A DNA stretch of 64,000 nt from Acidobacterium sp. S8 (GTDB lineage: Bacteria; Acidobacteriota; Terriglobia; Terriglobales; Acidobacteriaceae), in the NCBI RefSeq assembly GCF_009765985.1, contig NZ_LMUM01000034.1, positions 469,508 through 533,507 of the forward strand. Direction: 5' to 3'. A program made the translations under genes and the position numbers. The first letter of the stretch is position 1, and each line of letters begins with the position of its first letter. Shown piece by piece: positions 1 through 64,000 of the stretch. Under the pieces are notes generated by a model. The model did not search any database. It was not told the DNA's origin and saw nothing but the letters and a program-made list of their open reading frames with translations.

Positions 1-607
1 TCACGTCCAGCACCAGGCCATTCAGTCCAGCGGCAAGCTTTTTGCTCATGATGGAGGGGGCGATCAGAAAAGGGCTGTCCACCGTCGAGGTCCGGTCGCG
101 CAGCATGTAGAGAACGCGATCTGCAGGGACTAGATTTTCAGTTTGCCCCACGATGCTAACGCCAACTTTTGCGAGTACCTGCTCCATCTCGACGAGCGAG
201 AGCTGGGTACGATAGCCGGGAATGCTTTCGAGCTTATCCAGTGTGCCGCCCGTGTGGCCGAGTGCGCGGCCGCTGATCATGGGAACCACTAGTCCCGCGG
301 CAGCGGCGATCGGCGCCACGAGAAAAGAAGTTTTATCTCCGACGCCGCCGGTCGAATGCTTGTCGACTGCGAATTTTCCCAACGGTGACGGATCGAAGAC
401 TTCGCCCGAAAACTTCATGGCTGTCGTCAAGGCGTCGACTTCCGCGAGACTCAGTCCTTGCAAAAACGCGGCCATCAGCCATGCTGCAAGCTGTTCCTCG
501 GGAATGGCATCGATAGCCGCGCCTTGGGCAAGGAAGGCGATCTCGTCTGGCGTCAACTCCTGGCCGCCGCGCGTTTTTCGAATCAGATCAACCGCGTGCA
601 TCGTCAT
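1..607 (-). CDS. deoA: Pyrimidine-nucleoside (thymidine) phosphorylase, partial
   Basis: This is the N-terminal part (about 202 codons) of a nucleoside phosphorylase; the rest lies beyond the left edge. Such enzymes split thymidine or uridine with phosphate into base and (deoxy)ribose-1-phosphate in the cytoplasm. Visible family marks are the start region AVDLIRKTRGG, the phosphate-binding stretch DKHSTGGVGDKTS, and PMISGRALGHTGGTLDKLES. The chosen start is the ATG at 607-605, whose ATGA overlaps the cdd stop; an in-frame ATG at 601 is an alternative. It follows cdd in the same operon, so the pair would turn cytidine into uridine and then uracil. Thymidine versus general pyrimidine specificity cannot be told from the visible part. 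Confidence 0.93.
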   Translation of the reverse strand, partial: MTMHAVDLIRKTRGGQELTPDEIAFLAQGAAIDAIPEEQLAAWLMAAFLQGLSLAEVDALTTAMKFSGEVFDPSPLGKFAVDKHSTGGVGDKTSFLVAPIAAAAGLVVPMISGRALGHTGGTLDKLESIPGYRTQLSLVEMEQVLAKVGVSIVGQTENLVPADRVLYMLRDRTSTVDSPFLIAPSIMSKKLAAGLNGLVLDV

Positions 608-1020
608 TCTTTTTGCCAGTTGCTGAACGCGTAGGGCAGCAGTTCGTGGAATGGTTTTTGGATCATGTCGTTCGCTGCGGGAAACCAGATCACTGCGTCA
701 TGCTCGACGAATTCACTCAGCATCTGCAGGCAGGCCCCGCAGGGCGAACTGGCTGCATGGTTCAGATTTGCAATCATCACGGCGACAATTTTTCTTGTCG
801 CGCCTTCCGTTGCAATGGCCCGCACCAGTGCCGTCCGCTCGGCGCAGATCGTGAGGCTGTAGGAGATGTTTTCGACGTTGCAGCCGGTTACGACTGTGCC
901 ATCTTCGAAGAGCAGCGCTGCGCCAACGCGGAAGCCTGAGTAGGGAGCATAGGCGTTTGTGGCGGCTGCATCTGCAGCAACACGCAATCGTTCTATCGTC
1001 TCCGGTGCCAGCTCTGCCAT
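604..1020 (-). CDS. cdd: Cytidine deaminase
   Basis: A 138-residue protein of normal length for the homotetrameric cytidine deaminases, which convert (deoxy)cytidine to (deoxy)uridine. The catalytic zinc site is complete: CAERTA near residue 58 supplies one Cys and the proton-shuttling Glu, and PCGAC near residue 93 supplies the other two Cys. The N-terminal part AYAPYSGFRVGAAL and the GCNVENISYSLT stretch are typical. It is first in a two-gene minus-strand operon with the phosphorylase, overlapping it by four bases. The 78 bp to the divergent cheA start must hold both promoters. Confidence 0.97.
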   Translation of the reverse strand: MAELAPETIERLRVAADAAATNAYAPYSGFRVGAALLFEDGTVVTGCNVENISYSLTICAERTALVRAIATEGATRKIVAVMIANLNHAASSPCGACLQMLSEFVEHDAVIWFPAANDMIQKPFHELLPYAFSNWQKE

Positions 1021-1098
1021 CTATCTTGAGGCTACTGGTATTAGCAGCAGGCGGCAAGGCCAGTTCAAGTTCCCGCTCCATCGCCCGATAACACACAT

Positions 1099-3339
1099 GT
1101 GGACGAGTTAACGCGAGAATTTCTCATCGAAAGCCAGGAAGGCCTGGACCGGATGGAGCGCTGTCTGACCGAACTCGAAGAACGGCCCGGCGATCACGAG
1201 TTGCTGGCGGAAATCTTCCGGTCTGTGCATACGATCAAGGGCACGACAGGATTTCTCGGCTTCTCGCGGCTGGAATCGCTCGCACATGCCGGGGAAAATT
1301 TGCTGGGGCTCTTGCGCGATGGCAAGCTGACAGCCAATGCGGAAATTATCAGCGGTCTGCTGGCTCTGCTCGATATTCTCCGCGGGATTCTCGCTGTGAT
1401 TGAGGCGAGCGGACAAGAAGGCGAAGGCGATGATGCCGCCATGATTGAACGGCTGCAAGTTTTGCAGCAAGGCTCGGCTGGCAAGCCGGCGCAGGCTGAT
1501 CAGTCACAACAGCCTGCCAAGAAGAAAAGAATTCGTAAACCGAAAGTTAAGACAGGCGCAATCTCCGTGCAAGGCGCGGCACAGAGTGCTGCATCTCGGG
1601 AAGAAGTCAAAGCGACCGAGATATATCAGGCCGAGCCGCAAACCGCGCAGGCGCGCACCGCGGTTAATGCGGCAGAATCCACACTTCGCGTTGACGTAGA
1701 CCTGCTCAACCGAATGATGAACCTGGTGGGTGAGCTTGTGCTCACTCGCAATCAGATTCTTCAGATGGTGAGCAGCGACGCGAATCTGACGGTGCTCTCA
1801 CGCCGTCTCGATATGGTGACGGCCGATTTGCGTGAGGCGGTGATGAAGGCGCGCATGCAGCCTGTCAGCCATGTTTTTTCCAAGTTTCCACGTATGGTGC
1901 GCGATCTTGCTCAGCAGCTTAACAAGCGGGTTCGCTTGGTGATGGAAGGCCAGGAGACGGAGCTCGACAAGAGTTTGCTCGAGGCGATCAAAGATTCGCT
2001 TACGCACTCAGTCCGTAACGCCATCGACCACGGCATCGAGATGCCGCAGGCGCGCGAGACTGCCGGCAAGGATGCAGAAGGAACGCTGCGTCTGCGCGCC
2101 TACCAGGAAGGCAGCCACGTCGTGATTGAGGTCTCCGATGACGGTGGCGGCATGAAGGTTGAGCGCATTCGAGATAAGGCGCTTGAACGCAAGCTGATCA
2201 CACGTGAACGCGCCGCGCAGCTCTCTGACCGAGAATTGATGCAGTTAATCTTCCTGCCAGGTTTTTCGACTGCTGAGGCGATCACGAATGTTTCCGGCCG
2301 CGGCGTCGGCATGGATGTGGTGCGCACCAATGTCGAAAAAATCGGCGGCAAGGTGGAAATCGATAGCCGGGCCGGGAAGGGAACCACGCTGCGCCTGCGA
2401 ATTCCCCTGACGCTTGCGATTGTGCCAGCTCTGATCGTGCGTAGCCACGGACAGAGTTTCGCATTGCCGCAGGGGGCACTTTTTGAGCTGGTGCATCTGT
2501 CTGCTGAGCAGATACGTGAGCAGATGGAGTGGATGGAGGGTACAGCGCTTTATCGTTTGCGAGGCAAGCTGCTGCCGCTGGTCTTCCTTGGTTCTTTGCT
2601 GAAACAGCGCGCAGATCTCGATCCGTTGCGCGAGGTGTATATCGCGGTGCTCAATGCGGAAGGGCGCCGCTATGGGCTCGTAGTAGATGGTCTTGCCGAT
2701 CCGGAAGAGATTGTCGTCAAGCCGCTTTCGTCGGTCCTCAAGCAGATCGGTCTTTTCTCCGGTGCGACAGTACTCGGCAACGGCGAGATGGCGTTGATCC
2801 TCGACCCGGGCGCAATTGCCACTCAGGCGAATATCGGCATGGCGCTTGAAGATGACGAACCCGAGATTGTGGAAGCGAACATGAACGACGGCACAACGGA
2901 GTATCTGCTGATGCAGAACGATAAGGAATTTGCAGCTGTGCCGTTGAATCGAGTGCTGCGCATTGAACGCATTCCGTGCGCACAGATGGAGTGGCTGGGC
3001 GGCATGCCGGTTCTCCGGTTTGAGGACACTCTCCTTCCATTGCTGGCACAGAAGAATAGCCATGCCGCATTGTCTGATGAAGCGGAAATGACAGTTGTTG
3101 TCTGCCTCGATGGAGAACGTCACGTTGGCGTTGCGGTTGACCATGTTCTCGACGTCGCATCCGGCAAGCCACTGGCCGAGGCAGGCACGCAGATCGCGGC
3201 ACACGACGTAACTCTACTGAAAGACAATGTAACAAGCATCGTCAATTTGAGCCGTATTCCGGCGCTGCCCAGAGTCAATCAGCCGACCAAAGTGGTGGCG
3301 ACTACCTGGCGGGAGATCGAAGTGGGAGCACTCGTATGA
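1099..3339 (+). CDS. cheA: Chemotaxis histidine kinase CheA with two CheW-like domains
   Basis: A 746-residue cytoplasmic sensor kinase starting at GTG. Order of parts: HPt domain (about 1-110, phospho-acceptor His44 in SVHTIKGTTGFLG); a Lys/Gln/Ala-rich linker (about 115-185, including KKKRIRKPKVK) where a P2 CheY-binding domain would sit in enteric CheA but none is visible; the P3 dimerisation helices (STLRVDVDLLNRMMNLVGEL); the ATPase core with N-box HSVRNAIDHGIE, DDGGGM and GRGVGMDVV; then one CheW domain (about 440-590) and a second, more divergent CheW-like domain (about 600-735). It phosphorylates CheY and CheB. It overlaps cheW by four bases and heads a five-gene operon. No clear ribosome site precedes the GTG. 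Confidence 0.95.
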   Translation: MDELTREFLIESQEGLDRMERCLTELEERPGDHELLAEIFRSVHTIKGTTGFLGFSRLESLAHAGENLLGLLRDGKLTANAEIISGLLALLDILRGILAVIEASGQEGEGDDAAMIERLQVLQQGSAGKPAQADQSQQPAKKKRIRKPKVKTGAISVQGAAQSAASREEVKATEIYQAEPQTAQARTAVNAAESTLRVDVDLLNRMMNLVGELVLTRNQILQMVSSDANLTVLSRRLDMVTADLREAVMKARMQPVSHVFSKFPRMVRDLAQQLNKRVRLVMEGQETELDKSLLEAIKDSLTHSVRNAIDHGIEMPQARETAGKDAEGTLRLRAYQEGSHVVIEVSDDGGGMKVERIRDKALERKLITRERAAQLSDRELMQLIFLPGFSTAEAITNVSGRGVGMDVVRTNVEKIGGKVEIDSRAGKGTTLRLRIPLTLAIVPALIVRSHGQSFALPQGALFELVHLSAEQIREQMEWMEGTALYRLRGKLLPLVFLGSLLKQRADLDPLREVYIAVLNAEGRRYGLVVDGLADPEEIVVKPLSSVLKQIGLFSGATVLGNGEMALILDPGAIATQANIGMALEDDEPEIVEANMNDGTTEYLLMQNDKEFAAVPLNRVLRIERIPCAQMEWLGGMPVLRFEDTLLPLLAQKNSHAALSDEAEMTVVVCLDGERHVGVAVDHVLDVASGKPLAEAGTQIAAHDVTLLKDNVTSIVNLSRIPALPRVNQPTKVVATTWREIEVGALV

Positions 3340-3812
3340 TCACAGCGCTTTCCAGGCAAACCGCCGTCGCTGATGAAGCGATCGAAATGTGTTCGGTGCG
3401 TATTGGGCAGACGCTCTATGGCGTGCCCATCATGCGTATTCTTGAAATTCTCGGCAAGCCGGCCAAGCAGCCGGTGCCGCTGGCACCGCGCTATATCGGC
3501 GGTCTGGTGCATTACGGCGGTGAGGTATTGACGACGGTGTCGTTGCGCAGCCTGCTCGAAATGCGAGAGCACAATGCTGTCGAAGACATTCTTGTTTTTG
3601 AAGGCGTGGATGGCTATTTTGGATTGCTCGTCGATGAAGTTGACGAGGTGATGACGGTGCTGCCAACGGAATTCGAAGGGAATCCCTCCACCCTCGATGA
3701 CAGGCGCAAGGCACTTTTCGCGGGCACCTACAAGCTGAAGGATCGCCTGCTCGTAATGCTCGATCCTGAGCGTCTGGACCCGGTGCGGTTGGCCGAAACG
3801 GCGACTGCGTAG
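3336..3812 (+). CDS. cheW: Chemotaxis coupling protein CheW
   Basis: A 158-residue single CheW domain, the SH3-like adaptor that joins chemoreceptors to CheA. It has the expected order: a strand for regulated recognition (MCSVRIGQTLYGVPIMRILEI split over residues 19-39), APRYIGGLVHYGGEVLTTVSLRSLL, and the late FGLLVDEVDEVMTV motif. The start ATG overlaps the cheA stop as ATGA, which implies coupled translation. The gene product is about 20 residues shorter at the C-terminus than enteric CheW but complete in fold. Confidence 0.93.
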   Translation: MITALSRQTAVADEAIEMCSVRIGQTLYGVPIMRILEILGKPAKQPVPLAPRYIGGLVHYGGEVLTTVSLRSLLEMREHNAVEDILVFEGVDGYFGLLVDEVDEVMTVLPTEFEGNPSTLDDRRKALFAGTYKLKDRLLVMLDPERLDPVRLAETATA

Positions 3813-3831
3813 AACGAACTCAAGGGGGCGT

Positions 3832-4188
3832 ATGCGGGCGCTGATTGTCGATGACTCGCGCTACATTCGGAACTATCTCCGTTCATTGCTCGAGGCACGC
3901 GGATTCGAGTGCCTCGAAGCAGAAAACGGCCAGCTTGCTCTCGCGGCGATTCACGGCTGTGACGTTGCGCTGGTGGACGTTAACATGCCCGTGATGGGTG
4001 GCTTGGAATGTGTACGCGCGATGCGCAGCAATCCGGAACTGAGTGCACTAAGGATCATGATGGTGACCACCGAGGCAGACCATACCTTTATCGAAGCGGC
4101 CCTTGAAGCCGGAGCAGACGAATACCTGATGAAGCCATTCGACGCAGATGCATTAGTCGACAAGCTGCAGATGATCGGTATTCCCTAG
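3832..4188 (+). CDS. cheY: CheY-like single-domain response regulator
   Basis: A 118-residue stand-alone receiver domain. The acidic pocket is VDDS (Asp7, Asp8), the phospho-acceptor is Asp49 in ALVDVNMPVMGG, the switch Thr is in MMVTTEAD, and Lys101 lies in YLMKPF. There is no output domain, so it must act by binding a partner such as a motor switch or another effector. A ribosome site (AAGGGGG) lies six bases before the ATG. Position between cheW and cheB makes CheA its likely phosphodonor; in a system of this layout it could serve flagella, type IV pili or another output. Confidence 0.9.
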   Translation: MRALIVDDSRYIRNYLRSLLEARGFECLEAENGQLALAAIHGCDVALVDVNMPVMGGLECVRAMRSNPELSALRIMMVTTEADHTFIEAALEAGADEYLMKPFDADALVDKLQMIGIP

Positions 4189-4203
4189 AGAAACGGCCTC
4201 CCC

Positions 4204-5268
4204 ATGCCTGCAAATCCGATTCGCGTTCTCGTCGTTGACGACTCTCTGGTGATGCGCAGTCTGCTGCGCATGGTACTGGCCTCTGAGCCTGCCATTGAAC
4301 TGGCGGGCATGGCCTCCGATGGCGTTGCAGCGCTCGATGCGGTGCAGCGGCTGAAGCCCGACCTGGTCCTGCTGGATATAGAAATGCCACGCATGAATGG
4401 CCTTGAGGTGCTGGCCGAACTTCGTGCGCGACGAGTAGCGGCGAAAGTCATCATGTGCAGCACGCTTACCTCGCGTGGGGCGCGCATCACGCTCGAAGCC
4501 CTGGCTTCCGGTGCAACCGATTACGTGACCAAGCCAACAGCACAGAACGGCGCGGCGAATGCGGTCGCGTCGCTAAGTCGCGACCTCTTGCCGCGGATCA
4601 AGGGTCTATTTGCATCACGACAAGCTCGAACTGCGACGGTTTCTGTCGAGACTCTTTATCCGCGACGAGCTGAGATCGTCGTCGTCGGCGTCTCGACCGG
4701 CGGCCCTGTAGCGCTTGAAGCATTGCTGTCCCAGCTTCCCGCAGAGTTTCCCGTTCCCATTGTGATTGTGCAGCATATGCCACAGCTTTTTACCGCGATG
4801 CTGGCTGACCGCCTGAACCGCGAGTGCGCACTTAGAGTCATGGAGGCGGATCCCGCGATGCGCCCCGAGGCAGGCACTGTGATAATTGCGCGCGGCGACT
4901 GGCATTTGGAATTCTCACGCCTTGCCTTTGGCGCAGGTCATACCCTGTGCCTGTCACAGGCTGAGCCGGAGCATTTCTGCCGTCCCTCCATCGATCTGCT
5001 CTTTCGCTCGGCAGCCGCATTCTACGGAGACGCGGTGATCGGTGTTGTGCTCACCGGAATGGGGTCAGACGGGCTAGAAGGTTGTAAGGCTATCCGTAAA
5101 GCAGGAGGAAGAATCCTGGCGCAGGATCGCGCGTCCAGCGCCGTGTGGGGAATGCCTGGCGTGGTAGCCGAAGCGGGACTGGCGCATCGCATTCTTCCGC
5201 TGCCGGCCATTGCTGCCGAACTCCAGCGCCTTTGTCCTGCATCGATGTTGACTGCTTCAAAAGGGTAA
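4204..5268 (+). CDS. cheB: Chemotaxis response regulator protein-glutamate methylesterase CheB
   Basis: A 354-residue CheB: receiver domain (residues 1-125, Asp12/Asp13 and phospho-acceptor Asp58 in LLDIEMPRMNG) joined by a short linker to a C-terminal methylesterase/deamidase (about 155-345). The catalytic triad is visible as Ser in GVSTGGPVAL, His in VQHMPQLF, and Asp in TGMGSDG. It removes methyl groups from receptor glutamates and is activated by CheA phosphorylation. It sits just before cheR, so the adaptation pair is encoded together. The gap to cheR is six bases. Confidence 0.95.
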   Translation: MPANPIRVLVVDDSLVMRSLLRMVLASEPAIELAGMASDGVAALDAVQRLKPDLVLLDIEMPRMNGLEVLAELRARRVAAKVIMCSTLTSRGARITLEALASGATDYVTKPTAQNGAANAVASLSRDLLPRIKGLFASRQARTATVSVETLYPRRAEIVVVGVSTGGPVALEALLSQLPAEFPVPIVIVQHMPQLFTAMLADRLNRECALRVMEADPAMRPEAGTVIIARGDWHLEFSRLAFGAGHTLCLSQAEPEHFCRPSIDLLFRSAAAFYGDAVIGVVLTGMGSDGLEGCKAIRKAGGRILAQDRASSAVWGMPGVVAEAGLAHRILPLPAIAAELQRLCPASMLTASKG

Positions 5269-5274
5269 TCGCTC

Positions 5275-6093
5275 ATGCCATGCTCGCAAGCCGACTATTC
5301 TTTCCTGCGGCAGCTTCTTTCCAGCCGCTCCGACAACATCGTGGATCCGTCACGAAACGATCTCTTTGATGCGCGTCTGTACCGCGTGGCGCGATCACGC
5401 GGTATGAATGGGCTTGACGATCTGGTTGCCAGGCTGAAGATGTCGAGTGATCCGTTGCTCACCCAGGAAGTAGTCGAGGCGATGACGATCAATGAAACCA
5501 GCTTCTTTCGTGACCGTTCGCCGTTCGACTTGCTGAAGGACAAGCTGTTGCCGAGTTTGATCGAAAACCGCTCCCAGCAACAGACGCTTCGACTGTGGAG
5601 CGCCGCCTGTTCCACTGGTCAGGAAGCCTATTCGCTTGCCATGTTACTGCGGCAACATTTTCCACAGCTGGCGCAATGGAAAATCGAGATTGTTGGCACC
5701 GACATCAACGCGGAAATGGTTCGACGAGCCAGGAGCGGACGATTTCAGCGCATGGAAGTTAATCGCGGCTTACCAGCACGCTTTCTGCTTCAATACTTTG
5801 TTCGGGATGAGGAGGAATGGAAAGCAATTCCTGAGCTCCGCTCCATGTGCAGCTTTCACCAGAGAAACCTGAGCCATGCCTTCCCAGTATTGGAGAAGTA
5901 TGACGGCATTCTGATGCGCAACGTGCTGTTCTATTTTTCTGAAGCGACGCGACGGCTTATCCTGCGGCGCATGCATTCAGCCCTTTGTGCTGACGGATTT
6001 CTCCTGCTTGGAGCCAGCGAACAGGCAGGACTGCACGATCTCTGGCAGCCGGTTGTGGACGGAAGCGCCTGCTACTACAAACCGCGCATCTGA
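5275..6093 (+). CDS. cheR: Chemotaxis protein methyltransferase CheR
   Basis: A 272-residue S-adenosylmethionine-dependent methyltransferase that methylates receptor glutamates. The N-terminal helical domain contains TINETSFFRD, and the SAM-binding motif is LWSAACSTGQEAYSLAML around residues 105-122, followed by GTDINAEMVRRAR and ILMRNVLFYF. The pentapeptide-binding beta-subdomain region is present. It is the last gene of the che operon; the next gene starts 39 bp later with its own GTG. No methyl-accepting receptor is encoded in the window, so its substrate lies elsewhere. Confidence 0.94.
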   Translation: MPCSQADYSFLRQLLSSRSDNIVDPSRNDLFDARLYRVARSRGMNGLDDLVARLKMSSDPLLTQEVVEAMTINETSFFRDRSPFDLLKDKLLPSLIENRSQQQTLRLWSAACSTGQEAYSLAMLLRQHFPQLAQWKIEIVGTDINAEMVRRARSGRFQRMEVNRGLPARFLLQYFVRDEEEWKAIPELRSMCSFHQRNLSHAFPVLEKYDGILMRNVLFYFSEATRRLILRRMHSALCADGFLLLGASEQAGLHDLWQPVVDGSACYYKPRI

Positions 6094-6132
6094 TTCAGCA
6101 TTGCAGGTATTCTGCATGCTGAGGCTATTCAG

Positions 6133-9100
6133 GTGCCAAAGAAAGTAAAAGCGGTGGACGACGAGAAAGATGTCCTGGAGCTTTTTCATCCGGTCACGGC
6201 GGCATGGTTTCGTGCGGTCTTCGATAGCCCGACCGCCCCGCAACGCCTCGGATGGCCGGCGATTGCGCGGGGCGATAGCACGCTCATTCTCGCTCCCACA
6301 GGCACAGGCAAGACCCTGACAGCATTTCTCTGGTGCCTCGACCGGTTGATGCTGCATCGCCAACAAACCGAGGCCGAGGCCTGCCGCGTCATTTATATCA
6401 GTCCGCTTAAAGCGCTTGCAGTTGACGTTGAACGCAATCTGCGGTCGCCTCTCGCTGGCATTACCAACATGGCTCGCCAGCAAGGCACTCCCGTGCATCA
6501 GCCGCAGATCAGCGTGCGGACCGGCGATACCCCGCAAAAGGAGCGCAGCCGTTTCCGTCGTCATCCAGCCGAGATTTTGATCACGACCCCGGAATCGCTC
6601 TATCTGCTCCTTACCTCTGAATCAGCGGCATCGTTGCGCTCTGTCGATACCGTGATCATCGATGAAATTCACGCGCTCGTGCCGACAAAACGCGGCGCGC
6701 ATCTGGCGCTCAGCCTCGAACGTCTCGAAGCAATTACCGAAAACCGCATCCAGCGTATCGGGCTCTCCGCAACACAGCGGCCGCTTGAAGAAGTGGCGCA
6801 CTTTCTCGCAGGATGCGAGCCACGAAAAGGCAAAGCTGGCGGAAGCGCCGGTGATTTGGCTGCACTCGAAAAGGAATGGACGACGGATACCGAGTCGCAA
6901 GATGAAGCTCCAAGATTTCGCCCTGTCACGATCATCAACGCCAGTGAGCCGAAGAAACTAGAACTGCGCATTGAAGTGCCGGTCGAAGATATGGCTAAAC
7001 TCGGCCAGCAGGAAGATCTGCCAAGCGGGGCAGCCTCGCAAGGCCCGAAGCGCACTTCTATCTGGAGCGCGATTCATCCACGACTGCTTGAGATTGTTCG
7101 CGGGCGGCAGTCGACCCTCATCTTCGTTAACAACCGGCGCATCGCCGAGCGCCTGGCTGGCGCGCTCAATGAACTCGCCGGCGAGCCTATTGCGCGCGCG
7201 CATCATGGATCGCTCGCTACAGCCCAGCGCTCCGAGATTGAGGAGCAGCTCAAAGCAGGCGCGATCAAAGCGCTGGTGGCTACTTCTACGCTTGAGCTGG
7301 GGATCGACATGGGCGCAGTCGATCTCGTCATTCAGGTCGAAGCTCCCCCTTCTGTCGCCAGCGGCATGCAGCGCATTGGCCGGGCGGGACACCAAGTGGG
7401 CGCGGCGAGCGAAGGCATCATCTTCCCTAAATATCGCGCCGATCTTGTTGCTTGTGCCGCTGTCACACGTGCCATGCATGAAGGATTGGTGGAGTCGACG
7501 CGCTATCTGCGCAATCCGCTCGACGTGCTTGCACAGCAGATTGTCGCGACTGTAGCTCAGCCGCCGCGTTCTGCTATCCCAAGAAAGAAGGGGCAGCCAC
7601 CGGCGAACGCAGAAATCTCCACCGCCGATCTTTTTCGGATTGTTGCCAGTTCTGCTCCGTTCGCTTCACTTACTCGCGGAGCCTTTGACGGCGTGCTCGA
7701 CCTGCTTGCAGGCCGTTATCCGTCAGACGAATTTGCCGAGCTGCGGCCGCGCATCACCTGGGATCGCGTGCACGATATCATCACGCCGAGAGAAGGGGCG
7801 AAGAGCCTTGCAATTCTCAACGGAGGCACCATTCCAGATCGCGGCCTTTACGGCGTTTTCCTTTCCGGTACTGAAGGAAAGCCAGTACGGGTTGGTGAAC
7901 TCGATGAGGAGATGGTATTCGAAAGCCATACAGGCGAGACATTTATCCTGGGTGCGTCCACGTGGCGTATTGATGAAATCACACACGACCGAGTGCTGGT
8001 TTCGCCCGCGCCGGGCGAGCCGGGAAAGATGCCGTTCTGGCACGGAGACAGCGCAGGGCGCCCGCTTGAATTCGGTCGCCGCATAGGGCAACTTGTTCGC
8101 GAGCTGCGCGAGATGCCGCGCAACGCCGCGCTGAGCCGGCTGGTGCGCGAACATGATCTTGATCCAATTGCGGCTGAAAACCTCATCCGTTTTCTCGCCG
8201 ATCAGGAGATAGCTACTACTGCAGTTCCGGACGATCGGACCATCGTCATTGAACGCGTGCGCGATGAGCTGGGCGACTGGCGCGTCTGCGTGCTTACGCC
8301 GTTCGGTAATCGCGTGCATGCTCCCTGGGCTATGGCTATTGTCGGAAAGCTGCGCGCTGCAGGCTCGGTCGATGTAGAAACCATGTGGGCCGATGATGGA
8401 TTTGTCCTGCGTTTTCCTGACACAGAAGCTGCGCCCGATGCGGATATGCTTCTGCTTGATCCGGCGGAAGCTTCCGATCTGGTTCTCCGCCAACTTGGAT
8501 CTACGGCGCTCTTTGCCGCAAAATTTCGCGAAAGCGCCGCTCGCGCTTTGCTGCTGCCACGTCGGCGCGCACAGGGGCGCGCGCCACTGTGGCAGCAACG
8601 CAAGCGCGCATACGATTTGTTATCGGTAGCGTCACGCTACCCGGCGTTTCCTATGCTGCTTGAGGCATACCGCGAATGCGTACGCGATGTCTTCGACATG
8701 CCCGCATTTCTTGAGGTCTTACGAGCGATTGAAAAGCGCCAGATACGAGTGCATGTCGCAGATTCGCGCACGCCGTCGCCCTTCGCTTCATCGCTGCTTT
8801 TCAGCTACGTCGCAAACTATATCTACGATGGTGACGCTCCACTGGCTGAGAGACGCGCCCAGGCGCTCTCCATCGATCAGGAGCAGTTGCAGGAGCTTCT
8901 GGGAGATGCAGATCTGCGAGAGCTGCTGGATGCCGATGCCATAGGCGAGGTTGAAGAACAACTGCAGATGCTGGGTGAAAGTTACCGTGTGCGTTCGGCT
9001 GATGGCATCCATGACCTGCTGCTTCGCCTTGGCGATCTTTCGCGCGACGAACTAGCGAAGCGGCTCGCTTCGCAAGACTTGCTCTCCAGCCTCGATCGTT

Positions 9101-10806
9101 TGCTGCGCGCGAAGCGGCTGCTAGAGATCAAAATTGGGGGCGAAAAGCGGTTGATCGCCGTCGAGGATGCAGCGCGCTATCGCGATGCACTCGGCATTCC
9201 ATTGCCTCCGGGTCTTCCAAAACAACTTCTGGAAGCTGCAGCCGTCCCGATGCTGGAGCTGATACGGCGCTATGCCCGCACCCACGGCCCCTTCACATTG
9301 CAGGATGTAGCGAGACGCTTCGGAATCGCAGAACCGCAGGCGGAAGCCGTACTTCATACGCTCGTTCTCGACAGTCGAATCGTCGAAGGCGGTTTCCGTC
9401 CCGGTGGCGTTCACCGCGAGTGGTGCGATGCGGAAGTGCTGCGCATGATCCGCAGAAAATCGCTAGCGCGACTGCGGAAAGAAATTGAGCCAGTCGAGCA
9501 GCAGATGTTCGCGCGACTTGAGACCCATTGGCAGGGGGTACTGCAACGCAGGCGCGGTCTGGATGCCCTGCTTGATACCATCGAAAGCTTGCAGGGAGCG
9601 CCAATTCCTGCATCGTTGCTCGAAACTGCGATCCTCCCGGCACGCATCGTGAAATATGCTCCGTCCGATCTCGATACTCTCATCGCTGCTGGAGAAGTTG
9701 TCTGGTATGGGCTCGATCCGCTGGGCGAGCGTGACGGGCGCATCGGCCTCTATCTCGCAGACAAACTGACTTCGCTGCTTCCTCCAGCACAAACACAGGC
9801 AACGACAGCCTTGAGTTCACGCGAAGAGGCGATCCTCGGAGAGCTGCAGCGTGGTGGCGCACTCTTCTTCGCACAGTTGCATGATGCTGTGGGTGGAGGG
9901 TATCCGGGCGAGACACTCGACGCGTTGTGGAATCTTGTATGGCAGGGAAGAGTTACGAACGATACCTTTCATGCGCTGCGGGCCTACGCTTCCAAGCCAA
10001 CTACATCGCGGCCTGCCAAGCGCCAGCACAATACGCAGGTGTTTCGTTCGCGTAGAACCACACCGCCAAGCGCGCAGGGCCGCTGGACACTGCTTCCTGC
10101 CACATCCGTTTCTGCCACGGAATGGAGTCACGCCATCGCTCAGCAGTTGCTTAGCCGTTACGGCATTATTTCTCGTGAAACCATTACGCAGGAAAATATT
10201 CCTGGCGGCTTTAGTGCAGTCTATGACGTGCTGAAAGCGATGGAAGAAAGCGGCCGTATCCGACGCGGATATTTCGTAGCCGGGCTCGGAGCGACGCAAT
10301 TCGCGCTGCCTTCTGCGGTTGACCTGCTACGTTCTTTACGAAATACACTGCAGCCAGAGCGAGCAGAGATTCTAGCTCTTGCGGCGACCGATCCCGCGAA
10401 TCCTTATGGCGCGGTCTTACCCTGGCCAGCCGTGCAGTTGGAAGCGGAAGCCGATGGGAGCGGCCGCTCGCTCACACGCAGCGTTGGAGCCACAGTAATC
10501 ATCCGCAACGGAGAACTGGTTGCCTATCTGCGCCGCAACAATCCAAATCTTCTCGTTTTTCTTCCTGCCGATGAGCCGGAGCGTACGAACGCAGCACGTG
10601 ATCTTGCAGAGTTCCTATCGGGCATGGCTCAGAATGAGATGGAGCATCGCAGTGGTCTGCTGATATCGTCGGTCAACGGACAACCCGCGCACCTGCATTT
10701 CCTGTCCCGCTTTCTGCAGGATGCCGGCTTTCAAGCGGCGCCCATGGGCTTCAATGTACGTCGCATTGTTTCTGCAGCACAAGCAGCTTCCTCTGAGGTG
10801 CAATAG
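6133..10806 (+). CDS. lhr: Lhr-type large ATP-dependent helicase
   Basis: A 1557-residue superfamily 2 helicase of the long Lhr type (Lhr core plus a large C-terminal extension), a 3'-to-5' nucleic-acid translocase linked to DNA repair. Motif I is APTGTGKT (Lys60), motif II is DEIH (Asp177), motif III is LSAT, and motif VI is QRIGRAGHQ. The second RecA domain, winged-helix region and Lhr-specific beta-barrel follow up to about residue 850, and the remainder is the C-terminal domain characteristic of bacterial full-length Lhr. Translation starts at GTG with GAGG eight bases before it. The next gene, a Nei-type glycosylase, follows after three bases, so both are surely co-transcribed. Confidence 0.95.
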   Translation: MPKKVKAVDDEKDVLELFHPVTAAWFRAVFDSPTAPQRLGWPAIARGDSTLILAPTGTGKTLTAFLWCLDRLMLHRQQTEAEACRVIYISPLKALAVDVERNLRSPLAGITNMARQQGTPVHQPQISVRTGDTPQKERSRFRRHPAEILITTPESLYLLLTSESAASLRSVDTVIIDEIHALVPTKRGAHLALSLERLEAITENRIQRIGLSATQRPLEEVAHFLAGCEPRKGKAGGSAGDLAALEKEWTTDTESQDEAPRFRPVTIINASEPKKLELRIEVPVEDMAKLGQQEDLPSGAASQGPKRTSIWSAIHPRLLEIVRGRQSTLIFVNNRRIAERLAGALNELAGEPIARAHHGSLATAQRSEIEEQLKAGAIKALVATSTLELGIDMGAVDLVIQVEAPPSVASGMQRIGRAGHQVGAASEGIIFPKYRADLVACAAVTRAMHEGLVESTRYLRNPLDVLAQQIVATVAQPPRSAIPRKKGQPPANAEISTADLFRIVASSAPFASLTRGAFDGVLDLLAGRYPSDEFAELRPRITWDRVHDIITPREGAKSLAILNGGTIPDRGLYGVFLSGTEGKPVRVGELDEEMVFESHTGETFILGASTWRIDEITHDRVLVSPAPGEPGKMPFWHGDSAGRPLEFGRRIGQLVRELREMPRNAALSRLVREHDLDPIAAENLIRFLADQEIATTAVPDDRTIVIERVRDELGDWRVCVLTPFGNRVHAPWAMAIVGKLRAAGSVDVETMWADDGFVLRFPDTEAAPDADMLLLDPAEASDLVLRQLGSTALFAAKFRESAARALLLPRRRAQGRAPLWQQRKRAYDLLSVASRYPAFPMLLEAYRECVRDVFDMPAFLEVLRAIEKRQIRVHVADSRTPSPFASSLLFSYVANYIYDGDAPLAERRAQALSIDQEQLQELLGDADLRELLDADAIGEVEEQLQMLGESYRVRSADGIHDLLLRLGDLSRDELAKRLASQDLLSSLDRLLRAKRLLEIKIGGEKRLIAVEDAARYRDALGIPLPPGLPKQLLEAAAVPMLELIRRYARTHGPFTLQDVARRFGIAEPQAEAVLHTLVLDSRIVEGGFRPGGVHREWCDAEVLRMIRRKSLARLRKEIEPVEQQMFARLETHWQGVLQRRRGLDALLDTIESLQGAPIPASLLETAILPARIVKYAPSDLDTLIAAGEVVWYGLDPLGERDGRIGLYLADKLTSLLPPAQTQATTALSSREEAILGELQRGGALFFAQLHDAVGGGYPGETLDALWNLVWQGRVTNDTFHALRAYASKPTTSRPAKRQHNTQVFRSRRTTPPSAQGRWTLLPATSVSATEWSHAIAQQLLSRYGIISRETITQENIPGGFSAVYDVLKAMEESGRIRRGYFVAGLGATQFALPSAVDLLRSLRNTLQPERAEILALAATDPANPYGAVLPWPAVQLEAEADGSGRSLTRSVGATVIIRNGELVAYLRRNNPNLLVFLPADEPERTNAARDLAEFLSGMAQNEMEHRSGLLISSVNGQPAHLHFLSRFLQDAGFQAAPMGFNVRRIVSAAQAASSEVQ

Positions 10807-10809
10807 GCA

Positions 10810-11664
10810 ATGCCGGAAGGCGATACCATATTTCGGACTGCCCGTACTTTGCAGCGAGCGCTGGCTGGTGAAAAAATCCTAAGTTTCGAAAGCGTCTATG
10901 CGCCGTTGGCCGCAGCCAATGACAACGAGCCTCTGGCTGGCCGCATCATTGAACGGGTGGAGGCAAGAGGCAAATGGCTGCTCATCTATTTCTCCGGCGA
11001 CATCATCCTGCTGACGCATATGCTGATGAATGGAAGCTGGCACATCTATCGACGCGGAGAGCGCTGGCAAAGACCACGGTGCCAGATGCGCATCGTTATT
11101 ACGACAGAAAAATTTGAAGCGGTCGCCTTTGAAGTTCCTGTTGCGCAGTTTCACACGGTGCGCTCTCTTGAGCGTCATACATCGATCCCCAAGCTCGGTC
11201 CCGATTTGCTCAAGTCATCGTTTGCCGAAGATGACGCAGCTGCACGCTTGCGAGCATATCCCGAAGAGGAAGTAGGAAATGTTCTTCTCAATCAGCAGGT
11301 GATGGCGGGTATCGGAAATGTCTTCAAGTCAGAAATCTGCTTTGCCTGCGGCATTCATCCTTTTCGCAAAGTCCGAACACTCACGAATCCCGATCTCCAA
11401 TGTTTAATTGACACAGCGCGCAAGCAACTCTCCGCCAATGTACTCGAGTCTTCCACCGACGGCCCAGTCACTTACTCCGGTGCGAGACGCACGCGCCACA
11501 CCTCAGATGAGGGAGCGCGGTTGTGGGTCTATTCCAGAAAAGGAAAGCAATGCCGCCGCTGCGGCACAGTCATCGAGATGCGAAAGCAGGGGCCGGGAGC
11601 GCGCTCTACATATTGGTGCCCCGAGTGCCAGCCAGCACAAGTGAATCTCTCGGATCAAATCTGA
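10810..11664 (+). CDS. Fpg/Nei family DNA glycosylase (Nei-like)
   Basis: A 284-residue bifunctional DNA glycosylase/AP lyase. The mature N-terminus is Pro2-Glu3 in MPEGDTIFRTA, the MPEGD form being typical of Nei rather than Fpg enzymes. The helix-two-turn-helix segment GNVLLNQQVMAGIGNVFKSE is followed by a C-terminal zinc finger with CRRCG and, 20 residues on, CPEC. It excises oxidised bases and nicks the strand by beta/delta elimination. It is translationally adjacent to lhr (three-base gap), and this pairing also occurs in actinobacteria, so the glycosylase probably works with the helicase in one repair route. Confidence 0.93.
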   Translation: MPEGDTIFRTARTLQRALAGEKILSFESVYAPLAAANDNEPLAGRIIERVEARGKWLLIYFSGDIILLTHMLMNGSWHIYRRGERWQRPRCQMRIVITTEKFEAVAFEVPVAQFHTVRSLERHTSIPKLGPDLLKSSFAEDDAAARLRAYPEEEVGNVLLNQQVMAGIGNVFKSEICFACGIHPFRKVRTLTNPDLQCLIDTARKQLSANVLESSTDGPVTYSGARRTRHTSDEGARLWVYSRKGKQCRRCGTVIEMRKQGPGARSTYWCPECQPAQVNLSDQI

Positions 11665-11709
11665 CGCGCCTGTGATATAAGGATGCCGCCCCCCGAAAAG
11701 GACAAAGTT

Positions 11710-12280
11710 ATGCATACTTCTATCTGCTGGCTCGCGTTCCTGGCTGCTTGCGGAGCGGTCCCGGCACTCGCCCAGACAGACGTTTCCATTCAAGACTGGA
11801 CTTTGGGAATCGAATGTCACGTCCAGTATCTCCGGCATACAGATTCCACCTGATGTACAGGCACATCTGGCTCAGATGCCGCCCGAACAGCAGGAGAAGA
11901 TTCGCAGCATGATGGGTGGAGCGCCGCAGACCTCCGTGATGCGAAGCTGCATGACGAAAGAACAATTCGATAAGTGGAATGACTCCTTCCACGAGAATAA
12001 AGACAAGGACGAGCAGTGCACGCATACCAATGTCATCACGGATGTGCATGAGCGAACCTTCGACATCAACTGCACTTCGCCGACTGCGAAGAGCGCAGGC
12101 CGTATTCAGATGTTCATCGATAGCGATGAAAAGGGGCATGGCTCCGTACACATGGTCCGCACCGCATCAGAGGGACCGCAGGCCATGAAGCCGATCACCG
12201 TGGATGTAAAGTTCGATACGCATTACATCGGTTCTGACTGCGGCAGTATCAAGCCGGGAGATGCTGAGCCCGTCCGCTAG
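11710..12280 (+). pseudogene. DUF3617-family exported protein, broken by a frameshift
   Basis: The reading frame from ATG 11710 gives a clean Sec signal peptide (MHTSICWLAFLAACG, cleavage after ALA-Q) and then stops at 11851-11853. The next frame, open from upstream through 12280, carries the mature DUF3617 body: PFKTGLWESNVTSSISG from about 11786, then SCMTKEQFDKW and later INCTSP and GSDCG. Joining the two needs one base to be skipped between about 11777 and 11792, so the intact gene is one base shorter there. Either a real one-base insertion or a sequencing error explains it. Family members are small exported proteins of unknown function. An internal ATG at 11876 would lack the signal peptide. 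Confidence 0.75.
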
Positions 12281-12282
12281 GA

Positions 12283-14925
12283 CTATTGCGGATTTTGTTG
12301 CTGCGGCTGTTGTTGTGGCTGCTGTGGCTGCTGATCGTCCTTCTTGCCGCCGAACAGGCGGCCAAAGAATCCGCGCTTTTTCTTGGTCTGCTGGGCATTG
12401 GGGTCCGCACTATTTTCCGTAACCACACTTTGTGCAGGATTCGGTGCAGGCGTCATAGGCGCGACGGGTTGCGGCGCGGGCTGTGCTGTCTGGACGGGCG
12501 CAGGTCCAACTGGTTTCTGTCCAATCCCAAAGATCTTCTGGAAGAGATTGCGCTGGTCTCCATTCGTGTGGTCACAAGTGTCAGTCGGCTGCGTGCCGTC
12601 GAGAAAGGCCGCAGTATAGACAGAAGTTGAGCATGAAGCATCGGCAATAAGGTTGGTAGCCTTGTCCAACTGCACTTCAGTGATGCCAGCAGGCGGTTCG
12701 AAATTTTTCGTGTCAGAATATTGCGGCAACGCTACAGCGCGCTTCATAAACTCGGCAAAGATTGGGGCCGCTGCATCGGCGCCTTGAAGTTTGATGTCAG
12801 AATAGTCATCGTTACCGACCCAGACAATGCAGAGAAGATTCGAAGTGTATCCCGCAAACCATGCGTCGTTCGAGGTCCCGGTTTTTCCTGCTGCCGGGGC
12901 CGTGAAGCCCATCGAGCGAACTTTTATCCCCGTGCCATGGTTGATCACATTTTCCAGCATGCTGGTTGTCAGGTATGCTACGCGCGGATCGAGTATCGGT
13001 TTGCTGGTCGGTGAGTATTCGCTGATCACATCGCCATTGGCGCTGCGCACGGAAGCCAGCATCCATGGATCGATCTTCACGCCGCCGTTCGCAAATACGG
13101 TGTACGCGCCTGCCATATCGAGAGGCGCCGCATCATAGGCCCCGATTGCCACCGAAGGTGTCCCGCGAGCCGACTTGATGCCTGCATCCCGTGCCAACGC
13201 GGCCACGTTGTTAAATCCCACCATTTGGCCAAGAGCGATGGTTGCGACGTTCTGCGATTCCTGCAACGCAAAACGCGCCGTGATCATGCCGTATTCTTCG
13301 TTGTGAAAGTTGTGCGGAGTGTATTCCTGGTCGCCAACTGTGTAGGTCGTCTGCTCATCGTTCAGCATCGTCACCGGCGTAAAGACGCTGCTGGTTCCGT
13401 CGCTGTTCGTCAACTGCGCGCCGGAAAGGCTGCTGTTGAATGCCGCAGCATACACGAAAGGCTTAAAGATTGATCCAGTGGGACGATGCCTCACCGCATG
13501 GTTGAACTGGCTCATGCCGTAGTTACGGCCGCCCACCAGCGCCAATACCTGGCCGGTGTGCGGATTAAGCGCGATCAATGCCACCTGCGGATAGGTAATA
13601 TCGCTGTCCACCGTGGCTGGGCTGTTTTTCGTTGCGCGATGCGTGTGCTTTTTCGTCACCAGCGCATCCACCAGCTTCATCCCTTCGTTCACGGCATCCG
13701 ATGCCGCTGTCTGCAGCTGTGGATCGAGCGAGGTATAAATGCGCAGTCCCTGATGGTTGTATTCCGCATCGCCCAGCTTCTGCACAATCTGGTCGCGTAC
13801 CAGGTCAACAAAATAAGGAGCTTCGTTGGCATCGACGCTTTGCGTCGTCAGCTTCAATGGACTGGCCTTCGCTTCTTCGGCTTGGTCTTTGGTGATGGCT
13901 CCCGTCTCGACCATTGCATCCAGCACTACGTTGCGGCGCTCCATGGCGCGAGCGGCGTGACGGTATGGGTTCAAACGGCTTGGGCTCTGAATCAGTCCCG
14001 CAAGCAGCGCGCATTCCTGCAGATTGAGCTGCCGCACATCTTTGCCAAAATATGCCTGTGCCGCTTCGCCAAATCCATTGATGGCAAAGCTGCCCTGTTG
14101 TCCTAGTGATATTTCATTCGCGTACAGCTCAAAAATCTTCTGCTTGCCGTACCGGTGTTCCAGCTGGAAGGTAATCAGAATCTGGATCAGCTTGCGCCGA
14201 ATCGTCCGTTCCGGAGTCAGAAAGAAGTTCTTGGCAAGTTGCATCGTCAATGTCGAGCCGCCGCCCATGTACCGGCGATCGCCCCGCATATCGTGCCATA
14301 CCCAACCGATCATGCTGTAATAATCGACACCCGAATGTTCGAAGAAGCGCTTGTCTTCAATCGAAGTTACCGCAGGGACGAGGTAGCGCGGCAGTTCGTT
14401 GTAAGTCACGAGGCGCCGCTTGATGCGGTTCTGATCGGAAAGGCCAGTGACGAGCAGCGGCTCCAGTTCATACGCCGCCAAGGCCTGCCCATTAGCATCT
14501 GTAATTTTAGAGACGGTCCGTGTATCGAAGTCGATCGTTGCGCTGTCCGGCGCGTGGTAAGACTGCGGCCCTGGATGAATCGTTATGCTTCCGCTGTTAA
14601 GCGAATACGTGCCCATCGGCGATACCGGCATAGCACCATCTTCCGTGTAACCGGCGGACCTCAACTCCTGGACGACAAAATTCGCCGTCAGCTTCTGTCC
14701 CGGACGCACCTCGCGCGGCGCGGCATAGATCTTCGCCGTGTTGGTGAAGAGTGGCTTTTCCAGCCTTTCATCGACGATGTGCTTATAGCGGCAATAATAG
14801 AAGCTGAATAACGCAATGCATGCTAAGAAGACGACTCCGGCTGCCACGGCTGCTATTTTCAGAACGTTGCGGTTAAGCAGGCTGCCGGACGCGGATCGGG
14901 GTGCGAGTTTTACTTTCACGGCCAA
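12283..14925 (-). CDS. mrcB: Class A penicillin-binding protein, PBP1b type
   Basis: An 880-residue bifunctional murein synthase. A short cytoplasmic tail and one membrane anchor (about 23-45) precede a UB2H-like region (about 62-140, IYAAPREVRPGQKL), which points to PBP1b. The GT51 glycosyltransferase follows with SIEDKRFFEHSGVD (catalytic Glu), GGGSTLTMQLAKNFFL and ELYANEISLG. The transpeptidase has the Ser of TGSIFKPF, SQN and KTGTSNDAW. The last 80 residues are Pro/Gln-rich with a basic RGFFGRLFGGKK stretch. The start is TTG at 14925, ten bases after AAAGGTGG; a GTG six bases on is possible. It converges on the DUF3617 gene with only two bases between the stops. Confidence 0.95.
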   Translation of the reverse strand: MAVKVKLAPRSASGSLLNRNVLKIAAVAAGVVFLACIALFSFYYCRYKHIVDERLEKPLFTNTAKIYAAPREVRPGQKLTANFVVQELRSAGYTEDGAMPVSPMGTYSLNSGSITIHPGPQSYHAPDSATIDFDTRTVSKITDANGQALAAYELEPLLVTGLSDQNRIKRRLVTYNELPRYLVPAVTSIEDKRFFEHSGVDYYSMIGWVWHDMRGDRRYMGGGSTLTMQLAKNFFLTPERTIRRKLIQILITFQLEHRYGKQKIFELYANEISLGQQGSFAINGFGEAAQAYFGKDVRQLNLQECALLAGLIQSPSRLNPYRHAARAMERRNVVLDAMVETGAITKDQAEEAKASPLKLTTQSVDANEAPYFVDLVRDQIVQKLGDAEYNHQGLRIYTSLDPQLQTAASDAVNEGMKLVDALVTKKHTHRATKNSPATVDSDITYPQVALIALNPHTGQVLALVGGRNYGMSQFNHAVRHRPTGSIFKPFVYAAAFNSSLSGAQLTNSDGTSSVFTPVTMLNDEQTTYTVGDQEYTPHNFHNEEYGMITARFALQESQNVATIALGQMVGFNNVAALARDAGIKSARGTPSVAIGAYDAAPLDMAGAYTVFANGGVKIDPWMLASVRSANGDVISEYSPTSKPILDPRVAYLTTSMLENVINHGTGIKVRSMGFTAPAAGKTGTSNDAWFAGYTSNLLCIVWVGNDDYSDIKLQGADAAAPIFAEFMKRAVALPQYSDTKNFEPPAGITEVQLDKATNLIADASCSTSVYTAAFLDGTQPTDTCDHTNGDQRNLFQKIFGIGQKPVGPAPVQTAQPAPQPVAPMTPAPNPAQSVVTENSADPNAQQTKKKRGFFGRLFGGKKDDQQPQQPQQQPQQQNPQ

Positions 14926-15145
14926 TTTGGAACTACCACCTTTAATATTAACGGTTTTGGACCGTATTCGGGTCTCGGCCGGCGAGCCGGGGAAATCCCC
15001 TCGTTACCCGCACCTGCTTGGATGCCGGCAGCACTCCTATTAAGACGAAGGCCGGAGAAATAAAGTACCCTTTCTGAGCAAACTGTGTGAATGAGATTCT
15101 TTCCAAAGACCTTACAATGGCCGCACTCTCATTCTGGAGCACCGG

Positions 15146-17140
15146 ATGCCTCTTTCGCGTGTCGCAGTTCGCTTGTTGGCCATTTTCGCGGTTTTTAGCG
15201 GGACGGTTCGGCCTCTACAGATTCCTGTCACTCCCACCGCGCCTCAACCAGCGCATCGCGCTGCAGAAACTACGCCACCAACTGTTCCTGGCAATGAGCA
15301 CGCGCTCGAAGCTGCCGACCTGGAGGCATTTTTTGACGGGATACTACCTCTTCAGCTGGAGCGAAACGATATCGCCGGTGCCTCAGTGCTGGTCATGCAG
15401 AACGGGAATGTCCTTCTTAAGAAAGGATACGGGTACGCGGACGAGAAAACGAATAAGCCGGTCAATCCCGACACGACCATCTTCCGTCTTGCTTCCATCT
15501 CGAAGCTTTTCACCTGGGTCTCGGTCATGCAGCTTGAGGAGCAGGGCAAGCTTGACCTCGATACCGATATTAACCATTATCTGGATTTCCAGATTGCCCC
15601 TGCCTTCGGCAAGCCCATTGCCCTCCGCAACCTGATGACACACACTGGCGGCTTCGAAGAGGAAAGCAACGACATCATCTTCACCGATCCGAAAAAAGTT
15701 GTTTCGCTGCGGGATTTTCTCATACAAAATCAGCCTAAAAGGCTTTTTCCGCCAGGTACCGTTCCCGCATATTCCAACTATGGTGTCGGTCTGGCCAGCT
15801 ACATTGTGCAGCGTGTGAGCGGAATGCCATTTGAGCAGTATGTGCAGGATCACGTCTTCGCCCCGCTGGGTATGACACATTCCACTTTTTATCAGCCGCC
15901 ACCAAAAGCCCTGGCTTCCTCGCCTTCCGAAGGGTATCGCGATGATACGCAAAAGCCGCCTGTAGGCTTTGAGATCTTCAACCCGGTAGGAGCGGGTGGT
16001 CTTTCGTCGACTGCCGCCGATATGGGACGCTTCGGCACTGCGCTGCTGCAGGGCGGGGAACTCGACGGGCAGCGTATCCTCAAGCCGGAAACGCTGGCTG
16101 CCATGTGGACACCACAATTTCGCGCCAGCGACCAGATGCCGCCCATTGCCATGGGCTTCTACGAGACTTGGCGCAATCATCTGCGCTGGATTGGCCACGA
16201 AGGCGATCTGATCGCATTTCACAGCCTCTTCTTTGTTGAGCCGACGGAAAAGCTGGTACTGTTCGTCTCCTACAATTCGGCGGGCGGTGGAGACAGCAAG
16301 CCGCGGCCCGAGATCATCAATATGTTCACCGATCGCTATTTTCCTGGGGATATGAAGCAGTCGTTTGTCAGCTTGTCCCGCCAGGAACTCGATGCTATCA
16401 AAGGCCGCTACCAGAGCACGCGCCGTGCCGATAGCACCCACCTTGCTCTTGCCAACCTGTTCGACCAGCACAGCGCCGATGTCAATAAGGCCGGCATACT
16501 GCATGTGGAGGACTTCAAAGATCTCAGAGATCACGCTATTAAATGGAAGCCCATCGGCAACGATCTCTGGCAGGAAGTGGACGGTCAGCGGCGGCTCTTT
16601 GCTATTCGTGACAGCAGTGGGAAAGTCATACGACTTGCATATGACTTTCCCGGCGTGCAGGCGCAGCGCGTTCCCTGGTATGAAAACAGCCACTTCGTGC
16701 TGAGCGCCGACGGATGTAGCCTGGCAGTGCTGGCCTGCGTTATCCTTGCATCCTTAAGCAGAACAGCAAGACGCATCTTCCTCAAGCGCCCACGTCCCTC
16801 GCCACAGCCGGGAACCCGCTGGCTTCCCTTCGTCACGCAGGCAGCCGCGTGGGTGTGGGTGACGATGCTCGTTTCGATACTGACTTTCTTTGCAATGAGG
16901 GGCGATCATCTCATGCCGCCCACGCCAGCATGGGACAAGTACATGCTCCTTATCGACGTTGTTACCGCATTCGCCATGCTGCTCAGCTTTTTTGCAATCC
17001 TTTCCGGCATCCGCATCTGGCGGCGGCCGGAGACGCGACACATCACACGCCTGAAATATTCCCTCGTGGCGCTGGCTTGCGTGTTCTTGTGCTGGTTCGC
17101 CATCCACTGGAACCTTCTCGGCCCGGTGCATCGAATCTGA
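15146..17140 (+). CDS. Class C beta-lactamase-type serine hydrolase with four-helix membrane tail
   Basis: A 664-residue exported protein. After a signal peptide the region of about 60-390 is the serine hydrolase domain shared by AmpC, DD-peptidases and esterases, with SISK (nucleophile Ser and Lys in FRLASISKLF), YSN in VPAYSNYGVG, and a late HEGD in place of the usual HTG. A beta-rich domain follows, then four predicted membrane helices (about 530-660). This membrane tail sets it apart from soluble AmpC. It is divergent from the PBP1b gene, so a cell-wall peptide role is plausible, but esterase or peptidase activity on other substrates cannot be excluded. TACAAT at 15113-15118 may be its -10 box. 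Confidence 0.85.
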   Translation: MPLSRVAVRLLAIFAVFSGTVRPLQIPVTPTAPQPAHRAAETTPPTVPGNEHALEAADLEAFFDGILPLQLERNDIAGASVLVMQNGNVLLKKGYGYADEKTNKPVNPDTTIFRLASISKLFTWVSVMQLEEQGKLDLDTDINHYLDFQIAPAFGKPIALRNLMTHTGGFEEESNDIIFTDPKKVVSLRDFLIQNQPKRLFPPGTVPAYSNYGVGLASYIVQRVSGMPFEQYVQDHVFAPLGMTHSTFYQPPPKALASSPSEGYRDDTQKPPVGFEIFNPVGAGGLSSTAADMGRFGTALLQGGELDGQRILKPETLAAMWTPQFRASDQMPPIAMGFYETWRNHLRWIGHEGDLIAFHSLFFVEPTEKLVLFVSYNSAGGGDSKPRPEIINMFTDRYFPGDMKQSFVSLSRQELDAIKGRYQSTRRADSTHLALANLFDQHSADVNKAGILHVEDFKDLRDHAIKWKPIGNDLWQEVDGQRRLFAIRDSSGKVIRLAYDFPGVQAQRVPWYENSHFVLSADGCSLAVLACVILASLSRTARRIFLKRPRPSPQPGTRWLPFVTQAAAWVWVTMLVSILTFFAMRGDHLMPPTPAWDKYMLLIDVVTAFAMLLSFFAILSGIRIWRRPETRHITRLKYSLVALACVFLCWFAIHWNLLGPVHRI

Positions 17141-17214
17141 CCTCAGTACCGCCATACGGGAGAAGGCATCCACCGCTGCGCTTACACTGACTGTTGGCTA
17201 TACCAGTCCTTCGA

Positions 17215-18429
17215 ATGAGATTGATGAGTATGCGTAGTCGCCTGAATTGTGTTGTCGGATGCCTTCTTTCTGTCGCCGTTCTTTCTACCAGTGTTGCTCT
17301 GCCGGCGCAGCAGCATCTCCCTACTCCGCAGGAGCAGCAGCGCATCGATGAGGCCATTGCGGACCACATCGCTGACGTTCCCGATAACGCCGGGCCGATG
17401 GCTAAGGATTTGTCTCCGAAGCTGAAGCCGAAAGCCGTTGAGGCTGCCATCCGCAAAGTAGCCGACTGGCAGCTCCAGCGCTCGCAGCCTTACTTCGGAA
17501 ACGACTGGACATGGAGTGTGCTTTATACAGGTTTCATGGCTGCTTCCAGCGCTACGGGCGACAGTAAATACAGCGACGCCCTGCTCGAAGTCGGAAAGAA
17601 ATTTGACTGGAAGTTGCGCTCGCGTCTGCCAAATGCCGACAACCAGAGTATTGGGCAGATGTATGCGGAACAATACCTGCAGAAGAGTGATCCGCAGATG
17701 ATTGCTGACACGCATACGGAGCTTGACGCGTTGATCGAGCACGAGAACGATCCCGCGACGAGAATTCCCTGGTGGTGGTGCGATGCTCTCTTCATGGCGC
17801 CCCCTTTGTGGGCATGGATGAACGCCATCACGCATGAGGAAAAGTATCTCGATTACATCGACCGCGAATGGTGGAAGACGTCGCAATTGCTTTACGATCC
17901 GCAAGAACATCTTTACTTCCGCGACGCCACCTATCTCGATAAAAAAGAGCCAAACGGGAAGAAGATGTTCTGGTCGCGCGGCAATGGATGGGTGCTGGCA
18001 GGCACGGCACGGCTCCTGCAGTTTTACCCCAAAGATGACTCGCGTCGCGCGAAATATGTGCAGCAGTACAAGGAAATGGCCGCGAGCCTAATCAAGCTTC
18101 AGGGCAAGGATGGTCTTTGGCGTTCGGGGCTTCTCGACCCAGAATATTACCAGCAGCCGGAAAACTCCGGCTCTGCCCTTATTACGTTTGGTCTGGCGTA
18201 TGGCGTAAATGAAGGCATCCTGGATCGCAAGACGTATGCGCCCGTAGTGGCGCGCGCGTGGAAAGGCCTGTTGTCTTACGTTTACGCCGACGGCCGTCTG
18301 GGCAGCATTCAACAGGTAGGCGCAGCGCCCGCATTTTTCAAGCCGGCGTCCAGCTTTAACTTTGGTGTCGGGGGTTTTCTGCTCGCCGGCTCTGAGGTAG
18401 ACCGCATGGCGAAAGGCCATAAGAAGTAG
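17215..18429 (+). CDS. GH105-type unsaturated glycuronyl hydrolase, exported
   Basis: A protein of about 404 residues with a Sec signal peptide ending near ALPAQQ, so periplasmic. The body is an (alpha/alpha)6-barrel of the GH88/GH105 clan (YteR/YesR type), with WTWSVLYTGFMAAS, the catalytic-Asp segment WWWCDALFMAPP, and FWSRGNGWVLAG. These enzymes remove the unsaturated uronic acid left at the non-reducing end by polysaccharide lyases, mostly from rhamnogalacturonan. Three in-frame ATGs (17215, 17224, 17230) could be the start and none has a strong ribosome site. It lies before a TonB receptor but 430 bp away, so shared use is only possible. Confidence 0.87.
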   Translation: MRLMSMRSRLNCVVGCLLSVAVLSTSVALPAQQHLPTPQEQQRIDEAIADHIADVPDNAGPMAKDLSPKLKPKAVEAAIRKVADWQLQRSQPYFGNDWTWSVLYTGFMAASSATGDSKYSDALLEVGKKFDWKLRSRLPNADNQSIGQMYAEQYLQKSDPQMIADTHTELDALIEHENDPATRIPWWWCDALFMAPPLWAWMNAITHEEKYLDYIDREWWKTSQLLYDPQEHLYFRDATYLDKKEPNGKKMFWSRGNGWVLAGTARLLQFYPKDDSRRAKYVQQYKEMAASLIKLQGKDGLWRSGLLDPEYYQQPENSGSALITFGLAYGVNEGILDRKTYAPVVARAWKGLLSYVYADGRLGSIQQVGAAPAFFKPASSFNFGVGGFLLAGSEVDRMAKGHKK

Positions 18430-18858
18430 CAATGCTGCATCCAATCGATACTCGAGCACGGGATGCGTAGACGAGATAATTTTGACATGAAATAAAGAAA
18501 TATTATGATCGGCTGCGCTCCGACCTTATAGCGTGGCCGTAATTGATCCGTTAGTTGTTACAAACAAAGCTCTCTCACCGTATTTCGGACTTGCCTCAGA
18601 TCATTGCCCCATCGTCCTTCTGCAATAAAGCCCTCTTATAAGCTCATTCACATTCCTTTAATACCCAAATTTTGCAGTTGAAATAGCGATTTTGTTCGAA
18701 CTAAGTTGGGTCATGGAAGTCATCCGCCAGACATTTCATCCGGCTCGTTACCCCAAGAAGCTCGTGTCAATTCATTGCTTCACGCTCTCTCGAGCCAGAT
18801 AGATTTCAGTCACTGAAAACAGACATCACCCACAAGCTTTCCTTTGGAGGTCGTTGCT
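18430..18858. other. Intergenic leader of the TonB receptor
   Basis: About 430 bp without a credible gene on either strand. It is visibly richer in A/T than its surroundings, especially 18470-18500 and 18630-18700, as expected for a promoter region. GGAGG at 18845-18849, eight bases before ATG 18859, fixes the receptor start. No tRNA, hairpin terminator or riboswitch was recognised. Confidence 0.6.
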
Positions 18859-21800
18859 ATGTCGTTCCGAAGTCGCAGTCCTATACCTGTATTTGTCACA
18901 GTCATAGTTCTATTTATTTCAACGCTTTACCCCTCTTCGATGCGAGCTCAAACCTTTCGTGGCGGCATTAACGGAACGGTTACCGACCAGGCAGGCGCCG
19001 TTGTTGCGGGCGCACAGGTGACAGCCACCGCCGATGCTACACAGGTCGCACACACTACAATCAGCTCCAGTGGTGGTGAATTCTCGTTTCAGGATCTACC
19101 GCTCGGTAGCTATACCGTCGCCGCAACAGCGAGTGGCTTCCAGCTCGTGAAGTTTTCCAACGTTGCAGTTACGGCGGGAACCATCTACACACTGCCCATC
19201 AAACTTTCGGTCGCCTCACAGGCTACGACAGTCGAAGTATCGGCAGCCGCGCTTGCCCTGGATACGACGACAACGACACAGACAACGGTATTGCAAAGCA
19301 AAGCGGTACAGGACATTCCCCTGAACGGCCGCGATTTTACCCAGCTTGTAGCGTTGACTCCTGGGTTCGCCGGGTATGTGGGTGGCGGTTACGGCTCATT
19401 GAACGGTACCCGTGCCAACCAGATGAACTGGCAGATCGACGGTATCGACAACAACGATCTATGGCATAACATCCCCGCGGTCAATCAGGGCGGTGTCTCC
19501 GGCATTGCAGGCATCGTGCTTCCCATCGACGCTGTGGAGCAGTTTTCCGCGCAGACACAAGCTCCGCCGGAATCGGGCAGAAATCCGGGTGGCACTATCA
19601 ATCTAAGCTTACGGTCTGGATCCAACGGAATTCATGGTTCCGCATACTACTTCAATCGCAACGAAGCCTTGGGAGCGAAGAATCCGTTTACCTCGACCAA
19701 ACAGGAAGTGCGTAATCAGAACTGGGGCTTTTCCGCAGGAGGTCCTTTCATCAAGGACAAGCTTTTCTGGTTCACAACATTTGAAAAGCAGAACTTTACT
19801 ATCGGAGTTCCGGCGCAGGCAACCGAACCCTCAATTGCATATCAGAACGAGGCGGCAGCCGTTCTTGCCAATCATGGAATCGCAGTCAATCCGGTTGCCG
19901 TTTCTCTTATCAACGGCAATGGCTCTACGAAAGGGCTGTGGCCGACGTATGCTCTTAATGGCCCGGCCTCGACGAACAACTATACCAGCGTCGATCCTGA
20001 ATATGGCTATAGCTACAACGGTCTGGTCAAGCTCGATTACACCATCAACGACCGCAACAGTCTGTCTGCGCACTGGTTCGTAGGGCAGGGAAATCAGGTA
20101 GCGCCGGTTGGATCAATCCTGAAGGCATACTATGAAGTCGCCCCTATCCACGTTCAAAACTATGCCATCGTTTACAACCACGTCTTCACGCCAACCATAG
20201 CCAACCAGCTTCTCGCCGGCGTCAACTACTTCAACCAGGTGTTCAGCGATTTTGAAACGGATTTCGATCCGGCCGCTCTTGGCTTGGTTACGGGATCTCC
20301 CTACCCTGGTGCCCCGAACATTAACATCGGCGCAAATGGAGAATTCGACCCGACCGGGGAAACACCGCCTGAGGGCCGCAACGACATCACCGGCCATCTC
20401 ACCGACGATCTTTCCTGGACCATCGGAAAGCATCAATTCAAGTTCGGCGGCGAATACCGCCAAGCGCAGCTGGATGAATTCTATAAACGGCATGCTCTTG
20501 GCTCTTTAACCTTCGACGGCGCACAGGGTCCGTGGACGGCGTCCGATATCGCTCCTTATGGAGGCGATACCAATCTTCTGCCGCTTGCTGATTTCATGGC
20601 GGGCTATGTTTCACCCACCGGATCTTCCATCGCGATTGGCGATCCCGACCGGCAGGTCTTTGTAAATACCTTCGACCTGTTTGCGCAGGACGCATGGCAG
20701 TTATCTCCAAAACTGTCATTCAACTACGGCGTTCGTTATGACTACGAAGGCCCTCTACACAACGGATACAAAAACCTCTCCACTTTCCGGCCATCGCTGG
20801 GCGGCATTGTCTTGCAGGGCGAACAGGTCGATTCCCTCTATGACCGAAGCTGGTTGAATTTCAGTCCGCGCGTCGGCTTCTCCTATCAGGCATCCGGCAA
20901 CACTGTAATTCGTGCCGGGTACGGGTTCTACTTCGATACTCCAAATCTGAACCCATTCCTGGATAATCGTCCCGGCAATGGCGCTCCCAATGGTGTGGAA
21001 GGCAATCCAAGCGGACCAAGCCCAGTACTTACTGTGCAGCCAACTAATATTGGCGCGACGAATCCGATTCAGTTCGGCGTTCCAGTATTTCCCTCAAGCA
21101 GCAGCGCCGACTGCCCTTGCGCCCTTTTCTCGGTTGATAAAAACTTCCGGAATGCCTACAGCATGAACTACAACCTGCAGGTGGAACAGAGTCTCAACGG
21201 CAAAGTTGTCGCGCAGCTGGGTTATGTAGGCAGCGAAGGCCGCCGCCTGTTGAGTCTGCTGGATATCAATCAGGGATTTGTGAATCCTGGCGTCGGAGTT
21301 ACTCCCGGCACCTATTCCAATTTTGTGCAGACTTCCGTCAGCGCCAACCCTCTGGTCGGAACAAATCCTATCAACCAGCTCGAAAGCATCGGAACCTCCA
21401 ACTACAACTCGCTGCAGGCCACTCTGAGAACGCAGAATTGGCACCGCCTCAGCTCCAGCTTGACTTATACGTGGAGTCACAACATGGATATCGTGACCGC
21501 ATACCGCGGACAGCTGCCGCAAGACAGCCATGATTTCAAAGGTGACTATGGAAACAGCGACTTCGATGTACGCAACACGTTCGTGGGATTTTTCTCTTAT
21601 GAAGTTCCTGGATCCAGCCATCTCCGGCTGCTTAGCACAGGCTGGCAGGCGAATACGCTCTTAACACTGCACGGCGGCCAGCCATTTAGTGTCATGTCGT
21701 CCAGCGACACAACCGGCACGAATGAAGGCGTACAGCGTGCTGATGTCATCGGTAATCCATACGATGGCGTACATCACAATTCGAGCACGTCACAATCGTG

Positions 21801-22116
21801 GTTGAATGCAGCCGCCTTTACGAACCCTGCTCAATACACTTTTGGAGATTCGCGCAGGAACCAGTATTTTGGACCTGGATATGGCTCCTGGGATCTTTCT
21901 GTCTTCAAGAACACGCCGATCACAGAGCGCGTCAGCACACAATTCCGCGTAGAGATGTTCAACTTGACCAATAGGTCTAACTTTGCGCCTCCCAGAAATA
22001 CGGTGGGCACGCAACTGGGGACTCTCTATGACACCATTGGTGACTACAACGGTGCCCCCGGCATCGGCGCAGGCGAGCCGTTCAACACACAGTTGGCTCT
22101 CAAGATTATCTTCTAA
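18859..22116 (+). CDS. Oar-type TonB-dependent receptor with carboxypeptidase-regulatory-like domain
   Basis: An outer-membrane protein of about 1085 residues. A signal peptide ends at SMRAQ; a CarboxypepD_reg-like beta-sandwich follows (about 25-105, GGINGTVTDQAGAVVAGAQV), then a plug-like part with IPLNGRDFTQLVALTPG and DGIDNNDLW, and a long beta-barrel whose last residue is Phe (QLALKIIF), as the BAM complex prefers. This is the large TonB family expanded in Acidobacteriota; substrates are mostly unknown, often oligosaccharides or peptides. The ATG at 18859 is preferred over an upstream TTG because GGAGG stands eight bases before it. The amine oxidase gene follows in the same direction after 115 bp. 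Confidence 0.92.
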   Translation: MSFRSRSPIPVFVTVIVLFISTLYPSSMRAQTFRGGINGTVTDQAGAVVAGAQVTATADATQVAHTTISSSGGEFSFQDLPLGSYTVAATASGFQLVKFSNVAVTAGTIYTLPIKLSVASQATTVEVSAAALALDTTTTTQTTVLQSKAVQDIPLNGRDFTQLVALTPGFAGYVGGGYGSLNGTRANQMNWQIDGIDNNDLWHNIPAVNQGGVSGIAGIVLPIDAVEQFSAQTQAPPESGRNPGGTINLSLRSGSNGIHGSAYYFNRNEALGAKNPFTSTKQEVRNQNWGFSAGGPFIKDKLFWFTTFEKQNFTIGVPAQATEPSIAYQNEAAAVLANHGIAVNPVAVSLINGNGSTKGLWPTYALNGPASTNNYTSVDPEYGYSYNGLVKLDYTINDRNSLSAHWFVGQGNQVAPVGSILKAYYEVAPIHVQNYAIVYNHVFTPTIANQLLAGVNYFNQVFSDFETDFDPAALGLVTGSPYPGAPNINIGANGEFDPTGETPPEGRNDITGHLTDDLSWTIGKHQFKFGGEYRQAQLDEFYKRHALGSLTFDGAQGPWTASDIAPYGGDTNLLPLADFMAGYVSPTGSSIAIGDPDRQVFVNTFDLFAQDAWQLSPKLSFNYGVRYDYEGPLHNGYKNLSTFRPSLGGIVLQGEQVDSLYDRSWLNFSPRVGFSYQASGNTVIRAGYGFYFDTPNLNPFLDNRPGNGAPNGVEGNPSGPSPVLTVQPTNIGATNPIQFGVPVFPSSSSADCPCALFSVDKNFRNAYSMNYNLQVEQSLNGKVVAQLGYVGSEGRRLLSLLDINQGFVNPGVGVTPGTYSNFVQTSVSANPLVGTNPINQLESIGTSNYNSLQATLRTQNWHRLSSSLTYTWSHNMDIVTAYRGQLPQDSHDFKGDYGNSDFDVRNTFVGFFSYEVPGSSHLRLLSTGWQANTLLTLHGGQPFSVMSSSDTTGTNEGVQRADVIGNPYDGVHHNSSTSQSWLNAAAFTNPAQYTFGDSRRNQYFGPGYGSWDLSVFKNTPITERVSTQFRVEMFNLTNRSNFAPPRNTVGTQLGTLYDTIGDYNGAPGIGAGEPFNTQLALKIIF

Positions 22117-22231
22117 CCCTCAACAATGCGGTGCATGTCAAATGCGCCGCTTCCTCTTGGTTATCCTGGCCGGACAAATCAGTCTAGCCAGGTTCTCTCT
22201 CATAAAAAAGTTTGGAGTGAAAAAGAAAGTT

Positions 22232-23803
22232 ATGGGATTAAGTAGACGTGATTTTTTAATGCGGGTCGGTCAGGCTGGCGGCTATGGAGCCGCCTTCATG
22301 ATGATGCAATCGCTTGGCCTGATGCCGGCACCTGGAGCCTATGCGCAGGACGCTCTGAGCCCAGTGCCCGGCAAGGGAACCCGGGTCGTGATTTTAGGTG
22401 GAGGCATCGCCGGTCTGGTCTCGGCATATGAGCTGGGCAAAGCTGGATATAAATGTACCGTGCTCGAAGCGCGTTCCCGCGTTGGTGGCCGCAACTGGAG
22501 TATCCGCCGAGGTACGCAGGTGCAGTTTGCCGATGGCACACAGCAGACCTGCAACTTTGAAGAAGGCCATTACTTCAATGCGGGTCCCGCTCGTCTTCCA
22601 TCCATCCATACCACCATGCTTGGCTACTGCCGCGAACTCGGCGTGCCGCTGGAAGTTGAGGTCAATACATCGCGCGGTACATTGCTGCAATGCGACAAGA
22701 TGAACGATGGCAAGGCTGTCGAGCAGCGCCAGATGGTCAACGATACACGCGGTCACGTCTCGGAATTGCTCGCAAAGTGCATCAATAAAGGCGCTCTCGA
22801 TCAGGATTTGAGCAGCGATGACAAGGAGCGCATGCTCACTTTCCTGCGGGAATACGGTGATTTGAAAACCGATTACGTATTCAAAGGTTCAGAGCGTTCC
22901 GGATTCAAAATCTACCCGGGCGCGGGTCCTGCTGCTCCGGAGGCCAAAGATCCATTGCCGATGCATGCTTTGCTCGACGCCGATCTCTGGCAGGGCTTGA
23001 TGTCGGAAGATGTCATCGATTGGCAGGCGACGATGTTCCAGCCGGTAGGAGGTATGGACCGCATCCCCGCGGCCTTTGAAAAAAAGCTTGGCAGCGTTGT
23101 GCGCTATGGCGCTGAGGTGAAGCAGATTCGCCAATCACCCAACGGAGTTACCGTCACCTATCTCGATCGCAAGTCTGGTAAATCAGAAAACGTATCTGCT
23201 GATTACTGCATCTGCGCCATGCCCTTTAGCGTCGTCAAGACAATAGATGCTGATTTCTCGCCCGATATAAAGGCTCTCATCAGCGCCAGCAGCTATGACT
23301 CCGGCTACAAAGTGGCATGGGAGTCCCGCCGCTTCTGGGAACAGCAATATAACATCTACGGCGGTCTCTCCTATCTGCGCCAGACCGTCGATGTCGTCTG
23401 GTATCCAAGCGCATCGTTCTTCTCGCCGAGCGGCATCATCGTTGGCGGCTACTCCATTGAGAACGGCACACCCTTCGGGCGACTGCCCAATATGCAGGCC
23501 AAGCTTGATGCATCTCGCGCATCGATCGAAAAACTGCATCCGGGCTATTCAAAAGAACTCAAGAACCCCCTGTACATCAACTGGGGCGAAATTCCATACA
23601 ACCTTGGCTCCTGGATTCACGGATACGGCAGCGAGTACGCGAAGACATACCAGCGCATCATCGTGCCTGACCGTCGTGTCTACTTCGCAGGCGACCACAC
23701 CAGCCACATCATCGGCTGGCAGGAAGGAGCGGCGCTTTCCGCTTATCGCACCGTGAACCAGATCGGAGTTGCCGTGCAAAAAGGAGGATCGAGTGCAGCG
23801 TAA
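22232..23803 (+). CDS. Tat-exported flavin amine oxidase (L-amino-acid/monoamine oxidase family)
   Basis: A protein of about 523 residues. The N-terminus MGLSRRDFLMRVGQAGG is a textbook twin-arginine signal, so the enzyme should fold with FAD in the cytoplasm and act in the periplasm. The FAD fingerprint is VVILGGGIAGLVSAYELG followed by VLEARSRVGGR, and the C-terminal flavin motif is FAGDHTSHIIGWQEGA. Family members oxidise amines or L-amino acids to imines with release of H2O2. The ATG at 22232 is chosen because the Tat signal begins there; a GTG at 22217 is in frame. It overlaps the next gene, an exported RidA, by 11 bases, which couples the two closely. Confidence 0.9.
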   Translation: MGLSRRDFLMRVGQAGGYGAAFMMMQSLGLMPAPGAYAQDALSPVPGKGTRVVILGGGIAGLVSAYELGKAGYKCTVLEARSRVGGRNWSIRRGTQVQFADGTQQTCNFEEGHYFNAGPARLPSIHTTMLGYCRELGVPLEVEVNTSRGTLLQCDKMNDGKAVEQRQMVNDTRGHVSELLAKCINKGALDQDLSSDDKERMLTFLREYGDLKTDYVFKGSERSGFKIYPGAGPAAPEAKDPLPMHALLDADLWQGLMSEDVIDWQATMFQPVGGMDRIPAAFEKKLGSVVRYGAEVKQIRQSPNGVTVTYLDRKSGKSENVSADYCICAMPFSVVKTIDADFSPDIKALISASSYDSGYKVAWESRRFWEQQYNIYGGLSYLRQTVDVVWYPSASFFSPSGIIVGGYSIENGTPFGRLPNMQAKLDASRASIEKLHPGYSKELKNPLYINWGEIPYNLGSWIHGYGSEYAKTYQRIIVPDRRVYFAGDHTSHIIGWQEGAALSAYRTVNQIGVAVQKGGSSAA

Positions 23804-24287
23804 CCGTTCGCTTATGGAGTTCTGTCTGGTATTTGTAACCGCAACTGTGCTTTTATCCGCAAACGCGCAAGCTCAGCGGAAAGTCACGCGTCTTCCTCTT
23901 CCGCCGCCTCATTCGGATTTTCCGATCTCTCAAGGTGTCTGGGTGGGAGACACGCTTTATCTCAGCGGCATGATGGCTTCCACACTCGCTTCACCCACAC
24001 CCGGCGATACGAAAGAGCAGACTGTCAGCACCATCCAGCAGATTCAAAAAGCTCTGGAAGCGCAGAAGCTGACACTTGGCGACGTCGTCATGATGCACGC
24101 CTATCTCGCAGGTGATCCAGCCAAAGGCGGCAAGATGGACTTTGCCGGATTCATGGCTGGTTATACGCAGTTCTTCGGTACCAAGGATCAGCCGAATAAG
24201 CCTGCACGCAGTGCTATGCAGGTAGCCGCTCTTGCCGCGCCTACGGGACTCATAGAGATCGAAGTGATCGCTGTTCGTCCTCAATAA
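23793..24287 (+). CDS. Exported RidA (YjgF/UK114) family protein
   Basis: A protein of about 164 residues starting at GTG 23793, with AAGGAGG five to six bases ahead. A hydrophobic Sec signal (FCLVFVTATVLLSANAQAQ) is followed by a complete RidA domain with the signature RSAMQVAALAAPTGLIEIE, including the conserved Arg that binds the substrate carboxylate. RidA hydrolyses reactive imines and enamines such as 2-aminoacrylate. A secreted copy is unusual, and its translation is coupled to an exported amine oxidase, whose product is an imine. The natural inference is that it speeds release of ammonia from that product in the periplasm. Confidence 0.88.
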   Translation: MQRNRSLMEFCLVFVTATVLLSANAQAQRKVTRLPLPPPHSDFPISQGVWVGDTLYLSGMMASTLASPTPGDTKEQTVSTIQQIQKALEAQKLTLGDVVMMHAYLAGDPAKGGKMDFAGFMAGYTQFFGTKDQPNKPARSAMQVAALAAPTGLIEIEVIAVRPQ

Positions 24288-24308
24288 AAACCATCCACCC
24301 ACAAAGAG

Positions 24309-24334
24309 AAAAGCCCCGGAGTTCCGGGGCTTTT
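24309..24334. terminator. Bidirectional intrinsic terminator between ridA-like and aminotransferase genes
   Basis: A perfect 11-bp inverted repeat AAAAGCCCCGG / CCGGGGCTTTT with the loop AGTT, giving a GC stem with a U-run on either strand. It lies between two convergent genes and can stop transcription from both sides. Confidence 0.93.
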
Positions 24335-24348
24335 CTCTGCGATTCGAT

Positions 24349-25545
24349 TTACGAGAGGTGAGTGTAAGGAGCATTCCGCAGTCGCTCCGGCAGCGGAAGA
24401 GGCTCAAGGCCGGCTGTAGAAGAGCTCATCACCTGCTTATAAGCGGTGCGGAACTTTTCCATATCCGAGCTGGTGCCGACAGTGATGCGGACATAGGTCG
24501 GCCACGCAGGCCACACGCGGCCAATATAAACGTTCTTCGCTGCCATTGCGGTCAGCACTTCTTTGCCAGGACGTCCTGTATCCAGCATGAAGCAGTTGCT
24601 TTGCGAAGGCGTGAACTTGTAGTTGCTCGCAGTGAGCCACTCAAAGGTCTCCTGGCGAATATCAGCATTAATCTTCTTGCGCTCCGCGATCAGATCTTTT
24701 TGCTGAAGACTTGTCGTAGCCGCCGCAACCGCCATAATCGGCATTGAATTCATACCGTAGGGCTGTAGTTTGGCTAGCAGGTCAGGACGCCCGATTGCGA
24801 AACCGCAACGCATGCCGGCCATTCCATATAGCTTGGAAAATGTTCGCAGAACGATCACATCTTTATCGGCTTTTACCAGATCGAGAGACGGGGTGGCATC
24901 GGAGAAATGGATATATGCTTCGTCGATCAGCAGAATCGATCCCTTTGGCTTATTTTCCACCGCGTATTCGATATCCTCGCGGCTGGTGATCGTTCCTGTC
25001 GGGTTATTTGGGTTGCAGATATACAGCACGCCAGCATTAGGATCGGCGGCCACCATCGCTTTTATGTCATGAGCATAGGTCTTGGTAAGCGGTACGGGGA
25101 TCACTTTTGCTCCGCTGGCCTTGGCGGCATAAGTGCCCGCCTCGTAGCCTGGATCAGCCGTCACGTAAGACTTTTCCTTCGATGTGAATGCAAGCACGCT
25201 GTAATGCAGCGGCTCGCTTGATCCGGCATAAGCCATCACATATTCTGGTTTCAGGCCTTCCATCCCGCTGAAGGTCGTAATCAGCTTCTCGGTGAGATCG
25301 AAGTCGTAACGGCCGCCTTCAGGAATCAGACTGGAAATCGTTGCGCACGCTCCCGTGCAAGGTCCAAGCGGATTTTCATTGGCGTTGATGCGTACCGCAT
25401 CGGGTGGAATATTCTGCGACATCCGGCGGCGTTGCGCGTGCGCCAGATGTGACTCGGTAAGTATCGGAATGGAAGCAACGACGGAAGCAGCGGCGGAATA
25501 GCGAAGGAAGGAACGGCGGGAGAAGCCGGTGTCAACGGGACACAT
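24349..25545 (-). CDS. Tat-exported PLP aminotransferase (histidinol-phosphate aminotransferase-like)
   Basis: A 398-residue fold-type I aminotransferase of the HisC-like class. It begins with a Tat signal (FSRRSFLRYSAAASVV, cleavage near AHAQ) and then the catalytic domain: NANENPLGP, CNPNNPTGT, DEAYIHF, the Schiff-base Lys in RTFSKLYGMAGMRCGF, and a C-terminal Arg in YVRITVG. The Tat pathway suits export of a PLP-loaded enzyme. The substrate is unknown; a biosynthetic histidine role is unlikely outside the cytoplasm. The ribosome site AGGAGA lies before the ATG. It is convergent to the amine oxidase/RidA pair and may belong to the same periplasmic amine metabolism. Confidence 0.9.
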   Translation of the reverse strand: MCPVDTGFSRRSFLRYSAAASVVASIPILTESHLAHAQRRRMSQNIPPDAVRINANENPLGPCTGACATISSLIPEGGRYDFDLTEKLITTFSGMEGLKPEYVMAYAGSSEPLHYSVLAFTSKEKSYVTADPGYEAGTYAAKASGAKVIPVPLTKTYAHDIKAMVAADPNAGVLYICNPNNPTGTITSREDIEYAVENKPKGSILLIDEAYIHFSDATPSLDLVKADKDVIVLRTFSKLYGMAGMRCGFAIGRPDLLAKLQPYGMNSMPIMAVAAATTSLQQKDLIAERKKINADIRQETFEWLTASNYKFTPSQSNCFMLDTGRPGKEVLTAMAAKNVYIGRVWPAWPTYVRITVGTSSDMEKFRTAYKQVMSSSTAGLEPLPLPERLRNAPYTHLS

Positions 25546-25712
25546 AAATGTCTCCTGAATAGTAGATACAAAAAATCTAGTCTCCCGTGCAGGCTATAAC
25601 AAGCGAGGAATCTATGTTTTTCCTGCTATTCAAAGAGTTTCTGCGAAGTATAAGAACCAGTTATCGATCGTAAGCGCTTGATCGTACATTCCGTTGAGTA
25701 CATTCGCCAAAC

Positions 25713-26693
25713 CTATAAAAGCAGCATGATCTTTCCAATATGGCCGCCACCCTGCATGCGCATGTGTGCCTCCGCCGCATTTTCCAATGGAAAAGTTGAA
25801 TCCACAATCGGACGAATTTGGCCTGAATCCACTAGCGGCCAGACCTTCTCCGCAATCTGATCGCACAGCGCTGTCTTTTCATTCACCGACCGAGAGCGCA
25901 GCGTAGAACCGGTAACTATCAGTCTCTTCATCATGATGGCCCGCAGATCAACCGTTACCTCTGCACCATGAGAGGTAGCGATATGTACCAGGCGTCCAAG
26001 CGGCGCCAGCAACTGTATATGCTTCGGAAAATAATCTCCTCCCACCATATCGAGAATGACATCGACACCTCTCCTGCTGCTCCAATCCAGAGCGCCGGCC
26101 AACCAATCCTCTTCACGATAGTTGAAGGCTCTCTCGGCACCAAGTGAAAGGCAGAAGTCGCACTTTTGCTGTGATCCGGCAGTCGTTGCCACCAGGGCGC
26201 CAAAGCTCTTCGCCATCTGGATGGCCATCGTCCCAATGCCGCTCGTACCTCCCTGCACCAGAAGCCGTTCGCCCGATTGCAGATAATTGGTTGCAAAAAG
26301 ATTAGCCCATACTGTGAAAACGGCTTCCGGGAGTGCCGCTACATCGGTAAGGCTAACGCTTGCAGGCAGCGGCAGACAGCAGCCGGCGTTGGCCACGCAG
26401 TATTCCGCATACCCGCCGCCCGGTATAAGCGCGCATACCGCGTCTCCTACCTTCCATCGTGCATTCACATCGCTGCCTGTTTCTGCAATGTGCCCTGAGA
26501 CCTCCATCCCCAAAATAGGGGATGCACCCGGCGGCGGCGGATAGTGGCCTTCGCGCTGAAGCAGGTCGGCGCGGTTCAATCCGGCTGCTGCCACTTTGAT
26601 GAGAACCTCTCCGGCTCCCGGCTTAGGGGTAGCTATCTCCGCGACGGTAAGAACTTCCGGGCCGCCATCATGCTCAATGTGAATGGCTCGCAT
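25713..26693 (-). CDS. NADPH:quinone oxidoreductase, PIG3/QorA type
   Basis: A 326-residue zinc-independent medium-chain dehydrogenase. The GroES-like N-terminal part has GLNRADLLQREGHYPPPPG, the PIG3 hallmark, and the Rossmann part has LLVQGGTSGIGTMAIQMA. No catalytic-zinc ligands are seen. It reduces quinones or similar electrophiles with NADPH. The gene starts 23 bp after the dinB-like gene on the same strand, so the two form an operon that diverges from the WYL-phosphatase regulator. Confidence 0.9.
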   Translation of the reverse strand: MRAIHIEHDGGPEVLTVAEIATPKPGAGEVLIKVAAAGLNRADLLQREGHYPPPPGASPILGMEVSGHIAETGSDVNARWKVGDAVCALIPGGGYAEYCVANAGCCLPLPASVSLTDVAALPEAVFTVWANLFATNYLQSGERLLVQGGTSGIGTMAIQMAKSFGALVATTAGSQQKCDFCLSLGAERAFNYREEDWLAGALDWSSRRGVDVILDMVGGDYFPKHIQLLAPLGRLVHIATSHGAEVTVDLRAIMMKRLIVTGSTLRSRSVNEKTALCDQIAEKVWPLVDSGQIRPIVDSTFPLENAAEAHMRMQGGGHIGKIMLLL

Positions 26694-26716
26694 AGAAGTA
26701 CAGGATAGGACAAACG

Positions 26717-27229
26717 CTACCGAAATGGATTCTCATCCGCCGAAGGCCCGTAAATGGACGGCACCGGCGCGTCGTTCAGTCGCAGATAGACCGTAAGTTG
26801 CCCGCGATGATGCGCAAGATGGCTGAAGACCGCGTCGCGGATCATGATATGTCGCGGGTTCTCGCTTGCCACATGACCGCCGACCACAAACTTCCATGTT
26901 GTCAACAGGTGCTCGTCGGTCGTGTTCTCCAACGCTTTGCGTGCCTTTGCGACCGAATCGTCCAATGCGGCGATTAACTCGGACCGCGTCGTCAACTTCT
27001 GCGGCTTATGTTTGGAGTCACCCTGCGGCGTCATATCCAGCTGGTCTTCTTCGATCATGAATTGGATCCAGCCCAGAATGGTCGCAACGATTGTTGCCAG
27101 ATATCCCAGCGGCATCGATTTCTCGTGGGGCTTCCAGTCATAACGGCCTTCAGGCACGCGTTCTAACGCACGGCGGGTCGATGCAGCTTCACGTTCCAGA
27201 TCGGCAAGCAATAACTCAGTCATCTTCAT
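26717..27229 (-). CDS. DinB-superfamily protein
   Basis: A four-helix-bundle protein of about 170 residues. The third metal motif is visible as FSHLAHHRGQLTVYLR near the C-terminus. The first helix motif, normally GxxxxHxA, here reads LGYLATIVATI, so the usual first His ligand is Ile, and metal binding may be altered. The DinB fold is shared with thiol-S-transferases such as BstA that use bacillithiol; activity here is unknown. The start at 27229 is supported by GGGAG nine bases ahead. It is first in an operon with the quinone reductase and diverges from the WYL regulator, a common arrangement for DinB genes. Confidence 0.87.
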   Translation of the reverse strand: MKMTELLLADLEREAASTRRALERVPEGRYDWKPHEKSMPLGYLATIVATILGWIQFMIEEDQLDMTPQGDSKHKPQKLTTRSELIAALDDSVAKARKALENTTDEHLLTTWKFVVGGHVASENPRHIMIRDAVFSHLAHHRGQLTVYLRLNDAPVPSIYGPSADENPFR

Positions 27230-27268
27230 GTTCACTTTCTCCCTCGAAAGCAATGCTAGTCCGCCATA

Positions 27269-27287
27269 TATGACACCTTGTGTCATA
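27269..27287. promoter_or_regulatory. Perfect palindrome, candidate operator of the WYL regulator
   Basis: TATGACACCTTGTGTCATA: two perfect 8-base arms around the spacer CTT. It lies in the 96-bp gap between the divergent dinB-qor operon and the WYL-SpoIIE gene, 40 bases from each start. Position and symmetry fit a dimeric HTH regulator acting on both promoters. Binding itself is inferred. Confidence 0.7.
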
Positions 27288-27325
27288 ATTGCCCATTCTC
27301 AAAAATTTACTTCGAGATGCATTCC

Positions 27326-28840
27326 ATGAGAGCTGATCGCCTGATGTCCGCCTTGTTGCTGCTTCAAGCTCGCGGTCAGATGACCGGTCGAGAGCTGGCG
27401 GAGAAGCTTGAGGTCTCCGAGCGGACTGTGCATCGCGACATGGAGGCGCTGAGCGCGTCCGGGGTGCCGGTCTATGCCATGCGCGGATCACATGGAGGCT
27501 GGCAGCTGGATGAGGACTGGCGTACCCAGGTGCCGGGCCTCGATGAGGCCGAGCTGCGCGCTCTGCTCATGGCGCAGCCGCGCTCTCTGGGTGACAAACA
27601 GCTGGCTGCGGCGGCCGACCGTGCTATCGGCAAGCTCATGGCCTCTTTGCCGCAGTCTTTGCGTGAGCGGGCATCGTCTATCCGTGACCGCCTCTATATT
27701 GACACCACCGGCTGGCTGGGTACCTCGGAGAACCTCTCGATGCTGGCCATCGTTCAGGAGGCGGTGGCACGCGACCGCAAGCTGAGCTTCCTTTACTGGC
27801 GAGCGGGCCGCGAGAAGGTCGAGCGCACCGTCGATCCGCTGGGTCTTATTGCCAAGGGAAGCACCTGGTACCTATTCGCCGGAACCGATCGCGGTTATCG
27901 CACTTATCGCATCTCGCGCATGGAAGATGCGAAGCTGCTTGATGCGCCGAGCGTCCGTCCGCGCGACTTCAACCTGGAAGCGGCATGGAGAATCTCCGCT
28001 GAAGAGTTCCGCGACGAGGTGAACCGCGAGATCGAAGCCTCGCGCCTCGCATATGCCGCGCGACTGGAGGCCGAGCGGCGAGCCTTGCAGGAGATGGAGA
28101 TTGCCAAGCAGGTGCAGGCGCGGCTCTTTCCGCAGCGTCTCCCGCCTTTGCAGTCGCTCGACTACGCAGGTGTTTGTATTCAGGCGCGACAGGTTGGCGG
28201 CGATTACTACGACTTTCTGCATCTCGGAGAAAACCGGCTGGGACTGGTCATCGGGGACATTGCGGGCAAGGGAATTGCCGGCGCTTTGCTGATGGCAAAT
28301 CTACAGGCCAATCTTCGCGGACAGCTGGCGATCGTCCTCGATCATCCGCATCATCTCCTCCACTCCGTCAACCAGCTCTTCTACGAGAACACCGGCGACA
28401 GCTCTTACGCCACGCTCTTCTACGCCGAGTATGAAGATCACATCCAGCGCCTGCATTACGCCAACTGCGGTCATCTACCGGCTCTACTGCTGAGAAGCGG
28501 CGGAGATGTCGACTGGCTTCACTCCACTTGCACGGTTGTCGGCATGTTTGCGGACTGGCAGTGCGAGACGAAGGAAACATGCCTCAATCCCGGCGATACA
28601 GTTGTACTATTTACCGACGGAGTGACAGAAGCCTGCAACCAGCGGGGCGAGGAGTTTGGCCTGGAAAGGCTCGCCGACAGTTTGCAGCGGAATCGCCATT
28701 TACCGTCACAAGATTTGCTGAAGTCCATTGCCGACGAGCTGCAGCTTCACAGCCCGGAAGAACAAGCAGATGACATTACACTCATCGTTGCAAAATGCCG
28801 TGAAACGGAACAGAAACAGCTCTTTCCCCAGCCGGTGTAG
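27326..28840 (+). CDS. HTH-WYL transcriptional regulator fused to a SpoIIE/RsbU-type phosphatase
   Basis: A protein of about 504 residues in one uninterrupted frame. Residues 1-60 form a DeoR/YafY-type helix-turn-helix (MTGRELAEKLEVSERTVHRD). About 130-215 is a WYL domain with WYL at 181-183 and the Arg cluster YRTYRISRM. A charged coiled coil (about 226-268, ending KQVQARLFPQ) leads to a PP2C-like phosphatase (about 275-500) with intact metal motifs: GGDYYDF, GDIAGKG, NCGHLPAL, FTDGVTEA and ADDITLIV. The linker resembles that of RsbU proteins. A DNA-binding ligand sensor carrying an active-looking serine phosphatase is not an arrangement I recall. The start ATG 27326 begins the HTH; ATG 27317 is possible. 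No anti-sigma partner is nearby. Confidence 0.9.
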   Translation: MRADRLMSALLLLQARGQMTGRELAEKLEVSERTVHRDMEALSASGVPVYAMRGSHGGWQLDEDWRTQVPGLDEAELRALLMAQPRSLGDKQLAAAADRAIGKLMASLPQSLRERASSIRDRLYIDTTGWLGTSENLSMLAIVQEAVARDRKLSFLYWRAGREKVERTVDPLGLIAKGSTWYLFAGTDRGYRTYRISRMEDAKLLDAPSVRPRDFNLEAAWRISAEEFRDEVNREIEASRLAYAARLEAERRALQEMEIAKQVQARLFPQRLPPLQSLDYAGVCIQARQVGGDYYDFLHLGENRLGLVIGDIAGKGIAGALLMANLQANLRGQLAIVLDHPHHLLHSVNQLFYENTGDSSYATLFYAEYEDHIQRLHYANCGHLPALLLRSGGDVDWLHSTCTVVGMFADWQCETKETCLNPGDTVVLFTDGVTEACNQRGEEFGLERLADSLQRNRHLPSQDLLKSIADELQLHSPEEQADDITLIVAKCRETEQKQLFPQPV

Positions 28841-29174
28841 GCCCCCTACCCCCCTTTCTGAGATATCGTTTCTATTGTTTTCAACAATTTAGCAGGGGAT
28901 CATCCCCTTATAAATTGTTGATTCTGAATGGATTAGCTTCAAATGAGTGTTTTCAACGACTTAGCGGGGGAGTGACGATTTTATTAACAGGTCGTGAGGC
29001 ACTGTCTGGTCAAAAGCCCTTCTATATCCAGAATATCAAAATCATGCGAAATACTCTGCCAACTATTTTCAGCGGATAACCGATTATTTTTCAATTGTTT
29101 AACGGAGATCAGGACATGTCGGGGGCTTGACAGATTTTTGACGATCGACCGGAACGACTTTGATTTGGAACAGA
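28841..29174. repeat. Gene-poor region with a long interrupted palindrome and diverged repeats
   Basis: Some 330 bp without a credible gene. At 28882-28920 there is a 39-base inverted repeat: outer arms CAACAATTTA / TAAATTGTTG and inner arms GGGGAT / ATCCCC. A related sequence (GTTTTCAACGACTTAGCGGG) at 28949-28968 repeats the stretch GTTTTCAACAATTTAGCAGG at 28877-28896, and a weaker third copy starts near 29090. No poly-T follows the palindrome, so it is not an ordinary terminator. The repeats could be a small element remnant or protein sites. Confidence 0.6.
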
Positions 29175-29204
29175 AAAAAGGGGGCCAATATGGGCCCCCT
29201 TTTT
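29175..29204. terminator. Bidirectional intrinsic terminator
   Basis: A perfect 12-bp inverted repeat AAAAAGGGGGCC / GGCCCCCTTTTT with a six-base loop AATATG. It ends eight bases before the stop of the minus-strand gene at 29212 and gives a U-run on both strands. Confidence 0.93.
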
Positions 29205-29211
29205 ATTGTCG

Positions 29212-29574
29212 TTAATAGGAATGGGGATAGCCGTGCATCAGATGCTCTACGCCTACCTGATATCCGCGACGGAAACCATCGCGATAGGCCTCGCGATCAT
29301 GATGGCCTACAGGAGGATGACGGAATTCATCGCGGTTCTCCACGCTGGGCTGACGGTGATTCTCGTAATCTTTTCGAGCGCCTTCGATGCCGTCGTGGAA
29401 GCCTTGCGACTCGACTCCCTGAAGCTCTGCCGGAGCGGATGCCCATGGCTCATGCCCATATCCTGGAGGCGGTGGCGGGGGTGCCGCATATTGCGCCTGT
29501 GCTGCGGGGATGCTGAGTAAAGTAGCTGCCATAAACGCTGCCAACGATAGACCGGGGATTATTTTTTTCGTCAT
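29212..29574 (-). CDS. Small exported protein of unknown function
   Basis: A 120-residue protein with a Sec signal (MTKKIIPGLSLAAFMAATLL, cleavage at AQAQ), a proline run YAAPPPPPPGYGHEP, and a mature part rich in His, Arg and Tyr. Two similar segments are seen, GFHDGIEGARKDYENH and AYRDGFRRGYQVGVEHL, separated by a short NRDEFRHPP stretch. I recognise no enzyme motif. The start at 29574 is supported by GGAG eight bases before the ATG; longer upstream readings are non-coding in character. It stands alone, with a strong terminator just after it and a REP element about 195 bp upstream. Confidence 0.82.
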   Translation of the reverse strand: MTKKIIPGLSLAAFMAATLLSIPAAQAQYAAPPPPPPGYGHEPWASAPAELQGVESQGFHDGIEGARKDYENHRQPSVENRDEFRHPPVGHHDREAYRDGFRRGYQVGVEHLMHGYPHSY

Positions 29575-29769
29575 GTGGGTTTCTCCATTTATCGGAATGG
29601 GTTTGTGCCCATCCTCTTTTTGTCCAGACCCCAGTTTCGATGAAGAGATGCGCAGGCATGTTGTATGGAGAATTTGCTTACGGAAAGGCAACCAAAAGTC
29701 GCTGAATGATTGTTTGGTTTCGTGAATCCGCGACATCTCAATCAAAATTTGCGCCAAGTTATATGGACG

Positions 29770-29801
29770 GGGTGCCCCAGGTTCGCGAAGCTAACCTGGG
29801 T
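29770..29801 (+). repeat. REP element copy 1
   Basis: Starts with the head GGGTGCC, then a hairpin with arms CCCAGGTT / AACCTGGG around CGCGAAGCT. This copy faces opposite to the others and forms an inverted pair with the copy at 29897-29928, about 95 bp away. The pairing resembles BIME units mobilised by RAYT transposases. Confidence 0.88.
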
Positions 29802-29896
29802 CTTTTCTCAACGACTACTCAATTGATTCCGATAAGCAGTTGATCCCACCTGATACAAAGCGATTGAGATAACATATTTGCGACATTCACGAAAAA

Positions 29897-29928
29897 ACCC
29901 AGGTTAGCTTCGCGAACCTGGGGCACCC
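29897..29928 (-). repeat. REP element copy 2, overlapping the RAYT 3' end
   Basis: Exact inverted copy of the 29770 element. The last nine codons of the RAYT gene lie inside it, and its internal CTAA supplies the TAA stop at 29906-29904. Confidence 0.9.
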
Positions 29929-30452
29929 GCTGTTTCGTTGGCGAGAAGAAGTTGGGCGGTGGTTCGTTCTCTTCTTCTTGCGGTCCAGTGTGATTCGATT
30001 TCGACGGTTCCTGCTTCTCCCGTTGCGTAGTGAATGAAGCTTGACCAGGGCCAGTCTTCTGGTTTCGCTGCCAGTCCTCGCTTTACTGGGTTTCGGTGAA
30101 TGTATCGGAGCTTCTCGATTCGCTTTCGTTCTGAGTAGACGTTGAAGTCGTAGTAGCGCGGTGTCCAAAACGGGTTTTGTGTGGATTGTTTTGAGATGGA
30201 GACTTTGATGGCTTTGATTGCTGTTGCTAATGGATTTGCAGGCGGCTCGCTCACGAGCAGATGCACATGCTCGGGCATGATGACGTAGCCGGGGATTACG
30301 AATCCGTATTTCTGTCTAGTTTTCTCGATGGATTCTTCACAGAGTGAGCGCGCTTGTGGGGTGTTCAGGTAGGGTTTGCGCTGGTAACAACTGAAGGTGA
30401 TGAAGTGGAGGTCGGTCTTTGTTTCCTGAAACCGATTCAGTCCCCACGGCAT
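29904..30452 (-). CDS. REP-associated tyrosine transposase (RAYT, Y1/TnpA-REP family)
   Basis: A 182-residue single-strand DNA transposase related to IS200/IS605 TnpA. The HUH motif is His62-Val-His64 in MPEHVHLLV and the catalytic Tyr is Tyr117 in RYIHRNPVKRGL; the N-terminus MPWGLNRFQETK and FITFSCYQRKPYL are typical. RAYTs are single-copy domesticated transposases that spread REP hairpins. The gene is flanked by REPs at 29897 and 30514, and its C-terminal GAPGSRS is translated from the REP itself. No ribosome site is seen before the ATG. It lies downstream of mnmA on the same strand. Confidence 0.94.
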   Translation of the reverse strand: MPWGLNRFQETKTDLHFITFSCYQRKPYLNTPQARSLCEESIEKTRQKYGFVIPGYVIMPEHVHLLVSEPPANPLATAIKAIKVSISKQSTQNPFWTPRYYDFNVYSERKRIEKLRYIHRNPVKRGLAAKPEDWPWSSFIHYATGEAGTVEIESHWTARRRERTTAQLLLANETAGAPGSRS

Positions 30453-30513
30453 GGTTGTGTGAGTGTATAAAATCGTTCTTCTAATCTGAAGTTACGTTGG
30501 TTTGGATGGGAAG

Positions 30514-30545
30514 ACCCAGGTTAGCTTCGCGAACCTGGGGCACCC
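30514..30545 (-). repeat. REP element copy 3
   Basis: Same 32-base sequence and orientation as copy 2 (arms CCCAGGTT / AACCTGGG, tail GGCACCC). It lies 62 bases upstream of the RAYT start, so the transposase gene is bracketed by direct copies 2 and 3. Confidence 0.9.
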
Positions 30546-30637
30546 GTATCTTCGTTATACCCGCGTCACTTCGGCTTCGCTCAGGGCAGGTTCCCGGGGT
30601 ACCCGGTTCCGTGATGGCACCCGGTTCTGTTGCCGAT

Positions 30638-31756
30638 CTAGAGGATCCAGCCGCCGCCTATTACCTCGTCGTTGTCGTAGAAGACGGCTGACTGGCCGGG
30701 GGTGACGGCGCGCTGCGGGTCGTCGAAGGTGGCGAGGACTTCACCGTCGCCAACCATTTCAATCGTGGCCCAGGCGGGCTCATGGCGGTGGCGAATCTTG
30801 GCCTTGACGCGCATGGGGCCATCGAGCGAGGCAATCGAAATCCAGTTCAGATCGCGGGCGCGGAGCGTCTGGATGGTGGTTTCTGATTCATTGCCGACTG
30901 TGACCTTGTTTGACGCATTGTCGATCTGGATGACGTAGAGCGGCGTGGGCGAGGATAGACCGAGTCCCTTGCGCTGTCCTACGGTGAAGTTATGGATGCC
31001 CTGATGATGGCCGATCACTTCTCCCGTTGTTGACACGAGCTCGCCGGAGGAATCGGGTAGCGGCTCGCCCTGCTCGTCGAGATAGGCGTCGATGAACTTC
31101 TTGTAATCGCCGCCGGGGATGAAGCAGATCTCCTGCGAGTCGGGCTTGCTGGCCAGGGCGAGTGCGTGCTCGCGAGCAATCTCGCGGACCTCGGGCTTGG
31201 TGTAGTTGCCGAGGGGGAAGAGCGTGCGTGAGAGCTGATCCTGCGTGAGGCCGAAGAGAAAATAGGTCTGATCCTTCGAGGTATCGGCGGGGCGCTTGAG
31301 GATCCAGCGGTTGCGCTCCGGGTCGTACTCGTTGCGAGCGTAGTGGCCGGTGGCGATGCGGTCGGCGCCGATCTGGCGGGCGCGGATGAGCAGCTGGTCA
31401 AACTTGAGATGGTTGTTGCAAAGGGAGCAGGGAATGGGCGTGCGTCCGGCGAGGTACTCACGGACGAAGGGGCGGACGACCTGCTCCTCAAAGCGCTCCT
31501 GCTCATTGAGCAGGTAATAGGGGATGCCGAGGTTCTCGGCGACCCGGCGTGCGTCGTAGACATCGTCAATGGAGCAGCAGCGGCCCTGCACCTGCTCGGG
31601 CATGCCCTCCTTGCCGGCGAGACGGCGCTGGTTCCAGAGCTGCAGCGTGAGGCCGACGAGCTCGTAGCTCTCGTCCTTGAGCATGGCGGCGACGGTCGAG
31701 GAATCGACTCCGCCGGACATGGCTACGGCTACCGTGTTGTTGAAGGTTGACGGCAT
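30638..31756 (-). CDS. mnmA: tRNA-uridine 2-sulfurtransferase MnmA
   Basis: A protein of about 372 residues that thiolates U34 of tRNA(Lys/Glu/Gln) using persulfide sulfur from a cysteine desulfurase. The PP-loop is AVAMSGGVDSS near the N-terminus; the catalytic Cys pair lies in IPCSLCNNHLKF and in SQEICFIPGG; GHYAR is also present. The start at 31756 gives the normal length; a longer reading would translate REP DNA. No ribosome site is visible, and REP-derived sequence begins only nine bases before the ATG, so a REP hairpin is probably part of the 5' leader. A cysteine desulfurase gene lies 2 kb away at 33645. Confidence 0.95.
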   Translation of the reverse strand: MPSTFNNTVAVAMSGGVDSSTVAAMLKDESYELVGLTLQLWNQRRLAGKEGMPEQVQGRCCSIDDVYDARRVAENLGIPYYLLNEQERFEEQVVRPFVREYLAGRTPIPCSLCNNHLKFDQLLIRARQIGADRIATGHYARNEYDPERNRWILKRPADTSKDQTYFLFGLTQDQLSRTLFPLGNYTKPEVREIAREHALALASKPDSQEICFIPGGDYKKFIDAYLDEQGEPLPDSSGELVSTTGEVIGHHQGIHNFTVGQRKGLGLSSPTPLYVIQIDNASNKVTVGNESETTIQTLRARDLNWISIASLDGPMRVKAKIRHRHEPAWATIEMVGDGEVLATFDDPQRAVTPGQSAVFYDNDEVIGGGWIL

Positions 31757-31764
31757 GATGAAAA

Positions 31765-31775
31765 GACCCAGGTTA
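31765..31775 (-). repeat. Partial REP (first arm only)
   Basis: GACCCAGGTTA matches the first arm of the local REP and then diverges. It sits nine bases upstream of the mnmA start codon. Confidence 0.65.
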
Positions 31776-31784
31776 TATGAAGAA

Positions 31785-31815
31785 ACCCAGTTAGCTTCGC
31801 GAACCTGGGGCACCC
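31785..31815 (-). repeat. REP element copy 4, one base short
   Basis: Same as copies 2 and 3 except that the first arm reads CCCAGTT, with one G missing, which weakens the stem. It lies just upstream of mnmA. Confidence 0.85.
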
Positions 31816-31965
31816 AGCTGGTTCTAGTATCTCATTTTCCACAGGTGGATGGTGGGTGCCATGCCTCGATTTGAGACATGGAGTGATCGAAACTCACATC
31901 TCAAAAGCGAAATGTGGGCATCCGGCTACCGTGCTGTTGAAGGTGGTAGTTATGATGGGAAAAAG

Positions 31966-31997
31966 CCCCAGGTTAGCTTCGCGAACCTGGGGCACCC
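31966..31997 (-). repeat. REP element copy 5
   Basis: Full copy with arms extended to GCCCCAGGTT / AACCTGGGGC, then CACCC. It follows the second, non-coding copy of the mnmA 5' end. Confidence 0.9.
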
Positions 31998-32386
31998 GGC
32001 AGAAGTGTAGCGTAAACTGACGGCCGTTTCGAAAGAGAATCAAGCAGTTGTGTTACACTAAAACCACGCTCAGTGATTTGGTTGTGAGCCGTTCTCGCCC
32101 TCCAAAGCAAGATCGCCTGGCACGTAATTATCCCAAGCCCCTACAGCGTAGCCGCTCCTTGATGGAGTGGGTGCATGCACGCAATGCGCGGCATGTGAGA
32201 GGCAGCGTCCGGCAGAACCTCGTGTCGAGGAGTAACTTCGATCTCGACCATTGGATTTGATTCACTCGGGTTTTCCCATACGCATACATTCTGATTCATC
32301 GGGACAGTGAAGCTGTATCCGGATGAACCACATATACCGGCGGTGCGCCTGTGCATCTGTGTGCGTCGAGCCGGACTAAAGGACAC
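31998..32386. other. Long leader of the DEAD-box helicase gene
   Basis: About 390 bp before the helicase start. A TTACACT near 32052 could be a -10 box, which would give a leader over 300 nt long, as is common for cold-induced RNA helicases. A 70-codon Arg/Ser-rich frame at 32048-32260 is open but has no recognisable family or ribosome site and is not called as a gene. Confidence 0.45.
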
Positions 32387-33538
32387 ATGAACCAATTTTC
32401 AGATTTCAACATTTCACCAGCGCTGAAGACGCGCCTGGCTGCAGTAAATTTCGTTACGCCCACTCCTGTGCAGGAGAAGGCGATTCCTCCCGCGCTTGAG
32501 GGAAAAGATGTGCTGGCAACAGCGCAGACCGGCACCGGCAAGACGCTCAGCTTTTTGATTCCGATCATTGAGCGGTTGCAGCAGTCGCAGAACAAGAATG
32601 CCAAGGCCCTGATCCTGTTGCCGACACGCGAGCTGGCGATGCAGGTGGAGCAGGCTTTCCGCAAGATTGCGAACGGCTCTAATATTCAGGTCGCGCTTGT
32701 TTGCGGCGGCATGAATGAAGGCCCGCAGCTGCAGGCGATTCGCAAGGGTGCGCGGTTGATCGTGGCGACTCCTGGCCGCCTTGAGGATTACCTCAAGCGC
32801 AGGCTGGTGAAGCTCGATACGGTCGAGATTCTGGTGCTGGACGAAGTGGACCGCATGCTGGATATGGGCTTCAAGCCTGCTATCCGTCGTATAGCGGACT
32901 CGACGCCGACACAGCGGCAGACGCTTTGCTATTCGGCAACCCTCGACGCGCAGATTAAGGAAATCGTTCGCGATTACCAGAGCAATCCTGTTCGCATCGA
33001 GATCGGCTCAGTATTGAAGCCGTCAGAGAACGTGGAGCTGCAGACATTCGAAGTGACGCAGGAAAAGAAGCTCGAACTCCTGGAGCATCTGCTCGAGAAG
33101 GAAAAGGGAAGCTTCCTGGTCTTTGTGCGCACGAAGCATGGCGCAGATCGTATTGCGAAGAAGCTTTCGCACTCCGGATGGGCCGCGACGCAGATTCACG
33201 GCGATCGCTCGCAGTCACAGCGTAACGCCGCTTTGCGGAGCTTTTCTGAGGGCAGGCATCGCGTGCTGGTAGCGACCGATGTGGCCGCTCGCGGCATCGA
33301 TGTGAAGCACGTGGCACACGTGGTGAACTACGATATGCCCAAGGTTGCTGAGGACTTCGTCCACCGCGTTGGCCGTACCGGTCGCGCTTCGAGCCGTGGC
33401 GTGGCCTCGACGTTTGCCCTGCCGGGTGAGAGAAAAGACCTGCGCAGAATCGAAAAGGCGCTCTCGGTCACGATGAAGAAATTTCGCGTGAACGTCGGCG
33501 CTGCTGCCAATATGTCGCGGCAGATGGTTTCGGCGTAA
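32387..33538 (+). CDS. DEAD-box family ATP-dependent RNA helicase (RhlE-like)
   Basis: A 383-residue helicase core with little C-terminal extension. Q-motif FVTPTPVQEKAIPPAL, motif I AQTGTGKT, Ia PTRELA, motif II DEVD in VLDEVDRMLDMGF (Val replaces the usual Ala), motif III SAT, and motif VI HRVGRTGR. It unwinds RNA duplexes, probably in ribosome assembly or cold adaptation. AAAGGA lies just before ATG 32387. A strong terminator follows 23 bp after the stop. The basic C-terminal tails of CsdA or DbpA are absent. Confidence 0.93.
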   Translation: MNQFSDFNISPALKTRLAAVNFVTPTPVQEKAIPPALEGKDVLATAQTGTGKTLSFLIPIIERLQQSQNKNAKALILLPTRELAMQVEQAFRKIANGSNIQVALVCGGMNEGPQLQAIRKGARLIVATPGRLEDYLKRRLVKLDTVEILVLDEVDRMLDMGFKPAIRRIADSTPTQRQTLCYSATLDAQIKEIVRDYQSNPVRIEIGSVLKPSENVELQTFEVTQEKKLELLEHLLEKEKGSFLVFVRTKHGADRIAKKLSHSGWAATQIHGDRSQSQRNAALRSFSEGRHRVLVATDVAARGIDVKHVAHVVNYDMPKVAEDFVHRVGRTGRASSRGVASTFALPGERKDLRRIEKALSVTMKKFRVNVGAAANMSRQMVSA

Positions 33539-33561
33539 TCGCTCTTATTTAGGACGAAAAG

Positions 33562-33592
33562 AAAAGGCACAGCTCTTCAAGCTGTGCCTTTT
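33562..33592. terminator. Bidirectional intrinsic terminator
   Basis: Perfect 13-bp inverted repeat AAAAGGCACAGCT / AGCTGTGCCTTTT with a five-base loop, between the convergent helicase and cysteine desulfurase genes. Confidence 0.93.
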
Positions 33593-33644
33593 ACTTTTCT
33601 GTAAGTTATTGAATAGATATTGTCTCTCAGCGGATTGATTCTGG

Positions 33645-34805
33645 TTATCCCAGAGTTCCGGCGTTCACCGGTGCGAGTTCGCGCAGGCGAGCGGCAGCTG
33701 TTGGGATAATGCTCAGTGCAAAGTCGATATCGTCTTCCGTTGTTTGCTTCGTGAGCGAAAAGCGCAGACTGGCGCGCGCTCTTGCCGGAGTGAGGTTCAT
33801 GGCGCTGAGCACATGCGATGGCTCGGCGGCTCCCGAGGCGCAGGCTGAGCCGCCCGAGGTGCATAAACCTTTGAGATCGAGCGCGATCACCAGAGCCTCA
33901 CCTTCGAGATTGTCGAAGTAGAGATTGGTCGTGTTGGCGACGCGGGCAGAATTTCCGCCATTGACTCCGGTTTCTTCTACTTGCGCGAGAACGCCCTGCT
34001 CGAGCCGGTTGCGCAGCGCGGCAACTTTCTGGATGGTGCCGTCGGTGAGGGCAGCGCGGGCAATTTCTGCGGCTTTGCCCAAGCCCACGATACCGGGAAG
34101 GTTTTCAGTACCGGCGCGGCGCTGGCGCTCGTGCGATCCGCCAAAGAAGAGTGGTTCGAGCTGAGTGCCACGGCGAACGTAAAGAACTCCTGTACCCTGT
34201 GGCGCGTGCATTTTATGGCCGGAGATGCTGAGCAGATCGCAGCGTAGCGTTTGCACGTCGATTGTCAGCTTGCCCGCGGCCTGCACGGCGTCGGTGTGGA
34301 AAAAGATGTCGGCCTCGGCTGCGATGCGGCCAATCTCACTCACCGGCTGGATTACGCCGGTTTCATTGTTGGCCATCATGATGCTGATGAGCTTGGTATT
34401 CGGCTTGATGGAGCGGCGTACGACCTGCGGATCGACGGCACCTTCGCCTGAAACCGGCACAAATGTCACTTCGGCGCCGCGGTCGCGTAGCTTCTCGGCT
34501 GCATGCAGCACGGCGTGGTGCTCTATCGATGAAGTAATGAGGTGATCGCCCGGTCCGACAAGGCCGAAGAGCGCCATGTTGTCGCTTTCGGTGCCGCCGG
34601 AGGTGAAGACAATTTCGGCTGGACGGCAGTTCACGAGTGCAGCCACCGATTCCCGTGCCTGCTCGACAGCGGCGCGAGCATGCTGGCCCTGCTGGTGGAT
34701 GGAGGAGGCGTTGCCGAAGTGCTCGATGAAATAGGGGCGCATGGCGTCGAGCACCTCAGGTACGAGAGGTGTCGTTGCATTGGCATCCATGTATACCCGT
34801 TTCAT
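33645..34805 (-). CDS. iscS: Cysteine desulfurase (IscS/NifS type)
   Basis: A 386-residue PLP enzyme that takes sulfur from cysteine as a protein persulfide. Marks are YMDANATTPL, TSGGTESDNMAL, the PLP Lys in SISGHKMHAPQG, RRAGTENLPGIV, and the catalytic Cys loop GGSACASGAAEPSHVL, a long loop of the IscS/NifS group. It can feed iron-sulfur assembly and MnmA, whose gene is nearby. AGGAGATC stands eight bases before the ATG. No iscU or iscR is adjacent, so which pathway it serves locally is not shown. Confidence 0.94.
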   Translation of the reverse strand: MKRVYMDANATTPLVPEVLDAMRPYFIEHFGNASSIHQQGQHARAAVEQARESVAALVNCRPAEIVFTSGGTESDNMALFGLVGPGDHLITSSIEHHAVLHAAEKLRDRGAEVTFVPVSGEGAVDPQVVRRSIKPNTKLISIMMANNETGVIQPVSEIGRIAAEADIFFHTDAVQAAGKLTIDVQTLRCDLLSISGHKMHAPQGTGVLYVRRGTQLEPLFFGGSHERQRRAGTENLPGIVGLGKAAEIARAALTDGTIQKVAALRNRLEQGVLAQVEETGVNGGNSARVANTTNLYFDNLEGEALVIALDLKGLCTSGGSACASGAAEPSHVLSAMNLTPARARASLRFSLTKQTTEDDIDFALSIIPTAAARLRELAPVNAGTLG

Positions 34806-34989
34806 CGTGCGCGATCTCCTAACTTTTCTATTCTACGACCTGAAGGGCCGGTTGCAGCATATAGCCGGACCGTACCTGGGGAAACCACGTAGCACCGAGC
34901 TTTTCAGGCGTTTAGACGACAATTTGACACCCTGGATTATGCGCCTTCTGCTAGGCTGCTAGCGCAGTAGTTTCAGAGGAGGACGGAGA

Positions 34990-35547
34990 ATGAAAATCAT
35001 GCGTGCAGTTTGCATTGCATTGCTTTGTTGTCTTGCGGTTCCGGCAACATTTACCTACGCGCAGTCGAGTACACAAGCCACGCCGGCGGATACCTATAAC
35101 CACCTGATGAGCTTGCAGGAGAGCGAAGTAGTGGGTGCGGCAGAGGCCATGCCCGCCGACAAATACAACTTTGCGCCAACGCAGGGGGAGTTCAAGGGCG
35201 TGCGTACCTTCGGACAGCAGGTAAAACATCTGGCGGAAGCGAACTATGAATTTTTTGAAGGCTGGAATGTGCCGGGCGCGGTGAAGGACGACGATATCGA
35301 GAAGTTGACGAGCAAGGATGACATCGTGAAGGCGCTCAAGGATTCTTACGTCTATGCGCATAAGGCTATCGATACGATTACTGCCGCCAATGCCTTTGAG
35401 GTGATGGGAACCGGCGAGCGCAAGTCGACCCGCGCCATGTTGGCTGCTTTCTGCATCGCTCACTCGATGGATCACTACGGACAGATGGTTGTTTATCTGC
35501 GCATGAATGGAATTGTTCCGCCTGCCAGCCGCAAGAGTGGAACGTAA
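34990..35547 (+). CDS. Exported DinB-superfamily protein
   Basis: A 185-residue protein with a Sec signal (MKIMRAVCIALLCCLAVPA, cleavage at TYAQ) and a DinB four-helix bundle. The metal-ligand motifs look intact: QQVKHLAEAN and IAHSMDHYGQMVVYLR. An extracytoplasmic DinB protein is a common feature of Acidobacteriota; its substrate is unknown. AGAGGAGG precedes the ATG. A TTGACA at 34924-34929 may be its -35 box, though no good -10 was found. A shared terminator separates it from citrate synthase. Confidence 0.86.
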   Translation: MKIMRAVCIALLCCLAVPATFTYAQSSTQATPADTYNHLMSLQESEVVGAAEAMPADKYNFAPTQGEFKGVRTFGQQVKHLAEANYEFFEGWNVPGAVKDDDIEKLTSKDDIVKALKDSYVYAHKAIDTITAANAFEVMGTGERKSTRAMLAAFCIAHSMDHYGQMVVYLRMNGIVPPASRKSGT

Positions 35548-35582
35548 GACTTACTTCCAAGTGCACGTGCTTCACTGTAAAT

Positions 35583-35614
35583 AAAAAAGGCGTCCGTAGC
35601 TGGGCGCCTTTTTT
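35583..35614. terminator. Bidirectional intrinsic terminator
   Basis: Inverted repeat AAAAAAGGCGTCC / GGGCGCCTTTTTT with one G-U pair and a short loop, between the convergent dinB-type and citrate synthase genes. Confidence 0.92.
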
Positions 35615-35627
35615 GTGCTGATGGAAT

Positions 35628-36761
35628 TTATCGTTGTGCGATCGGGATGTAGGTCGCCGGATACTCGGGCCCGATGTATTCTGCGCGCGGACGGATGAGG
35701 CGGTTGTCGTCGAGTTGTTCGATGACATGGGCGGCCCATCCAGACATGCGGCTGATGGCGAAGATAGGGGTGAAGAGATCGAGATCGATGCCGAGCGTGG
35801 TGTAGGTCGATGCCGAGTAGAAATCGACGTTCGCGTTCAGCTTCTTCTCTGTCCGGATGTACTGCTCGATCTGCTGGGACATGTCGAACCACTTGGTATT
35901 GTTGGCTGCGCGGCTCAGGTCTTCTGACATCTTCCGCAGGTGGGTGGCACGCGGGTCTTCAGTGCGGTAAACGCGATGACCGAAGCCGGAGACCTTTTTC
36001 TTCTGCGCCAACATGTTCTTCACGTATTCGACTGGATCGGCGCCTTCTTTCTCAATCTCGAAGAGCAGACGCATTACAGCTTCGTTCGCGCCACCGTGCA
36101 GTGGACCCTTCAGCGCGCCAATGGCTCCGGTAATCGCAGAATGTACATCAGAAAGCGTTGCGGCGATAACGCGAGCGGCAAAGGTCGAGGCGTTCAGCTC
36201 ATGATCAGCGTGCAGGATCAGGGCAACATCGAAGGTGCGGGTCGCAGTTTCAGATGGCTTTTCGCCGGTGAGCATCCAGAGGAAATTGCCGGCGTGCGAG
36301 AGCGACTTGTCGGCTTCGACGACGGGCTTACCCTTGCGGATTCGATCGAAGGCGGCAACAATCATCGGAATCTGCGCGGTGAGATCGAAGCTGTTGCGCA
36401 CATTCGAATCGTGGTCGACAGCTTTCTCGTCCTTGTCGTACATGCTCAGCGCGGAGACGGCGGTGCGAAGCACTTCCATCGGCGTTGCTGTTTTCGGGAA
36501 GGATTGGATGAGCTTAAGGGTATCGGCGGGAAGCTGGCGGGCGTCGGAAAGTTCTTTTTTGAAGGTTGCGAGTTCGGATGCGGTGGGAAGTTTTCCGTGC
36601 CAGAGGAGGTAAGTCGTCTCCTCGAATGTGGATTTTTCGGCCAGCTCATGAATGTCAATGCCGCGGTAGGCGAGCACCCCGGCTTCTCCATCGATCCAGC
36701 AAATGCCAGAGTTGGCTGCAACAATTCCTTCCAGACCTTTAGTAGCTACTGCGGTCGACAT
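35628..36761 (-). CDS. gltA: Citrate synthase
   Basis: A 377-residue short-type citrate synthase that condenses acetyl-CoA and oxaloacetate. The catalytic residues are in place: His of LKGPLHGGANE, His of SGFGHRVYRTEDPRA and Asp of NVDFYSASTY. The length matches the dimeric Gram-positive/archaeal (CitZ-like) type rather than the NADH-regulated hexamer. A methylcitrate synthase would look similar, but no prp genes are nearby. A small hairpin (CGGCCAC / GTGGCCG, 36817-36833) lies about 55 bases upstream of the start. Confidence 0.95.
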   Translation of the reverse strand: MSTAVATKGLEGIVAANSGICWIDGEAGVLAYRGIDIHELAEKSTFEETTYLLWHGKLPTASELATFKKELSDARQLPADTLKLIQSFPKTATPMEVLRTAVSALSMYDKDEKAVDHDSNVRNSFDLTAQIPMIVAAFDRIRKGKPVVEADKSLSHAGNFLWMLTGEKPSETATRTFDVALILHADHELNASTFAARVIAATLSDVHSAITGAIGALKGPLHGGANEAVMRLLFEIEKEGADPVEYVKNMLAQKKKVSGFGHRVYRTEDPRATHLRKMSEDLSRAANNTKWFDMSQQIEQYIRTEKKLNANVDFYSASTYTTLGIDLDLFTPIFAISRMSGWAAHVIEQLDDNRLIRPRAEYIGPEYPATYIPIAQR

Positions 36762-36816
36762 ATCTTGCTCAATCCCTCCAGTGAAATTGCCTGATCCAGG
36801 CGAACTTTGTTGGATG

Positions 36817-36833
36817 CGGCCACCTTGTGGCCG
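36817..36833. promoter_or_regulatory. Hairpin in the citrate synthase leader
   Basis: Perfect 7-bp stem CGGCCAC / GTGGCCG with loop CTT, upstream of citrate synthase and downstream of thiO on the minus strand. No U-run follows; its role is unknown. Confidence 0.4.
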
Positions 36834-36949
36834 GATGCTGATAACAACCCGGTAATTCGCCGATGGAGACGCTTGTGGAACGCCTGGGACGCGAAAGTGG
36901 GCTAAATACTGTTTATAGCAGCGTCGTTATAGGGTTGTCACTTTGCGGG

Positions 36950-38023
36950 TCAGTGGACTACCTCTGCCATAGAGACGGCTGCGGAGTCGAATCGGTCGCA
37001 CCGGAAAGGAGAAAGATCGACACTCGGAGTCTTATCCAAGATGATTTCCTGCAACACACGTGCCGTTGCCGGAGCGAGCAGGATGCCGTTGCGGAAATGG
37101 CCGGAGGCAATCCAGCAGTTGTGTGGGCCGCAGGCGCCGATCACCGGAAGGCCATCCGCAGAGCCGGGGCGCAAGCCAGCCCATGTCTCCACTATCTGCG
37201 CATTGCGAATGGGTGGCCAGAGGGCGACAGCGTCATCAATCAACGTCTGAATCGTTGTCTCCTGGACAGATTTGTCAAAGCCGGCGTGCTCGACGGTTGC
37301 CCCGATGACGATGCGGCCATCGCCACGCGGAACGAGGTAAAGCTCGGGTGTACGGATGACATAGGGCAGATGGAGATGTGACGGCAGCTTGACCGTAACC
37401 ATCTGTCCTTTACGCGGCTCGATTGTTGGCAGACTGGCAATCGCTCCTGCCCAGGCTCCGCAGCAATTGATGAAGTGTTCGGCCTCGTAAGTCGCCTGAG
37501 GTGTGGTGATGCTGACGCCGGAAGGTCCGTTGCGAACGGCGGTTATGGGCGATTGCTCTACGATGGCAACCCCGGCGGCGGTCGCAGCCTTTGGCAAAGC
37601 AGCGCAGAGATCGCGAGGATCGAGGCTGTGTTCGTTGAGCCACAAAAAGCTTCGTCCGGCAGAATGCAGCTCAGGCAGACGTGAGGCGACTTCTTCGGAC
37701 GAGAGCGCGGCTTTGAAATGATGGCCAGGTGTCGAGCCTTGCAGCGTTCCGCTTGTGCGGAGGGGAATTTTTAATTCCGAAAGCTCTTCGACATTTGCGA
37801 GATAGCCGGGATAGAGCGAAATGCTGAGATTCGAAAGGGGCTGCAGCGCAGCGGGATTCTCCGGATCGTGCGCGGCGAGCATGCCGGCGGCCGCCCAGGA
37901 AGCCTCGCTCATGGCGCGTTCCCGCTCAAGTACGGTGACACGCAGGCCGTCTTCGGCCAGTTCCAGCGCCGTGGAGAGGCCAATAATTCCCGCCCCTGCG
38001 ATGACTACATCTGCTGTGCCCAC
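36950..38023 (-). CDS. thiO: Glycine oxidase ThiO-like FAD-dependent amine oxidoreductase
   Basis: A protein of about 357 residues of the DAO family. The FAD-binding N-terminus is VVIAGAGIIGLSTALELA with VLERERAMSEASWAAAGML, and the C-terminal part has VETWAGLRPGSADGLPVIG and SGHFRNGILLAP, both typical of ThiO. It oxidises glycine to the imine used for the thiazole of thiamine. The GTG at 38023 is chosen because the Rossmann strand begins right after it. No other thi gene or TPP riboswitch is seen nearby, so a catabolic role remains possible. Confidence 0.87.
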   Translation of the reverse strand: MGTADVVIAGAGIIGLSTALELAEDGLRVTVLERERAMSEASWAAAGMLAAHDPENPAALQPLSNLSISLYPGYLANVEELSELKIPLRTSGTLQGSTPGHHFKAALSSEEVASRLPELHSAGRSFLWLNEHSLDPRDLCAALPKAATAAGVAIVEQSPITAVRNGPSGVSITTPQATYEAEHFINCCGAWAGAIASLPTIEPRKGQMVTVKLPSHLHLPYVIRTPELYLVPRGDGRIVIGATVEHAGFDKSVQETTIQTLIDDAVALWPPIRNAQIVETWAGLRPGSADGLPVIGACGPHNCWIASGHFRNGILLAPATARVLQEIILDKTPSVDLSPFRCDRFDSAAVSMAEVVH

Positions 38024-38119
38024 GTCTCTATTGTATGGCGGCGATAGACCAAAAATGATTTGCCACCGTCCATTGATGTTGGGTAGTCTCACGGCACGGC
38101 GAAAGAGGGAACGAGAACG

Positions 38120-38950
38120 ATGACTGACGAACCGGTTGTGGAGCAGAGGAGTTTTTCAGGAGCATTTTTAGGATTGCTGGCTGCAGCGTTGCTGGCCGCT
38201 CTGGGCGGCCTGATCTGGAGCTATACACTCAGCACTCGCCTGACAAAGGCGGAGACGCAGGTGATACAGGCGCAGACGCAGAACGATCAGCTATCCAAGG
38301 AGCTGGAGCAGACCAATGCCCGTCTGAAGGTCGAATCGGAAACGCTGGGGCAATCCGTCGGCTTGACTCAGAAACAGCTGGAGACGCGGGCCAACGATCT
38401 GATGCGGCGACAACAGGCGGACGCGAAGCGGCTTGAAAGTGCGCAGGCAGCGGCTCAGCAACAGATCGGCGCGGTTTCGAGCGACGTTTCCAGCGTAAAA
38501 ACAGATGTAGGCGGCGTGAAAACCGATGTGGCTCAGACCAAGACCGAGTTGCAGAATACGCAAGCACAGCTGCAGAGCATGAAGGGTGACATGGGCGTGC
38601 AGAGCGGCCTTATCGCTACCAATCACAGCGAGCTGGAAATTCTGAAGCACAAGGGCGACCGCAACTACTACGAGTTCACACTGCACAAGGGGAAGCGGGA
38701 GCCGGTGTCTACTGTCGGGCTGGAATTGCGTAAGGCCGACACCAAACACAGCCGCTTTACGCTGAACGTCTATGCCGATGACAAGAAGATCGAGAAGAAA
38801 GATCGTGGACTGAATGAGCCGGTACAGTTCTACACGGGCAAAGATAACTATCTGTATGAGCTGGTGGTGAACAACATCGGCAAAGACCAGGTTCAGGGTT
38901 ATATCTCAACGCCGAAAGCGGCACCGGCGCCCGTGAGTGTCACTCACTAA
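38120..38950 (+). CDS. Membrane-anchored coiled-coil protein of unknown function
   Basis: A 276-residue protein with one N-terminal membrane helix (about 15-37, FLGLLAAALLAALGGLIW), then about 130 residues of Gln/Ala/Lys-rich coiled coil, including a short repeat SSVKTDVGGVKTDVAQTKTE. The C-terminal 90 residues (RNYYEFTLHKGKREPVSTVG onward) look like a small beta domain. I recognise no enzyme family. The topology suggests a periplasmic rod with a terminal binding domain. It meets the next gene tail to tail with three bases between. Confidence 0.78.
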   Translation: MTDEPVVEQRSFSGAFLGLLAAALLAALGGLIWSYTLSTRLTKAETQVIQAQTQNDQLSKELEQTNARLKVESETLGQSVGLTQKQLETRANDLMRRQQADAKRLESAQAAAQQQIGAVSSDVSSVKTDVGGVKTDVAQTKTELQNTQAQLQSMKGDMGVQSGLIATNHSELEILKHKGDRNYYEFTLHKGKREPVSTVGLELRKADTKHSRFTLNVYADDKKIEKKDRGLNEPVQFYTGKDNYLYELVVNNIGKDQVQGYISTPKAAPAPVSVTH

Positions 38951-38953
38951 ACG

Positions 38954-39523
38954 CTATTTTGCGGGTGCGGGCCACGGAAGCACCAGGTTCTTCTGATGCA
39001 TGAAGGAGATGTCGGCTTCAAAGCCATGGCGCGCGTCCCATTGATCTTTCGTGATGGGATAGTGGACGATGATCAGCCCTTGCACGGTCTGGCCGGGATT
39101 GAGGGTGATGTCGCGCATCAGCGGCTCCTGCTTTAAGGCAGCCAGCTGCGGGTAGGCGAGGAACGCGTTCTGGAAGTCGGTTTTGTTGGCGCCAAGGCTG
39201 CGCTGCTCTTCGCCATCTGCACTGGTGAGATTGCCCCACATGTCATGCAGAAAAAGCGGGATATCGGTCTGGTTGCGAATCTCAACGTCGGCCAGAACAA
39301 TCAGCTGGTCATAGGTTTCCATGCCGCCTTGCACGCCCTCCGCCCCTTCACCAACGCGCATCTGGCTGTGAATCGGGACAACGTCCAGTTTTAGAATCTT
39401 GCCTGCCGCTACAGGCGGCTTCTCGCCAATGTAGACGTAAACCGCAATTGCTGCCACAACCAACACAGTTGCAACCAGCACAATCAACAGCGAGCGTTTG
39501 CCGGAATTCATTTCCTCTGCCAT
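38954..39523 (-). CDS. Single-pass membrane protein of unknown function
   Basis: A 189-residue protein with one N-terminal helix (about 11-32, SLLIVLVATVLVVAAIAVYVYI) and a periplasmic beta-sandwich-like domain. The segment LADVEIRNQTDIPLFLHDMW resembles FxLyD/DUF4352-like binding folds, but only weakly. No catalytic motif is seen. It is convergent with the coiled-coil gene and divergent from the next. Confidence 0.75.
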   Translation of the reverse strand: MAEEMNSGKRSLLIVLVATVLVVAAIAVYVYIGEKPPVAAGKILKLDVVPIHSQMRVGEGAEGVQGGMETYDQLIVLADVEIRNQTDIPLFLHDMWGNLTSADGEEQRSLGANKTDFQNAFLAYPQLAALKQEPLMRDITLNPGQTVQGLIIVHYPITKDQWDARHGFEADISFMHQKNLVLPWPAPAK

Positions 39524-39655
39524 CAGTGCTGAATTTTATCCTACTCGTGTGGAAGCGGCAGAAGAGGCTCGACATGGCGCGGCGGAGAGGCGATACTGGC
39601 TTGCAATTTCACCACTGCTTTTGCGGAGATATGTGAGCACAAGGAGGGCTGCGGA

Positions 39656-40696
39656 ATGGACCAGATTCTAGGAGTGGCAATCGGCATCGTTCTCGTGTGC
39701 CTGCTGCTGAGTATTATTGCTTCGCACGTTTGCGAGATGGCGGCCGCTTTCACTGCGAAACGCGCCGTCGCTCTAGAGAAAGCGATTTGCAAGATGGTGG
39801 GCGACCCTGCCGTCTACGAAAAGTTTGTCAGTCATCCACTGATCGAAACGATCTCGTTCGAACCGGCAAAACTTCTCGGCATTCGGATCTCTTCAACGAC
39901 AAAACCGCGGCCTACGTATATTGCTTCTCCACTCTTTACCCGCGTTTTGCTTGTTTCGTTGGCAGAGATGCAAAATCTGCCTTCGACGGACGTGACGGCA
40001 ATTGTGGCAAGCCTTCCGGCTAATTCGCCGCTGAAACAAAAGCTCGGCGCGATCATTCTGGGAATAGAGCACGACAGCGTGGCTTGCGTCTCGGCAGTCG
40101 AGCAATGGTATGACGGCACGATGGACCGCGTGAACGGCTTATATAAACGGCACACGCAGAGCTGGCTGCTGGCGCTCGGGCTGGTGCTGGCCATCATGTG
40201 CAATGCGAATCTCTTTACGATCACGCAGAAACTCTGGACATCGAAGGATGCGCGGGATGCGGTTACGGCAACGGCGCAGATGTATAGCTGTAAAGATGGC
40301 CAACATTGCGGGCTGCCCAGTTATGAAACGGCCCGCAGCGATATACAGAAGAGATTGGGAGATGAGCTTCCAGTTGGTTATGACTGGGATTATGTGCAGC
40401 GCTATTGGAAAGCTAAAGCCGATCCGGACCACGCGGGGGCGAAGCAGATAGCGATCCATTGGGGATTCAACCTGGGAGGATGGCTGCTTACGGCGATCGC
40501 TGTTTCACTTGGAGCACCCTTCTGGTTCGACATGCTGAACAAGCTGATCAACATGAGACTGGTTGGGCAGAAGCCTGAGAAAGCTACCGCGGTTCCAGCG
40601 AGCGGCGGGATTGACTCAAGCGGAGCGACGATAGTGGCGGCTCCCACCGTTGATGTTTCTGTGCAAGCGCCAGATGACCCCACGAGTACAGGTTAG
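39656..40696 (+). CDS. Three-helix membrane protein of unknown function
   Basis: A 346-residue protein with predicted helices at about 5-30, 170-192 and 265-285 and a large soluble part between the first two. The last 60 residues are Pro/Ala/Thr-rich and likely disordered. Two Cys (YSCKDGQHCG) lie in the segment between the second and third helices. A strong AAGGAGGG precedes the ATG. I recognise no characterised family. Its stop overlaps the convergent polX stop by four bases. Confidence 0.78.
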   Translation: MDQILGVAIGIVLVCLLLSIIASHVCEMAAAFTAKRAVALEKAICKMVGDPAVYEKFVSHPLIETISFEPAKLLGIRISSTTKPRPTYIASPLFTRVLLVSLAEMQNLPSTDVTAIVASLPANSPLKQKLGAIILGIEHDSVACVSAVEQWYDGTMDRVNGLYKRHTQSWLLALGLVLAIMCNANLFTITQKLWTSKDARDAVTATAQMYSCKDGQHCGLPSYETARSDIQKRLGDELPVGYDWDYVQRYWKAKADPDHAGAKQIAIHWGFNLGGWLLTAIAVSLGAPFWFDMLNKLINMRLVGQKPEKATAVPASGGIDSSGATIVAAPTVDVSVQAPDDPTSTG

Positions 40697-42435
40697 GTTC
40701 GTGGGCGCAGCGCTGTGAGGAATTTGTCGGCGGGGAGGGTATTGAGCACGTCGTCCTTCGTAAGCCAGGCGCGCCGCAGTTGCTTTATGCCGTAGCGCAT
40801 CTTCTCCATGTGGCTTGTGTGGTGCGAATCAGTGTTGATGGAGATTTTGCAGCCAAGCTCTTTGGCGAGGCGCAGGTCGCGATCACAAAGATCGAGCCGG
40901 TCGGGATAGGCATTGTGTTCGACGGCGACGCCGAGTTCAGCGGCGCGGCGCAGAATCTGCGGCAGGTTCAGTTTGTAAGCTTCGCGGCGTAGAAGCAGGC
41001 GTCCGGTGGGATGTCCGAGGATGCGCGTGTTGGGATTTTCCAAAGCACGTAGAACGCGCTCGGTCATCTGCTCCTCGGGCTGATTGAAGAGGGAATGCAC
41101 GCTGGCGATGACAACATCCATTTGCGCCAGCACTTCGTCCGAGAGATCGAGTTGTCCGTCGCTGAGAATGTCGACTTCGATGCCGGTGAAGATGCGAATA
41201 CGACCTTCCATCTGGTCGTTGACCTTGCGAATGTTTTTGATGTGCTCGAGCGCTCGCTCGTCATCAAGTCCGAAGGTCATGGCCAGGTTTTTAGAATGGT
41301 CGGTGATCGCCATGTATTCGTAGCCATGCGCGAGCGCCGCTTCCGCCATTTCGCGGATAGTATTCTTTCCATCCGTCGCGGTGGTGTGCATGTGCACGTC
41401 GCCGCGAATGTCGCTCTGTTCGATGAGCGCAGGAAGGCGATGCTGCTCGGCTGCTTCGATCTCGCCGTTGTTCTCGCGCAGCTCCGGCGGAATCCAGTCC
41501 AGGCCTAGCGCGGCGTAGATCTCCTGTTCCGCAGCTCCGGCGACAAACGATCCGTCTTCAATGCGCGCGAGTGCGTATTCGCTCAGCGTATAGCCGCGCT
41601 TGAGAGCGCGTTGGCGGATGGTGACGTTGTGCATTTTCGATCCGGAGAAGTATTGCAGCGCTGCGCCGTAGGAACCTTCCGGCAGAAGGCGCACATCCAC
41701 CTGCAGGCCGCTGCGTAATCGAAAGCTGACCTTGTTCTGTCCTTTGGCAATGAGATCCGCGATGGGCGGATACGCTGCCGTGTACTCCACAGCAGCCTGC
41801 ACCTTGTCTTCAGCGCATCCCGGACCAGTGACGAGAATATCCAGATCACCAACGGTTTCGCGTCCGCGCCGCAGCGAACCCGCGGGGGTGATGGTTTCAA
41901 GGCCCTCAAAGTTTCGCAGGTAGGCGATCAGTTTTTCGGCGGCTGTTTCGGCATCATCGATGAGAAAGCGACCGCTGTTTTTCTTGTGTTCTTCGATGCC
42001 TTTTTTCAGCTTCTCAATCTGCTTTGCGCCCATGCGCGGCAGAGTTTCCAGCTTGCCTGCTGTGATCGCAGCTTCGAGTTCTTCGATGGAGGAGACCTGC
42101 AACGCCTCCCAGAAAAGAAGAACGGATTTCGGCCCCATGCCGGGAAGCTTGAGCAGATCGAGCATTCCAACTCTGTACTTCGTCAGCAGCTCTTCGCGCA
42201 GGGGCAGTGTGCCGGCCTTTTCAATTTCCTGAATGTTGGCAGCCATGCCTTTGCCGATGCCCGGGATATCGAGCAGCTTCTTCAGGTCGCCTGCAATTTC
42301 ACTGAGTTGAATTGTGCTCGACTCCACCGCTTCGGCTGCGCGGCGATAGGAGCGAATACGGAAAGGATCGCCGCCGCTGATTTCAAGAAGATCAGCAGTT
42401 TCGGCGAGAAGCTGTGCGATCGAACGATTGTCCAT
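40693..42435 (-). CDS. polX: Family X DNA polymerase with PHP nuclease domain (PolX)
   Basis: A protein of about 580 residues. The N-terminal polymerase-beta part has helix-hairpin-helix motifs (LLDIPGIGKGMAANI, KLPGMGPKSVLLFW) and the nucleotidyltransferase Asp pair in GSLRRGRETVGDLDILV. The C-terminal PHP domain has GDVHMHTTATDG, MAITDHS, GIEVDIL and NTDSHH, the metal ligands of a 3'-5' exonuclease/AP endonuclease. PolX fills short gaps in base-excision repair. ATG 42435 begins the first HhH region. A terminator separates it from the upstream cold-shock gene. Confidence 0.95.
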   Translation of the reverse strand: MDNRSIAQLLAETADLLEISGGDPFRIRSYRRAAEAVESSTIQLSEIAGDLKKLLDIPGIGKGMAANIQEIEKAGTLPLREELLTKYRVGMLDLLKLPGMGPKSVLLFWEALQVSSIEELEAAITAGKLETLPRMGAKQIEKLKKGIEEHKKNSGRFLIDDAETAAEKLIAYLRNFEGLETITPAGSLRRGRETVGDLDILVTGPGCAEDKVQAAVEYTAAYPPIADLIAKGQNKVSFRLRSGLQVDVRLLPEGSYGAALQYFSGSKMHNVTIRQRALKRGYTLSEYALARIEDGSFVAGAAEQEIYAALGLDWIPPELRENNGEIEAAEQHRLPALIEQSDIRGDVHMHTTATDGKNTIREMAEAALAHGYEYMAITDHSKNLAMTFGLDDERALEHIKNIRKVNDQMEGRIRIFTGIEVDILSDGQLDLSDEVLAQMDVVIASVHSLFNQPEEQMTERVLRALENPNTRILGHPTGRLLLRREAYKLNLPQILRRAAELGVAVEHNAYPDRLDLCDRDLRLAKELGCKISINTDSHHTSHMEKMRYGIKQLRRAWLTKDDVLNTLPADKFLTALRPRT

Positions 42436-42469
42436 CGAAAGACGATTATCGCTTAGTTGGCAGAAAGTA

Positions 42470-42504
42470 TAAAACCCGGCTGCCTTGTATGCGGTAGCCG
42501 GGTT
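42470..42504 (-). terminator. Intrinsic terminator of the cold-shock gene
   Basis: Stem AACCCGGCT / AGCCGGGTT, extended by two further G-C pairs, followed on the minus strand by TTTTAT. It lies between the cold-shock gene and polX. Confidence 0.85.
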
Positions 42505-42596
42505 CAATCTTCAAGGCGACACACGCCAACTCTTACCTCATCGAAGGCAGAAATGATATGTAAGGAGCGGAAACGATATATCTTGCCTTGCTCCCG

Positions 42597-42815
42597 TCAG
42601 GCAACTTCGCGTGCGCGGGTGACCTGATCTGCCTGGGGACCCTTTTGTCCCTGGACAATATCAAACTCCACGTCGTCGCCTTCTTTCAGACTCTTGTAGC
42701 CGTCAAGCTGGATCGCGCTGTAATGGACGAATACGTCGGGCCCATCATCGCGACCAATAAAACCATAACCTTTCGCGTTGTTGAACCACTTCACTTTTCC
42801 CTTATAGGTTGCCAC
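42597..42815 (-). CDS. csp: Cold-shock domain protein
   Basis: A 72-residue single cold-shock domain that binds single-stranded RNA. RNP1 is KGYGFIGR and RNP2 is DVFVHYSAI; the start [11 protein letters not shown] is canonical. The GTG at 42815, preceded by AAGG, gives the standard length; an ATG at 42884 would add an atypical extension. The 5' region holds a GGTTGG / CCAACC hairpin at 42845-42861, which fits a structured leader. Confidence 0.94.
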
Positions 42816-42844
42816 GAGCCTTAGACCTTCCTGAAGCAGATTAC

Positions 42845-42861
42845 GGTTGGGGACACCAACC
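42845..42861 (-). promoter_or_regulatory. Hairpin in the cold-shock gene leader
   Basis: Six-base stem GGTTGG / CCAACC with a five-base loop, about 30 bases upstream of the GTG start. It may be part of a temperature-responsive leader, but this is inferred only from position. Confidence 0.4.
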
Positions 42862-42944
42862 TGCTTGCAAATAGAGACGCACATCAGGCTGCTTTGGTTT
42901 TCCTACGGGATTCACAGAATTTCGATCTACACAAAATCAGTTAC

Positions 42945-43547
42945 TTAGCGAAGCTTCTTTTTCGCGCGAAGGCGCGCATACAGCTGGACTGCCACGAGAG
43001 TCTTACCGTCCAGAATTTTTCCCTCGTCAATCTTGTTCAATATTTCGGAGAGTGGAACCAACACCACTTCGAGCAACTCGTCTTCTTCCGGAGCCGCTTC
43101 TCCTGCCGTGAGTTCTTCGGCCAGAAATATCTGCATCCATTCGCCAAGAAATCCGGGACTGGCGAAATAGCGAACGAGCCTCGTCCACTTTTTAGCGCGG
43201 TAGCCCGTCTCCTCGATAAGCTCCCGTTTCGCGGCCGCGAGGCGCTCTTCGCCTTCGTCCATTTTTCCCGCTGGAATCTCCCACAGATATTGCCCGGCAG
43301 CATGGCGATACTGCCGCTCCATCACAATCAGCGGATCGCGCTTGGTGGAATCCAAAACCGCAAGGATGACGACTGAGCCGTTGTGGCGGATGATGTCGCG
43401 CGACACGGTTTTGTTCCCCGGCTCCTGCACTTCTTCGCGGAGAACCCGAAAGAGTGGTCCATCATATGCAACTTTTGACGAAAGCACTTCGAACTTTGCC
43501 TTCTTGAATGTAATCGCTGATTTCACGGCTTTCTTCTTCGGCGGCAT
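42945..43547 (-). CDS. Nudix hydrolase, ADP-ribose pyrophosphatase type
   Basis: A 200-residue protein. The Nudix box is complete from Gly of GKMDEGEERLAAAKRELIEE through TGY, and the preceding ERQYRHAAGQYLWEIPAG stretch matches the ADP-sugar pyrophosphatase group (NudF-like). These hydrolyse ADP-ribose to AMP and ribose-5-phosphate. The first 18 residues are Lys-rich (MPPKKKAVKSAITFKKAK), probably a flexible tail. It is divergent from the DUF2520 gene. Confidence 0.92.
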   Translation of the reverse strand: MPPKKKAVKSAITFKKAKFEVLSSKVAYDGPLFRVLREEVQEPGNKTVSRDIIRHNGSVVILAVLDSTKRDPLIVMERQYRHAAGQYLWEIPAGKMDEGEERLAAAKRELIEETGYRAKKWTRLVRYFASPGFLGEWMQIFLAEELTAGEAAPEEDELLEVVLVPLSEILNKIDEGKILDGKTLVAVQLYARLRAKKKLR

Positions 43548-43589
43548 GCCTGTCCTCCGGCTGGTTTTTCTTTACCGTATCATCCGGGT

Positions 43590-44456
43590 ATGCCGGGAAA
43601 AACAGATCTCACTATTGTGGGGCTGGGGAACTGGGGCAGCTCGCTTGCGCATGCCTGCTTGGCTGCCGATATCCCGTTATCCGAGGTTGTTACGAGAGCG
43701 AGTCGTCGTCTGCGCCTGCAGGTGCCGCAGGTGACGTTCGAAAATGCAGCTTTCGACGCGAAGATTCTCTGGCTCTGTGTGCGCGATGCTGAAATTGCGA
43801 GCGTTGCCGAGCGCATTGTCGAGCGGCGTGGCAGTTTAAGGAGACAGATTGTTGTGCATTCGAGCGGCGCTCTGAATGTGAAGGCGCTGGATGCCGCAAA
43901 GCGCGCGGGAGCCCAAGTTGCCTCCATTGCGCCGGTGATGAGCTTTCCAACACGCATCCCGGTTCCGCTGTCCGGTGTTTTCTTCGCGGTGGAAGCCGGA
44001 CCTGAAATTCACGTGAGCCTGAACCATCTGGTTCGCAAGCTGGGTGGCGAGCCCTTTGCGGTCGAATCGAAGAAGAAGCCGATGTATCACGCGGCGGCTA
44101 CCCTGGCATCGCCACTGCTTGTCAGCGAAATCTCAGCAGCCATGGCTGCTGCGCGCCTGGCTGGGCTTTCGGAGCGCCATGCAAAGCGCTGGGTCGAGTC
44201 GCTGGCGCAGGCAAGCATGCGCAATGTATTTGCGCGTGGCGAGAAGAACAGCTTCAGCGGCGCTTTTGCACGGGGCGATTTGGAAACAATAAGACTGCAT
44301 CTTCAGACCTTGCAACAGCATCCGATTCTGGCAGAGGTCTACCGCTCGCTGGCGAGACACGCCGTAGAGACGCTTCCTGTGAAGCGCCGCCCAGAGCTGC
44401 AATCTCTGCTGAAGATGGACGCGCTGAGGAAAAAGAGCAGCCGCGTGAGACACTGA
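43590..44456 (+). CDS. Rossmann-like/DUF2520 oxidoreductase
   Basis: A 288-residue two-domain protein. The N-terminal NAD(P)-binding fold starts with LTIVGLGNWGSSLAHAC and has the late strand VHSSGALNVKAL; the C-terminal DUF2520 domain is all-helical, with PMYHAAATLASPLLVSEI. It resembles F420-dependent or ketopantoate-type reductases, but the substrate is not known. bshC follows on the same strand after 50 bp. Confidence 0.87.
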   Translation: MPGKTDLTIVGLGNWGSSLAHACLAADIPLSEVVTRASRRLRLQVPQVTFENAAFDAKILWLCVRDAEIASVAERIVERRGSLRRQIVVHSSGALNVKALDAAKRAGAQVASIAPVMSFPTRIPVPLSGVFFAVEAGPEIHVSLNHLVRKLGGEPFAVESKKKPMYHAAATLASPLLVSEISAAMAAARLAGLSERHAKRWVESLAQASMRNVFARGEKNSFSGAFARGDLETIRLHLQTLQQHPILAEVYRSLARHAVETLPVKRRPELQSLLKMDALRKKSSRVRH

Positions 44457-44506
44457 AAAGGATTCCGGCGCAAAGAGACGCCGCACGCAGTTGGAGAACG
44501 AGCGAC

Positions 44507-46111
44507 TTGCACACAGAGTGCTTTCCAGTTACGGTTTTACCGCATCTCTCGCGTCTTTTCACCGACTACGCGTTGAGCCGCACCCCGTTGCCTTATTACC
44601 CGCTGAGTCCGTACTCGCAAGAGTGGGCGTCCCGGCAGAGGGCACTTGATCCATCGGCGCGCGCGGCTGTGGCAGATCTGCTGGTCGAGCAGAATCGAAG
44701 CTTCGGCGCCGGCGAAAAGACCTTTGAAAATATTGAACGCCTGCGGAACGGGGCCAACGCGGTTGTAACCGGGCAGCAGGTGACGCTCTTAGGCGGCCCG
44801 CTTTTTACTCTGTTTAAGACGGCGACAGTCATTCGCAAGGCGCAGGACGCTACGTCGGCGGGGTATCCGCATGTGCCGATTTTCTGGCTGGCCAGCGAAG
44901 ACCATGATCTGGCCGAGGCCGATCATGTCGCTTTACCTTCGCGCCGCGAACTGCATACGATCAAGCTGGCTCTTCAAAATGAGACGCCTCATGAGGCGGT
45001 TGGGGCTTTAACGCTGGGGCCGGGCATACGCGCGGTTCTGGATGAAGCGATGGAGCTGCTTGGACCGGGACCGCTGCTCGACCTTCTGGAACAAAGTTAT
45101 ACGCCGGATTCGACGTTCGCCCAGGCTTTCGGACAACTGATCGCAAAGACATTTGCGGCGTATGGATTGATCGTGATCGACGCCTCTGCCCCGGCATTTC
45201 ATGCGCTGGGTGCGCCGGTTCTGCGGCAGGCGATCACCGAAGCGGAGACGCTACATACTGCACTCGTGCAACGCGATAAGGAACTGGCAGAAGCGGGTTA
45301 TCATTCTCAGGTACTGGTCGGAGCGCAGAGTAGTCTGCTCTTTCTTACGGATGCGGAAACCGGTACGCGACTGCCATTACGACGTAAAGGAACAGAGGAG
45401 TGGACGGCCGGGAAGCACGCGTACAACACCAGCGAATTACTGGAAATTCTTGAAGTAAATCCCGAGCGTTTCAGCCCGAATGCTCTGCTCCGTGCAGTCT
45501 TTCAGGACTATATCCTGCCTACTTCGGCCTATGTGGGTGGACCGGCGGAGATTGCCTATTTCGCGCAATCGCAGGTGGTCTACGAGAAGATTCTTGGCCG
45601 GGTTACACCGGTTTTGCCTCGTTTGAGCGCTACTTTAGTTGAGCCCGCAATTGCCGATGTGATGGGGCAGCATGAGCTCTCGCTCTCTGATCTGCTGTCA
45701 TCGCATCCGGATGAGCTGGCTCATAGGCTTGGGGCGCGGGCGATCCCAATCGAGGGCAAAAAGAAGCTCGCTGCGGCTGGAAACGCGCTCGATGAGGAAT
45801 TAAAGACCGTTACGGAATGGATGGAGTCCATCGATGCCGGTCTTGGACGGTCCGCCCACGTGGCAGCCTCCAAAATGCGCTACCAGATGAACCGGCTTCG
45901 TCGCCTCGCAGCAAATTTCCAACTGCAAAAAGAGGCTAGCATTCGTCGCCATGTCGATGCCCTGTATTTGAGCCTTTGTCCCGGCAATCACCTGCAGGAG
46001 CGCGCGGTAGGCGCGGCCTTCTTCCTGTCACGGTATGGTGACGGCCTTATTGATCTGCTGGTTGAAAATGCTGCCCAGGAGTGTCCGGGCCACAAAGCTC
46101 TTTATCTGTAA
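44507..46111 (+). CDS. bshC: Bacillithiol biosynthesis cysteine-adding enzyme BshC
   Basis: A 534-residue protein with the BshC hallmark VVTGQQVTLLGGPLFTLFK, then PIFWLASEDHDLAEAD, and a C-terminal coiled coil. BshC adds cysteine to GlcN-malate to finish bacillithiol. The start is TTG at 44507 with GGAG about ten bases before it. Its presence suggests that this acidobacterium uses bacillithiol as its main low-molecular-weight thiol; bshA and bshB are not in the window. Confidence 0.92.
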   Translation: MHTECFPVTVLPHLSRLFTDYALSRTPLPYYPLSPYSQEWASRQRALDPSARAAVADLLVEQNRSFGAGEKTFENIERLRNGANAVVTGQQVTLLGGPLFTLFKTATVIRKAQDATSAGYPHVPIFWLASEDHDLAEADHVALPSRRELHTIKLALQNETPHEAVGALTLGPGIRAVLDEAMELLGPGPLLDLLEQSYTPDSTFAQAFGQLIAKTFAAYGLIVIDASAPAFHALGAPVLRQAITEAETLHTALVQRDKELAEAGYHSQVLVGAQSSLLFLTDAETGTRLPLRRKGTEEWTAGKHAYNTSELLEILEVNPERFSPNALLRAVFQDYILPTSAYVGGPAEIAYFAQSQVVYEKILGRVTPVLPRLSATLVEPAIADVMGQHELSLSDLLSSHPDELAHRLGARAIPIEGKKKLAAAGNALDEELKTVTEWMESIDAGLGRSAHVAASKMRYQMNRLRRLAANFQLQKEASIRRHVDALYLSLCPGNHLQERAVGAAFFLSRYGDGLIDLLVENAAQECPGHKALYL

Positions 46112-46162
46112 TTCCTCAACTGGCACAACCTATCGCAACTGGCCTACAATCACTGTTTGTAT

Positions 46163-46474
46163 ATGGCTCCTAAGGAACAAACCGCGTTTGAAGTGGCCTG
46201 CCCGGATTGCGGCGCAATGCTCAAGATCGATCCGGTAACGCGCGCAGTGATCGCGCATACACCTGCTCCGCGCAAGCGGACGTTTGAAGATTTTGAGACT
46301 GCCGCGCGCGCCATGCGCGAGCAGGATGAGCGCAAGGAAAGCCTCTTCCGCCAGGCGGTAGACGCCGAAAAGAATAAGGACGACCTGCTCGAGAAGAAGT
46401 TTGCCGAAGCGCTGCGCAAGGCTAAAGAAACTCCGGATACCGGCAAACCGCTGCGCGATTTTGATCTCGACTGA
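46163..46474 (+). CDS. Small protein with a CPDC motif
   Basis: A 103-residue protein. One CPDCG motif near residue 14 resembles half of a zinc ribbon, but no second Cys pair is present. Most of the rest is charged and helical (RTFEDFETAARAMREQDERK and on), probably a coiled coil, ending in DFDLD. Function unknown. It starts 50 bp after bshC and lies 34 bp before another small gene. Confidence 0.75.
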   Translation: MAPKEQTAFEVACPDCGAMLKIDPVTRAVIAHTPAPRKRTFEDFETAARAMREQDERKESLFRQAVDAEKNKDDLLEKKFAEALRKAKETPDTGKPLRDFDLD

Positions 46475-46508
46475 GTCAATCTGCATCTCACCCGATAAAG
46501 GAGCAATC

Positions 46509-46829
46509 ATGGGCCTGACCAGGCTTTCGCACGAAATTCAAGACCGGCTTCCCGAGAATCTTCCTCAGTTTTCCTGGCAGCGCACTGTTGCTGCGGGCTC
46601 GCTTGTGGCTGGCGCTCTGCTGTTTCTCTCAGGACATCGCAAAGCGGCACTGGGTGTGGCCGCTGCTGGTGCAACGGTTGGGCTGCTTGAGCATCCCGAG
46701 GCAGCGCGAGAGTTGTGGGAGAGCCTGCCCGGCTATCTGCGCAAGGGGCAGGATGTTCTGGTGCGCGTGGAAGACTTTGTCAACGAGGTGGCTCGGCAGG
46801 GCAACAAGCTGCGGAGCTCGATCGGCTAG
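46509..46829 (+). CDS. Small membrane-associated protein of unknown function
   Basis: A 106-residue protein with one hydrophobic, Gly/Ala-rich segment of about 40 residues (VAAGSLVAGALLFLSG and on), then an amphipathic helical tail. AAAGGAG stands just before ATG 46509. No family was recognised. Its stop overlaps the convergent sufT-like stop by four bases. Confidence 0.75.
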   Translation: MGLTRLSHEIQDRLPENLPQFSWQRTVAAGSLVAGALLFLSGHRKAALGVAAAGATVGLLEHPEAARELWESLPGYLRKGQDVLVRVEDFVNEVARQGNKLRSSIG

Positions 46830-47158
46830 CCAATTCCTAATTGCTTGCGGGCTGCTTCGCTGATGCGTTCCGGCCCCCAAGTGGGCTCCCAAACAAGATT
46901 GACTTGTGTTTCGCCGACTTCCTGCATGCAGGCTAGGCGGTTGCGCACGTTGTCCATGATCATGCCGTGCGCCGGGCAACCTGGAGAAGTCATCGACATG
47001 TCGACCTCGACGCGATGTTTTGGAATCATCCCCGGAGCCTCCGGATCGGGCGCGACCGCCACGCGGTAGACGAGTCCCAGGTCGACGATGTTGACCGGAA
47101 TTTCGGGATCGTAAACGTCGCGCAGTGCGGTGAGAACATCCTGTTCTGTGAGTGCCAT
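46826..47158 (-). CDS. MIP18/DUF59-family iron-sulfur assembly protein (SufT-like)
   Basis: A protein of about 110 residues. The pattern VYDPEIPVNIVDLGLVYRV and the Cys in MTSPGCPAHGMI are those of the DUF59 family (SufT, PaaD, MIP18), which helps mature Fe-S proteins. The start at 47158 follows AAGGAA; an ATG at 47170 is possible and would directly follow the ispA stop. It is last in a long minus-strand gene run. The pairing with a prenyl synthase may be chance. Confidence 0.88.
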   Translation of the reverse strand: MALTEQDVLTALRDVYDPEIPVNIVDLGLVYRVAVAPDPEAPGMIPKHRVEVDMSMTSPGCPAHGMIMDNVRNRLACMQEVGETQVNLVWEPTWGPERISEAARKQLGIG

Positions 47159-47169
47159 AGTTTCCTTCA

Positions 47170-48066
47170 TCAATGTGTGCGCTCGACCAGATACTGCGCT
47201 ACAGATTTGAGTCCTTCGGCGGCCGTGCCATAAGGCGCCAGTTCGGCGAAAGCTTCCTTGATCAGTTTTTCCGCATGCTGGCGCGAAGCCTCAATGCCGA
47301 AGACGGCGGGCCATGTCGCCTTGTCGCTGGCCAGATCTTTGCCGGCGGTCTTTCCAAGCTGAGCGGAATCCTGTGTGACATCGAGCACATCATCGACGAT
47401 CTGGAAGGCGAGTCCTGCTTTGCGGCCAAACTCAGTCAGCCGTTGCACGTCTTCCGGCGTCGCGCCTGCATAAATGCCTCCGCTCACGACACTTACGCGA
47501 ATGAGCGCACCTGTTTTGGCACGGTGGATCGCGTCCACAGATTCAGCCGTCGGCTTCGTGCCTTCCCCTTCGAGATCGAGTACCTGGCCGCCGATCATAC
47601 CCTCGACTGTTCCGGTAGCTTGAGCGATCGAGCGCACAATTTCGACGGTTGCGGGAGCAGGGCAGCGTAGTTTTGACAGCACTTCATAAGCGGTCGTCTG
47701 TAGTGCATCGCCCGCGAGAATCGCAATTGCCTCACCAAAGACGACGTGACAGGTTGGCTTGCCGCGGCGCAGGTCATCGTTATCCAGAGCGGGCAGATCG
47801 TCGTGAATCAGCGAATAGGTGTGCAGCATTTCAATCGCCGCGCCCAGCTCCTCCACGCCTTCCGGCAGGCCTCCATTGCCGTGGATCATCCGTGCCGCTT
47901 CCATAGCCAGCACGGGACGAAGCCGCTTGCCTCCTGCGAAGGTGCTGTGACGCATGGCTTTATGGATAGAGACAGGCACCTGAGTGGCAGGCGGGAGCAG
48001 ACGTTCGAGGGCTGCATCGGTCAGCTCCTGACCGGAGACCAGCAGATCTTTTACTTCGGCTTGCAT
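47170..48066 (-). CDS. ispA: Polyprenyl (farnesyl/geranylgeranyl) diphosphate synthase
   Basis: A protein of about 298 residues of short-chain trans-prenyltransferase type. The first Asp-rich motif is DDLPALDNDD and the second is DDVLD; GGKRLRPVL and GQVLDL are also present. The two extra residues between the first Asp pair and the last mark the bacterial farnesyl type. It makes FPP or GGPP for undecaprenyl and quinone chains. The start ATG is at 48066, eight bases after the upstream membrane-protein gene. Confidence 0.93.
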   Translation of the reverse strand: MQAEVKDLLVSGQELTDAALERLLPPATQVPVSIHKAMRHSTFAGGKRLRPVLAMEAARMIHGNGGLPEGVEELGAAIEMLHTYSLIHDDLPALDNDDLRRGKPTCHVVFGEAIAILAGDALQTTAYEVLSKLRCPAPATVEIVRSIAQATGTVEGMIGGQVLDLEGEGTKPTAESVDAIHRAKTGALIRVSVVSGGIYAGATPEDVQRLTEFGRKAGLAFQIVDDVLDVTQDSAQLGKTAGKDLASDKATWPAVFGIEASRQHAEKLIKEAFAELAPYGTAAEGLKSVAQYLVERTH

Positions 48067-48073
48067 TCTACTT

Positions 48074-49813
48074 TTATGATAACTGAAGATTTCGCCGTCT
48101 CTTCGTTTGGACGAAGACCGCGATGGCGATACAAATCGCCAGCAATGACAGAGCGCGTCCCAGCTCGACGTCTCTGGTCGCGACGTAGGCAATGGTGATT
48201 GTGGACCGGCCATCGGGAATGGGAACCGTCATCAGCCCATCATCGCGATGCGGGCGCAGAACCAAGCTCTGGCCGTTTACGCGCACCTGCCACGCGGGAT
48301 AATCCATCAGCCTGAAAACAGCGTAGGCGGAGGATTGCGTAGTAATTTCAACGGTCTTATTTTCAGTTTTCCAGCGTTGGATCTCTATCTGCGCAGGTAT
48401 CGTGTTCGCTGCATTTTTAACCCATTCCGGATTCTCCGCGATGGAGCTGTCAGCCTGATCGACGTCTGCTACGGAGAGGACGCGAACCAGAGGCAGCTGT
48501 CGCTGAATATCTCCATTGTCGGAATTGGCGGCGGTATATTCGTCGGTGCCCTCAAAGCCGCCATTACGGAACGTGGCTTGCTGCGCCGCGATATTGTCTT
48601 CGTCATCGCATGGTTGCCAGACGATGGATGCGGCAAGCGAAGTCATGATGACAGCAAGCGAAAGCATGGCGATTGCACGAACGAGAATGGTCTTTCGCGT
48701 ATCTGCTTGAAGAAAACTGCCGCGGAGAGCGAGTCCGATCAGCGCCGCCATCACGATTCCCAATACCAAGAGCCATCTCCAGGGAAATTGCAGAAACTGA
48801 AGTTCAGGCACGTGGCGCCAGAGAAAATCACTGAAGGGCAGCAATAAGACGCAGATTGTAAAGAGGCTGGCAAGGAACGATCTTCGCAGCGGGTTCGGCT
48901 TCGATCTGGAAAAGATGGCAGCGACGATGGCCGTAAGCACCATCGCTACGGCGATCCATGATGCGGTGCGCAATACCTGATCGTGGAAGGCTTCGCCGGT
49001 ATGTCCGAAGAGAAAGCTGTCTTCGACACGCATGCCGGAACCGATGGCGCGCGCAATCTCAACCCAGCGCTCTTCATAAACCGCCGGCACGATGTAGAAG
49101 GCTGCGAGACCAAGTCCAAGAGCCACGGCACCTGCGGCGCGCCGGATAAGCATAAGGCTGCGTTCCTGAATTGCGGCAACTAACACAATCAGCACCAGCA
49201 GGTAACAGCCCATCACCGCAGCGGGAGCGTTGGTAAGCCATAGCGTGGCGACAATCAGAGCCAGCGGCAGCATACTTGACTGCCTCCGTAACCCATAGAG
49301 AACCAGCAACGGTAGCCAGATGGCTGATAGCAGCTCTCCATAAGCCGTGCGCTCGTAAGCCACGAACATCATGTAGGGATTGAGCAGATAAACGCAGGCA
49401 GCCACTGCGGCGGCATCGCTCTCCATCCACTCGCGCGCCATAGAGAAAAAGCTCAATCCGCATGCGATCAGCGCGATCAGCGTGAAAGCAACCGGCGTCC
49501 ATGCCCAGGGCAGGACGAGGCCAAGCAGCGCGCCAAGCAGCCAGGAGAGAGGCGGATAAAAGACGAAGCGCGGCTCCCCGGCTCCATAATTTGCTGAAAC
49601 ACCCCAATGCGGATAGAGAACGCCTTCGCGCCAGTGATGCACAACCTCAAGCCACGATTGCAGATGGAAGTCGAAGTCGTGGCCGCACGACGTTCCGCGC
49701 CATGCCAGCGGTAGAGCGGCAATCAGCGCACAGGCCAGAATTAATGATCGGCGGCGACGGTGCCGTGTGGCGTTGCTCGACAGGCTATGCGGAAAGCGAA
49801 ACGATATCCTCAC
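48074..49813 (-). CDS. Polytopic membrane protein, GT-C glycosyltransferase-like
   Basis: A 579-residue protein with about ten or more predicted helices and a C-terminal periplasmic beta domain (about 440-555). The first loop contains SCGHDFDFHLQSW with acidic residues, as in GT-C enzymes that use polyprenyl-linked sugars, and the overall form resembles YfhO or 6-pyruvoyl-tetrahydropterin-synthase-related membrane proteins. The GTG start at 49813 overlaps the acylase stop as GTGA, which settles the start. Substrate is unknown. It precedes ispA, the source of prenyl carriers. Confidence 0.82.
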   Translation of the reverse strand: MRISFRFPHSLSSNATRHRRRRSLILACALIAALPLAWRGTSCGHDFDFHLQSWLEVVHHWREGVLYPHWGVSANYGAGEPRFVFYPPLSWLLGALLGLVLPWAWTPVAFTLIALIACGLSFFSMAREWMESDAAAVAACVYLLNPYMMFVAYERTAYGELLSAIWLPLLVLYGLRRQSSMLPLALIVATLWLTNAPAAVMGCYLLVLIVLVAAIQERSLMLIRRAAGAVALGLGLAAFYIVPAVYEERWVEIARAIGSGMRVEDSFLFGHTGEAFHDQVLRTASWIAVAMVLTAIVAAIFSRSKPNPLRRSFLASLFTICVLLLPFSDFLWRHVPELQFLQFPWRWLLVLGIVMAALIGLALRGSFLQADTRKTILVRAIAMLSLAVIMTSLAASIVWQPCDDEDNIAAQQATFRNGGFEGTDEYTAANSDNGDIQRQLPLVRVLSVADVDQADSSIAENPEWVKNAANTIPAQIEIQRWKTENKTVEITTQSSAYAVFRLMDYPAWQVRVNGQSLVLRPHRDDGLMTVPIPDGRSTITIAYVATRDVELGRALSLLAICIAIAVFVQTKRRRNLQLS

Positions 49814-52242
49814 GGCAACAAACGCAACGTATGTGAAGTCGATGCACTTACTGATCCATCCATAAATGGCAGCGCGAAGGTTTTGCCGTTGTACCAGTAC
49901 TGCCACTGATCGCGATAATAGGGGCTGAGCGGGTCGCCTGATTGTCCCATGACGATATTCTCGGTCGCGCCGTCAGGATTGCTCCAGTCCATAGTGAAGC
50001 GCTGCGATGGCCCGAAGGTGCGGCCCACCTGCTTAACCGTGCTGGTATCGCCGGACTGTGGCTGCACGCCGGTGCCCGTCCAGCTTTTGAACCAGGGCAG
50101 TAGCCGATAGAGCGGGTGTTCAATCTCTACCGGGTGGACGTACCCGTAGCGCCACTTACGCAGATCGGCAGGCGCGTGGTCTTCCTCCAGCCCGCGAGTG
50201 ACGCATGCGGCGAGAAAGTCATCCCATGTTGCGTAGTCTTTAGGAAGCCACTGTGCAGGCGCGTGCATGATGATCTCTTCCTGTGCGAAGGCGCTCGCCG
50301 CCCACTGATAGATTTGCCAGTCGTCGCCCAGCTTCGGTTTCAGCAGCATTGGCCAGAAGGCGTGCTTGGCCGCATCGACGATCGCGGCGGGAGCCGACTG
50401 AATACTGACCGATCCATCCCATGAGCGCATCAGGTCGGCGGCCTGCCGCAGGCGTGCGTCGGCCACCTTCGCGTGATCGATGGCGTAAGCGAAGCGTTGC
50501 GCAAACTCCTGATCGAGCTCGGAGTAAATGTCCGTCTGAAGCGTCAGCATGTCTGCAGGCGTCAGCTTATCTTTGCCGGAAAGCCACTTCCATATCCGCT
50601 CATTACGGTAAGGGCTGGCCCACTCAAGCGTGAGCTGGAATGGGTAATTATCCGGCGTGACGCGCGAATTTGCTGTAGCCAGAATGCCATTGGCCGGGTC
50701 GAGCGTGCTTGGCATCTGGTCAAAAGGAACGAAGCCCTGCCAGTCGTGCTGCGTATCGTTGATCGGCGTGCCCTTGATGCCGGTTGGACGATTGGGAATA
50801 AATCCCACAGCCTGATATCCGATATGCTCCTGATCGTCTGCATAGATGACGTTGAGAGTAGGCGCCCACCACGTACTTAGTGCCTGCCGGAATGTTGGCC
50901 AATCCGACGCACTGTCCAGATCGAACAACGGAATACCACTGGACCTCGAATCATAGGCGGCCCAGCGCAGCAAAAGCGTGCGCTTTTCATTAGGCAGGAC
51001 AGGGTTGAGCACGACACCGTGATCGGTGCGCTCTACGTCCAATGTGACATCGCTGCCGCCTCTCACTCGAATGGTTTCCTGCGTATGCTCGAACGGATGC
51101 CAGCCGTCCGCGCGCAGATACTCATGCTGTGCATTCACCTGCTGCACATAAATATCCTGCGTATCGCCATAAAGAGCCGTGTATCCCCAGGCGATATGGT
51201 CATTGCGTCCTGCAGTGACAAACGGCATGCCGGCCACTGTGACGCCTGCTACGTGGAAGCCACCCGATCTGAGATCCACTTCATACCAGGTGTTGGGAAG
51301 ATTGTGCCCTAGGTGCATATCGTTTGAGAGAAGCGGCTTACCGGAGGCCGTATGCGCACCGGAGATGGCCCACTCATTCGATCCGGGAATGCATTCGCGG
51401 CAGACATCCTTTGTTCCCTCTATCAATTCGCGCAGGTGCAGAAGATCGTGCAGTGAGGTCTGCGATTCGTCGAGCGGTACATCGGGAATCATCGGCTGCG
51501 GTGCAGTCAAGTCAGGCGGAGCGACGGTCGGCGGATGATCGCGCCAGGAGCCGGTTGGATATAGCTCGGCAGCCAGTGCTGGACCCAGGCGGGCTTCCAC
51601 TTTCTCCCGGCCCAGCTTGTCGGGCCAGTGCTCGTCGAGAATCTGCACCATGTTTAAGCCGATCAGGATCGAGTCGACCGGCTGCCAGGGTTTGGGTTGG
51701 TACATGAGAAGGCGAAACTCAGCCGGTAGATGATCGCGATGCGTATCGATGTAGGTGTTCACGCCCCGGGCATAGTCTTCAAAATATCGGCGATCACGGG
51801 CTGAGAGGCTTGCCGCCATGCGCTCCGCGGTCGCGCGAATTTGCAGAACACGCTGCATGCGGTCGTGATCAACCAGTTTCTTGCCCAGAATTTCGGCGAG
51901 CTCTCCAGCGGCTACACGGCGCGCCATGTCCATTTGCCACAGCCGATCCTGCGCCGTCACATAGCCCTGCGCTTCAAAAAGATCGTCGAGTGTCGCCGCT
52001 TCTATATGGGGAACGCCGTGCTGGTCGCGGCGCACACTCACAGCCGTGGATAATCCGGCAACGCGCACCTGACCATCCAGTTGCGGCAGAGAATCGCGCA
52101 TGGCATGCTTCAGCCACCATCCACCACCGAAAACAGTGCATACCAAAGCAACAATTACAAGAATCACAAAGCCGAGAAAGAGACGCAGCAAGGGATGACG
52201 GCGCTTTTCCTCTTCAAGTTGCACGCTTCTGCCGAGAGTCAT
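49810..52242 (-). CDS. Penicillin acylase-family Ntn hydrolase
   Basis: An 810-residue precursor. An N-terminal membrane anchor (about 20-45) holds it outside the cytoplasmic membrane. The alpha part (about 60-287) has DQHGVPHIEAATLDDLFEAQG; autocleavage should occur before Ser288 in PGSNEWAISG, the new N-terminal nucleophile, and the beta part has FVTAGRNDHIAWGYTALYGD. Family members cleave side chains of beta-lactams, acyl-homoserine lactones or other amides. Its place in a run headed by BlaI and an M56 sensor hints at cell-wall or lactam stress, but the substrate is open. Confidence 0.93.
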   Translation of the reverse strand: MTLGRSVQLEEEKRRHPLLRLFLGFVILVIVALVCTVFGGGWWLKHAMRDSLPQLDGQVRVAGLSTAVSVRRDQHGVPHIEAATLDDLFEAQGYVTAQDRLWQMDMARRVAAGELAEILGKKLVDHDRMQRVLQIRATAERMAASLSARDRRYFEDYARGVNTYIDTHRDHLPAEFRLLMYQPKPWQPVDSILIGLNMVQILDEHWPDKLGREKVEARLGPALAAELYPTGSWRDHPPTVAPPDLTAPQPMIPDVPLDESQTSLHDLLHLRELIEGTKDVCRECIPGSNEWAISGAHTASGKPLLSNDMHLGHNLPNTWYEVDLRSGGFHVAGVTVAGMPFVTAGRNDHIAWGYTALYGDTQDIYVQQVNAQHEYLRADGWHPFEHTQETIRVRGGSDVTLDVERTDHGVVLNPVLPNEKRTLLLRWAAYDSRSSGIPLFDLDSASDWPTFRQALSTWWAPTLNVIYADDQEHIGYQAVGFIPNRPTGIKGTPINDTQHDWQGFVPFDQMPSTLDPANGILATANSRVTPDNYPFQLTLEWASPYRNERIWKWLSGKDKLTPADMLTLQTDIYSELDQEFAQRFAYAIDHAKVADARLRQAADLMRSWDGSVSIQSAPAAIVDAAKHAFWPMLLKPKLGDDWQIYQWAASAFAQEEIIMHAPAQWLPKDYATWDDFLAACVTRGLEEDHAPADLRKWRYGYVHPVEIEHPLYRLLPWFKSWTGTGVQPQSGDTSTVKQVGRTFGPSQRFTMDWSNPDGATENIVMGQSGDPLSPYYRDQWQYWYNGKTFALPFMDGSVSASTSHTLRLLP

Positions 52243-52291
52243 GTCGAGGACATTGTCTCATCGGGGATGGGGTGAACACCAAAATCGAATG

Positions 52292-53080
52292 TTAATCCGC
52301 GAGATTGAAAATCCTGATCTGCACAAGTTTTGCGATAGTGAGATTGTTGAAGCCGCGATCCTTCATGTGATGGATGAAATCGGGCGTTACCTTGAAGATG
52401 CGCATCTGGATCAAGTCGTCGGCCGTCGGTTGGTAACCCATCGCGCGATACTGCTTCACTTCATCTGGATTCACGCCGTGAATCTTGAAGGCGATGAGCT
52501 TCTCCGCAGATAAATTCGGGAAGCCAAGATCGGCCATGCTTTTCGCAAATGGGGCATCCACTTTGAAGATGCGCATCGCCAATATTTTGTCGGAGTCGAT
52601 GTTTTTTACTCCGGCTGCCTGCAGCGACTGTACCCACGACGTTTCAACGTGAAAGAGGGTATATGCTTCGAGTTTTCTTGAATCGAAGTCACTGAAACCC
52701 ATCTGATGCATTCTCTGCACGAAAGCGGCATCGGGAACAAACGTGAAGTCGCCGGTCAACGTCAGATCGCGCACCGTGCCCGAACAAGTAAGCTTCCCCG
52801 CCTCGGCCGCGATGACCGCATCGACGCGCGCTCCGTCCTGCCTGAGATTCGCCAACGAAAAGCCGGTGAAGTTGCTCAGCGGCATGTCGCTGTCATTTGT
52901 ATTGCAGTGGCGTTCGCCATTCTCGCATAAGCCGTCCTCGAGCTTGAACTGGACATGATCGGGCTTGACGGCGGGCGCGATGCTGCAGCTTCCATGCAGA
53001 GTCTCCAACCGGTCATCTGCGTGAATATTTATCGAGCTGCAAATGATAAGTGCCGCGATAAATAAGGTTGAGGTTTTCAT
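52292..53080 (-). CDS. Exported protein with five tandem 28-31 residue repeats
   Basis: A 262-residue protein with a Sec signal (FIAALIICSSINIHA) and a 90-residue N-terminal domain with four Cys, which could form two disulfides. Residues 116-262 (DNA 52295-52735) are five tandem repeats with the pattern F..xM..xGF....xxKLIAMRIFKV; one clear unit is ETSWVQSLQAAGVKNIDSDK and on. The same repeat fills the C-terminal half of the adjacent M56 protein. Its ATG shares one base with the M56 stop (TGATG), so the two are translated together and may bind the same ligand or each other. Confidence 0.87.
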   Translation of the reverse strand: MKTSTLFIAALIICSSINIHADDRLETLHGSCSIAPAVKPDHVQFKLEDGLCENGERHCNTNDSDMPLSNFTGFSLANLRQDGARVDAVIAAEAGKLTCSGTVRDLTLTGDFTFVPDAAFVQRMHQMGFSDFDSRKLEAYTLFHVETSWVQSLQAAGVKNIDSDKILAMRIFKVDAPFAKSMADLGFPNLSAEKLIAFKIHGVNPDEVKQYRAMGYQPTADDLIQMRIFKVTPDFIHHMKDRGFNNLTIAKLVQIRIFNLAD

Positions 53081-55194
53081 CAGTTGCTCGCTTTTACATC
53101 GCTGTCATCGAGAATGCCCGAGATGCGAAGCTTCACCAGCTTCTGAATCGTGAGCGGAGCAAAACCGTGGCGCTTTGCCGACGCGATGAAATCTCCGTCG
53201 ATATTGAAGATCTTCATCTGCAGCAGGTCATCCACCGTGGCTTCAGGGAATTGTGCTTTCACTGACTTTGCGAACTCCGGGGAAATACCTTGCACTCGCA
53301 ATTCCACCAGCTTTTTGGACGGAATGTCGTTGAATCCAGCTGACTTCATACCGGAGACAAATTCAGGCGAGACATTGAAGATGCGGTACGAGATCAGATC
53401 GTGAAAGCTGCTGACTTCAATGCCATCTGCGCGCAATTTCGCCGCATAATCCGGCGTAACACCCTGAACCTTAAGCGCGATCAAATCATCGATAGTTGGT
53501 TTGCCGAAGCCGACCTTTGCCATGGCATCTGCGTATTCCGGGGTCACATCCTGCACCTTCATTGCGATGAATTTATTCATATCGCCGTCATAGCCAGCCG
53601 AGCGCATGTGTGACATGTATTCCGGCGTGAGGTCCTGCACTTTCATCGCGATCAGTTCATCCGCCGATGGCTTCTTGCCCGTAGCCTTTGTCATGGCCGC
53701 AACGTATTCGGGAGTGATGCCCTGGACCTTCATCGCAACATATTTGTCGACGCTCGCGTCGTAGCCAGCGGCGCGCATGCCTGAAACGTAGTCAGGCGTA
53801 ATACCCTGGACCTTCATGGCTATTAACTCATCCGCTGTCGGCTTTCTCCCCGCCAGTTTCGCCATGTCCGCCGCATATTCCGGCGTAATGTCCTGGACTT
53901 TCATTGCGACATATTTATCGAGATCGACATCGTATCCAGCGGCACGCATGCGGTCGATGTAATCGGACTTTGCCTGCGGATCGGCTTCGGGTGCCGGCGC
54001 AGGTTTTGGTTCAGGCTTCGGAGCGGCTTCGACAACAGCGGCGGCGATGCTGGGTGTTGGTTTTACGCTTGGTGCTTCAATGGCTGGCCGGGCGACAGAC
54101 GCCCGGATCGCGGCATGCCGGACAGCATGCACTATCGACGCCGATACCTTAGGCGCGGCCTTGAAGCTGGCAAAGACCTGCGGCAGCGGGCATACAAAGA
54201 GCAACAGCAGCGCCGACATTCCTACCAGCGAAAGCGGCTTGAAATCGCGCGGCTGCTCTTCCGGGTCGCCGAGAATGCGCAGGATACGTGCCCGCAGGCT
54301 TACGCGGGATTGGTTGCCGTCGAGCGCCATGGCAAGATGCAGATGCAGCTTACGCTCTTCTTCCAGGCGCAGCAGGGCAGTGGCATATACCGCCGGATCC
54401 TGGCAGGTCTCAACGGCAATATCATCACAGCACAACTCGCGCTGATCGCGCAGACGTCGGCTGATCCACCACACGGCGGGGTGGAAGAAGAAAAGCGTCT
54501 CGATCATCGTCTGGAGAATGTTCCAGAAATAATCAGCGCGTCGGATATGGGCGAGTTCATGCGCCAGGACAACTTCCAGCTGCTCCGGGCTGAGGCTGGT
54601 GAGCGCGGTGATGGGAAGCAGAATCAGCGGACGAATAACGCCGACGGTAAGTGGTCCAGCAACACGGCTTGAGAGCCGCAGATCGACGAAGCGTGGAACA
54701 CCCATCTGCAGACGGATGCGATCAAGGCCGATACGCAGCGTATGAGGAGCCTTCTGCAGCGCGCTGTGGCGCAGACGGCGGATAAGCCACCATCCGCCAA
54801 TCGTGCGCAGCGACAGGCAGACGACACCGGCTAACCATAAGAGATCGAGATACGGCATCACATCGACGGCAAGTAACTTGGCCGCATGCCGTGGTGCCGA
54901 AGGCATATCAATCACCGCCAGCGGGCGGGGAATGATCTGGAGCGCCGGCCGAACGCTCGATGAGGAGCCTGCGGCGAGGACCGCTGTTTGGCGATAGCTG
55001 TTTTCTTCGTAAGCGAGCGTCCCGATGGACGCTCCCAGCATGGCAAGCAGCGCGACGAGCGCGAGTACGTAGCGGGCCTGGGTGCGATTCCTGGCCACAA
55101 CCATGTCTGTCAATTTGTAAACGATGGCGATGGCGCCTGCCTGCCAGCAGAAGTGAAGCAATGTCCAGCCCAGAGCTTCCCAATGATGTGTCAT
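53080..55194 (-). CDS. BlaR1-type M56 metalloprotease sensor with ten tandem periplasmic repeats
   Basis: A 704-residue membrane protein. Helices at about 8-30, 42-60 and 107-135 precede the cytosolic M56 zinc-protease domain with His212-Glu213-Leu-Ala-His216 in LAHELAHIRRADY. A last helix (about 310-330, LVGMSALLLLFVCPL) leads outside to a Pro/Ala/Lys linker and, at residues 410-694 (DNA 53113-53967), ten repeats of 27-29 residues such as TPEYVAAMTKATGKKPSADE and on. There is no penicillin-binding domain, so the signal differs from BlaR1. It should cleave or inactivate the BlaI-type repressor encoded just upstream (ATGA overlap). Repeats 1-6 alternate in two types, which suggests recent duplication of a 57-residue unit. 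Confidence 0.93.
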   Translation of the reverse strand: MTHHWEALGWTLLHFCWQAGAIAIVYKLTDMVVARNRTQARYVLALVALLAMLGASIGTLAYEENSYRQTAVLAAGSSSSVRPALQIIPRPLAVIDMPSAPRHAAKLLAVDVMPYLDLLWLAGVVCLSLRTIGGWWLIRRLRHSALQKAPHTLRIGLDRIRLQMGVPRFVDLRLSSRVAGPLTVGVIRPLILLPITALTSLSPEQLEVVLAHELAHIRRADYFWNILQTMIETLFFFHPAVWWISRRLRDQRELCCDDIAVETCQDPAVYATALLRLEEERKLHLHLAMALDGNQSRVSLRARILRILGDPEEQPRDFKPLSLVGMSALLLLFVCPLPQVFASFKAAPKVSASIVHAVRHAAIRASVARPAIEAPSVKPTPSIAAAVVEAAPKPEPKPAPAPEADPQAKSDYIDRMRAAGYDVDLDKYVAMKVQDITPEYAADMAKLAGRKPTADELIAMKVQGITPDYVSGMRAAGYDASVDKYVAMKVQGITPEYVAAMTKATGKKPSADELIAMKVQDLTPEYMSHMRSAGYDGDMNKFIAMKVQDVTPEYADAMAKVGFGKPTIDDLIALKVQGVTPDYAAKLRADGIEVSSFHDLISYRIFNVSPEFVSGMKSAGFNDIPSKKLVELRVQGISPEFAKSVKAQFPEATVDDLLQMKIFNIDGDFIASAKRHGFAPLTIQKLVKLRISGILDDSDVKASN

Positions 55195-55583
55195 CGTGTT
55201 TCCCTCTTTTGCTCGATCAGCGTACGAATCTCATCCAGTTCTTCCGCACTCGCCGGTTGCATTGCCAGCGCGTGCATGGCCAGCTGTGCTGCGGAGCCGG
55301 AAAAAAGCCTCTCGCTCAAATCACGCAGCAGCTGGTTCTGTGTCTCTTCCTGGCTGGCGGCGGAGCGATAAATGTGGGCCTTGCCCGATTCCTCGCGCTC
55401 CACCAGACCTTTTTCCGTCATGATCTGCAAAATTTTGAGAACCGACGTATAGCCAACGGCGCGCTGAAGATTTACCTCATCGTGCAGCTCACGGACGGTC
55501 GCCGGTCCCTTTTCCCACAATACCCGGAGCAGCTCTAGTTCGCCTTCCGTCGGTTTCGGTAAAGACTGCCTCTTTAACTTCAT
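55191..55583 (-). CDS. blaI: BlaI/MecI/CopY-family repressor
   Basis: A 130-residue winged-helix repressor. PTEGELELLRVLWEKGPATV and the recognition helix AVGYTSVLKILQIM are typical, and the C-terminal dimerisation helices include the region in which M56 proteases cut BlaI/MecI. It overlaps the M56 gene by four bases. The promoter directly upstream contains two palindromes that would allow autoregulation. The ATG follows the -10 box by only nine bases with no ribosome site, so the mRNA is probably leaderless or nearly so. Confidence 0.93.
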   Translation of the reverse strand: MKLKRQSLPKPTEGELELLRVLWEKGPATVRELHDEVNLQRAVGYTSVLKILQIMTEKGLVEREESGKAHIYRSAASQEETQNQLLRDLSERLFSGSAAQLAMHALAMQPASAEELDEIRTLIEQKRETR

Positions 55584-55592
55584 GATTCGGAC

Positions 55593-55620
55593 TGTATACG
55601 AAGTGCTTCGTAGCTGTCAA
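55593..55620 (-). promoter_or_regulatory. Sigma-70-type promoter of the blaI operon
   Basis: On the minus strand TTGACA (55620-55615), a 16-base spacer and TATACA (55598-55593). The ATG of blaI begins ten bases after the -10 box, so transcription should start within about three bases of it. The spacer is almost wholly a palindrome. Confidence 0.8.
55597..55612. promoter_or_regulatory. Operator 1: palindrome in the blaI promoter spacer
   Basis: TACGAAGTGCTTCGTA, perfect 7-base arms around TG, set between the -35 and -10 boxes. Bound protein would block RNA polymerase. BlaI is the obvious candidate. Confidence 0.78.
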
Positions 55621-55634
55621 CGAAAATCTTCGTA
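55619..55634. promoter_or_regulatory. Operator 2: second copy upstream of -35
   Basis: AACGAAAATCTTCGTA shares the core ACGAA-N4-TTCGT with operator 1. The centres are 22 bp apart, about two helical turns, so two dimers could bind on the same face. Confidence 0.7.
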
Positions 55635-55716
55635 GATCAAAAAGTCTTCCAATCAAGCTGCCGCGAACTTGTCATCCGGAGCCGCAGGCGAAGGGTGAAA
55701 CCGAATACTTGGGTAA

Positions 55717-56577
55717 TCAGGCGGCCGCGATGCGCCGTATCAGATCAGATTGCTCGTTAGGGTTCTCGGCGCCGATGGTGAAGGCGTCGAGCACGCCGCT
55801 GTGCAGGGCAAAGCGCAGGGCCTCATCCTGACGCGTGCGCATCGCTCCCTGTCCTAGAATCTTCATGCCGACAATGCCTTTGCCCTCGGAGCGCATCTCC
55901 TTGAGGACACTGATCACTGTCTGCGGATCGGCATCCATATGTGCACCCACGGGATTGAGGCGTACGAGATCGATCTCCACCCATGGAGATTTTGCCGCTG
56001 CCCGCAGAGCTTCGATCGAATGGCAGGAAACGCCATGTGCGCGAATGATGCCCTTTTCCTTGGCTTCAGAAAAAACATCCATCACTCCGCGATAACGTGT
56101 CGTCCAGTCATCTTCGGTAACGCAGTGAATCAGCGCGATATCGATATAGTCAGTCTTCAGCTCCCGCAGATAGCGCTGCAAGTCTGCTTTCGCCTGTTTC
56201 GGATCGCGGTCGTCACACTTCGTCATCACGACAACCTTGTCGCGGGAAACGTGCTTGAGGGCTTCGGCGACATCCGGATGGCTGCCATAAGAATCCGCCG
56301 TATCGAAGAAAAGCAGACCATTGTCATAGCCGCGTTCCAACAAATGCGGCAGGGCGTTGGTGCGGGTCTGGTTCGAACCCCCGCCACCGCCAACGGTTCC
56401 GGTTCCCATAGCCAGGCGGCTGGTGCGAATACCGGTTTTTCCGAGCACGACTGTGTCTGTGGCCTGGAATTTCTGCATGGAGGCGGGCGTATCGAGGGTT
56501 GCTGCAAAGCCGTTCGGGGCAATGTATGCCGCTCCCAGTCCAGCGGCTGCCCCGGTGAGGAATTCTCTGCGATTCAT
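55717..56577 (-). CDS. Tat-exported aldo/keto reductase
   Basis: A protein of about 286 residues. A Tat signal (MNRREFLTGAAAGLGAAY) precedes an AKR barrel with LGKTGIRTSRLAMGTG, the catalytic Asp of FFDTADSYGSHPDV with its following Tyr, the Lys of VVMTKCDD, and an active-site His in DIALIHCV. It reduces carbonyls with NADPH; export implies that the cofactor is loaded before Tat transport. GGAGGGAG before ATG 56577 settles the start. The gene is separate from the blaI operon that follows. Confidence 0.9.
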   Translation of the reverse strand: MNRREFLTGAAAGLGAAYIAPNGFAATLDTPASMQKFQATDTVVLGKTGIRTSRLAMGTGTVGGGGGSNQTRTNALPHLLERGYDNGLLFFDTADSYGSHPDVAEALKHVSRDKVVVMTKCDDRDPKQAKADLQRYLRELKTDYIDIALIHCVTEDDWTTRYRGVMDVFSEAKEKGIIRAHGVSCHSIEALRAAAKSPWVEIDLVRLNPVGAHMDADPQTVISVLKEMRSEGKGIVGMKILGQGAMRTRQDEALRFALHSGVLDAFTIGAENPNEQSDLIRRIAAA

Positions 56578-56668
56578 GCAATCTCCCTCCTGCGTGCCCG
56601 ATTTTGGTGAAATTCTACGCTTAATTGGATGGTTTTTACCCCGACTGGTGAGCACATTCACCCAAATT

Positions 56669-57634
56669 TCATGCCTCTACGGGCCGAACCTCAACATGCC
56701 GAAACGGCGAAGTTGTGCGCCGACCCCACCACAGCCACATCAGCAGAGCTATGAGAATCAGCAGCGGTACGATCAGCAGACTGCCCTCCGGACCGGTAGC
56801 GCCTCCTGTCCAGAGCAACGAGCCCGTAGGATGCACAGAGAGCAGATGCCCTTTTGCGATCATGCCGCTGTCGGGCGTTCCGTAAAAATATGTTTGACCC
56901 CAATCCCACGCGGCGTGGAAGCCGATGGCCCACCATAGCGAGCCGGTATACCAAAGGCTCAGACAGAAGACGAGACCGACTGCCCCGGCGGAAAACAGTC
57001 CCACCGGAGACTCGCCCGCATTGCCCTTGTGAATGGCGCCGAAGAGTACGGAGAGCAAAAGTGCGCCCCACCAGAAGCCGATACCCCGCGCCAGAGTAAA
57101 TTGCAGGTACCCTCGCAGGAGCGATTCTTCAAATAATCCGACAAAGACGAAGACAAGACCCCATCCTGCTGCGTATTCCCATGCCAGTAATCCGTGAAGC
57201 GGAGAGCCATCGAAGGCCAGCAGATGCGCCTTCCACAAAGATCCGACAAGAAGAGAGATGGCAACAAATCCCCAAATCAGTCCGAAAATAAAACGCTGCA
57301 GCCTTGCGGTTCCGGCGTATCCATAAGCGCCAATCTTCCGTTTTTCAATCACTGCCATCACGCCGGCGGCAATCAGGAACAAAGCAAACTGGCAAAGCTC
57401 CTGCAGAAAAGAAATGCGCGGCCTAATCGCGGCCTTCGGATCCATATGCGTCCGGAAATAGCGGCCTAACGCCAGGCCGAACAGCACTTCAAGCGCGATA
57501 AAGATCGCCAGAAAGAGCAATGCGCTCCAGCCGGCCCGAATGCCGTTTTTCCCGACAAATGCCCAATGCAGATCGTGCTTCTGGGAAGGCTCTGTCGGCT
57601 GATCCACGGAAGATGTTTCCGAAAACTCGTCCAC
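56669..57634 (-). CDS. CPBP-family intramembrane metalloprotease
   Basis: A 321-residue polytopic protein with about seven or eight helices. The CPBP/Abi motifs are FEESLLRGYLQF (EExxxR), AIHKGN and FHAAWDWGQ. Family members include Rce1-like proteases and bacteriocin-immunity proteins. The substrate is unknown. It lies 91 bp upstream of the aldo/keto reductase gene on the same strand. Confidence 0.9.
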   Translation of the reverse strand: MDEFSETSSVDQPTEPSQKHDLHWAFVGKNGIRAGWSALLFLAIFIALEVLFGLALGRYFRTHMDPKAAIRPRISFLQELCQFALFLIAAGVMAVIEKRKIGAYGYAGTARLQRFIFGLIWGFVAISLLVGSLWKAHLLAFDGSPLHGLLAWEYAAGWGLVFVFVGLFEESLLRGYLQFTLARGIGFWWGALLLSVLFGAIHKGNAGESPVGLFSAGAVGLVFCLSLWYTGSLWWAIGFHAAWDWGQTYFYGTPDSGMIAKGHLLSVHPTGSLLWTGGATGPEGSLLIVPLLILIALLMWLWWGRRTTSPFRHVEVRPVEA

Positions 57635-57820
57635 TATCGTTCTCCTGGCTTTGTTAGGAATGCCCTGATGATAAGCGAATGCCCATATGAAGAGCGGTGA
57701 TTTTTAGCGCGAAGCGCATCCGCCCGAGCGGACAACAGCTTGACATGGGAGACAGTCCCGGCAATCCTAAGAGATTCCTGCTTAGCAAGACCTTTTTTAT
57801 TTTTGGGGAGTGGCCACATC

Positions 57821-58810
57821 TTGAAGGTACGTGTCTTTTACCACGACAAATGTTTTGACGGAGCCTGCTCGGCCTCGCTCTTTACGCGGTTTCACCGCGA
57901 GAGCATCACTCCTGATGCCGAGTATAGCTATCACGGCCTGGTGCACCGCGCAGGCGCTCTCTTCAATGAGGCTGATTTTATAGGGGACGAGAATGCCATC
58001 GTCGACTTCAAGTACTCGGCGTCTCCCCAAATCACCTGGTGGTTCGATCACCATCTGAGCGCATTTCTCACGCCGGAAGACCATCAGGACTACCTGCGTG
58101 GGCTCGCTGACGGCAAATACAGCAATCGCCGCTTCTATGATCCGGATTACACCTCCTGCACCAGTTTTCTCGCGTACATTGCCGCGACACGCTTCGGCTT
58201 TAACGCCGCGCCGGTGGCGGAGCTGGTGAAATGGGCAGATATTGTCGATGGCGCGCTTTATGAAAGTCCGGAAGCCGCGGTAGAAATGGCTGCACCGGCC
58301 ATGAAGCTGACTCTTATTATCGAATCGACGCAGGACCCAGCATTTATTCCGCGCCTGATTCCGCTGCTCACGGAGATGCCGCTGGCCGAGGTGTTGCAGC
58401 AGCCCTTTGTGGCGGAATTGCTGCCGCCGCTGCTTGAACGCCATCAGGAGGCGCTGAAGCTCATCGGAGAGCGCTCTGAAGAGAGAGATGGCACCATCTA
58501 CTTCGACATCAGCGACCATCAGCTGGAAGGCTATAACAAATTCATTCCGTACTACCTGCATCCGGATGCGACATATTCGATAGGCCTCTCAAAATCGAGT
58601 TTCCGGACGAAGGTAGCGGTCGGGTCGAACCCGTGGACAAAAGCCAAGCCGGAGGAGATGGTGAATCTGGCTACGGTCTGCGAGCGGTACGGCGGCGGCG
58701 GTCACGCCCGCGTGGGCGCTATCAGCTTTTCTCCGAACAGAAGTGATGAAGCGCGCAAAGCCGCGGCTGAAATCGTGGCGGAGCTGCGCGAGCATAATCC
58801 CGGAAAATAG
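57821..58810 (+). CDS. DHH-family phosphoesterase
   Basis: A protein of about 329 residues. FYHDKCFDGACSA holds the first metal Asp, WWFDHHLS is the DHH motif, and the C-terminal GGGGHARVGA is the DHHA1 nucleic-acid or nucleotide-binding motif. Such enzymes cleave short RNAs (NrnA) or cyclic dinucleotides. The start is TTG 57821, with GGGGAG ten bases before it. An upstream TTG at 57740 is rejected because it lies inside a TTGACA that may be the -35 box. The GH130 gene follows after three bases. Confidence 0.88.
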   Translation: MKVRVFYHDKCFDGACSASLFTRFHRESITPDAEYSYHGLVHRAGALFNEADFIGDENAIVDFKYSASPQITWWFDHHLSAFLTPEDHQDYLRGLADGKYSNRRFYDPDYTSCTSFLAYIAATRFGFNAAPVAELVKWADIVDGALYESPEAAVEMAAPAMKLTLIIESTQDPAFIPRLIPLLTEMPLAEVLQQPFVAELLPPLLERHQEALKLIGERSEERDGTIYFDISDHQLEGYNKFIPYYLHPDATYSIGLSKSSFRTKVAVGSNPWTKAKPEEMVNLATVCERYGGGGHARVGAISFSPNRSDEARKAAAEIVAELREHNPGK

Positions 58811-58813
58811 CCG

Positions 58814-59923
58814 ATGCTGCCAGTCAAAATCTGTGTTGCCGCTGTCATGGCCTGTGCTGCGAGCATGGCCATTGCGCAGCAGAATGCATGGACCATCGGC
58901 CCATTCATACACCCGGAGAGTGGCAATCCGGTCGTTAGCCCAAAACCGGCATCGACATTCGATGACCCCGTGACCCACGCGCCAGTCCACTGGGAAGCGT
59001 TGCATACCTTCAATCCCGCAGCCGTCGTCCGCAATGGCAAGGTGTACGTACTGTACCGCGCCGAAGATGACTCCGGCACCATGCAGATTGGTATGCACAC
59101 CTCGCGCCTGGGACTAGCCGAGAGCAGCGACGGTATCCACTTCACTCGCAGCGCCACGCCGGTTTTCTATCCCGCAAATGATGCGCAAAAAGATCGCGAA
59201 TGGCCGGGCGGCGTCGAAGACCCGCGCATCGTGGAATCAGAAGACGGCACCTACGTGCTGACCTACACGCAGTGGAATCGAAAGACTTATTCAGTAGGAA
59301 TAGCCACTTCCCGCGATCTGTTGCACTGGACTAAATATGGGCCGGCCTTTGCTGAAGCAGAACACGGTAAGTATGCGGACCTGAAATATAAGTCCGCGGG
59401 CATGGTCACTACGCTGAAAAATGGCCGCCTGATCGCAGCAAAAATTCATGGAAAATACTGGATGTACTGGGGTGAAGGCGCGGTGCATCTGGCTACGTCG
59501 ACAGACCTCGTTCACTGGACGCCGGTAGAGGACGCGCACGGCCAGCCGATTGAGCTGCTGCGCCCGCGATCAGAACACTTCGACAGCACATTCCCTGAAA
59601 CCGGGCCGCCACCAGTGCTGACCAAGGCTGGAATCGTTGTCCTCTACAACGGCAAGAATGCGGTTGACGGGGGCGACCCGGCGCTCGGTCCGAATGCCTA
59701 TGCGGCAGGCGAAGCTCTGTTCGCAGCGAACGATCCTGCACATCTCCTGCATCAGACTGATGCGCCAGCTCTTAAACCCGAGCTGCCCTATGAAAGAACC
59801 GGCCAGTATGCCGCTGGAACCACTTTCGCGGAGGGGCTGGTCTACTTTCACGACCAGTGGCTGCTGTACTATGGCTGCGCAGATTCGCTGGTAGCCGTAG
59901 TAACTGCTCGTTCAAACAAATAA
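58814..59923 (+). CDS. Exported GH130-like five-bladed propeller protein
   Basis: A 369-residue protein with a Sec signal (ICVAAVMACAASMAIAQ). The motifs FNPAAVVRNGKVYVLYRAED, GGVEDPRIVESEDGTYVL and KSAGMVTTLKNGRL are those of GH130, the family of mannoside phosphorylases and mannosidases. Export favours a hydrolase over a phosphorylase, since phosphorolysis is usually cytoplasmic. The start is three bases after the DHH gene, so the two are co-transcribed although their roles look unrelated. Confidence 0.85.
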   Translation: MLPVKICVAAVMACAASMAIAQQNAWTIGPFIHPESGNPVVSPKPASTFDDPVTHAPVHWEALHTFNPAAVVRNGKVYVLYRAEDDSGTMQIGMHTSRLGLAESSDGIHFTRSATPVFYPANDAQKDREWPGGVEDPRIVESEDGTYVLTYTQWNRKTYSVGIATSRDLLHWTKYGPAFAEAEHGKYADLKYKSAGMVTTLKNGRLIAAKIHGKYWMYWGEGAVHLATSTDLVHWTPVEDAHGQPIELLRPRSEHFDSTFPETGPPPVLTKAGIVVLYNGKNAVDGGDPALGPNAYAAGEALFAANDPAHLLHQTDAPALKPELPYERTGQYAAGTTFAEGLVYFHDQWLLYYGCADSLVAVVTARSNK

Positions 59924-59971
59924 TTCATCCTGGCTGGATCCGGCTCCATCCAAAGCTGCAGGAGAAAAGCT

Positions 59972-60598
59972 ATGAACGTAGTCCTTTACGGCGCAACCGG
60001 GATGATCGGCAGCCGCATTCTGAACGAGCTTATTTCGCGCGGTCACACAGTGGCCGCTGTTGTCCGTGATCCGTCACGTGTTCCGCAGAATTCTGTAGTC
60101 AAAGCGGTGAAAGGCGATCTGCTGGATACGGCGAGTGTCGCTGCAACCGTAAAGGGAGCCGACGCCGTCATTAGCGCCTACAACCCGGGACAGAACGCCG
60201 CCGCCATCGTCGATGCCACGCGCTCTCTGATCGTTGGATTGGAGCAGGCCGGAGTGAAGCGCCTGATTGAAGTCGGCGGTGCGGGTAGCCTCTTTGTCGC
60301 TCCGAATGTGCGGGTTGTCGATGCACCGGATTTTCCCGCTGCATGGAAGGAAATCGCGCTCGCACACGGCGACGCGCTCGATGTTCTGCGGACGGCAAAT
60401 CTTGACTGGACCTATTTCAGCCCTGCCGCCGTCATCCAGCCGGGCCAGCGCACAGGGAAATTCCGGCTGGGTCTCGACAATCTAATAACCGATGCGAACG
60501 GCAGCAGCCAGATCTCCGCTGAAGACTATGCCATTGCACTGGGCGATGAGCTTGAACATCCGAAGCACATCAAACAGCGTTTTACGATTGGTTATTAA
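59972..60598 (+). CDS. NmrA/YwnB-like NAD(P)-binding reductase
   Basis: A 208-residue atypical short-chain dehydrogenase. The cofactor motif is VVLYGATGMIGSRILNELI, with AVVRDPSRV and a later VGGAGSLFV. No Tyr-x-x-x-Lys pair is evident, so catalysis is uncertain; relatives act as redox sensors or epimerase-like enzymes. AGGAGA lies before the ATG. It converges with the enoyl-CoA hydratase gene with five bases between. Confidence 0.87.
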   Translation: MNVVLYGATGMIGSRILNELISRGHTVAAVVRDPSRVPQNSVVKAVKGDLLDTASVAATVKGADAVISAYNPGQNAAAIVDATRSLIVGLEQAGVKRLIEVGGAGSLFVAPNVRVVDAPDFPAAWKEIALAHGDALDVLRTANLDWTYFSPAAVIQPGQRTGKFRLGLDNLITDANGSSQISAEDYAIALGDELEHPKHIKQRFTIGY

Positions 60599-60603
60599 TC
60601 TAC

Positions 60604-61413
60604 TTATTTTCCTGCGGTAGCCGGCATCTTGCGGCTGGGCCAATCGGGCGCGCGCTTTTCAAGAAACGCGCGCACACCCTCCTTGAAGTCTTCTGTCACT
60701 CTCGCGTCAGCATTCGCGGCGATGGCCGCCTCCAGTTCCATGCTCAGCCGATGGTTGACGAAATCATTCATCAGCCGCTTCGTCGCCTGCATGGCTTCGG
60801 GGCTGTTCCGCAGCAGGCATTGCGCCAGCTTGCGAGCTTCGTGCATCAGGTCCTGCTCGGCAATGATACGTGTTACCAGGCCCAGATCATGTGCTTCTTC
60901 TGCCTTGATCAATCGCCCCGTCAGAAGCAGATCGCGCGAGCGCTTGTCTCCAATCTGGCGAATCAGAAATGAGGACACAATCGCCGGAATAAAGCCGATG
61001 CGGACCTCGGTGTAGCCGAATTTTGCTTCAGGCACGGACAGGGTAAAGTCGCAGATCGTGGCCAACCCCATGCCTCCGGCAATCGCGGCGCCATTGACTG
61101 CCGCGATGGTCGGCTTCGATACATCGTGAAGTGTACGGAATAGGTGGGCAAGATGCTCGGAATCCGCACGGTGCTGTGCGGAGGTTTTGGCGGTAATGCT
61201 TTCCAGGTGATCGAGGTCAAGCCCTGCACAGAATGCCGAACCGGAACCGGTGAGGATCACCGCCCCGCAATGTGACTTTTCCGCTTTCTCCAGCGCATCG
61301 ATCAGCTCTTCAATCATGACCGGACTCAGCGCATTGCGCCTCTCCGGACGGTTCATTGTAATGGTAAGAATGCCTTCGTCGGCATTTGTACGGAGTGTCT
61401 GATAGTGGCCCAT
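60604..61413 (-). CDS. Enoyl-CoA hydratase/isomerase, methylglutaconyl-CoA hydratase-like
   Basis: A 269-residue crotonase. The oxyanion-hole part is SAFCAGLDLDHLES and AAVNGAAIAGGMGLA. The catalytic loop FGYTEVRIGFIPAIVSSF matches the methylglutaconyl-CoA hydratase (AUH/LiuC) pattern more than plain crotonases. With the adjacent HMG-CoA lyase it would convert methylglutaconyl-CoA to HMG-CoA in leucine breakdown. It lies 50 bp downstream of the lyase gene. Confidence 0.88.
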   Translation of the reverse strand: MGHYQTLRTNADEGILTITMNRPERRNALSPVMIEELIDALEKAEKSHCGAVILTGSGSAFCAGLDLDHLESITAKTSAQHRADSEHLAHLFRTLHDVSKPTIAAVNGAAIAGGMGLATICDFTLSVPEAKFGYTEVRIGFIPAIVSSFLIRQIGDKRSRDLLLTGRLIKAEEAHDLGLVTRIIAEQDLMHEARKLAQCLLRNSPEAMQATKRLMNDFVNHRLSMELEAAIAANADARVTEDFKEGVRAFLEKRAPDWPSRKMPATAGK

Positions 61414-61463
61414 GGTTCGCTCCCTGAGGACTCAGCAGTGTACACGCAGAGAGGGAGAAGACG

Positions 61464-62336
61464 CTATTGCGTTGTTGGGCCGAATTTTCCAGCAATGGCG
61501 TGACTGGCTGCCAGCAGGCTATCGAGCGGTTGCAGCGGCGGCAGTTCCGCTCCCATCCGCTCCAGTTCTGCCACGGCAAGCTCTGTCGCAATATTGCCTA
61601 TCAGGGCGTCCTGCGCAAACGGGCAGCCACCAAGTCCGGCGATGGCCGTGTCAAAACGGCGGCAGCCTGCGCGATAGGCTGCACTTACCTTGGCGGCGAC
61701 ATCTTCCGGTCGTGCATGCAGATGAACGCCGATTTCGAGGCTCTCATTGATGGAAAGCACCGCGCTGATCAGCCGCGACACTTCATCCGGCGTTGCCAGA
61801 CCGACGGTGTCTGCCAGCGAAACCTGCTCAATACCCATATTGGCCAGGAGATCACACGCGGCGATCACTTCGTCGATGCTCCAGTCATCCCCGTAAGGAT
61901 TGCCGAAAGCCATGGAAATATAAGCTACAACGCCCAGGCCAGCTTTGAAAGCAGCCTGCCCAATCGCTTCCAGGGCGTCCAGCGATTCTTCCGGCGTCTG
62001 GCCCTGGTTACGTTTCAGAAATTCCGGCGAGACGGAGTAAGGGAAACCAAGCGTTGTCACAGCATTTGTTGCGATGGCACGCTCCGCGCCCTTCTGGTTT
62101 ACGACAATGCCGATGATCTCGATATCATCCGGCGCATCCAGATATTCAAGTACCTGCTCTGAGTCCGCCATCTGCGGCACAGCCTTTGGCGAAACAAAGG
62201 AGACTGCGTCAATATACTTAAATCCCGCGGCAATCAAGGTGCGCAGGTAGTCGGCCTTCACTTCAGCCGGAATTGGTTTCGGCAGCCCTTGCCACGCGTC
62301 GCGGGGGCATTCAATCAGTTTGACGGCTTCGCTCAT
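61464..62336 (-). CDS. Hydroxymethylglutaryl-CoA lyase-like enzyme
   Basis: A 290-residue TIM barrel of the DRE-TIM family. ECPRDAWQG holds the conserved Arg-Asp pair, though the usual DGLQNE is altered; SFVSPKAVPQM and the metal His pair GVHLH are present, and the Cys loop GLGGCPFA is intact. The Glu of VIETTSF is Asp (YIDAVSF) and HDT after the metal site is ARP. It probably cleaves HMG-CoA to acetoacetate and acetyl-CoA, but the changes leave room for a related 3-hydroxyacyl substrate. Confidence 0.85.
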   Translation of the reverse strand: MSEAVKLIECPRDAWQGLPKPIPAEVKADYLRTLIAAGFKYIDAVSFVSPKAVPQMADSEQVLEYLDAPDDIEIIGIVVNQKGAERAIATNAVTTLGFPYSVSPEFLKRNQGQTPEESLDALEAIGQAAFKAGLGVVAYISMAFGNPYGDDWSIDEVIAACDLLANMGIEQVSLADTVGLATPDEVSRLISAVLSINESLEIGVHLHARPEDVAAKVSAAYRAGCRRFDTAIAGLGGCPFAQDALIGNIATELAVAELERMGAELPPLQPLDSLLAASHAIAGKFGPTTQ

Positions 62337-62351
62337 CGCAACTCACTTACT

Positions 62352-62744
62352 TTATAGATGCGCGAGCGCAACAACAATACCAACCGCGCCAAAATGCACA
62401 ATCGCCGTAGTCACCAGCGCGGATACGAATCCCCTGGCACGCAGAACCAGCGACATCAGGAATCCATACAGCGGAAACTGCAGGTACATCATCCCCTGCG
62501 AGAGCACGTTGGCGACGTCGGCAGGGAAACCGAGAATATGGCTTTGTACCAGCTGCACCCATGGATAAAGCATGCGCAGCGCATCCGGACCAGCCAGCGC
62601 CATTACGCCTGCCGCGCGCACGGTGAGCGGCGTTACCAGGATGCCGATCAGCAGCGGCCACCATGTCAACCAGGTGGAAGATGCGGCTTTCTTCTTCCTG
62701 CGGGTGGCGGGTTTTCGCTGCGTTGCAGATGTGGCCGGGCTCAT
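62352..62744 (-). CDS. Small membrane protein of unknown function
   Basis: A protein of about 130 residues. The first 22 are basic (KPATRRKKKAASS), then three predicted helices follow (about 24-45, 68-90, 100-128). No family was recognised. The ATG at 62744 was chosen because upstream codons show no coding character; no clear ribosome site is visible. It lies 15 bp before the HMG-CoA lyase gene and probably heads that operon. Confidence 0.7.
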   Translation of the reverse strand: MSPATSATQRKPATRRKKKAASSTWLTWWPLLIGILVTPLTVRAAGVMALAGPDALRMLYPWVQLVQSHILGFPADVANVLSQGMMYLQFPLYGFLMSLVLRARGFVSALVTTAIVHFGAVGIVVALAHL

Positions 62745-62849
62745 ATTTTGAGCATAACCGCCCAGCGCGCAGATGGAGGAAAGCGGGTGAGGAAAACTAG
62801 CGCGCGATGTACCAGAAAACGCACCGGAGCCGCATGATAGGATGCGCCT

Positions 62850-64000
62850 ATGCTCCGGAAACAAACCATTCTTACCTCCTTCGCGGCCGCGTGTCTTCTT
62901 TTGCCCTGCTTCACTTCCGCCCAGTCGATTCAGGATCGACTGAAGCAGCTGATGAACACCTCGACAGGCGCATGGACACCAGAACAAATCGCCACCATGG
63001 AGAAGCTGCGCGACGCCGCCATGCAGGATCCATACGCGCTCAAAGAACTACGGCATCTCACCGACAATATCGGCCCGCGGCTGAGCGGATCGCCGCAGGC
63101 GCAGAAGGCTGTCGACTACGTTGCCGCGGAGATGCGTGCCCTAGGCGCAGATGTGCAGCTTGAGAAGACCTCAGTCACGCATTGGGTGCGCGGTGTAGAA
63201 ACAGCGGAGCTGACTGCATGGCCGGGGATGGCTGATGGAACCAAGCAGAAGATTGTGCTCACCGCTCTCGGCGGAAGCGTGGCCACGAATGCCGATGGAC
63301 TGGTTGCCGATGTGGCCGTCGTCGATTCCTTTGACGAATTGAAGAAGCTGCCTGAAGGCGCGGTGAAGGGCAAGATTCTGCTCTTCAATGAAAAATTCGA
63401 CAAGCGTCTTGCCGCGCAGGGCGATGGATTGAACGCCTACGGACAGGGCGTGATGTATCGCGGCGCAGGCCCGAGCGTGGCTGCGTCCCTTGGAGCAGTC
63501 GCCGTGCTGGTTCGTTCAGTGGGCGGCGCCGACTACCGCCTGCCGCATACCGGAGCCACCGTCTACGCTGACGGACTGACGAAGATTCCAGCCGCAGCCG
63601 TAACGGCAGAAGACGCCGATCTGCTTGCCAATCTCACGCAACAGGGACAGGTGCGTATGCGGCTCACCCTTACGCCGCAAACTCTGCCGCCCGCGCCCAG
63701 CTACAACGTTGTCGCCGACTGGAAGGGCTCAGAGCACCCCGAGCAGGTTGTCATCGTCTCCGGCCACCTCGACTCATGGGACCTCGGCACCGGAGCCATC
63801 GATGATGGCGCGGGCATCGTCGTTTCCATGCAGGCCATTCACTTGCTCCAACAACTCGGCATTCATCCCAAGCGTACCGTGCGCTTCATTGCATGGATGG
63901 ATGAAGAACAGGGCGGCGAAGGCGCAGCGACCTACGCTAAAGATCACGCAGCAGATTTAAATAACCACGTCGGCGCGCTCGAGTCCGATCTTGGAGCCGG
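62850..64000 (+). CDS. Exported M28-family zinc aminopeptidase, partial
   Basis: About 383 codons are present; the gene runs off the right end. A Sec signal (ILTSFAAACLLLPCFTSAQ) precedes a propeptide-like part, then a PA-type insert (about 120-260) within the peptidase. The co-catalytic zinc ligands appear in order as His-Asp of SGHLDSWD, Asp of DDGAG, the Glu pair of MDEEQGGEGA and Asp of ESDLGAG. It should release N-terminal amino acids from peptides in the periplasm. The start ATG 62850 has GGATGCGCC ahead but no strong ribosome site. It diverges from the small membrane-protein gene. Confidence 0.92.
   Translation, partial: MLRKQTILTSFAAACLLLPCFTSAQSIQDRLKQLMNTSTGAWTPEQIATMEKLRDAAMQDPYALKELRHLTDNIGPRLSGSPQAQKAVDYVAAEMRALGADVQLEKTSVTHWVRGVETAELTAWPGMADGTKQKIVLTALGGSVATNADGLVADVAVVDSFDELKKLPEGAVKGKILLFNEKFDKRLAAQGDGLNAYGQGVMYRGAGPSVAASLGAVAVLVRSVGGADYRLPHTGATVYADGLTKIPAAAVTAEDADLLANLTQQGQVRMRLTLTPQTLPPAPSYNVVADWKGSEHPEQVVIVSGHLDSWDLGTGAIDDGAGIVVSMQAIHLLQQLGIHPKRTVRFIAWMDEEQGGEGAATYAKDHAADLNNHVGALESDLGA

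Follow-up and report, generated by a model that had tools for sequence, protein, structure and literature searches.

The window, by which we mean the whole 64-kb stretch of DNA analysed here, carries on its forward strand a frame (27326–28837, stop codon at 28838–28840; 27326–28840 with the stop included) encoding a 504-aa protein in which an HTH_11 domain, a WYL domain and a SpoIIE/RsbU-type phosphatase follow one another. An in-frame ATG at 27317 leaves the start uncertain by 3 codons. All three domains were found with Pfam above the curated cut-offs: HTH_11 at residues 8–59 (27347–27502, +; E 1e-15), with the recognition helix SERTVHRDMEAL, which our alignment shows to be almost identical in unfused regulators; WYL at residues 139–203 (27740–27934, +; E 5e-19), with the WYL motif at 181 and RTYRISR at 192–198; and the phosphatase of the PPM type (SpoIIE, PF07228) at residues 302–491 (28229–28798, +; E 8e-48). 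Every metal motif of the phosphatase is present in the alignment (GGDYYDF starting at 291, GDIAGKG at 310, NCGHLPAL at 380, FTDGVTEA at 429 and ADDITLIV at 481), and fold matches agree with the assignment. This confirms the sequence-only reading, which had seen an HTH, a WYL and a PP2C-like phosphatase with all its metal motifs in one frame. An N-terminal winged HTH followed by WYL is the arrangement of HTH-WYL regulators, while the C-terminal WCX domain carried by their majority class A is missing, and a coil and the phosphatase stand there instead. Bacteria usually keep transcription factors and RsbU-type phosphatases as distinct steps of a pathway; here, in a soil bacterium, a DNA-damage-type regulator is joined to a stress-signalling phosphatase that looks intact. 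The whole genome yields 12 SpoIIE and 2 WYL matches, and the fusion is the only protein in both lists.

The fusion is present in six genomes, four of them from the family of the window's genome, one an Acidobacteriaceae MAG and one from another family of the class. Full-length orthologues were found at 81% (L001, genome G001), 78% (L044, in the single-contig genome G003) and 75% (L006, the MAG), and more distant full-length fusions at about 65% (L045, G038, another genus) and about 63% (L086, G452, another family of the class), the last two being assigned the same HTH-WYL-SpoIIE architecture by Pfam. The sequence-only reading had named a sequencing artefact among the findings that would undo it. 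Such an artefact, or one of assembly, can be rejected, since the fusion recurs in six genomes, its junction at residue ~230 free of gaps, and the three closest orthologues include one from a single contig. In the recognition helix of the G452 fusion (6420–7880 of L086, −) H is changed to Q, and a catalase-like frame follows the gene. Among 399 genomes of the class, a frame combining a regulator match with the phosphatase was found only in G000, G003 and G452, and the three candidates scored per genome in 396 genomes of the phylum included no additional full-length fusion, so the architecture is rare. Outside Acidobacteriota the search comprised a pattern-based scan of genome contigs and a search of plasmid records; no plasmid record covered 80% of the protein, and spread by plasmids was therefore rejected.

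The two halves have different relatives. Those of residues 1–229 are unfused acidobacterial regulators of about 320–330 aa (57–70% identity for the nearer ones), whose last ~90 residues resemble a WCX domain, an assignment made by length and position against published descriptions (PMC6789036; PMC10693628) rather than with a profile. Judged by sequence, residues 1–229 are a SiwR-like HTH-WYL regulator minus its C-terminal WCX dimerisation domain. The nearer relatives of residues 230–492 (about 60–68% identity over coil and phosphatase) are acidobacterial proteins such as L011 and L005, in which an N-terminal glyoxalase/VOC domain precedes this same coil and phosphatase; others are long membrane-type proteins. 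The VOC-SpoIIE proteins differ from the fusion in that VOC takes the place of HTH-WYL, and neither an HTH-WYL gene nor an operator context was seen with them. They begin to align at the same residue, 230, and continue without gaps, so that alignments of the fusions with both parent families put the junction at residue ~229/230 (nucleotide ~28013, +), ungapped in all six. A single origin of the six fusions was not rejected by either the HTH-WYL tree (p-AU 0.51) or the phosphatase tree (p-AU 0.23), although inner branches are weak. Two or more independent fusions, with G038 or G452 separate, are unneeded in view of the unrejected clade and the ungapped junctions, and the weak branches leave them possible.

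Identity in pairwise comparisons of the fusions is 83–94% for HTH and WYL (89–94% for the HTH among four of them) versus 64–82% for the phosphatase domain, which thus evolves faster. This would suit a plain transcription factor, in which the phosphatase half mainly substitutes for WCX as a dimerisation module and catalysis is dispensable; WCX is the dimer module in PafBC (PMC6789036) and in the model of SiwR (PMC10693628). Against such a reading, the acidic metal-ligand positions are retained in 6/6 deeply diverged fusions, and in HTH, WYL and phosphatase dN is far lower than dS wherever dS is estimable, dS being saturated in several cells of the comparison. Purifying selection acts on both halves where dS could be estimated, and we regard a dispensable phosphatase as improbable.

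Upstream of the fusion gene lies a divergent DinB-family gene (PF05163/PF12867; 26717–27229, −), which the comparison of neighbourhoods suggests is the regulator's probable target. The intergenic region between them contains a 19-bp palindrome, TATGACAC-CTT-GTGTCATA, at 27269–27287. It is a perfect 8+3+8 inverted repeat (TATGACACCTTGTGTCATA), for which 0.05 matches at up to 3 mismatches would be expected by chance in the window. A near-identical element, CATATATGACA-N5-TGTCATAATT, is located upstream of the regulator gene in 5/6 fusions and in most unfused regulators. We searched the genomes of the class with a 24-bp motif and found it, at up to 2 mismatches, in 19 of 398, versus one match for the reversed control; the regulator (E ≤ 1e-45) is present in 20 of 399. 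Fifteen genomes have both, and in all 15 the motif sits just upstream of the regulator (hypergeometric p about 1e-19, a value that is overstated because the genomes are related). This comparative evidence makes it very probable that the palindrome is the operator of the fusion protein's regulator family, at the position, its own promoter and that of DinB, expected for HTH-WYL regulators. A promoter scan at the fusion gene found no consensus −35 and no consensus −35/−10 promoter. Inside the operator, the half-site TGTCATAAT (27281–27289, +) resembles an extended −10 element, and in this role, with no consensus −35, it would suit an activator-dependent promoter. A large regulon in the window's genome was rejected, as the 19-bp motif at up to 2 mismatches gave 9 sites versus 7 for the reversed control, the sole perfect site being the fusion locus.

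Several observations were made on similar sites and on the surroundings of these genes. In G346 a second operator-like site (at 1501 of L146) lies upstream of another DinB-like frame, possibly a further target of the unfused regulator, and in G031 a palindromic operator-like site (at 1501 of L144) lies between serine-acetyltransferase-like and ring-opening-dioxygenase-like genes. An operator-like site was also seen at a different HTH regulator, YafY-like and about 230 aa long (G279; 1465–2157 of L127). An HTH-WYL gene of G449 (5110–5784 of L085), with operator and DinB neighbour, ends early after a WYL insertion and is probably disrupted. In the window itself, a frame for a small protein (29212–29757, −), with a signal-like stretch and lacking any Pfam match, has been retained next to the fusion in G001 and G003, and a gene with a Y1/IS200-like transposase domain (PF01797; 29904–30452, −) is located nearby.

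The closest described system is SiwR (MSMEG_1359) of M. smegmatis, an HTH-WYL-WCX homodimeric activator encoded beside DinB-superfamily genes, in whose promoter it binds a 19-bp imperfect palindrome, and which depends for activation on one pair of arginines in the HTH and another in the WYL domain (PMC10693628). The fusion shares with it the order of HTH and WYL, the adjacent DinB-superfamily gene and a 19-bp promoter palindrome reaching the −10 region. Arginine pairs of equal spacing are present as well (R33/R37 and R192/R195 in the fusion, R38/R42 and R204/R207 in SiwR), matched by motif rather than by direct alignment. SiwR differs in belonging to another phylum and in having WCX where the fusion has coil and PPM phosphatase; sensing and activation by the fusion are assumed by analogy. 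Given this precedent and the operator shared by fused and unfused regulators, the fusion protein probably still binds DNA. The parent HTH-WYL-WCX proteins dimerise via WCX, and its loss might impair DNA binding. Nevertheless, as WCX is the dimer module of PafBC, a dimerising coil and phosphatase in its place could preserve the DNA-binding dimer, and a class of WYL regulators without WCX exists (PMC6789036).

The arrangement of the neighbouring genes bears on what the HTH-WYL half does. The regulator, fused or unfused, is usually divergent from a DinB-family gene, and in 4/6 fusions this gene is adjacent with the operator in between. In G003, the DinB gene lies about 5 kb away from the fusion, with a peptidase-like gene in that interval; the operator has remained with the fusion, and the DinB gene showed no inverted repeat when one was looked for. 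Both the operator and a DinB neighbour are missing at the G452 fusion. One could thus propose that HTH-WYL has become only a sensor and dimerisation module, with the operator serving autoregulation alone, control of DinB lost and the phosphatase as the main output. The G003 locus fits this proposal, and so do the exchangeable N-terminal sensors of the phosphatase's relatives, which are VOC or membrane/GAF-like and, in the window's genome, response receiver, GAF, FHA or HAMP domains. The four loci that keep DinB divergent across the operator speak against it, and we consider it rather unlikely, if the strongest of the alternatives.

We then come to the link between the two halves. An AlphaFold2 model of the single chain (30-row alignment; mean pLDDT 82.5, pTM 0.55, with low confidence around residues 61–100) predicts one continuous 51-residue helix from WYL to the phosphatase (residues 217–267; 27974–28126, +), the kind of helical linker by which PPM phosphatases are connected to their sensors. 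In Foldseek searches the back half best matched the RsbU domain of Rv1364c, SiaA, RssB and SpoIIE, and the front half DriD bound to ssDNA and DNA. Phosphatases of the RsbU/RsbP/SpoIIE type (PMC12143880; PDB 3ke6, 6k4e, 3f7a, 5ucg) resemble the fusion in PF07228, in all metal motifs and in an N-terminal sensor attached via a long helix; unlike the fusion, whose sensor would be a DNA-binding HTH-WYL, they carry PAS, GAF, receiver, HAMP or RsbU-N domains. In RsbU a coiled-coil linker brings about dimerisation and activation of the phosphatase, and the many sensors found before such phosphatases have been proposed to be exchangeable (PMC12143880).

The explanation we favour, to which we give about an even chance as a whole, is that of a SiwR-like factor whose WCX dimerisation domain has given way to a coiled-coil linker and PPM phosphatase derived from a VOC-SpoIIE protein of Acidobacteria. 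Its HTH dimer would sit on the 19-bp operator and control both its own gene and the DinB-family gene divergent from it, as the comparative evidence strongly suggests. By analogy with SiwR, DriD and PafBC, the WYL domain may sense a nucleic acid or a similar anionic ligand. A ligand-induced change in the dimer could then pass along the helix and turn on the phosphatase dimer, as the coiled-coil linkers do in RsbU, and the phosphatase would dephosphorylate a substrate whose gene lies elsewhere, an anti-anti-sigma factor with a STAS domain being the likeliest candidate. A single signal would in this way act locally at the DinB operator and, post-translationally, through a second output. More tentatively, the occupancy of the operator-bound, nucleic-acid-sensing factor by ligand or DNA might allosterically gate the phosphatase and tie the sensing of DNA damage to a partner-switch stress response. 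Both activities are predicted, and the modest pTM, the G452 locus and the lack of nearby STAS and RsbW genes are counterpoints to the favoured explanation.

With regard to the substrate, we built HMMs from the STAS and RsbW/RsbT-like proteins of the window's genome; these recovered their source proteins and found no STAS or RsbW-like genes in the window, at the fusion loci or at the VOC-SpoIIE loci examined, so that the linkage of such genes to the phosphatase gene typical of partner switches is lacking there; a local partner-switch operon was rejected on these results and on tblastn. Elsewhere in the genome we found seven STAS matches, two of which adjoin HATPase_c_2 genes, several RsbW-like genes, and an RsbR/S/T-like cluster on contig 29, which makes a STAS substrate encoded in trans possible, and our default guess. 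Where substrates of SpoIIE/RsbU-type phosphatases are known, most are STAS proteins. This and the seven STAS genes weigh against a bifunctional protein of the same design whose target is a phosphoprotein without a STAS domain, outside sigma-factor partner switching, to which the absence of STAS and RsbW genes from all these loci would be favourable; we judge it to have a small chance. The sequence-only reading had proposed that one protein may link ligand sensing to both promoter control and a sigma-factor partner switch. The fusion as a real and conserved protein, the intact motifs of both halves and the very probable operator are borne out, whereas the partner switch found no support in genes of the window or near the fusions.

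Finally, we searched the full-text literature, supplementary files and subscription papers being outside its scope, and found no description of an HTH-WYL-phosphatase protein, in line with the earlier reading, which knew of no described example. The architecture may have been seen yet left undiscussed, as architectures with under 100 sequences are omitted from display in PMC6789036. Fusions of WYL to enzymatic domains are already known, those in the main text of Makarova et al., 2014 (PMC4012209) involving Cas3, nucleases, helicases and others but no protein phosphatase, and so are varied sensors before PPM phosphatases; the protein described here joins these kinds in a new form. The exchange of a WYL regulator's dimerisation domain for a phosphatase would extend the proposed set of exchangeable sensors (PMC12143880) to DNA-binding modules. 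One protein may both read DNA and turn on a stress pathway, and it offers a compact test case for the possible switching of a PPM phosphatase by bound DNA or ssDNA. For the VOC-SpoIIE proteins no description was found either. With VOC (glyoxalase), coil and SpoIIE in order, they are a widespread acidobacterial type (L002–L005, L007, L009, L011, L017–L034, L041, L042 and L051–L054), the architecture being assigned by Pfam for L011 and L041 and by sequence similarity for the remaining members. In some actinobacteria a glyoxalase-like gene is the neighbour of the SiwR-type gene (PMC10693628), recalling the VOC domain to which the phosphatase is joined elsewhere.
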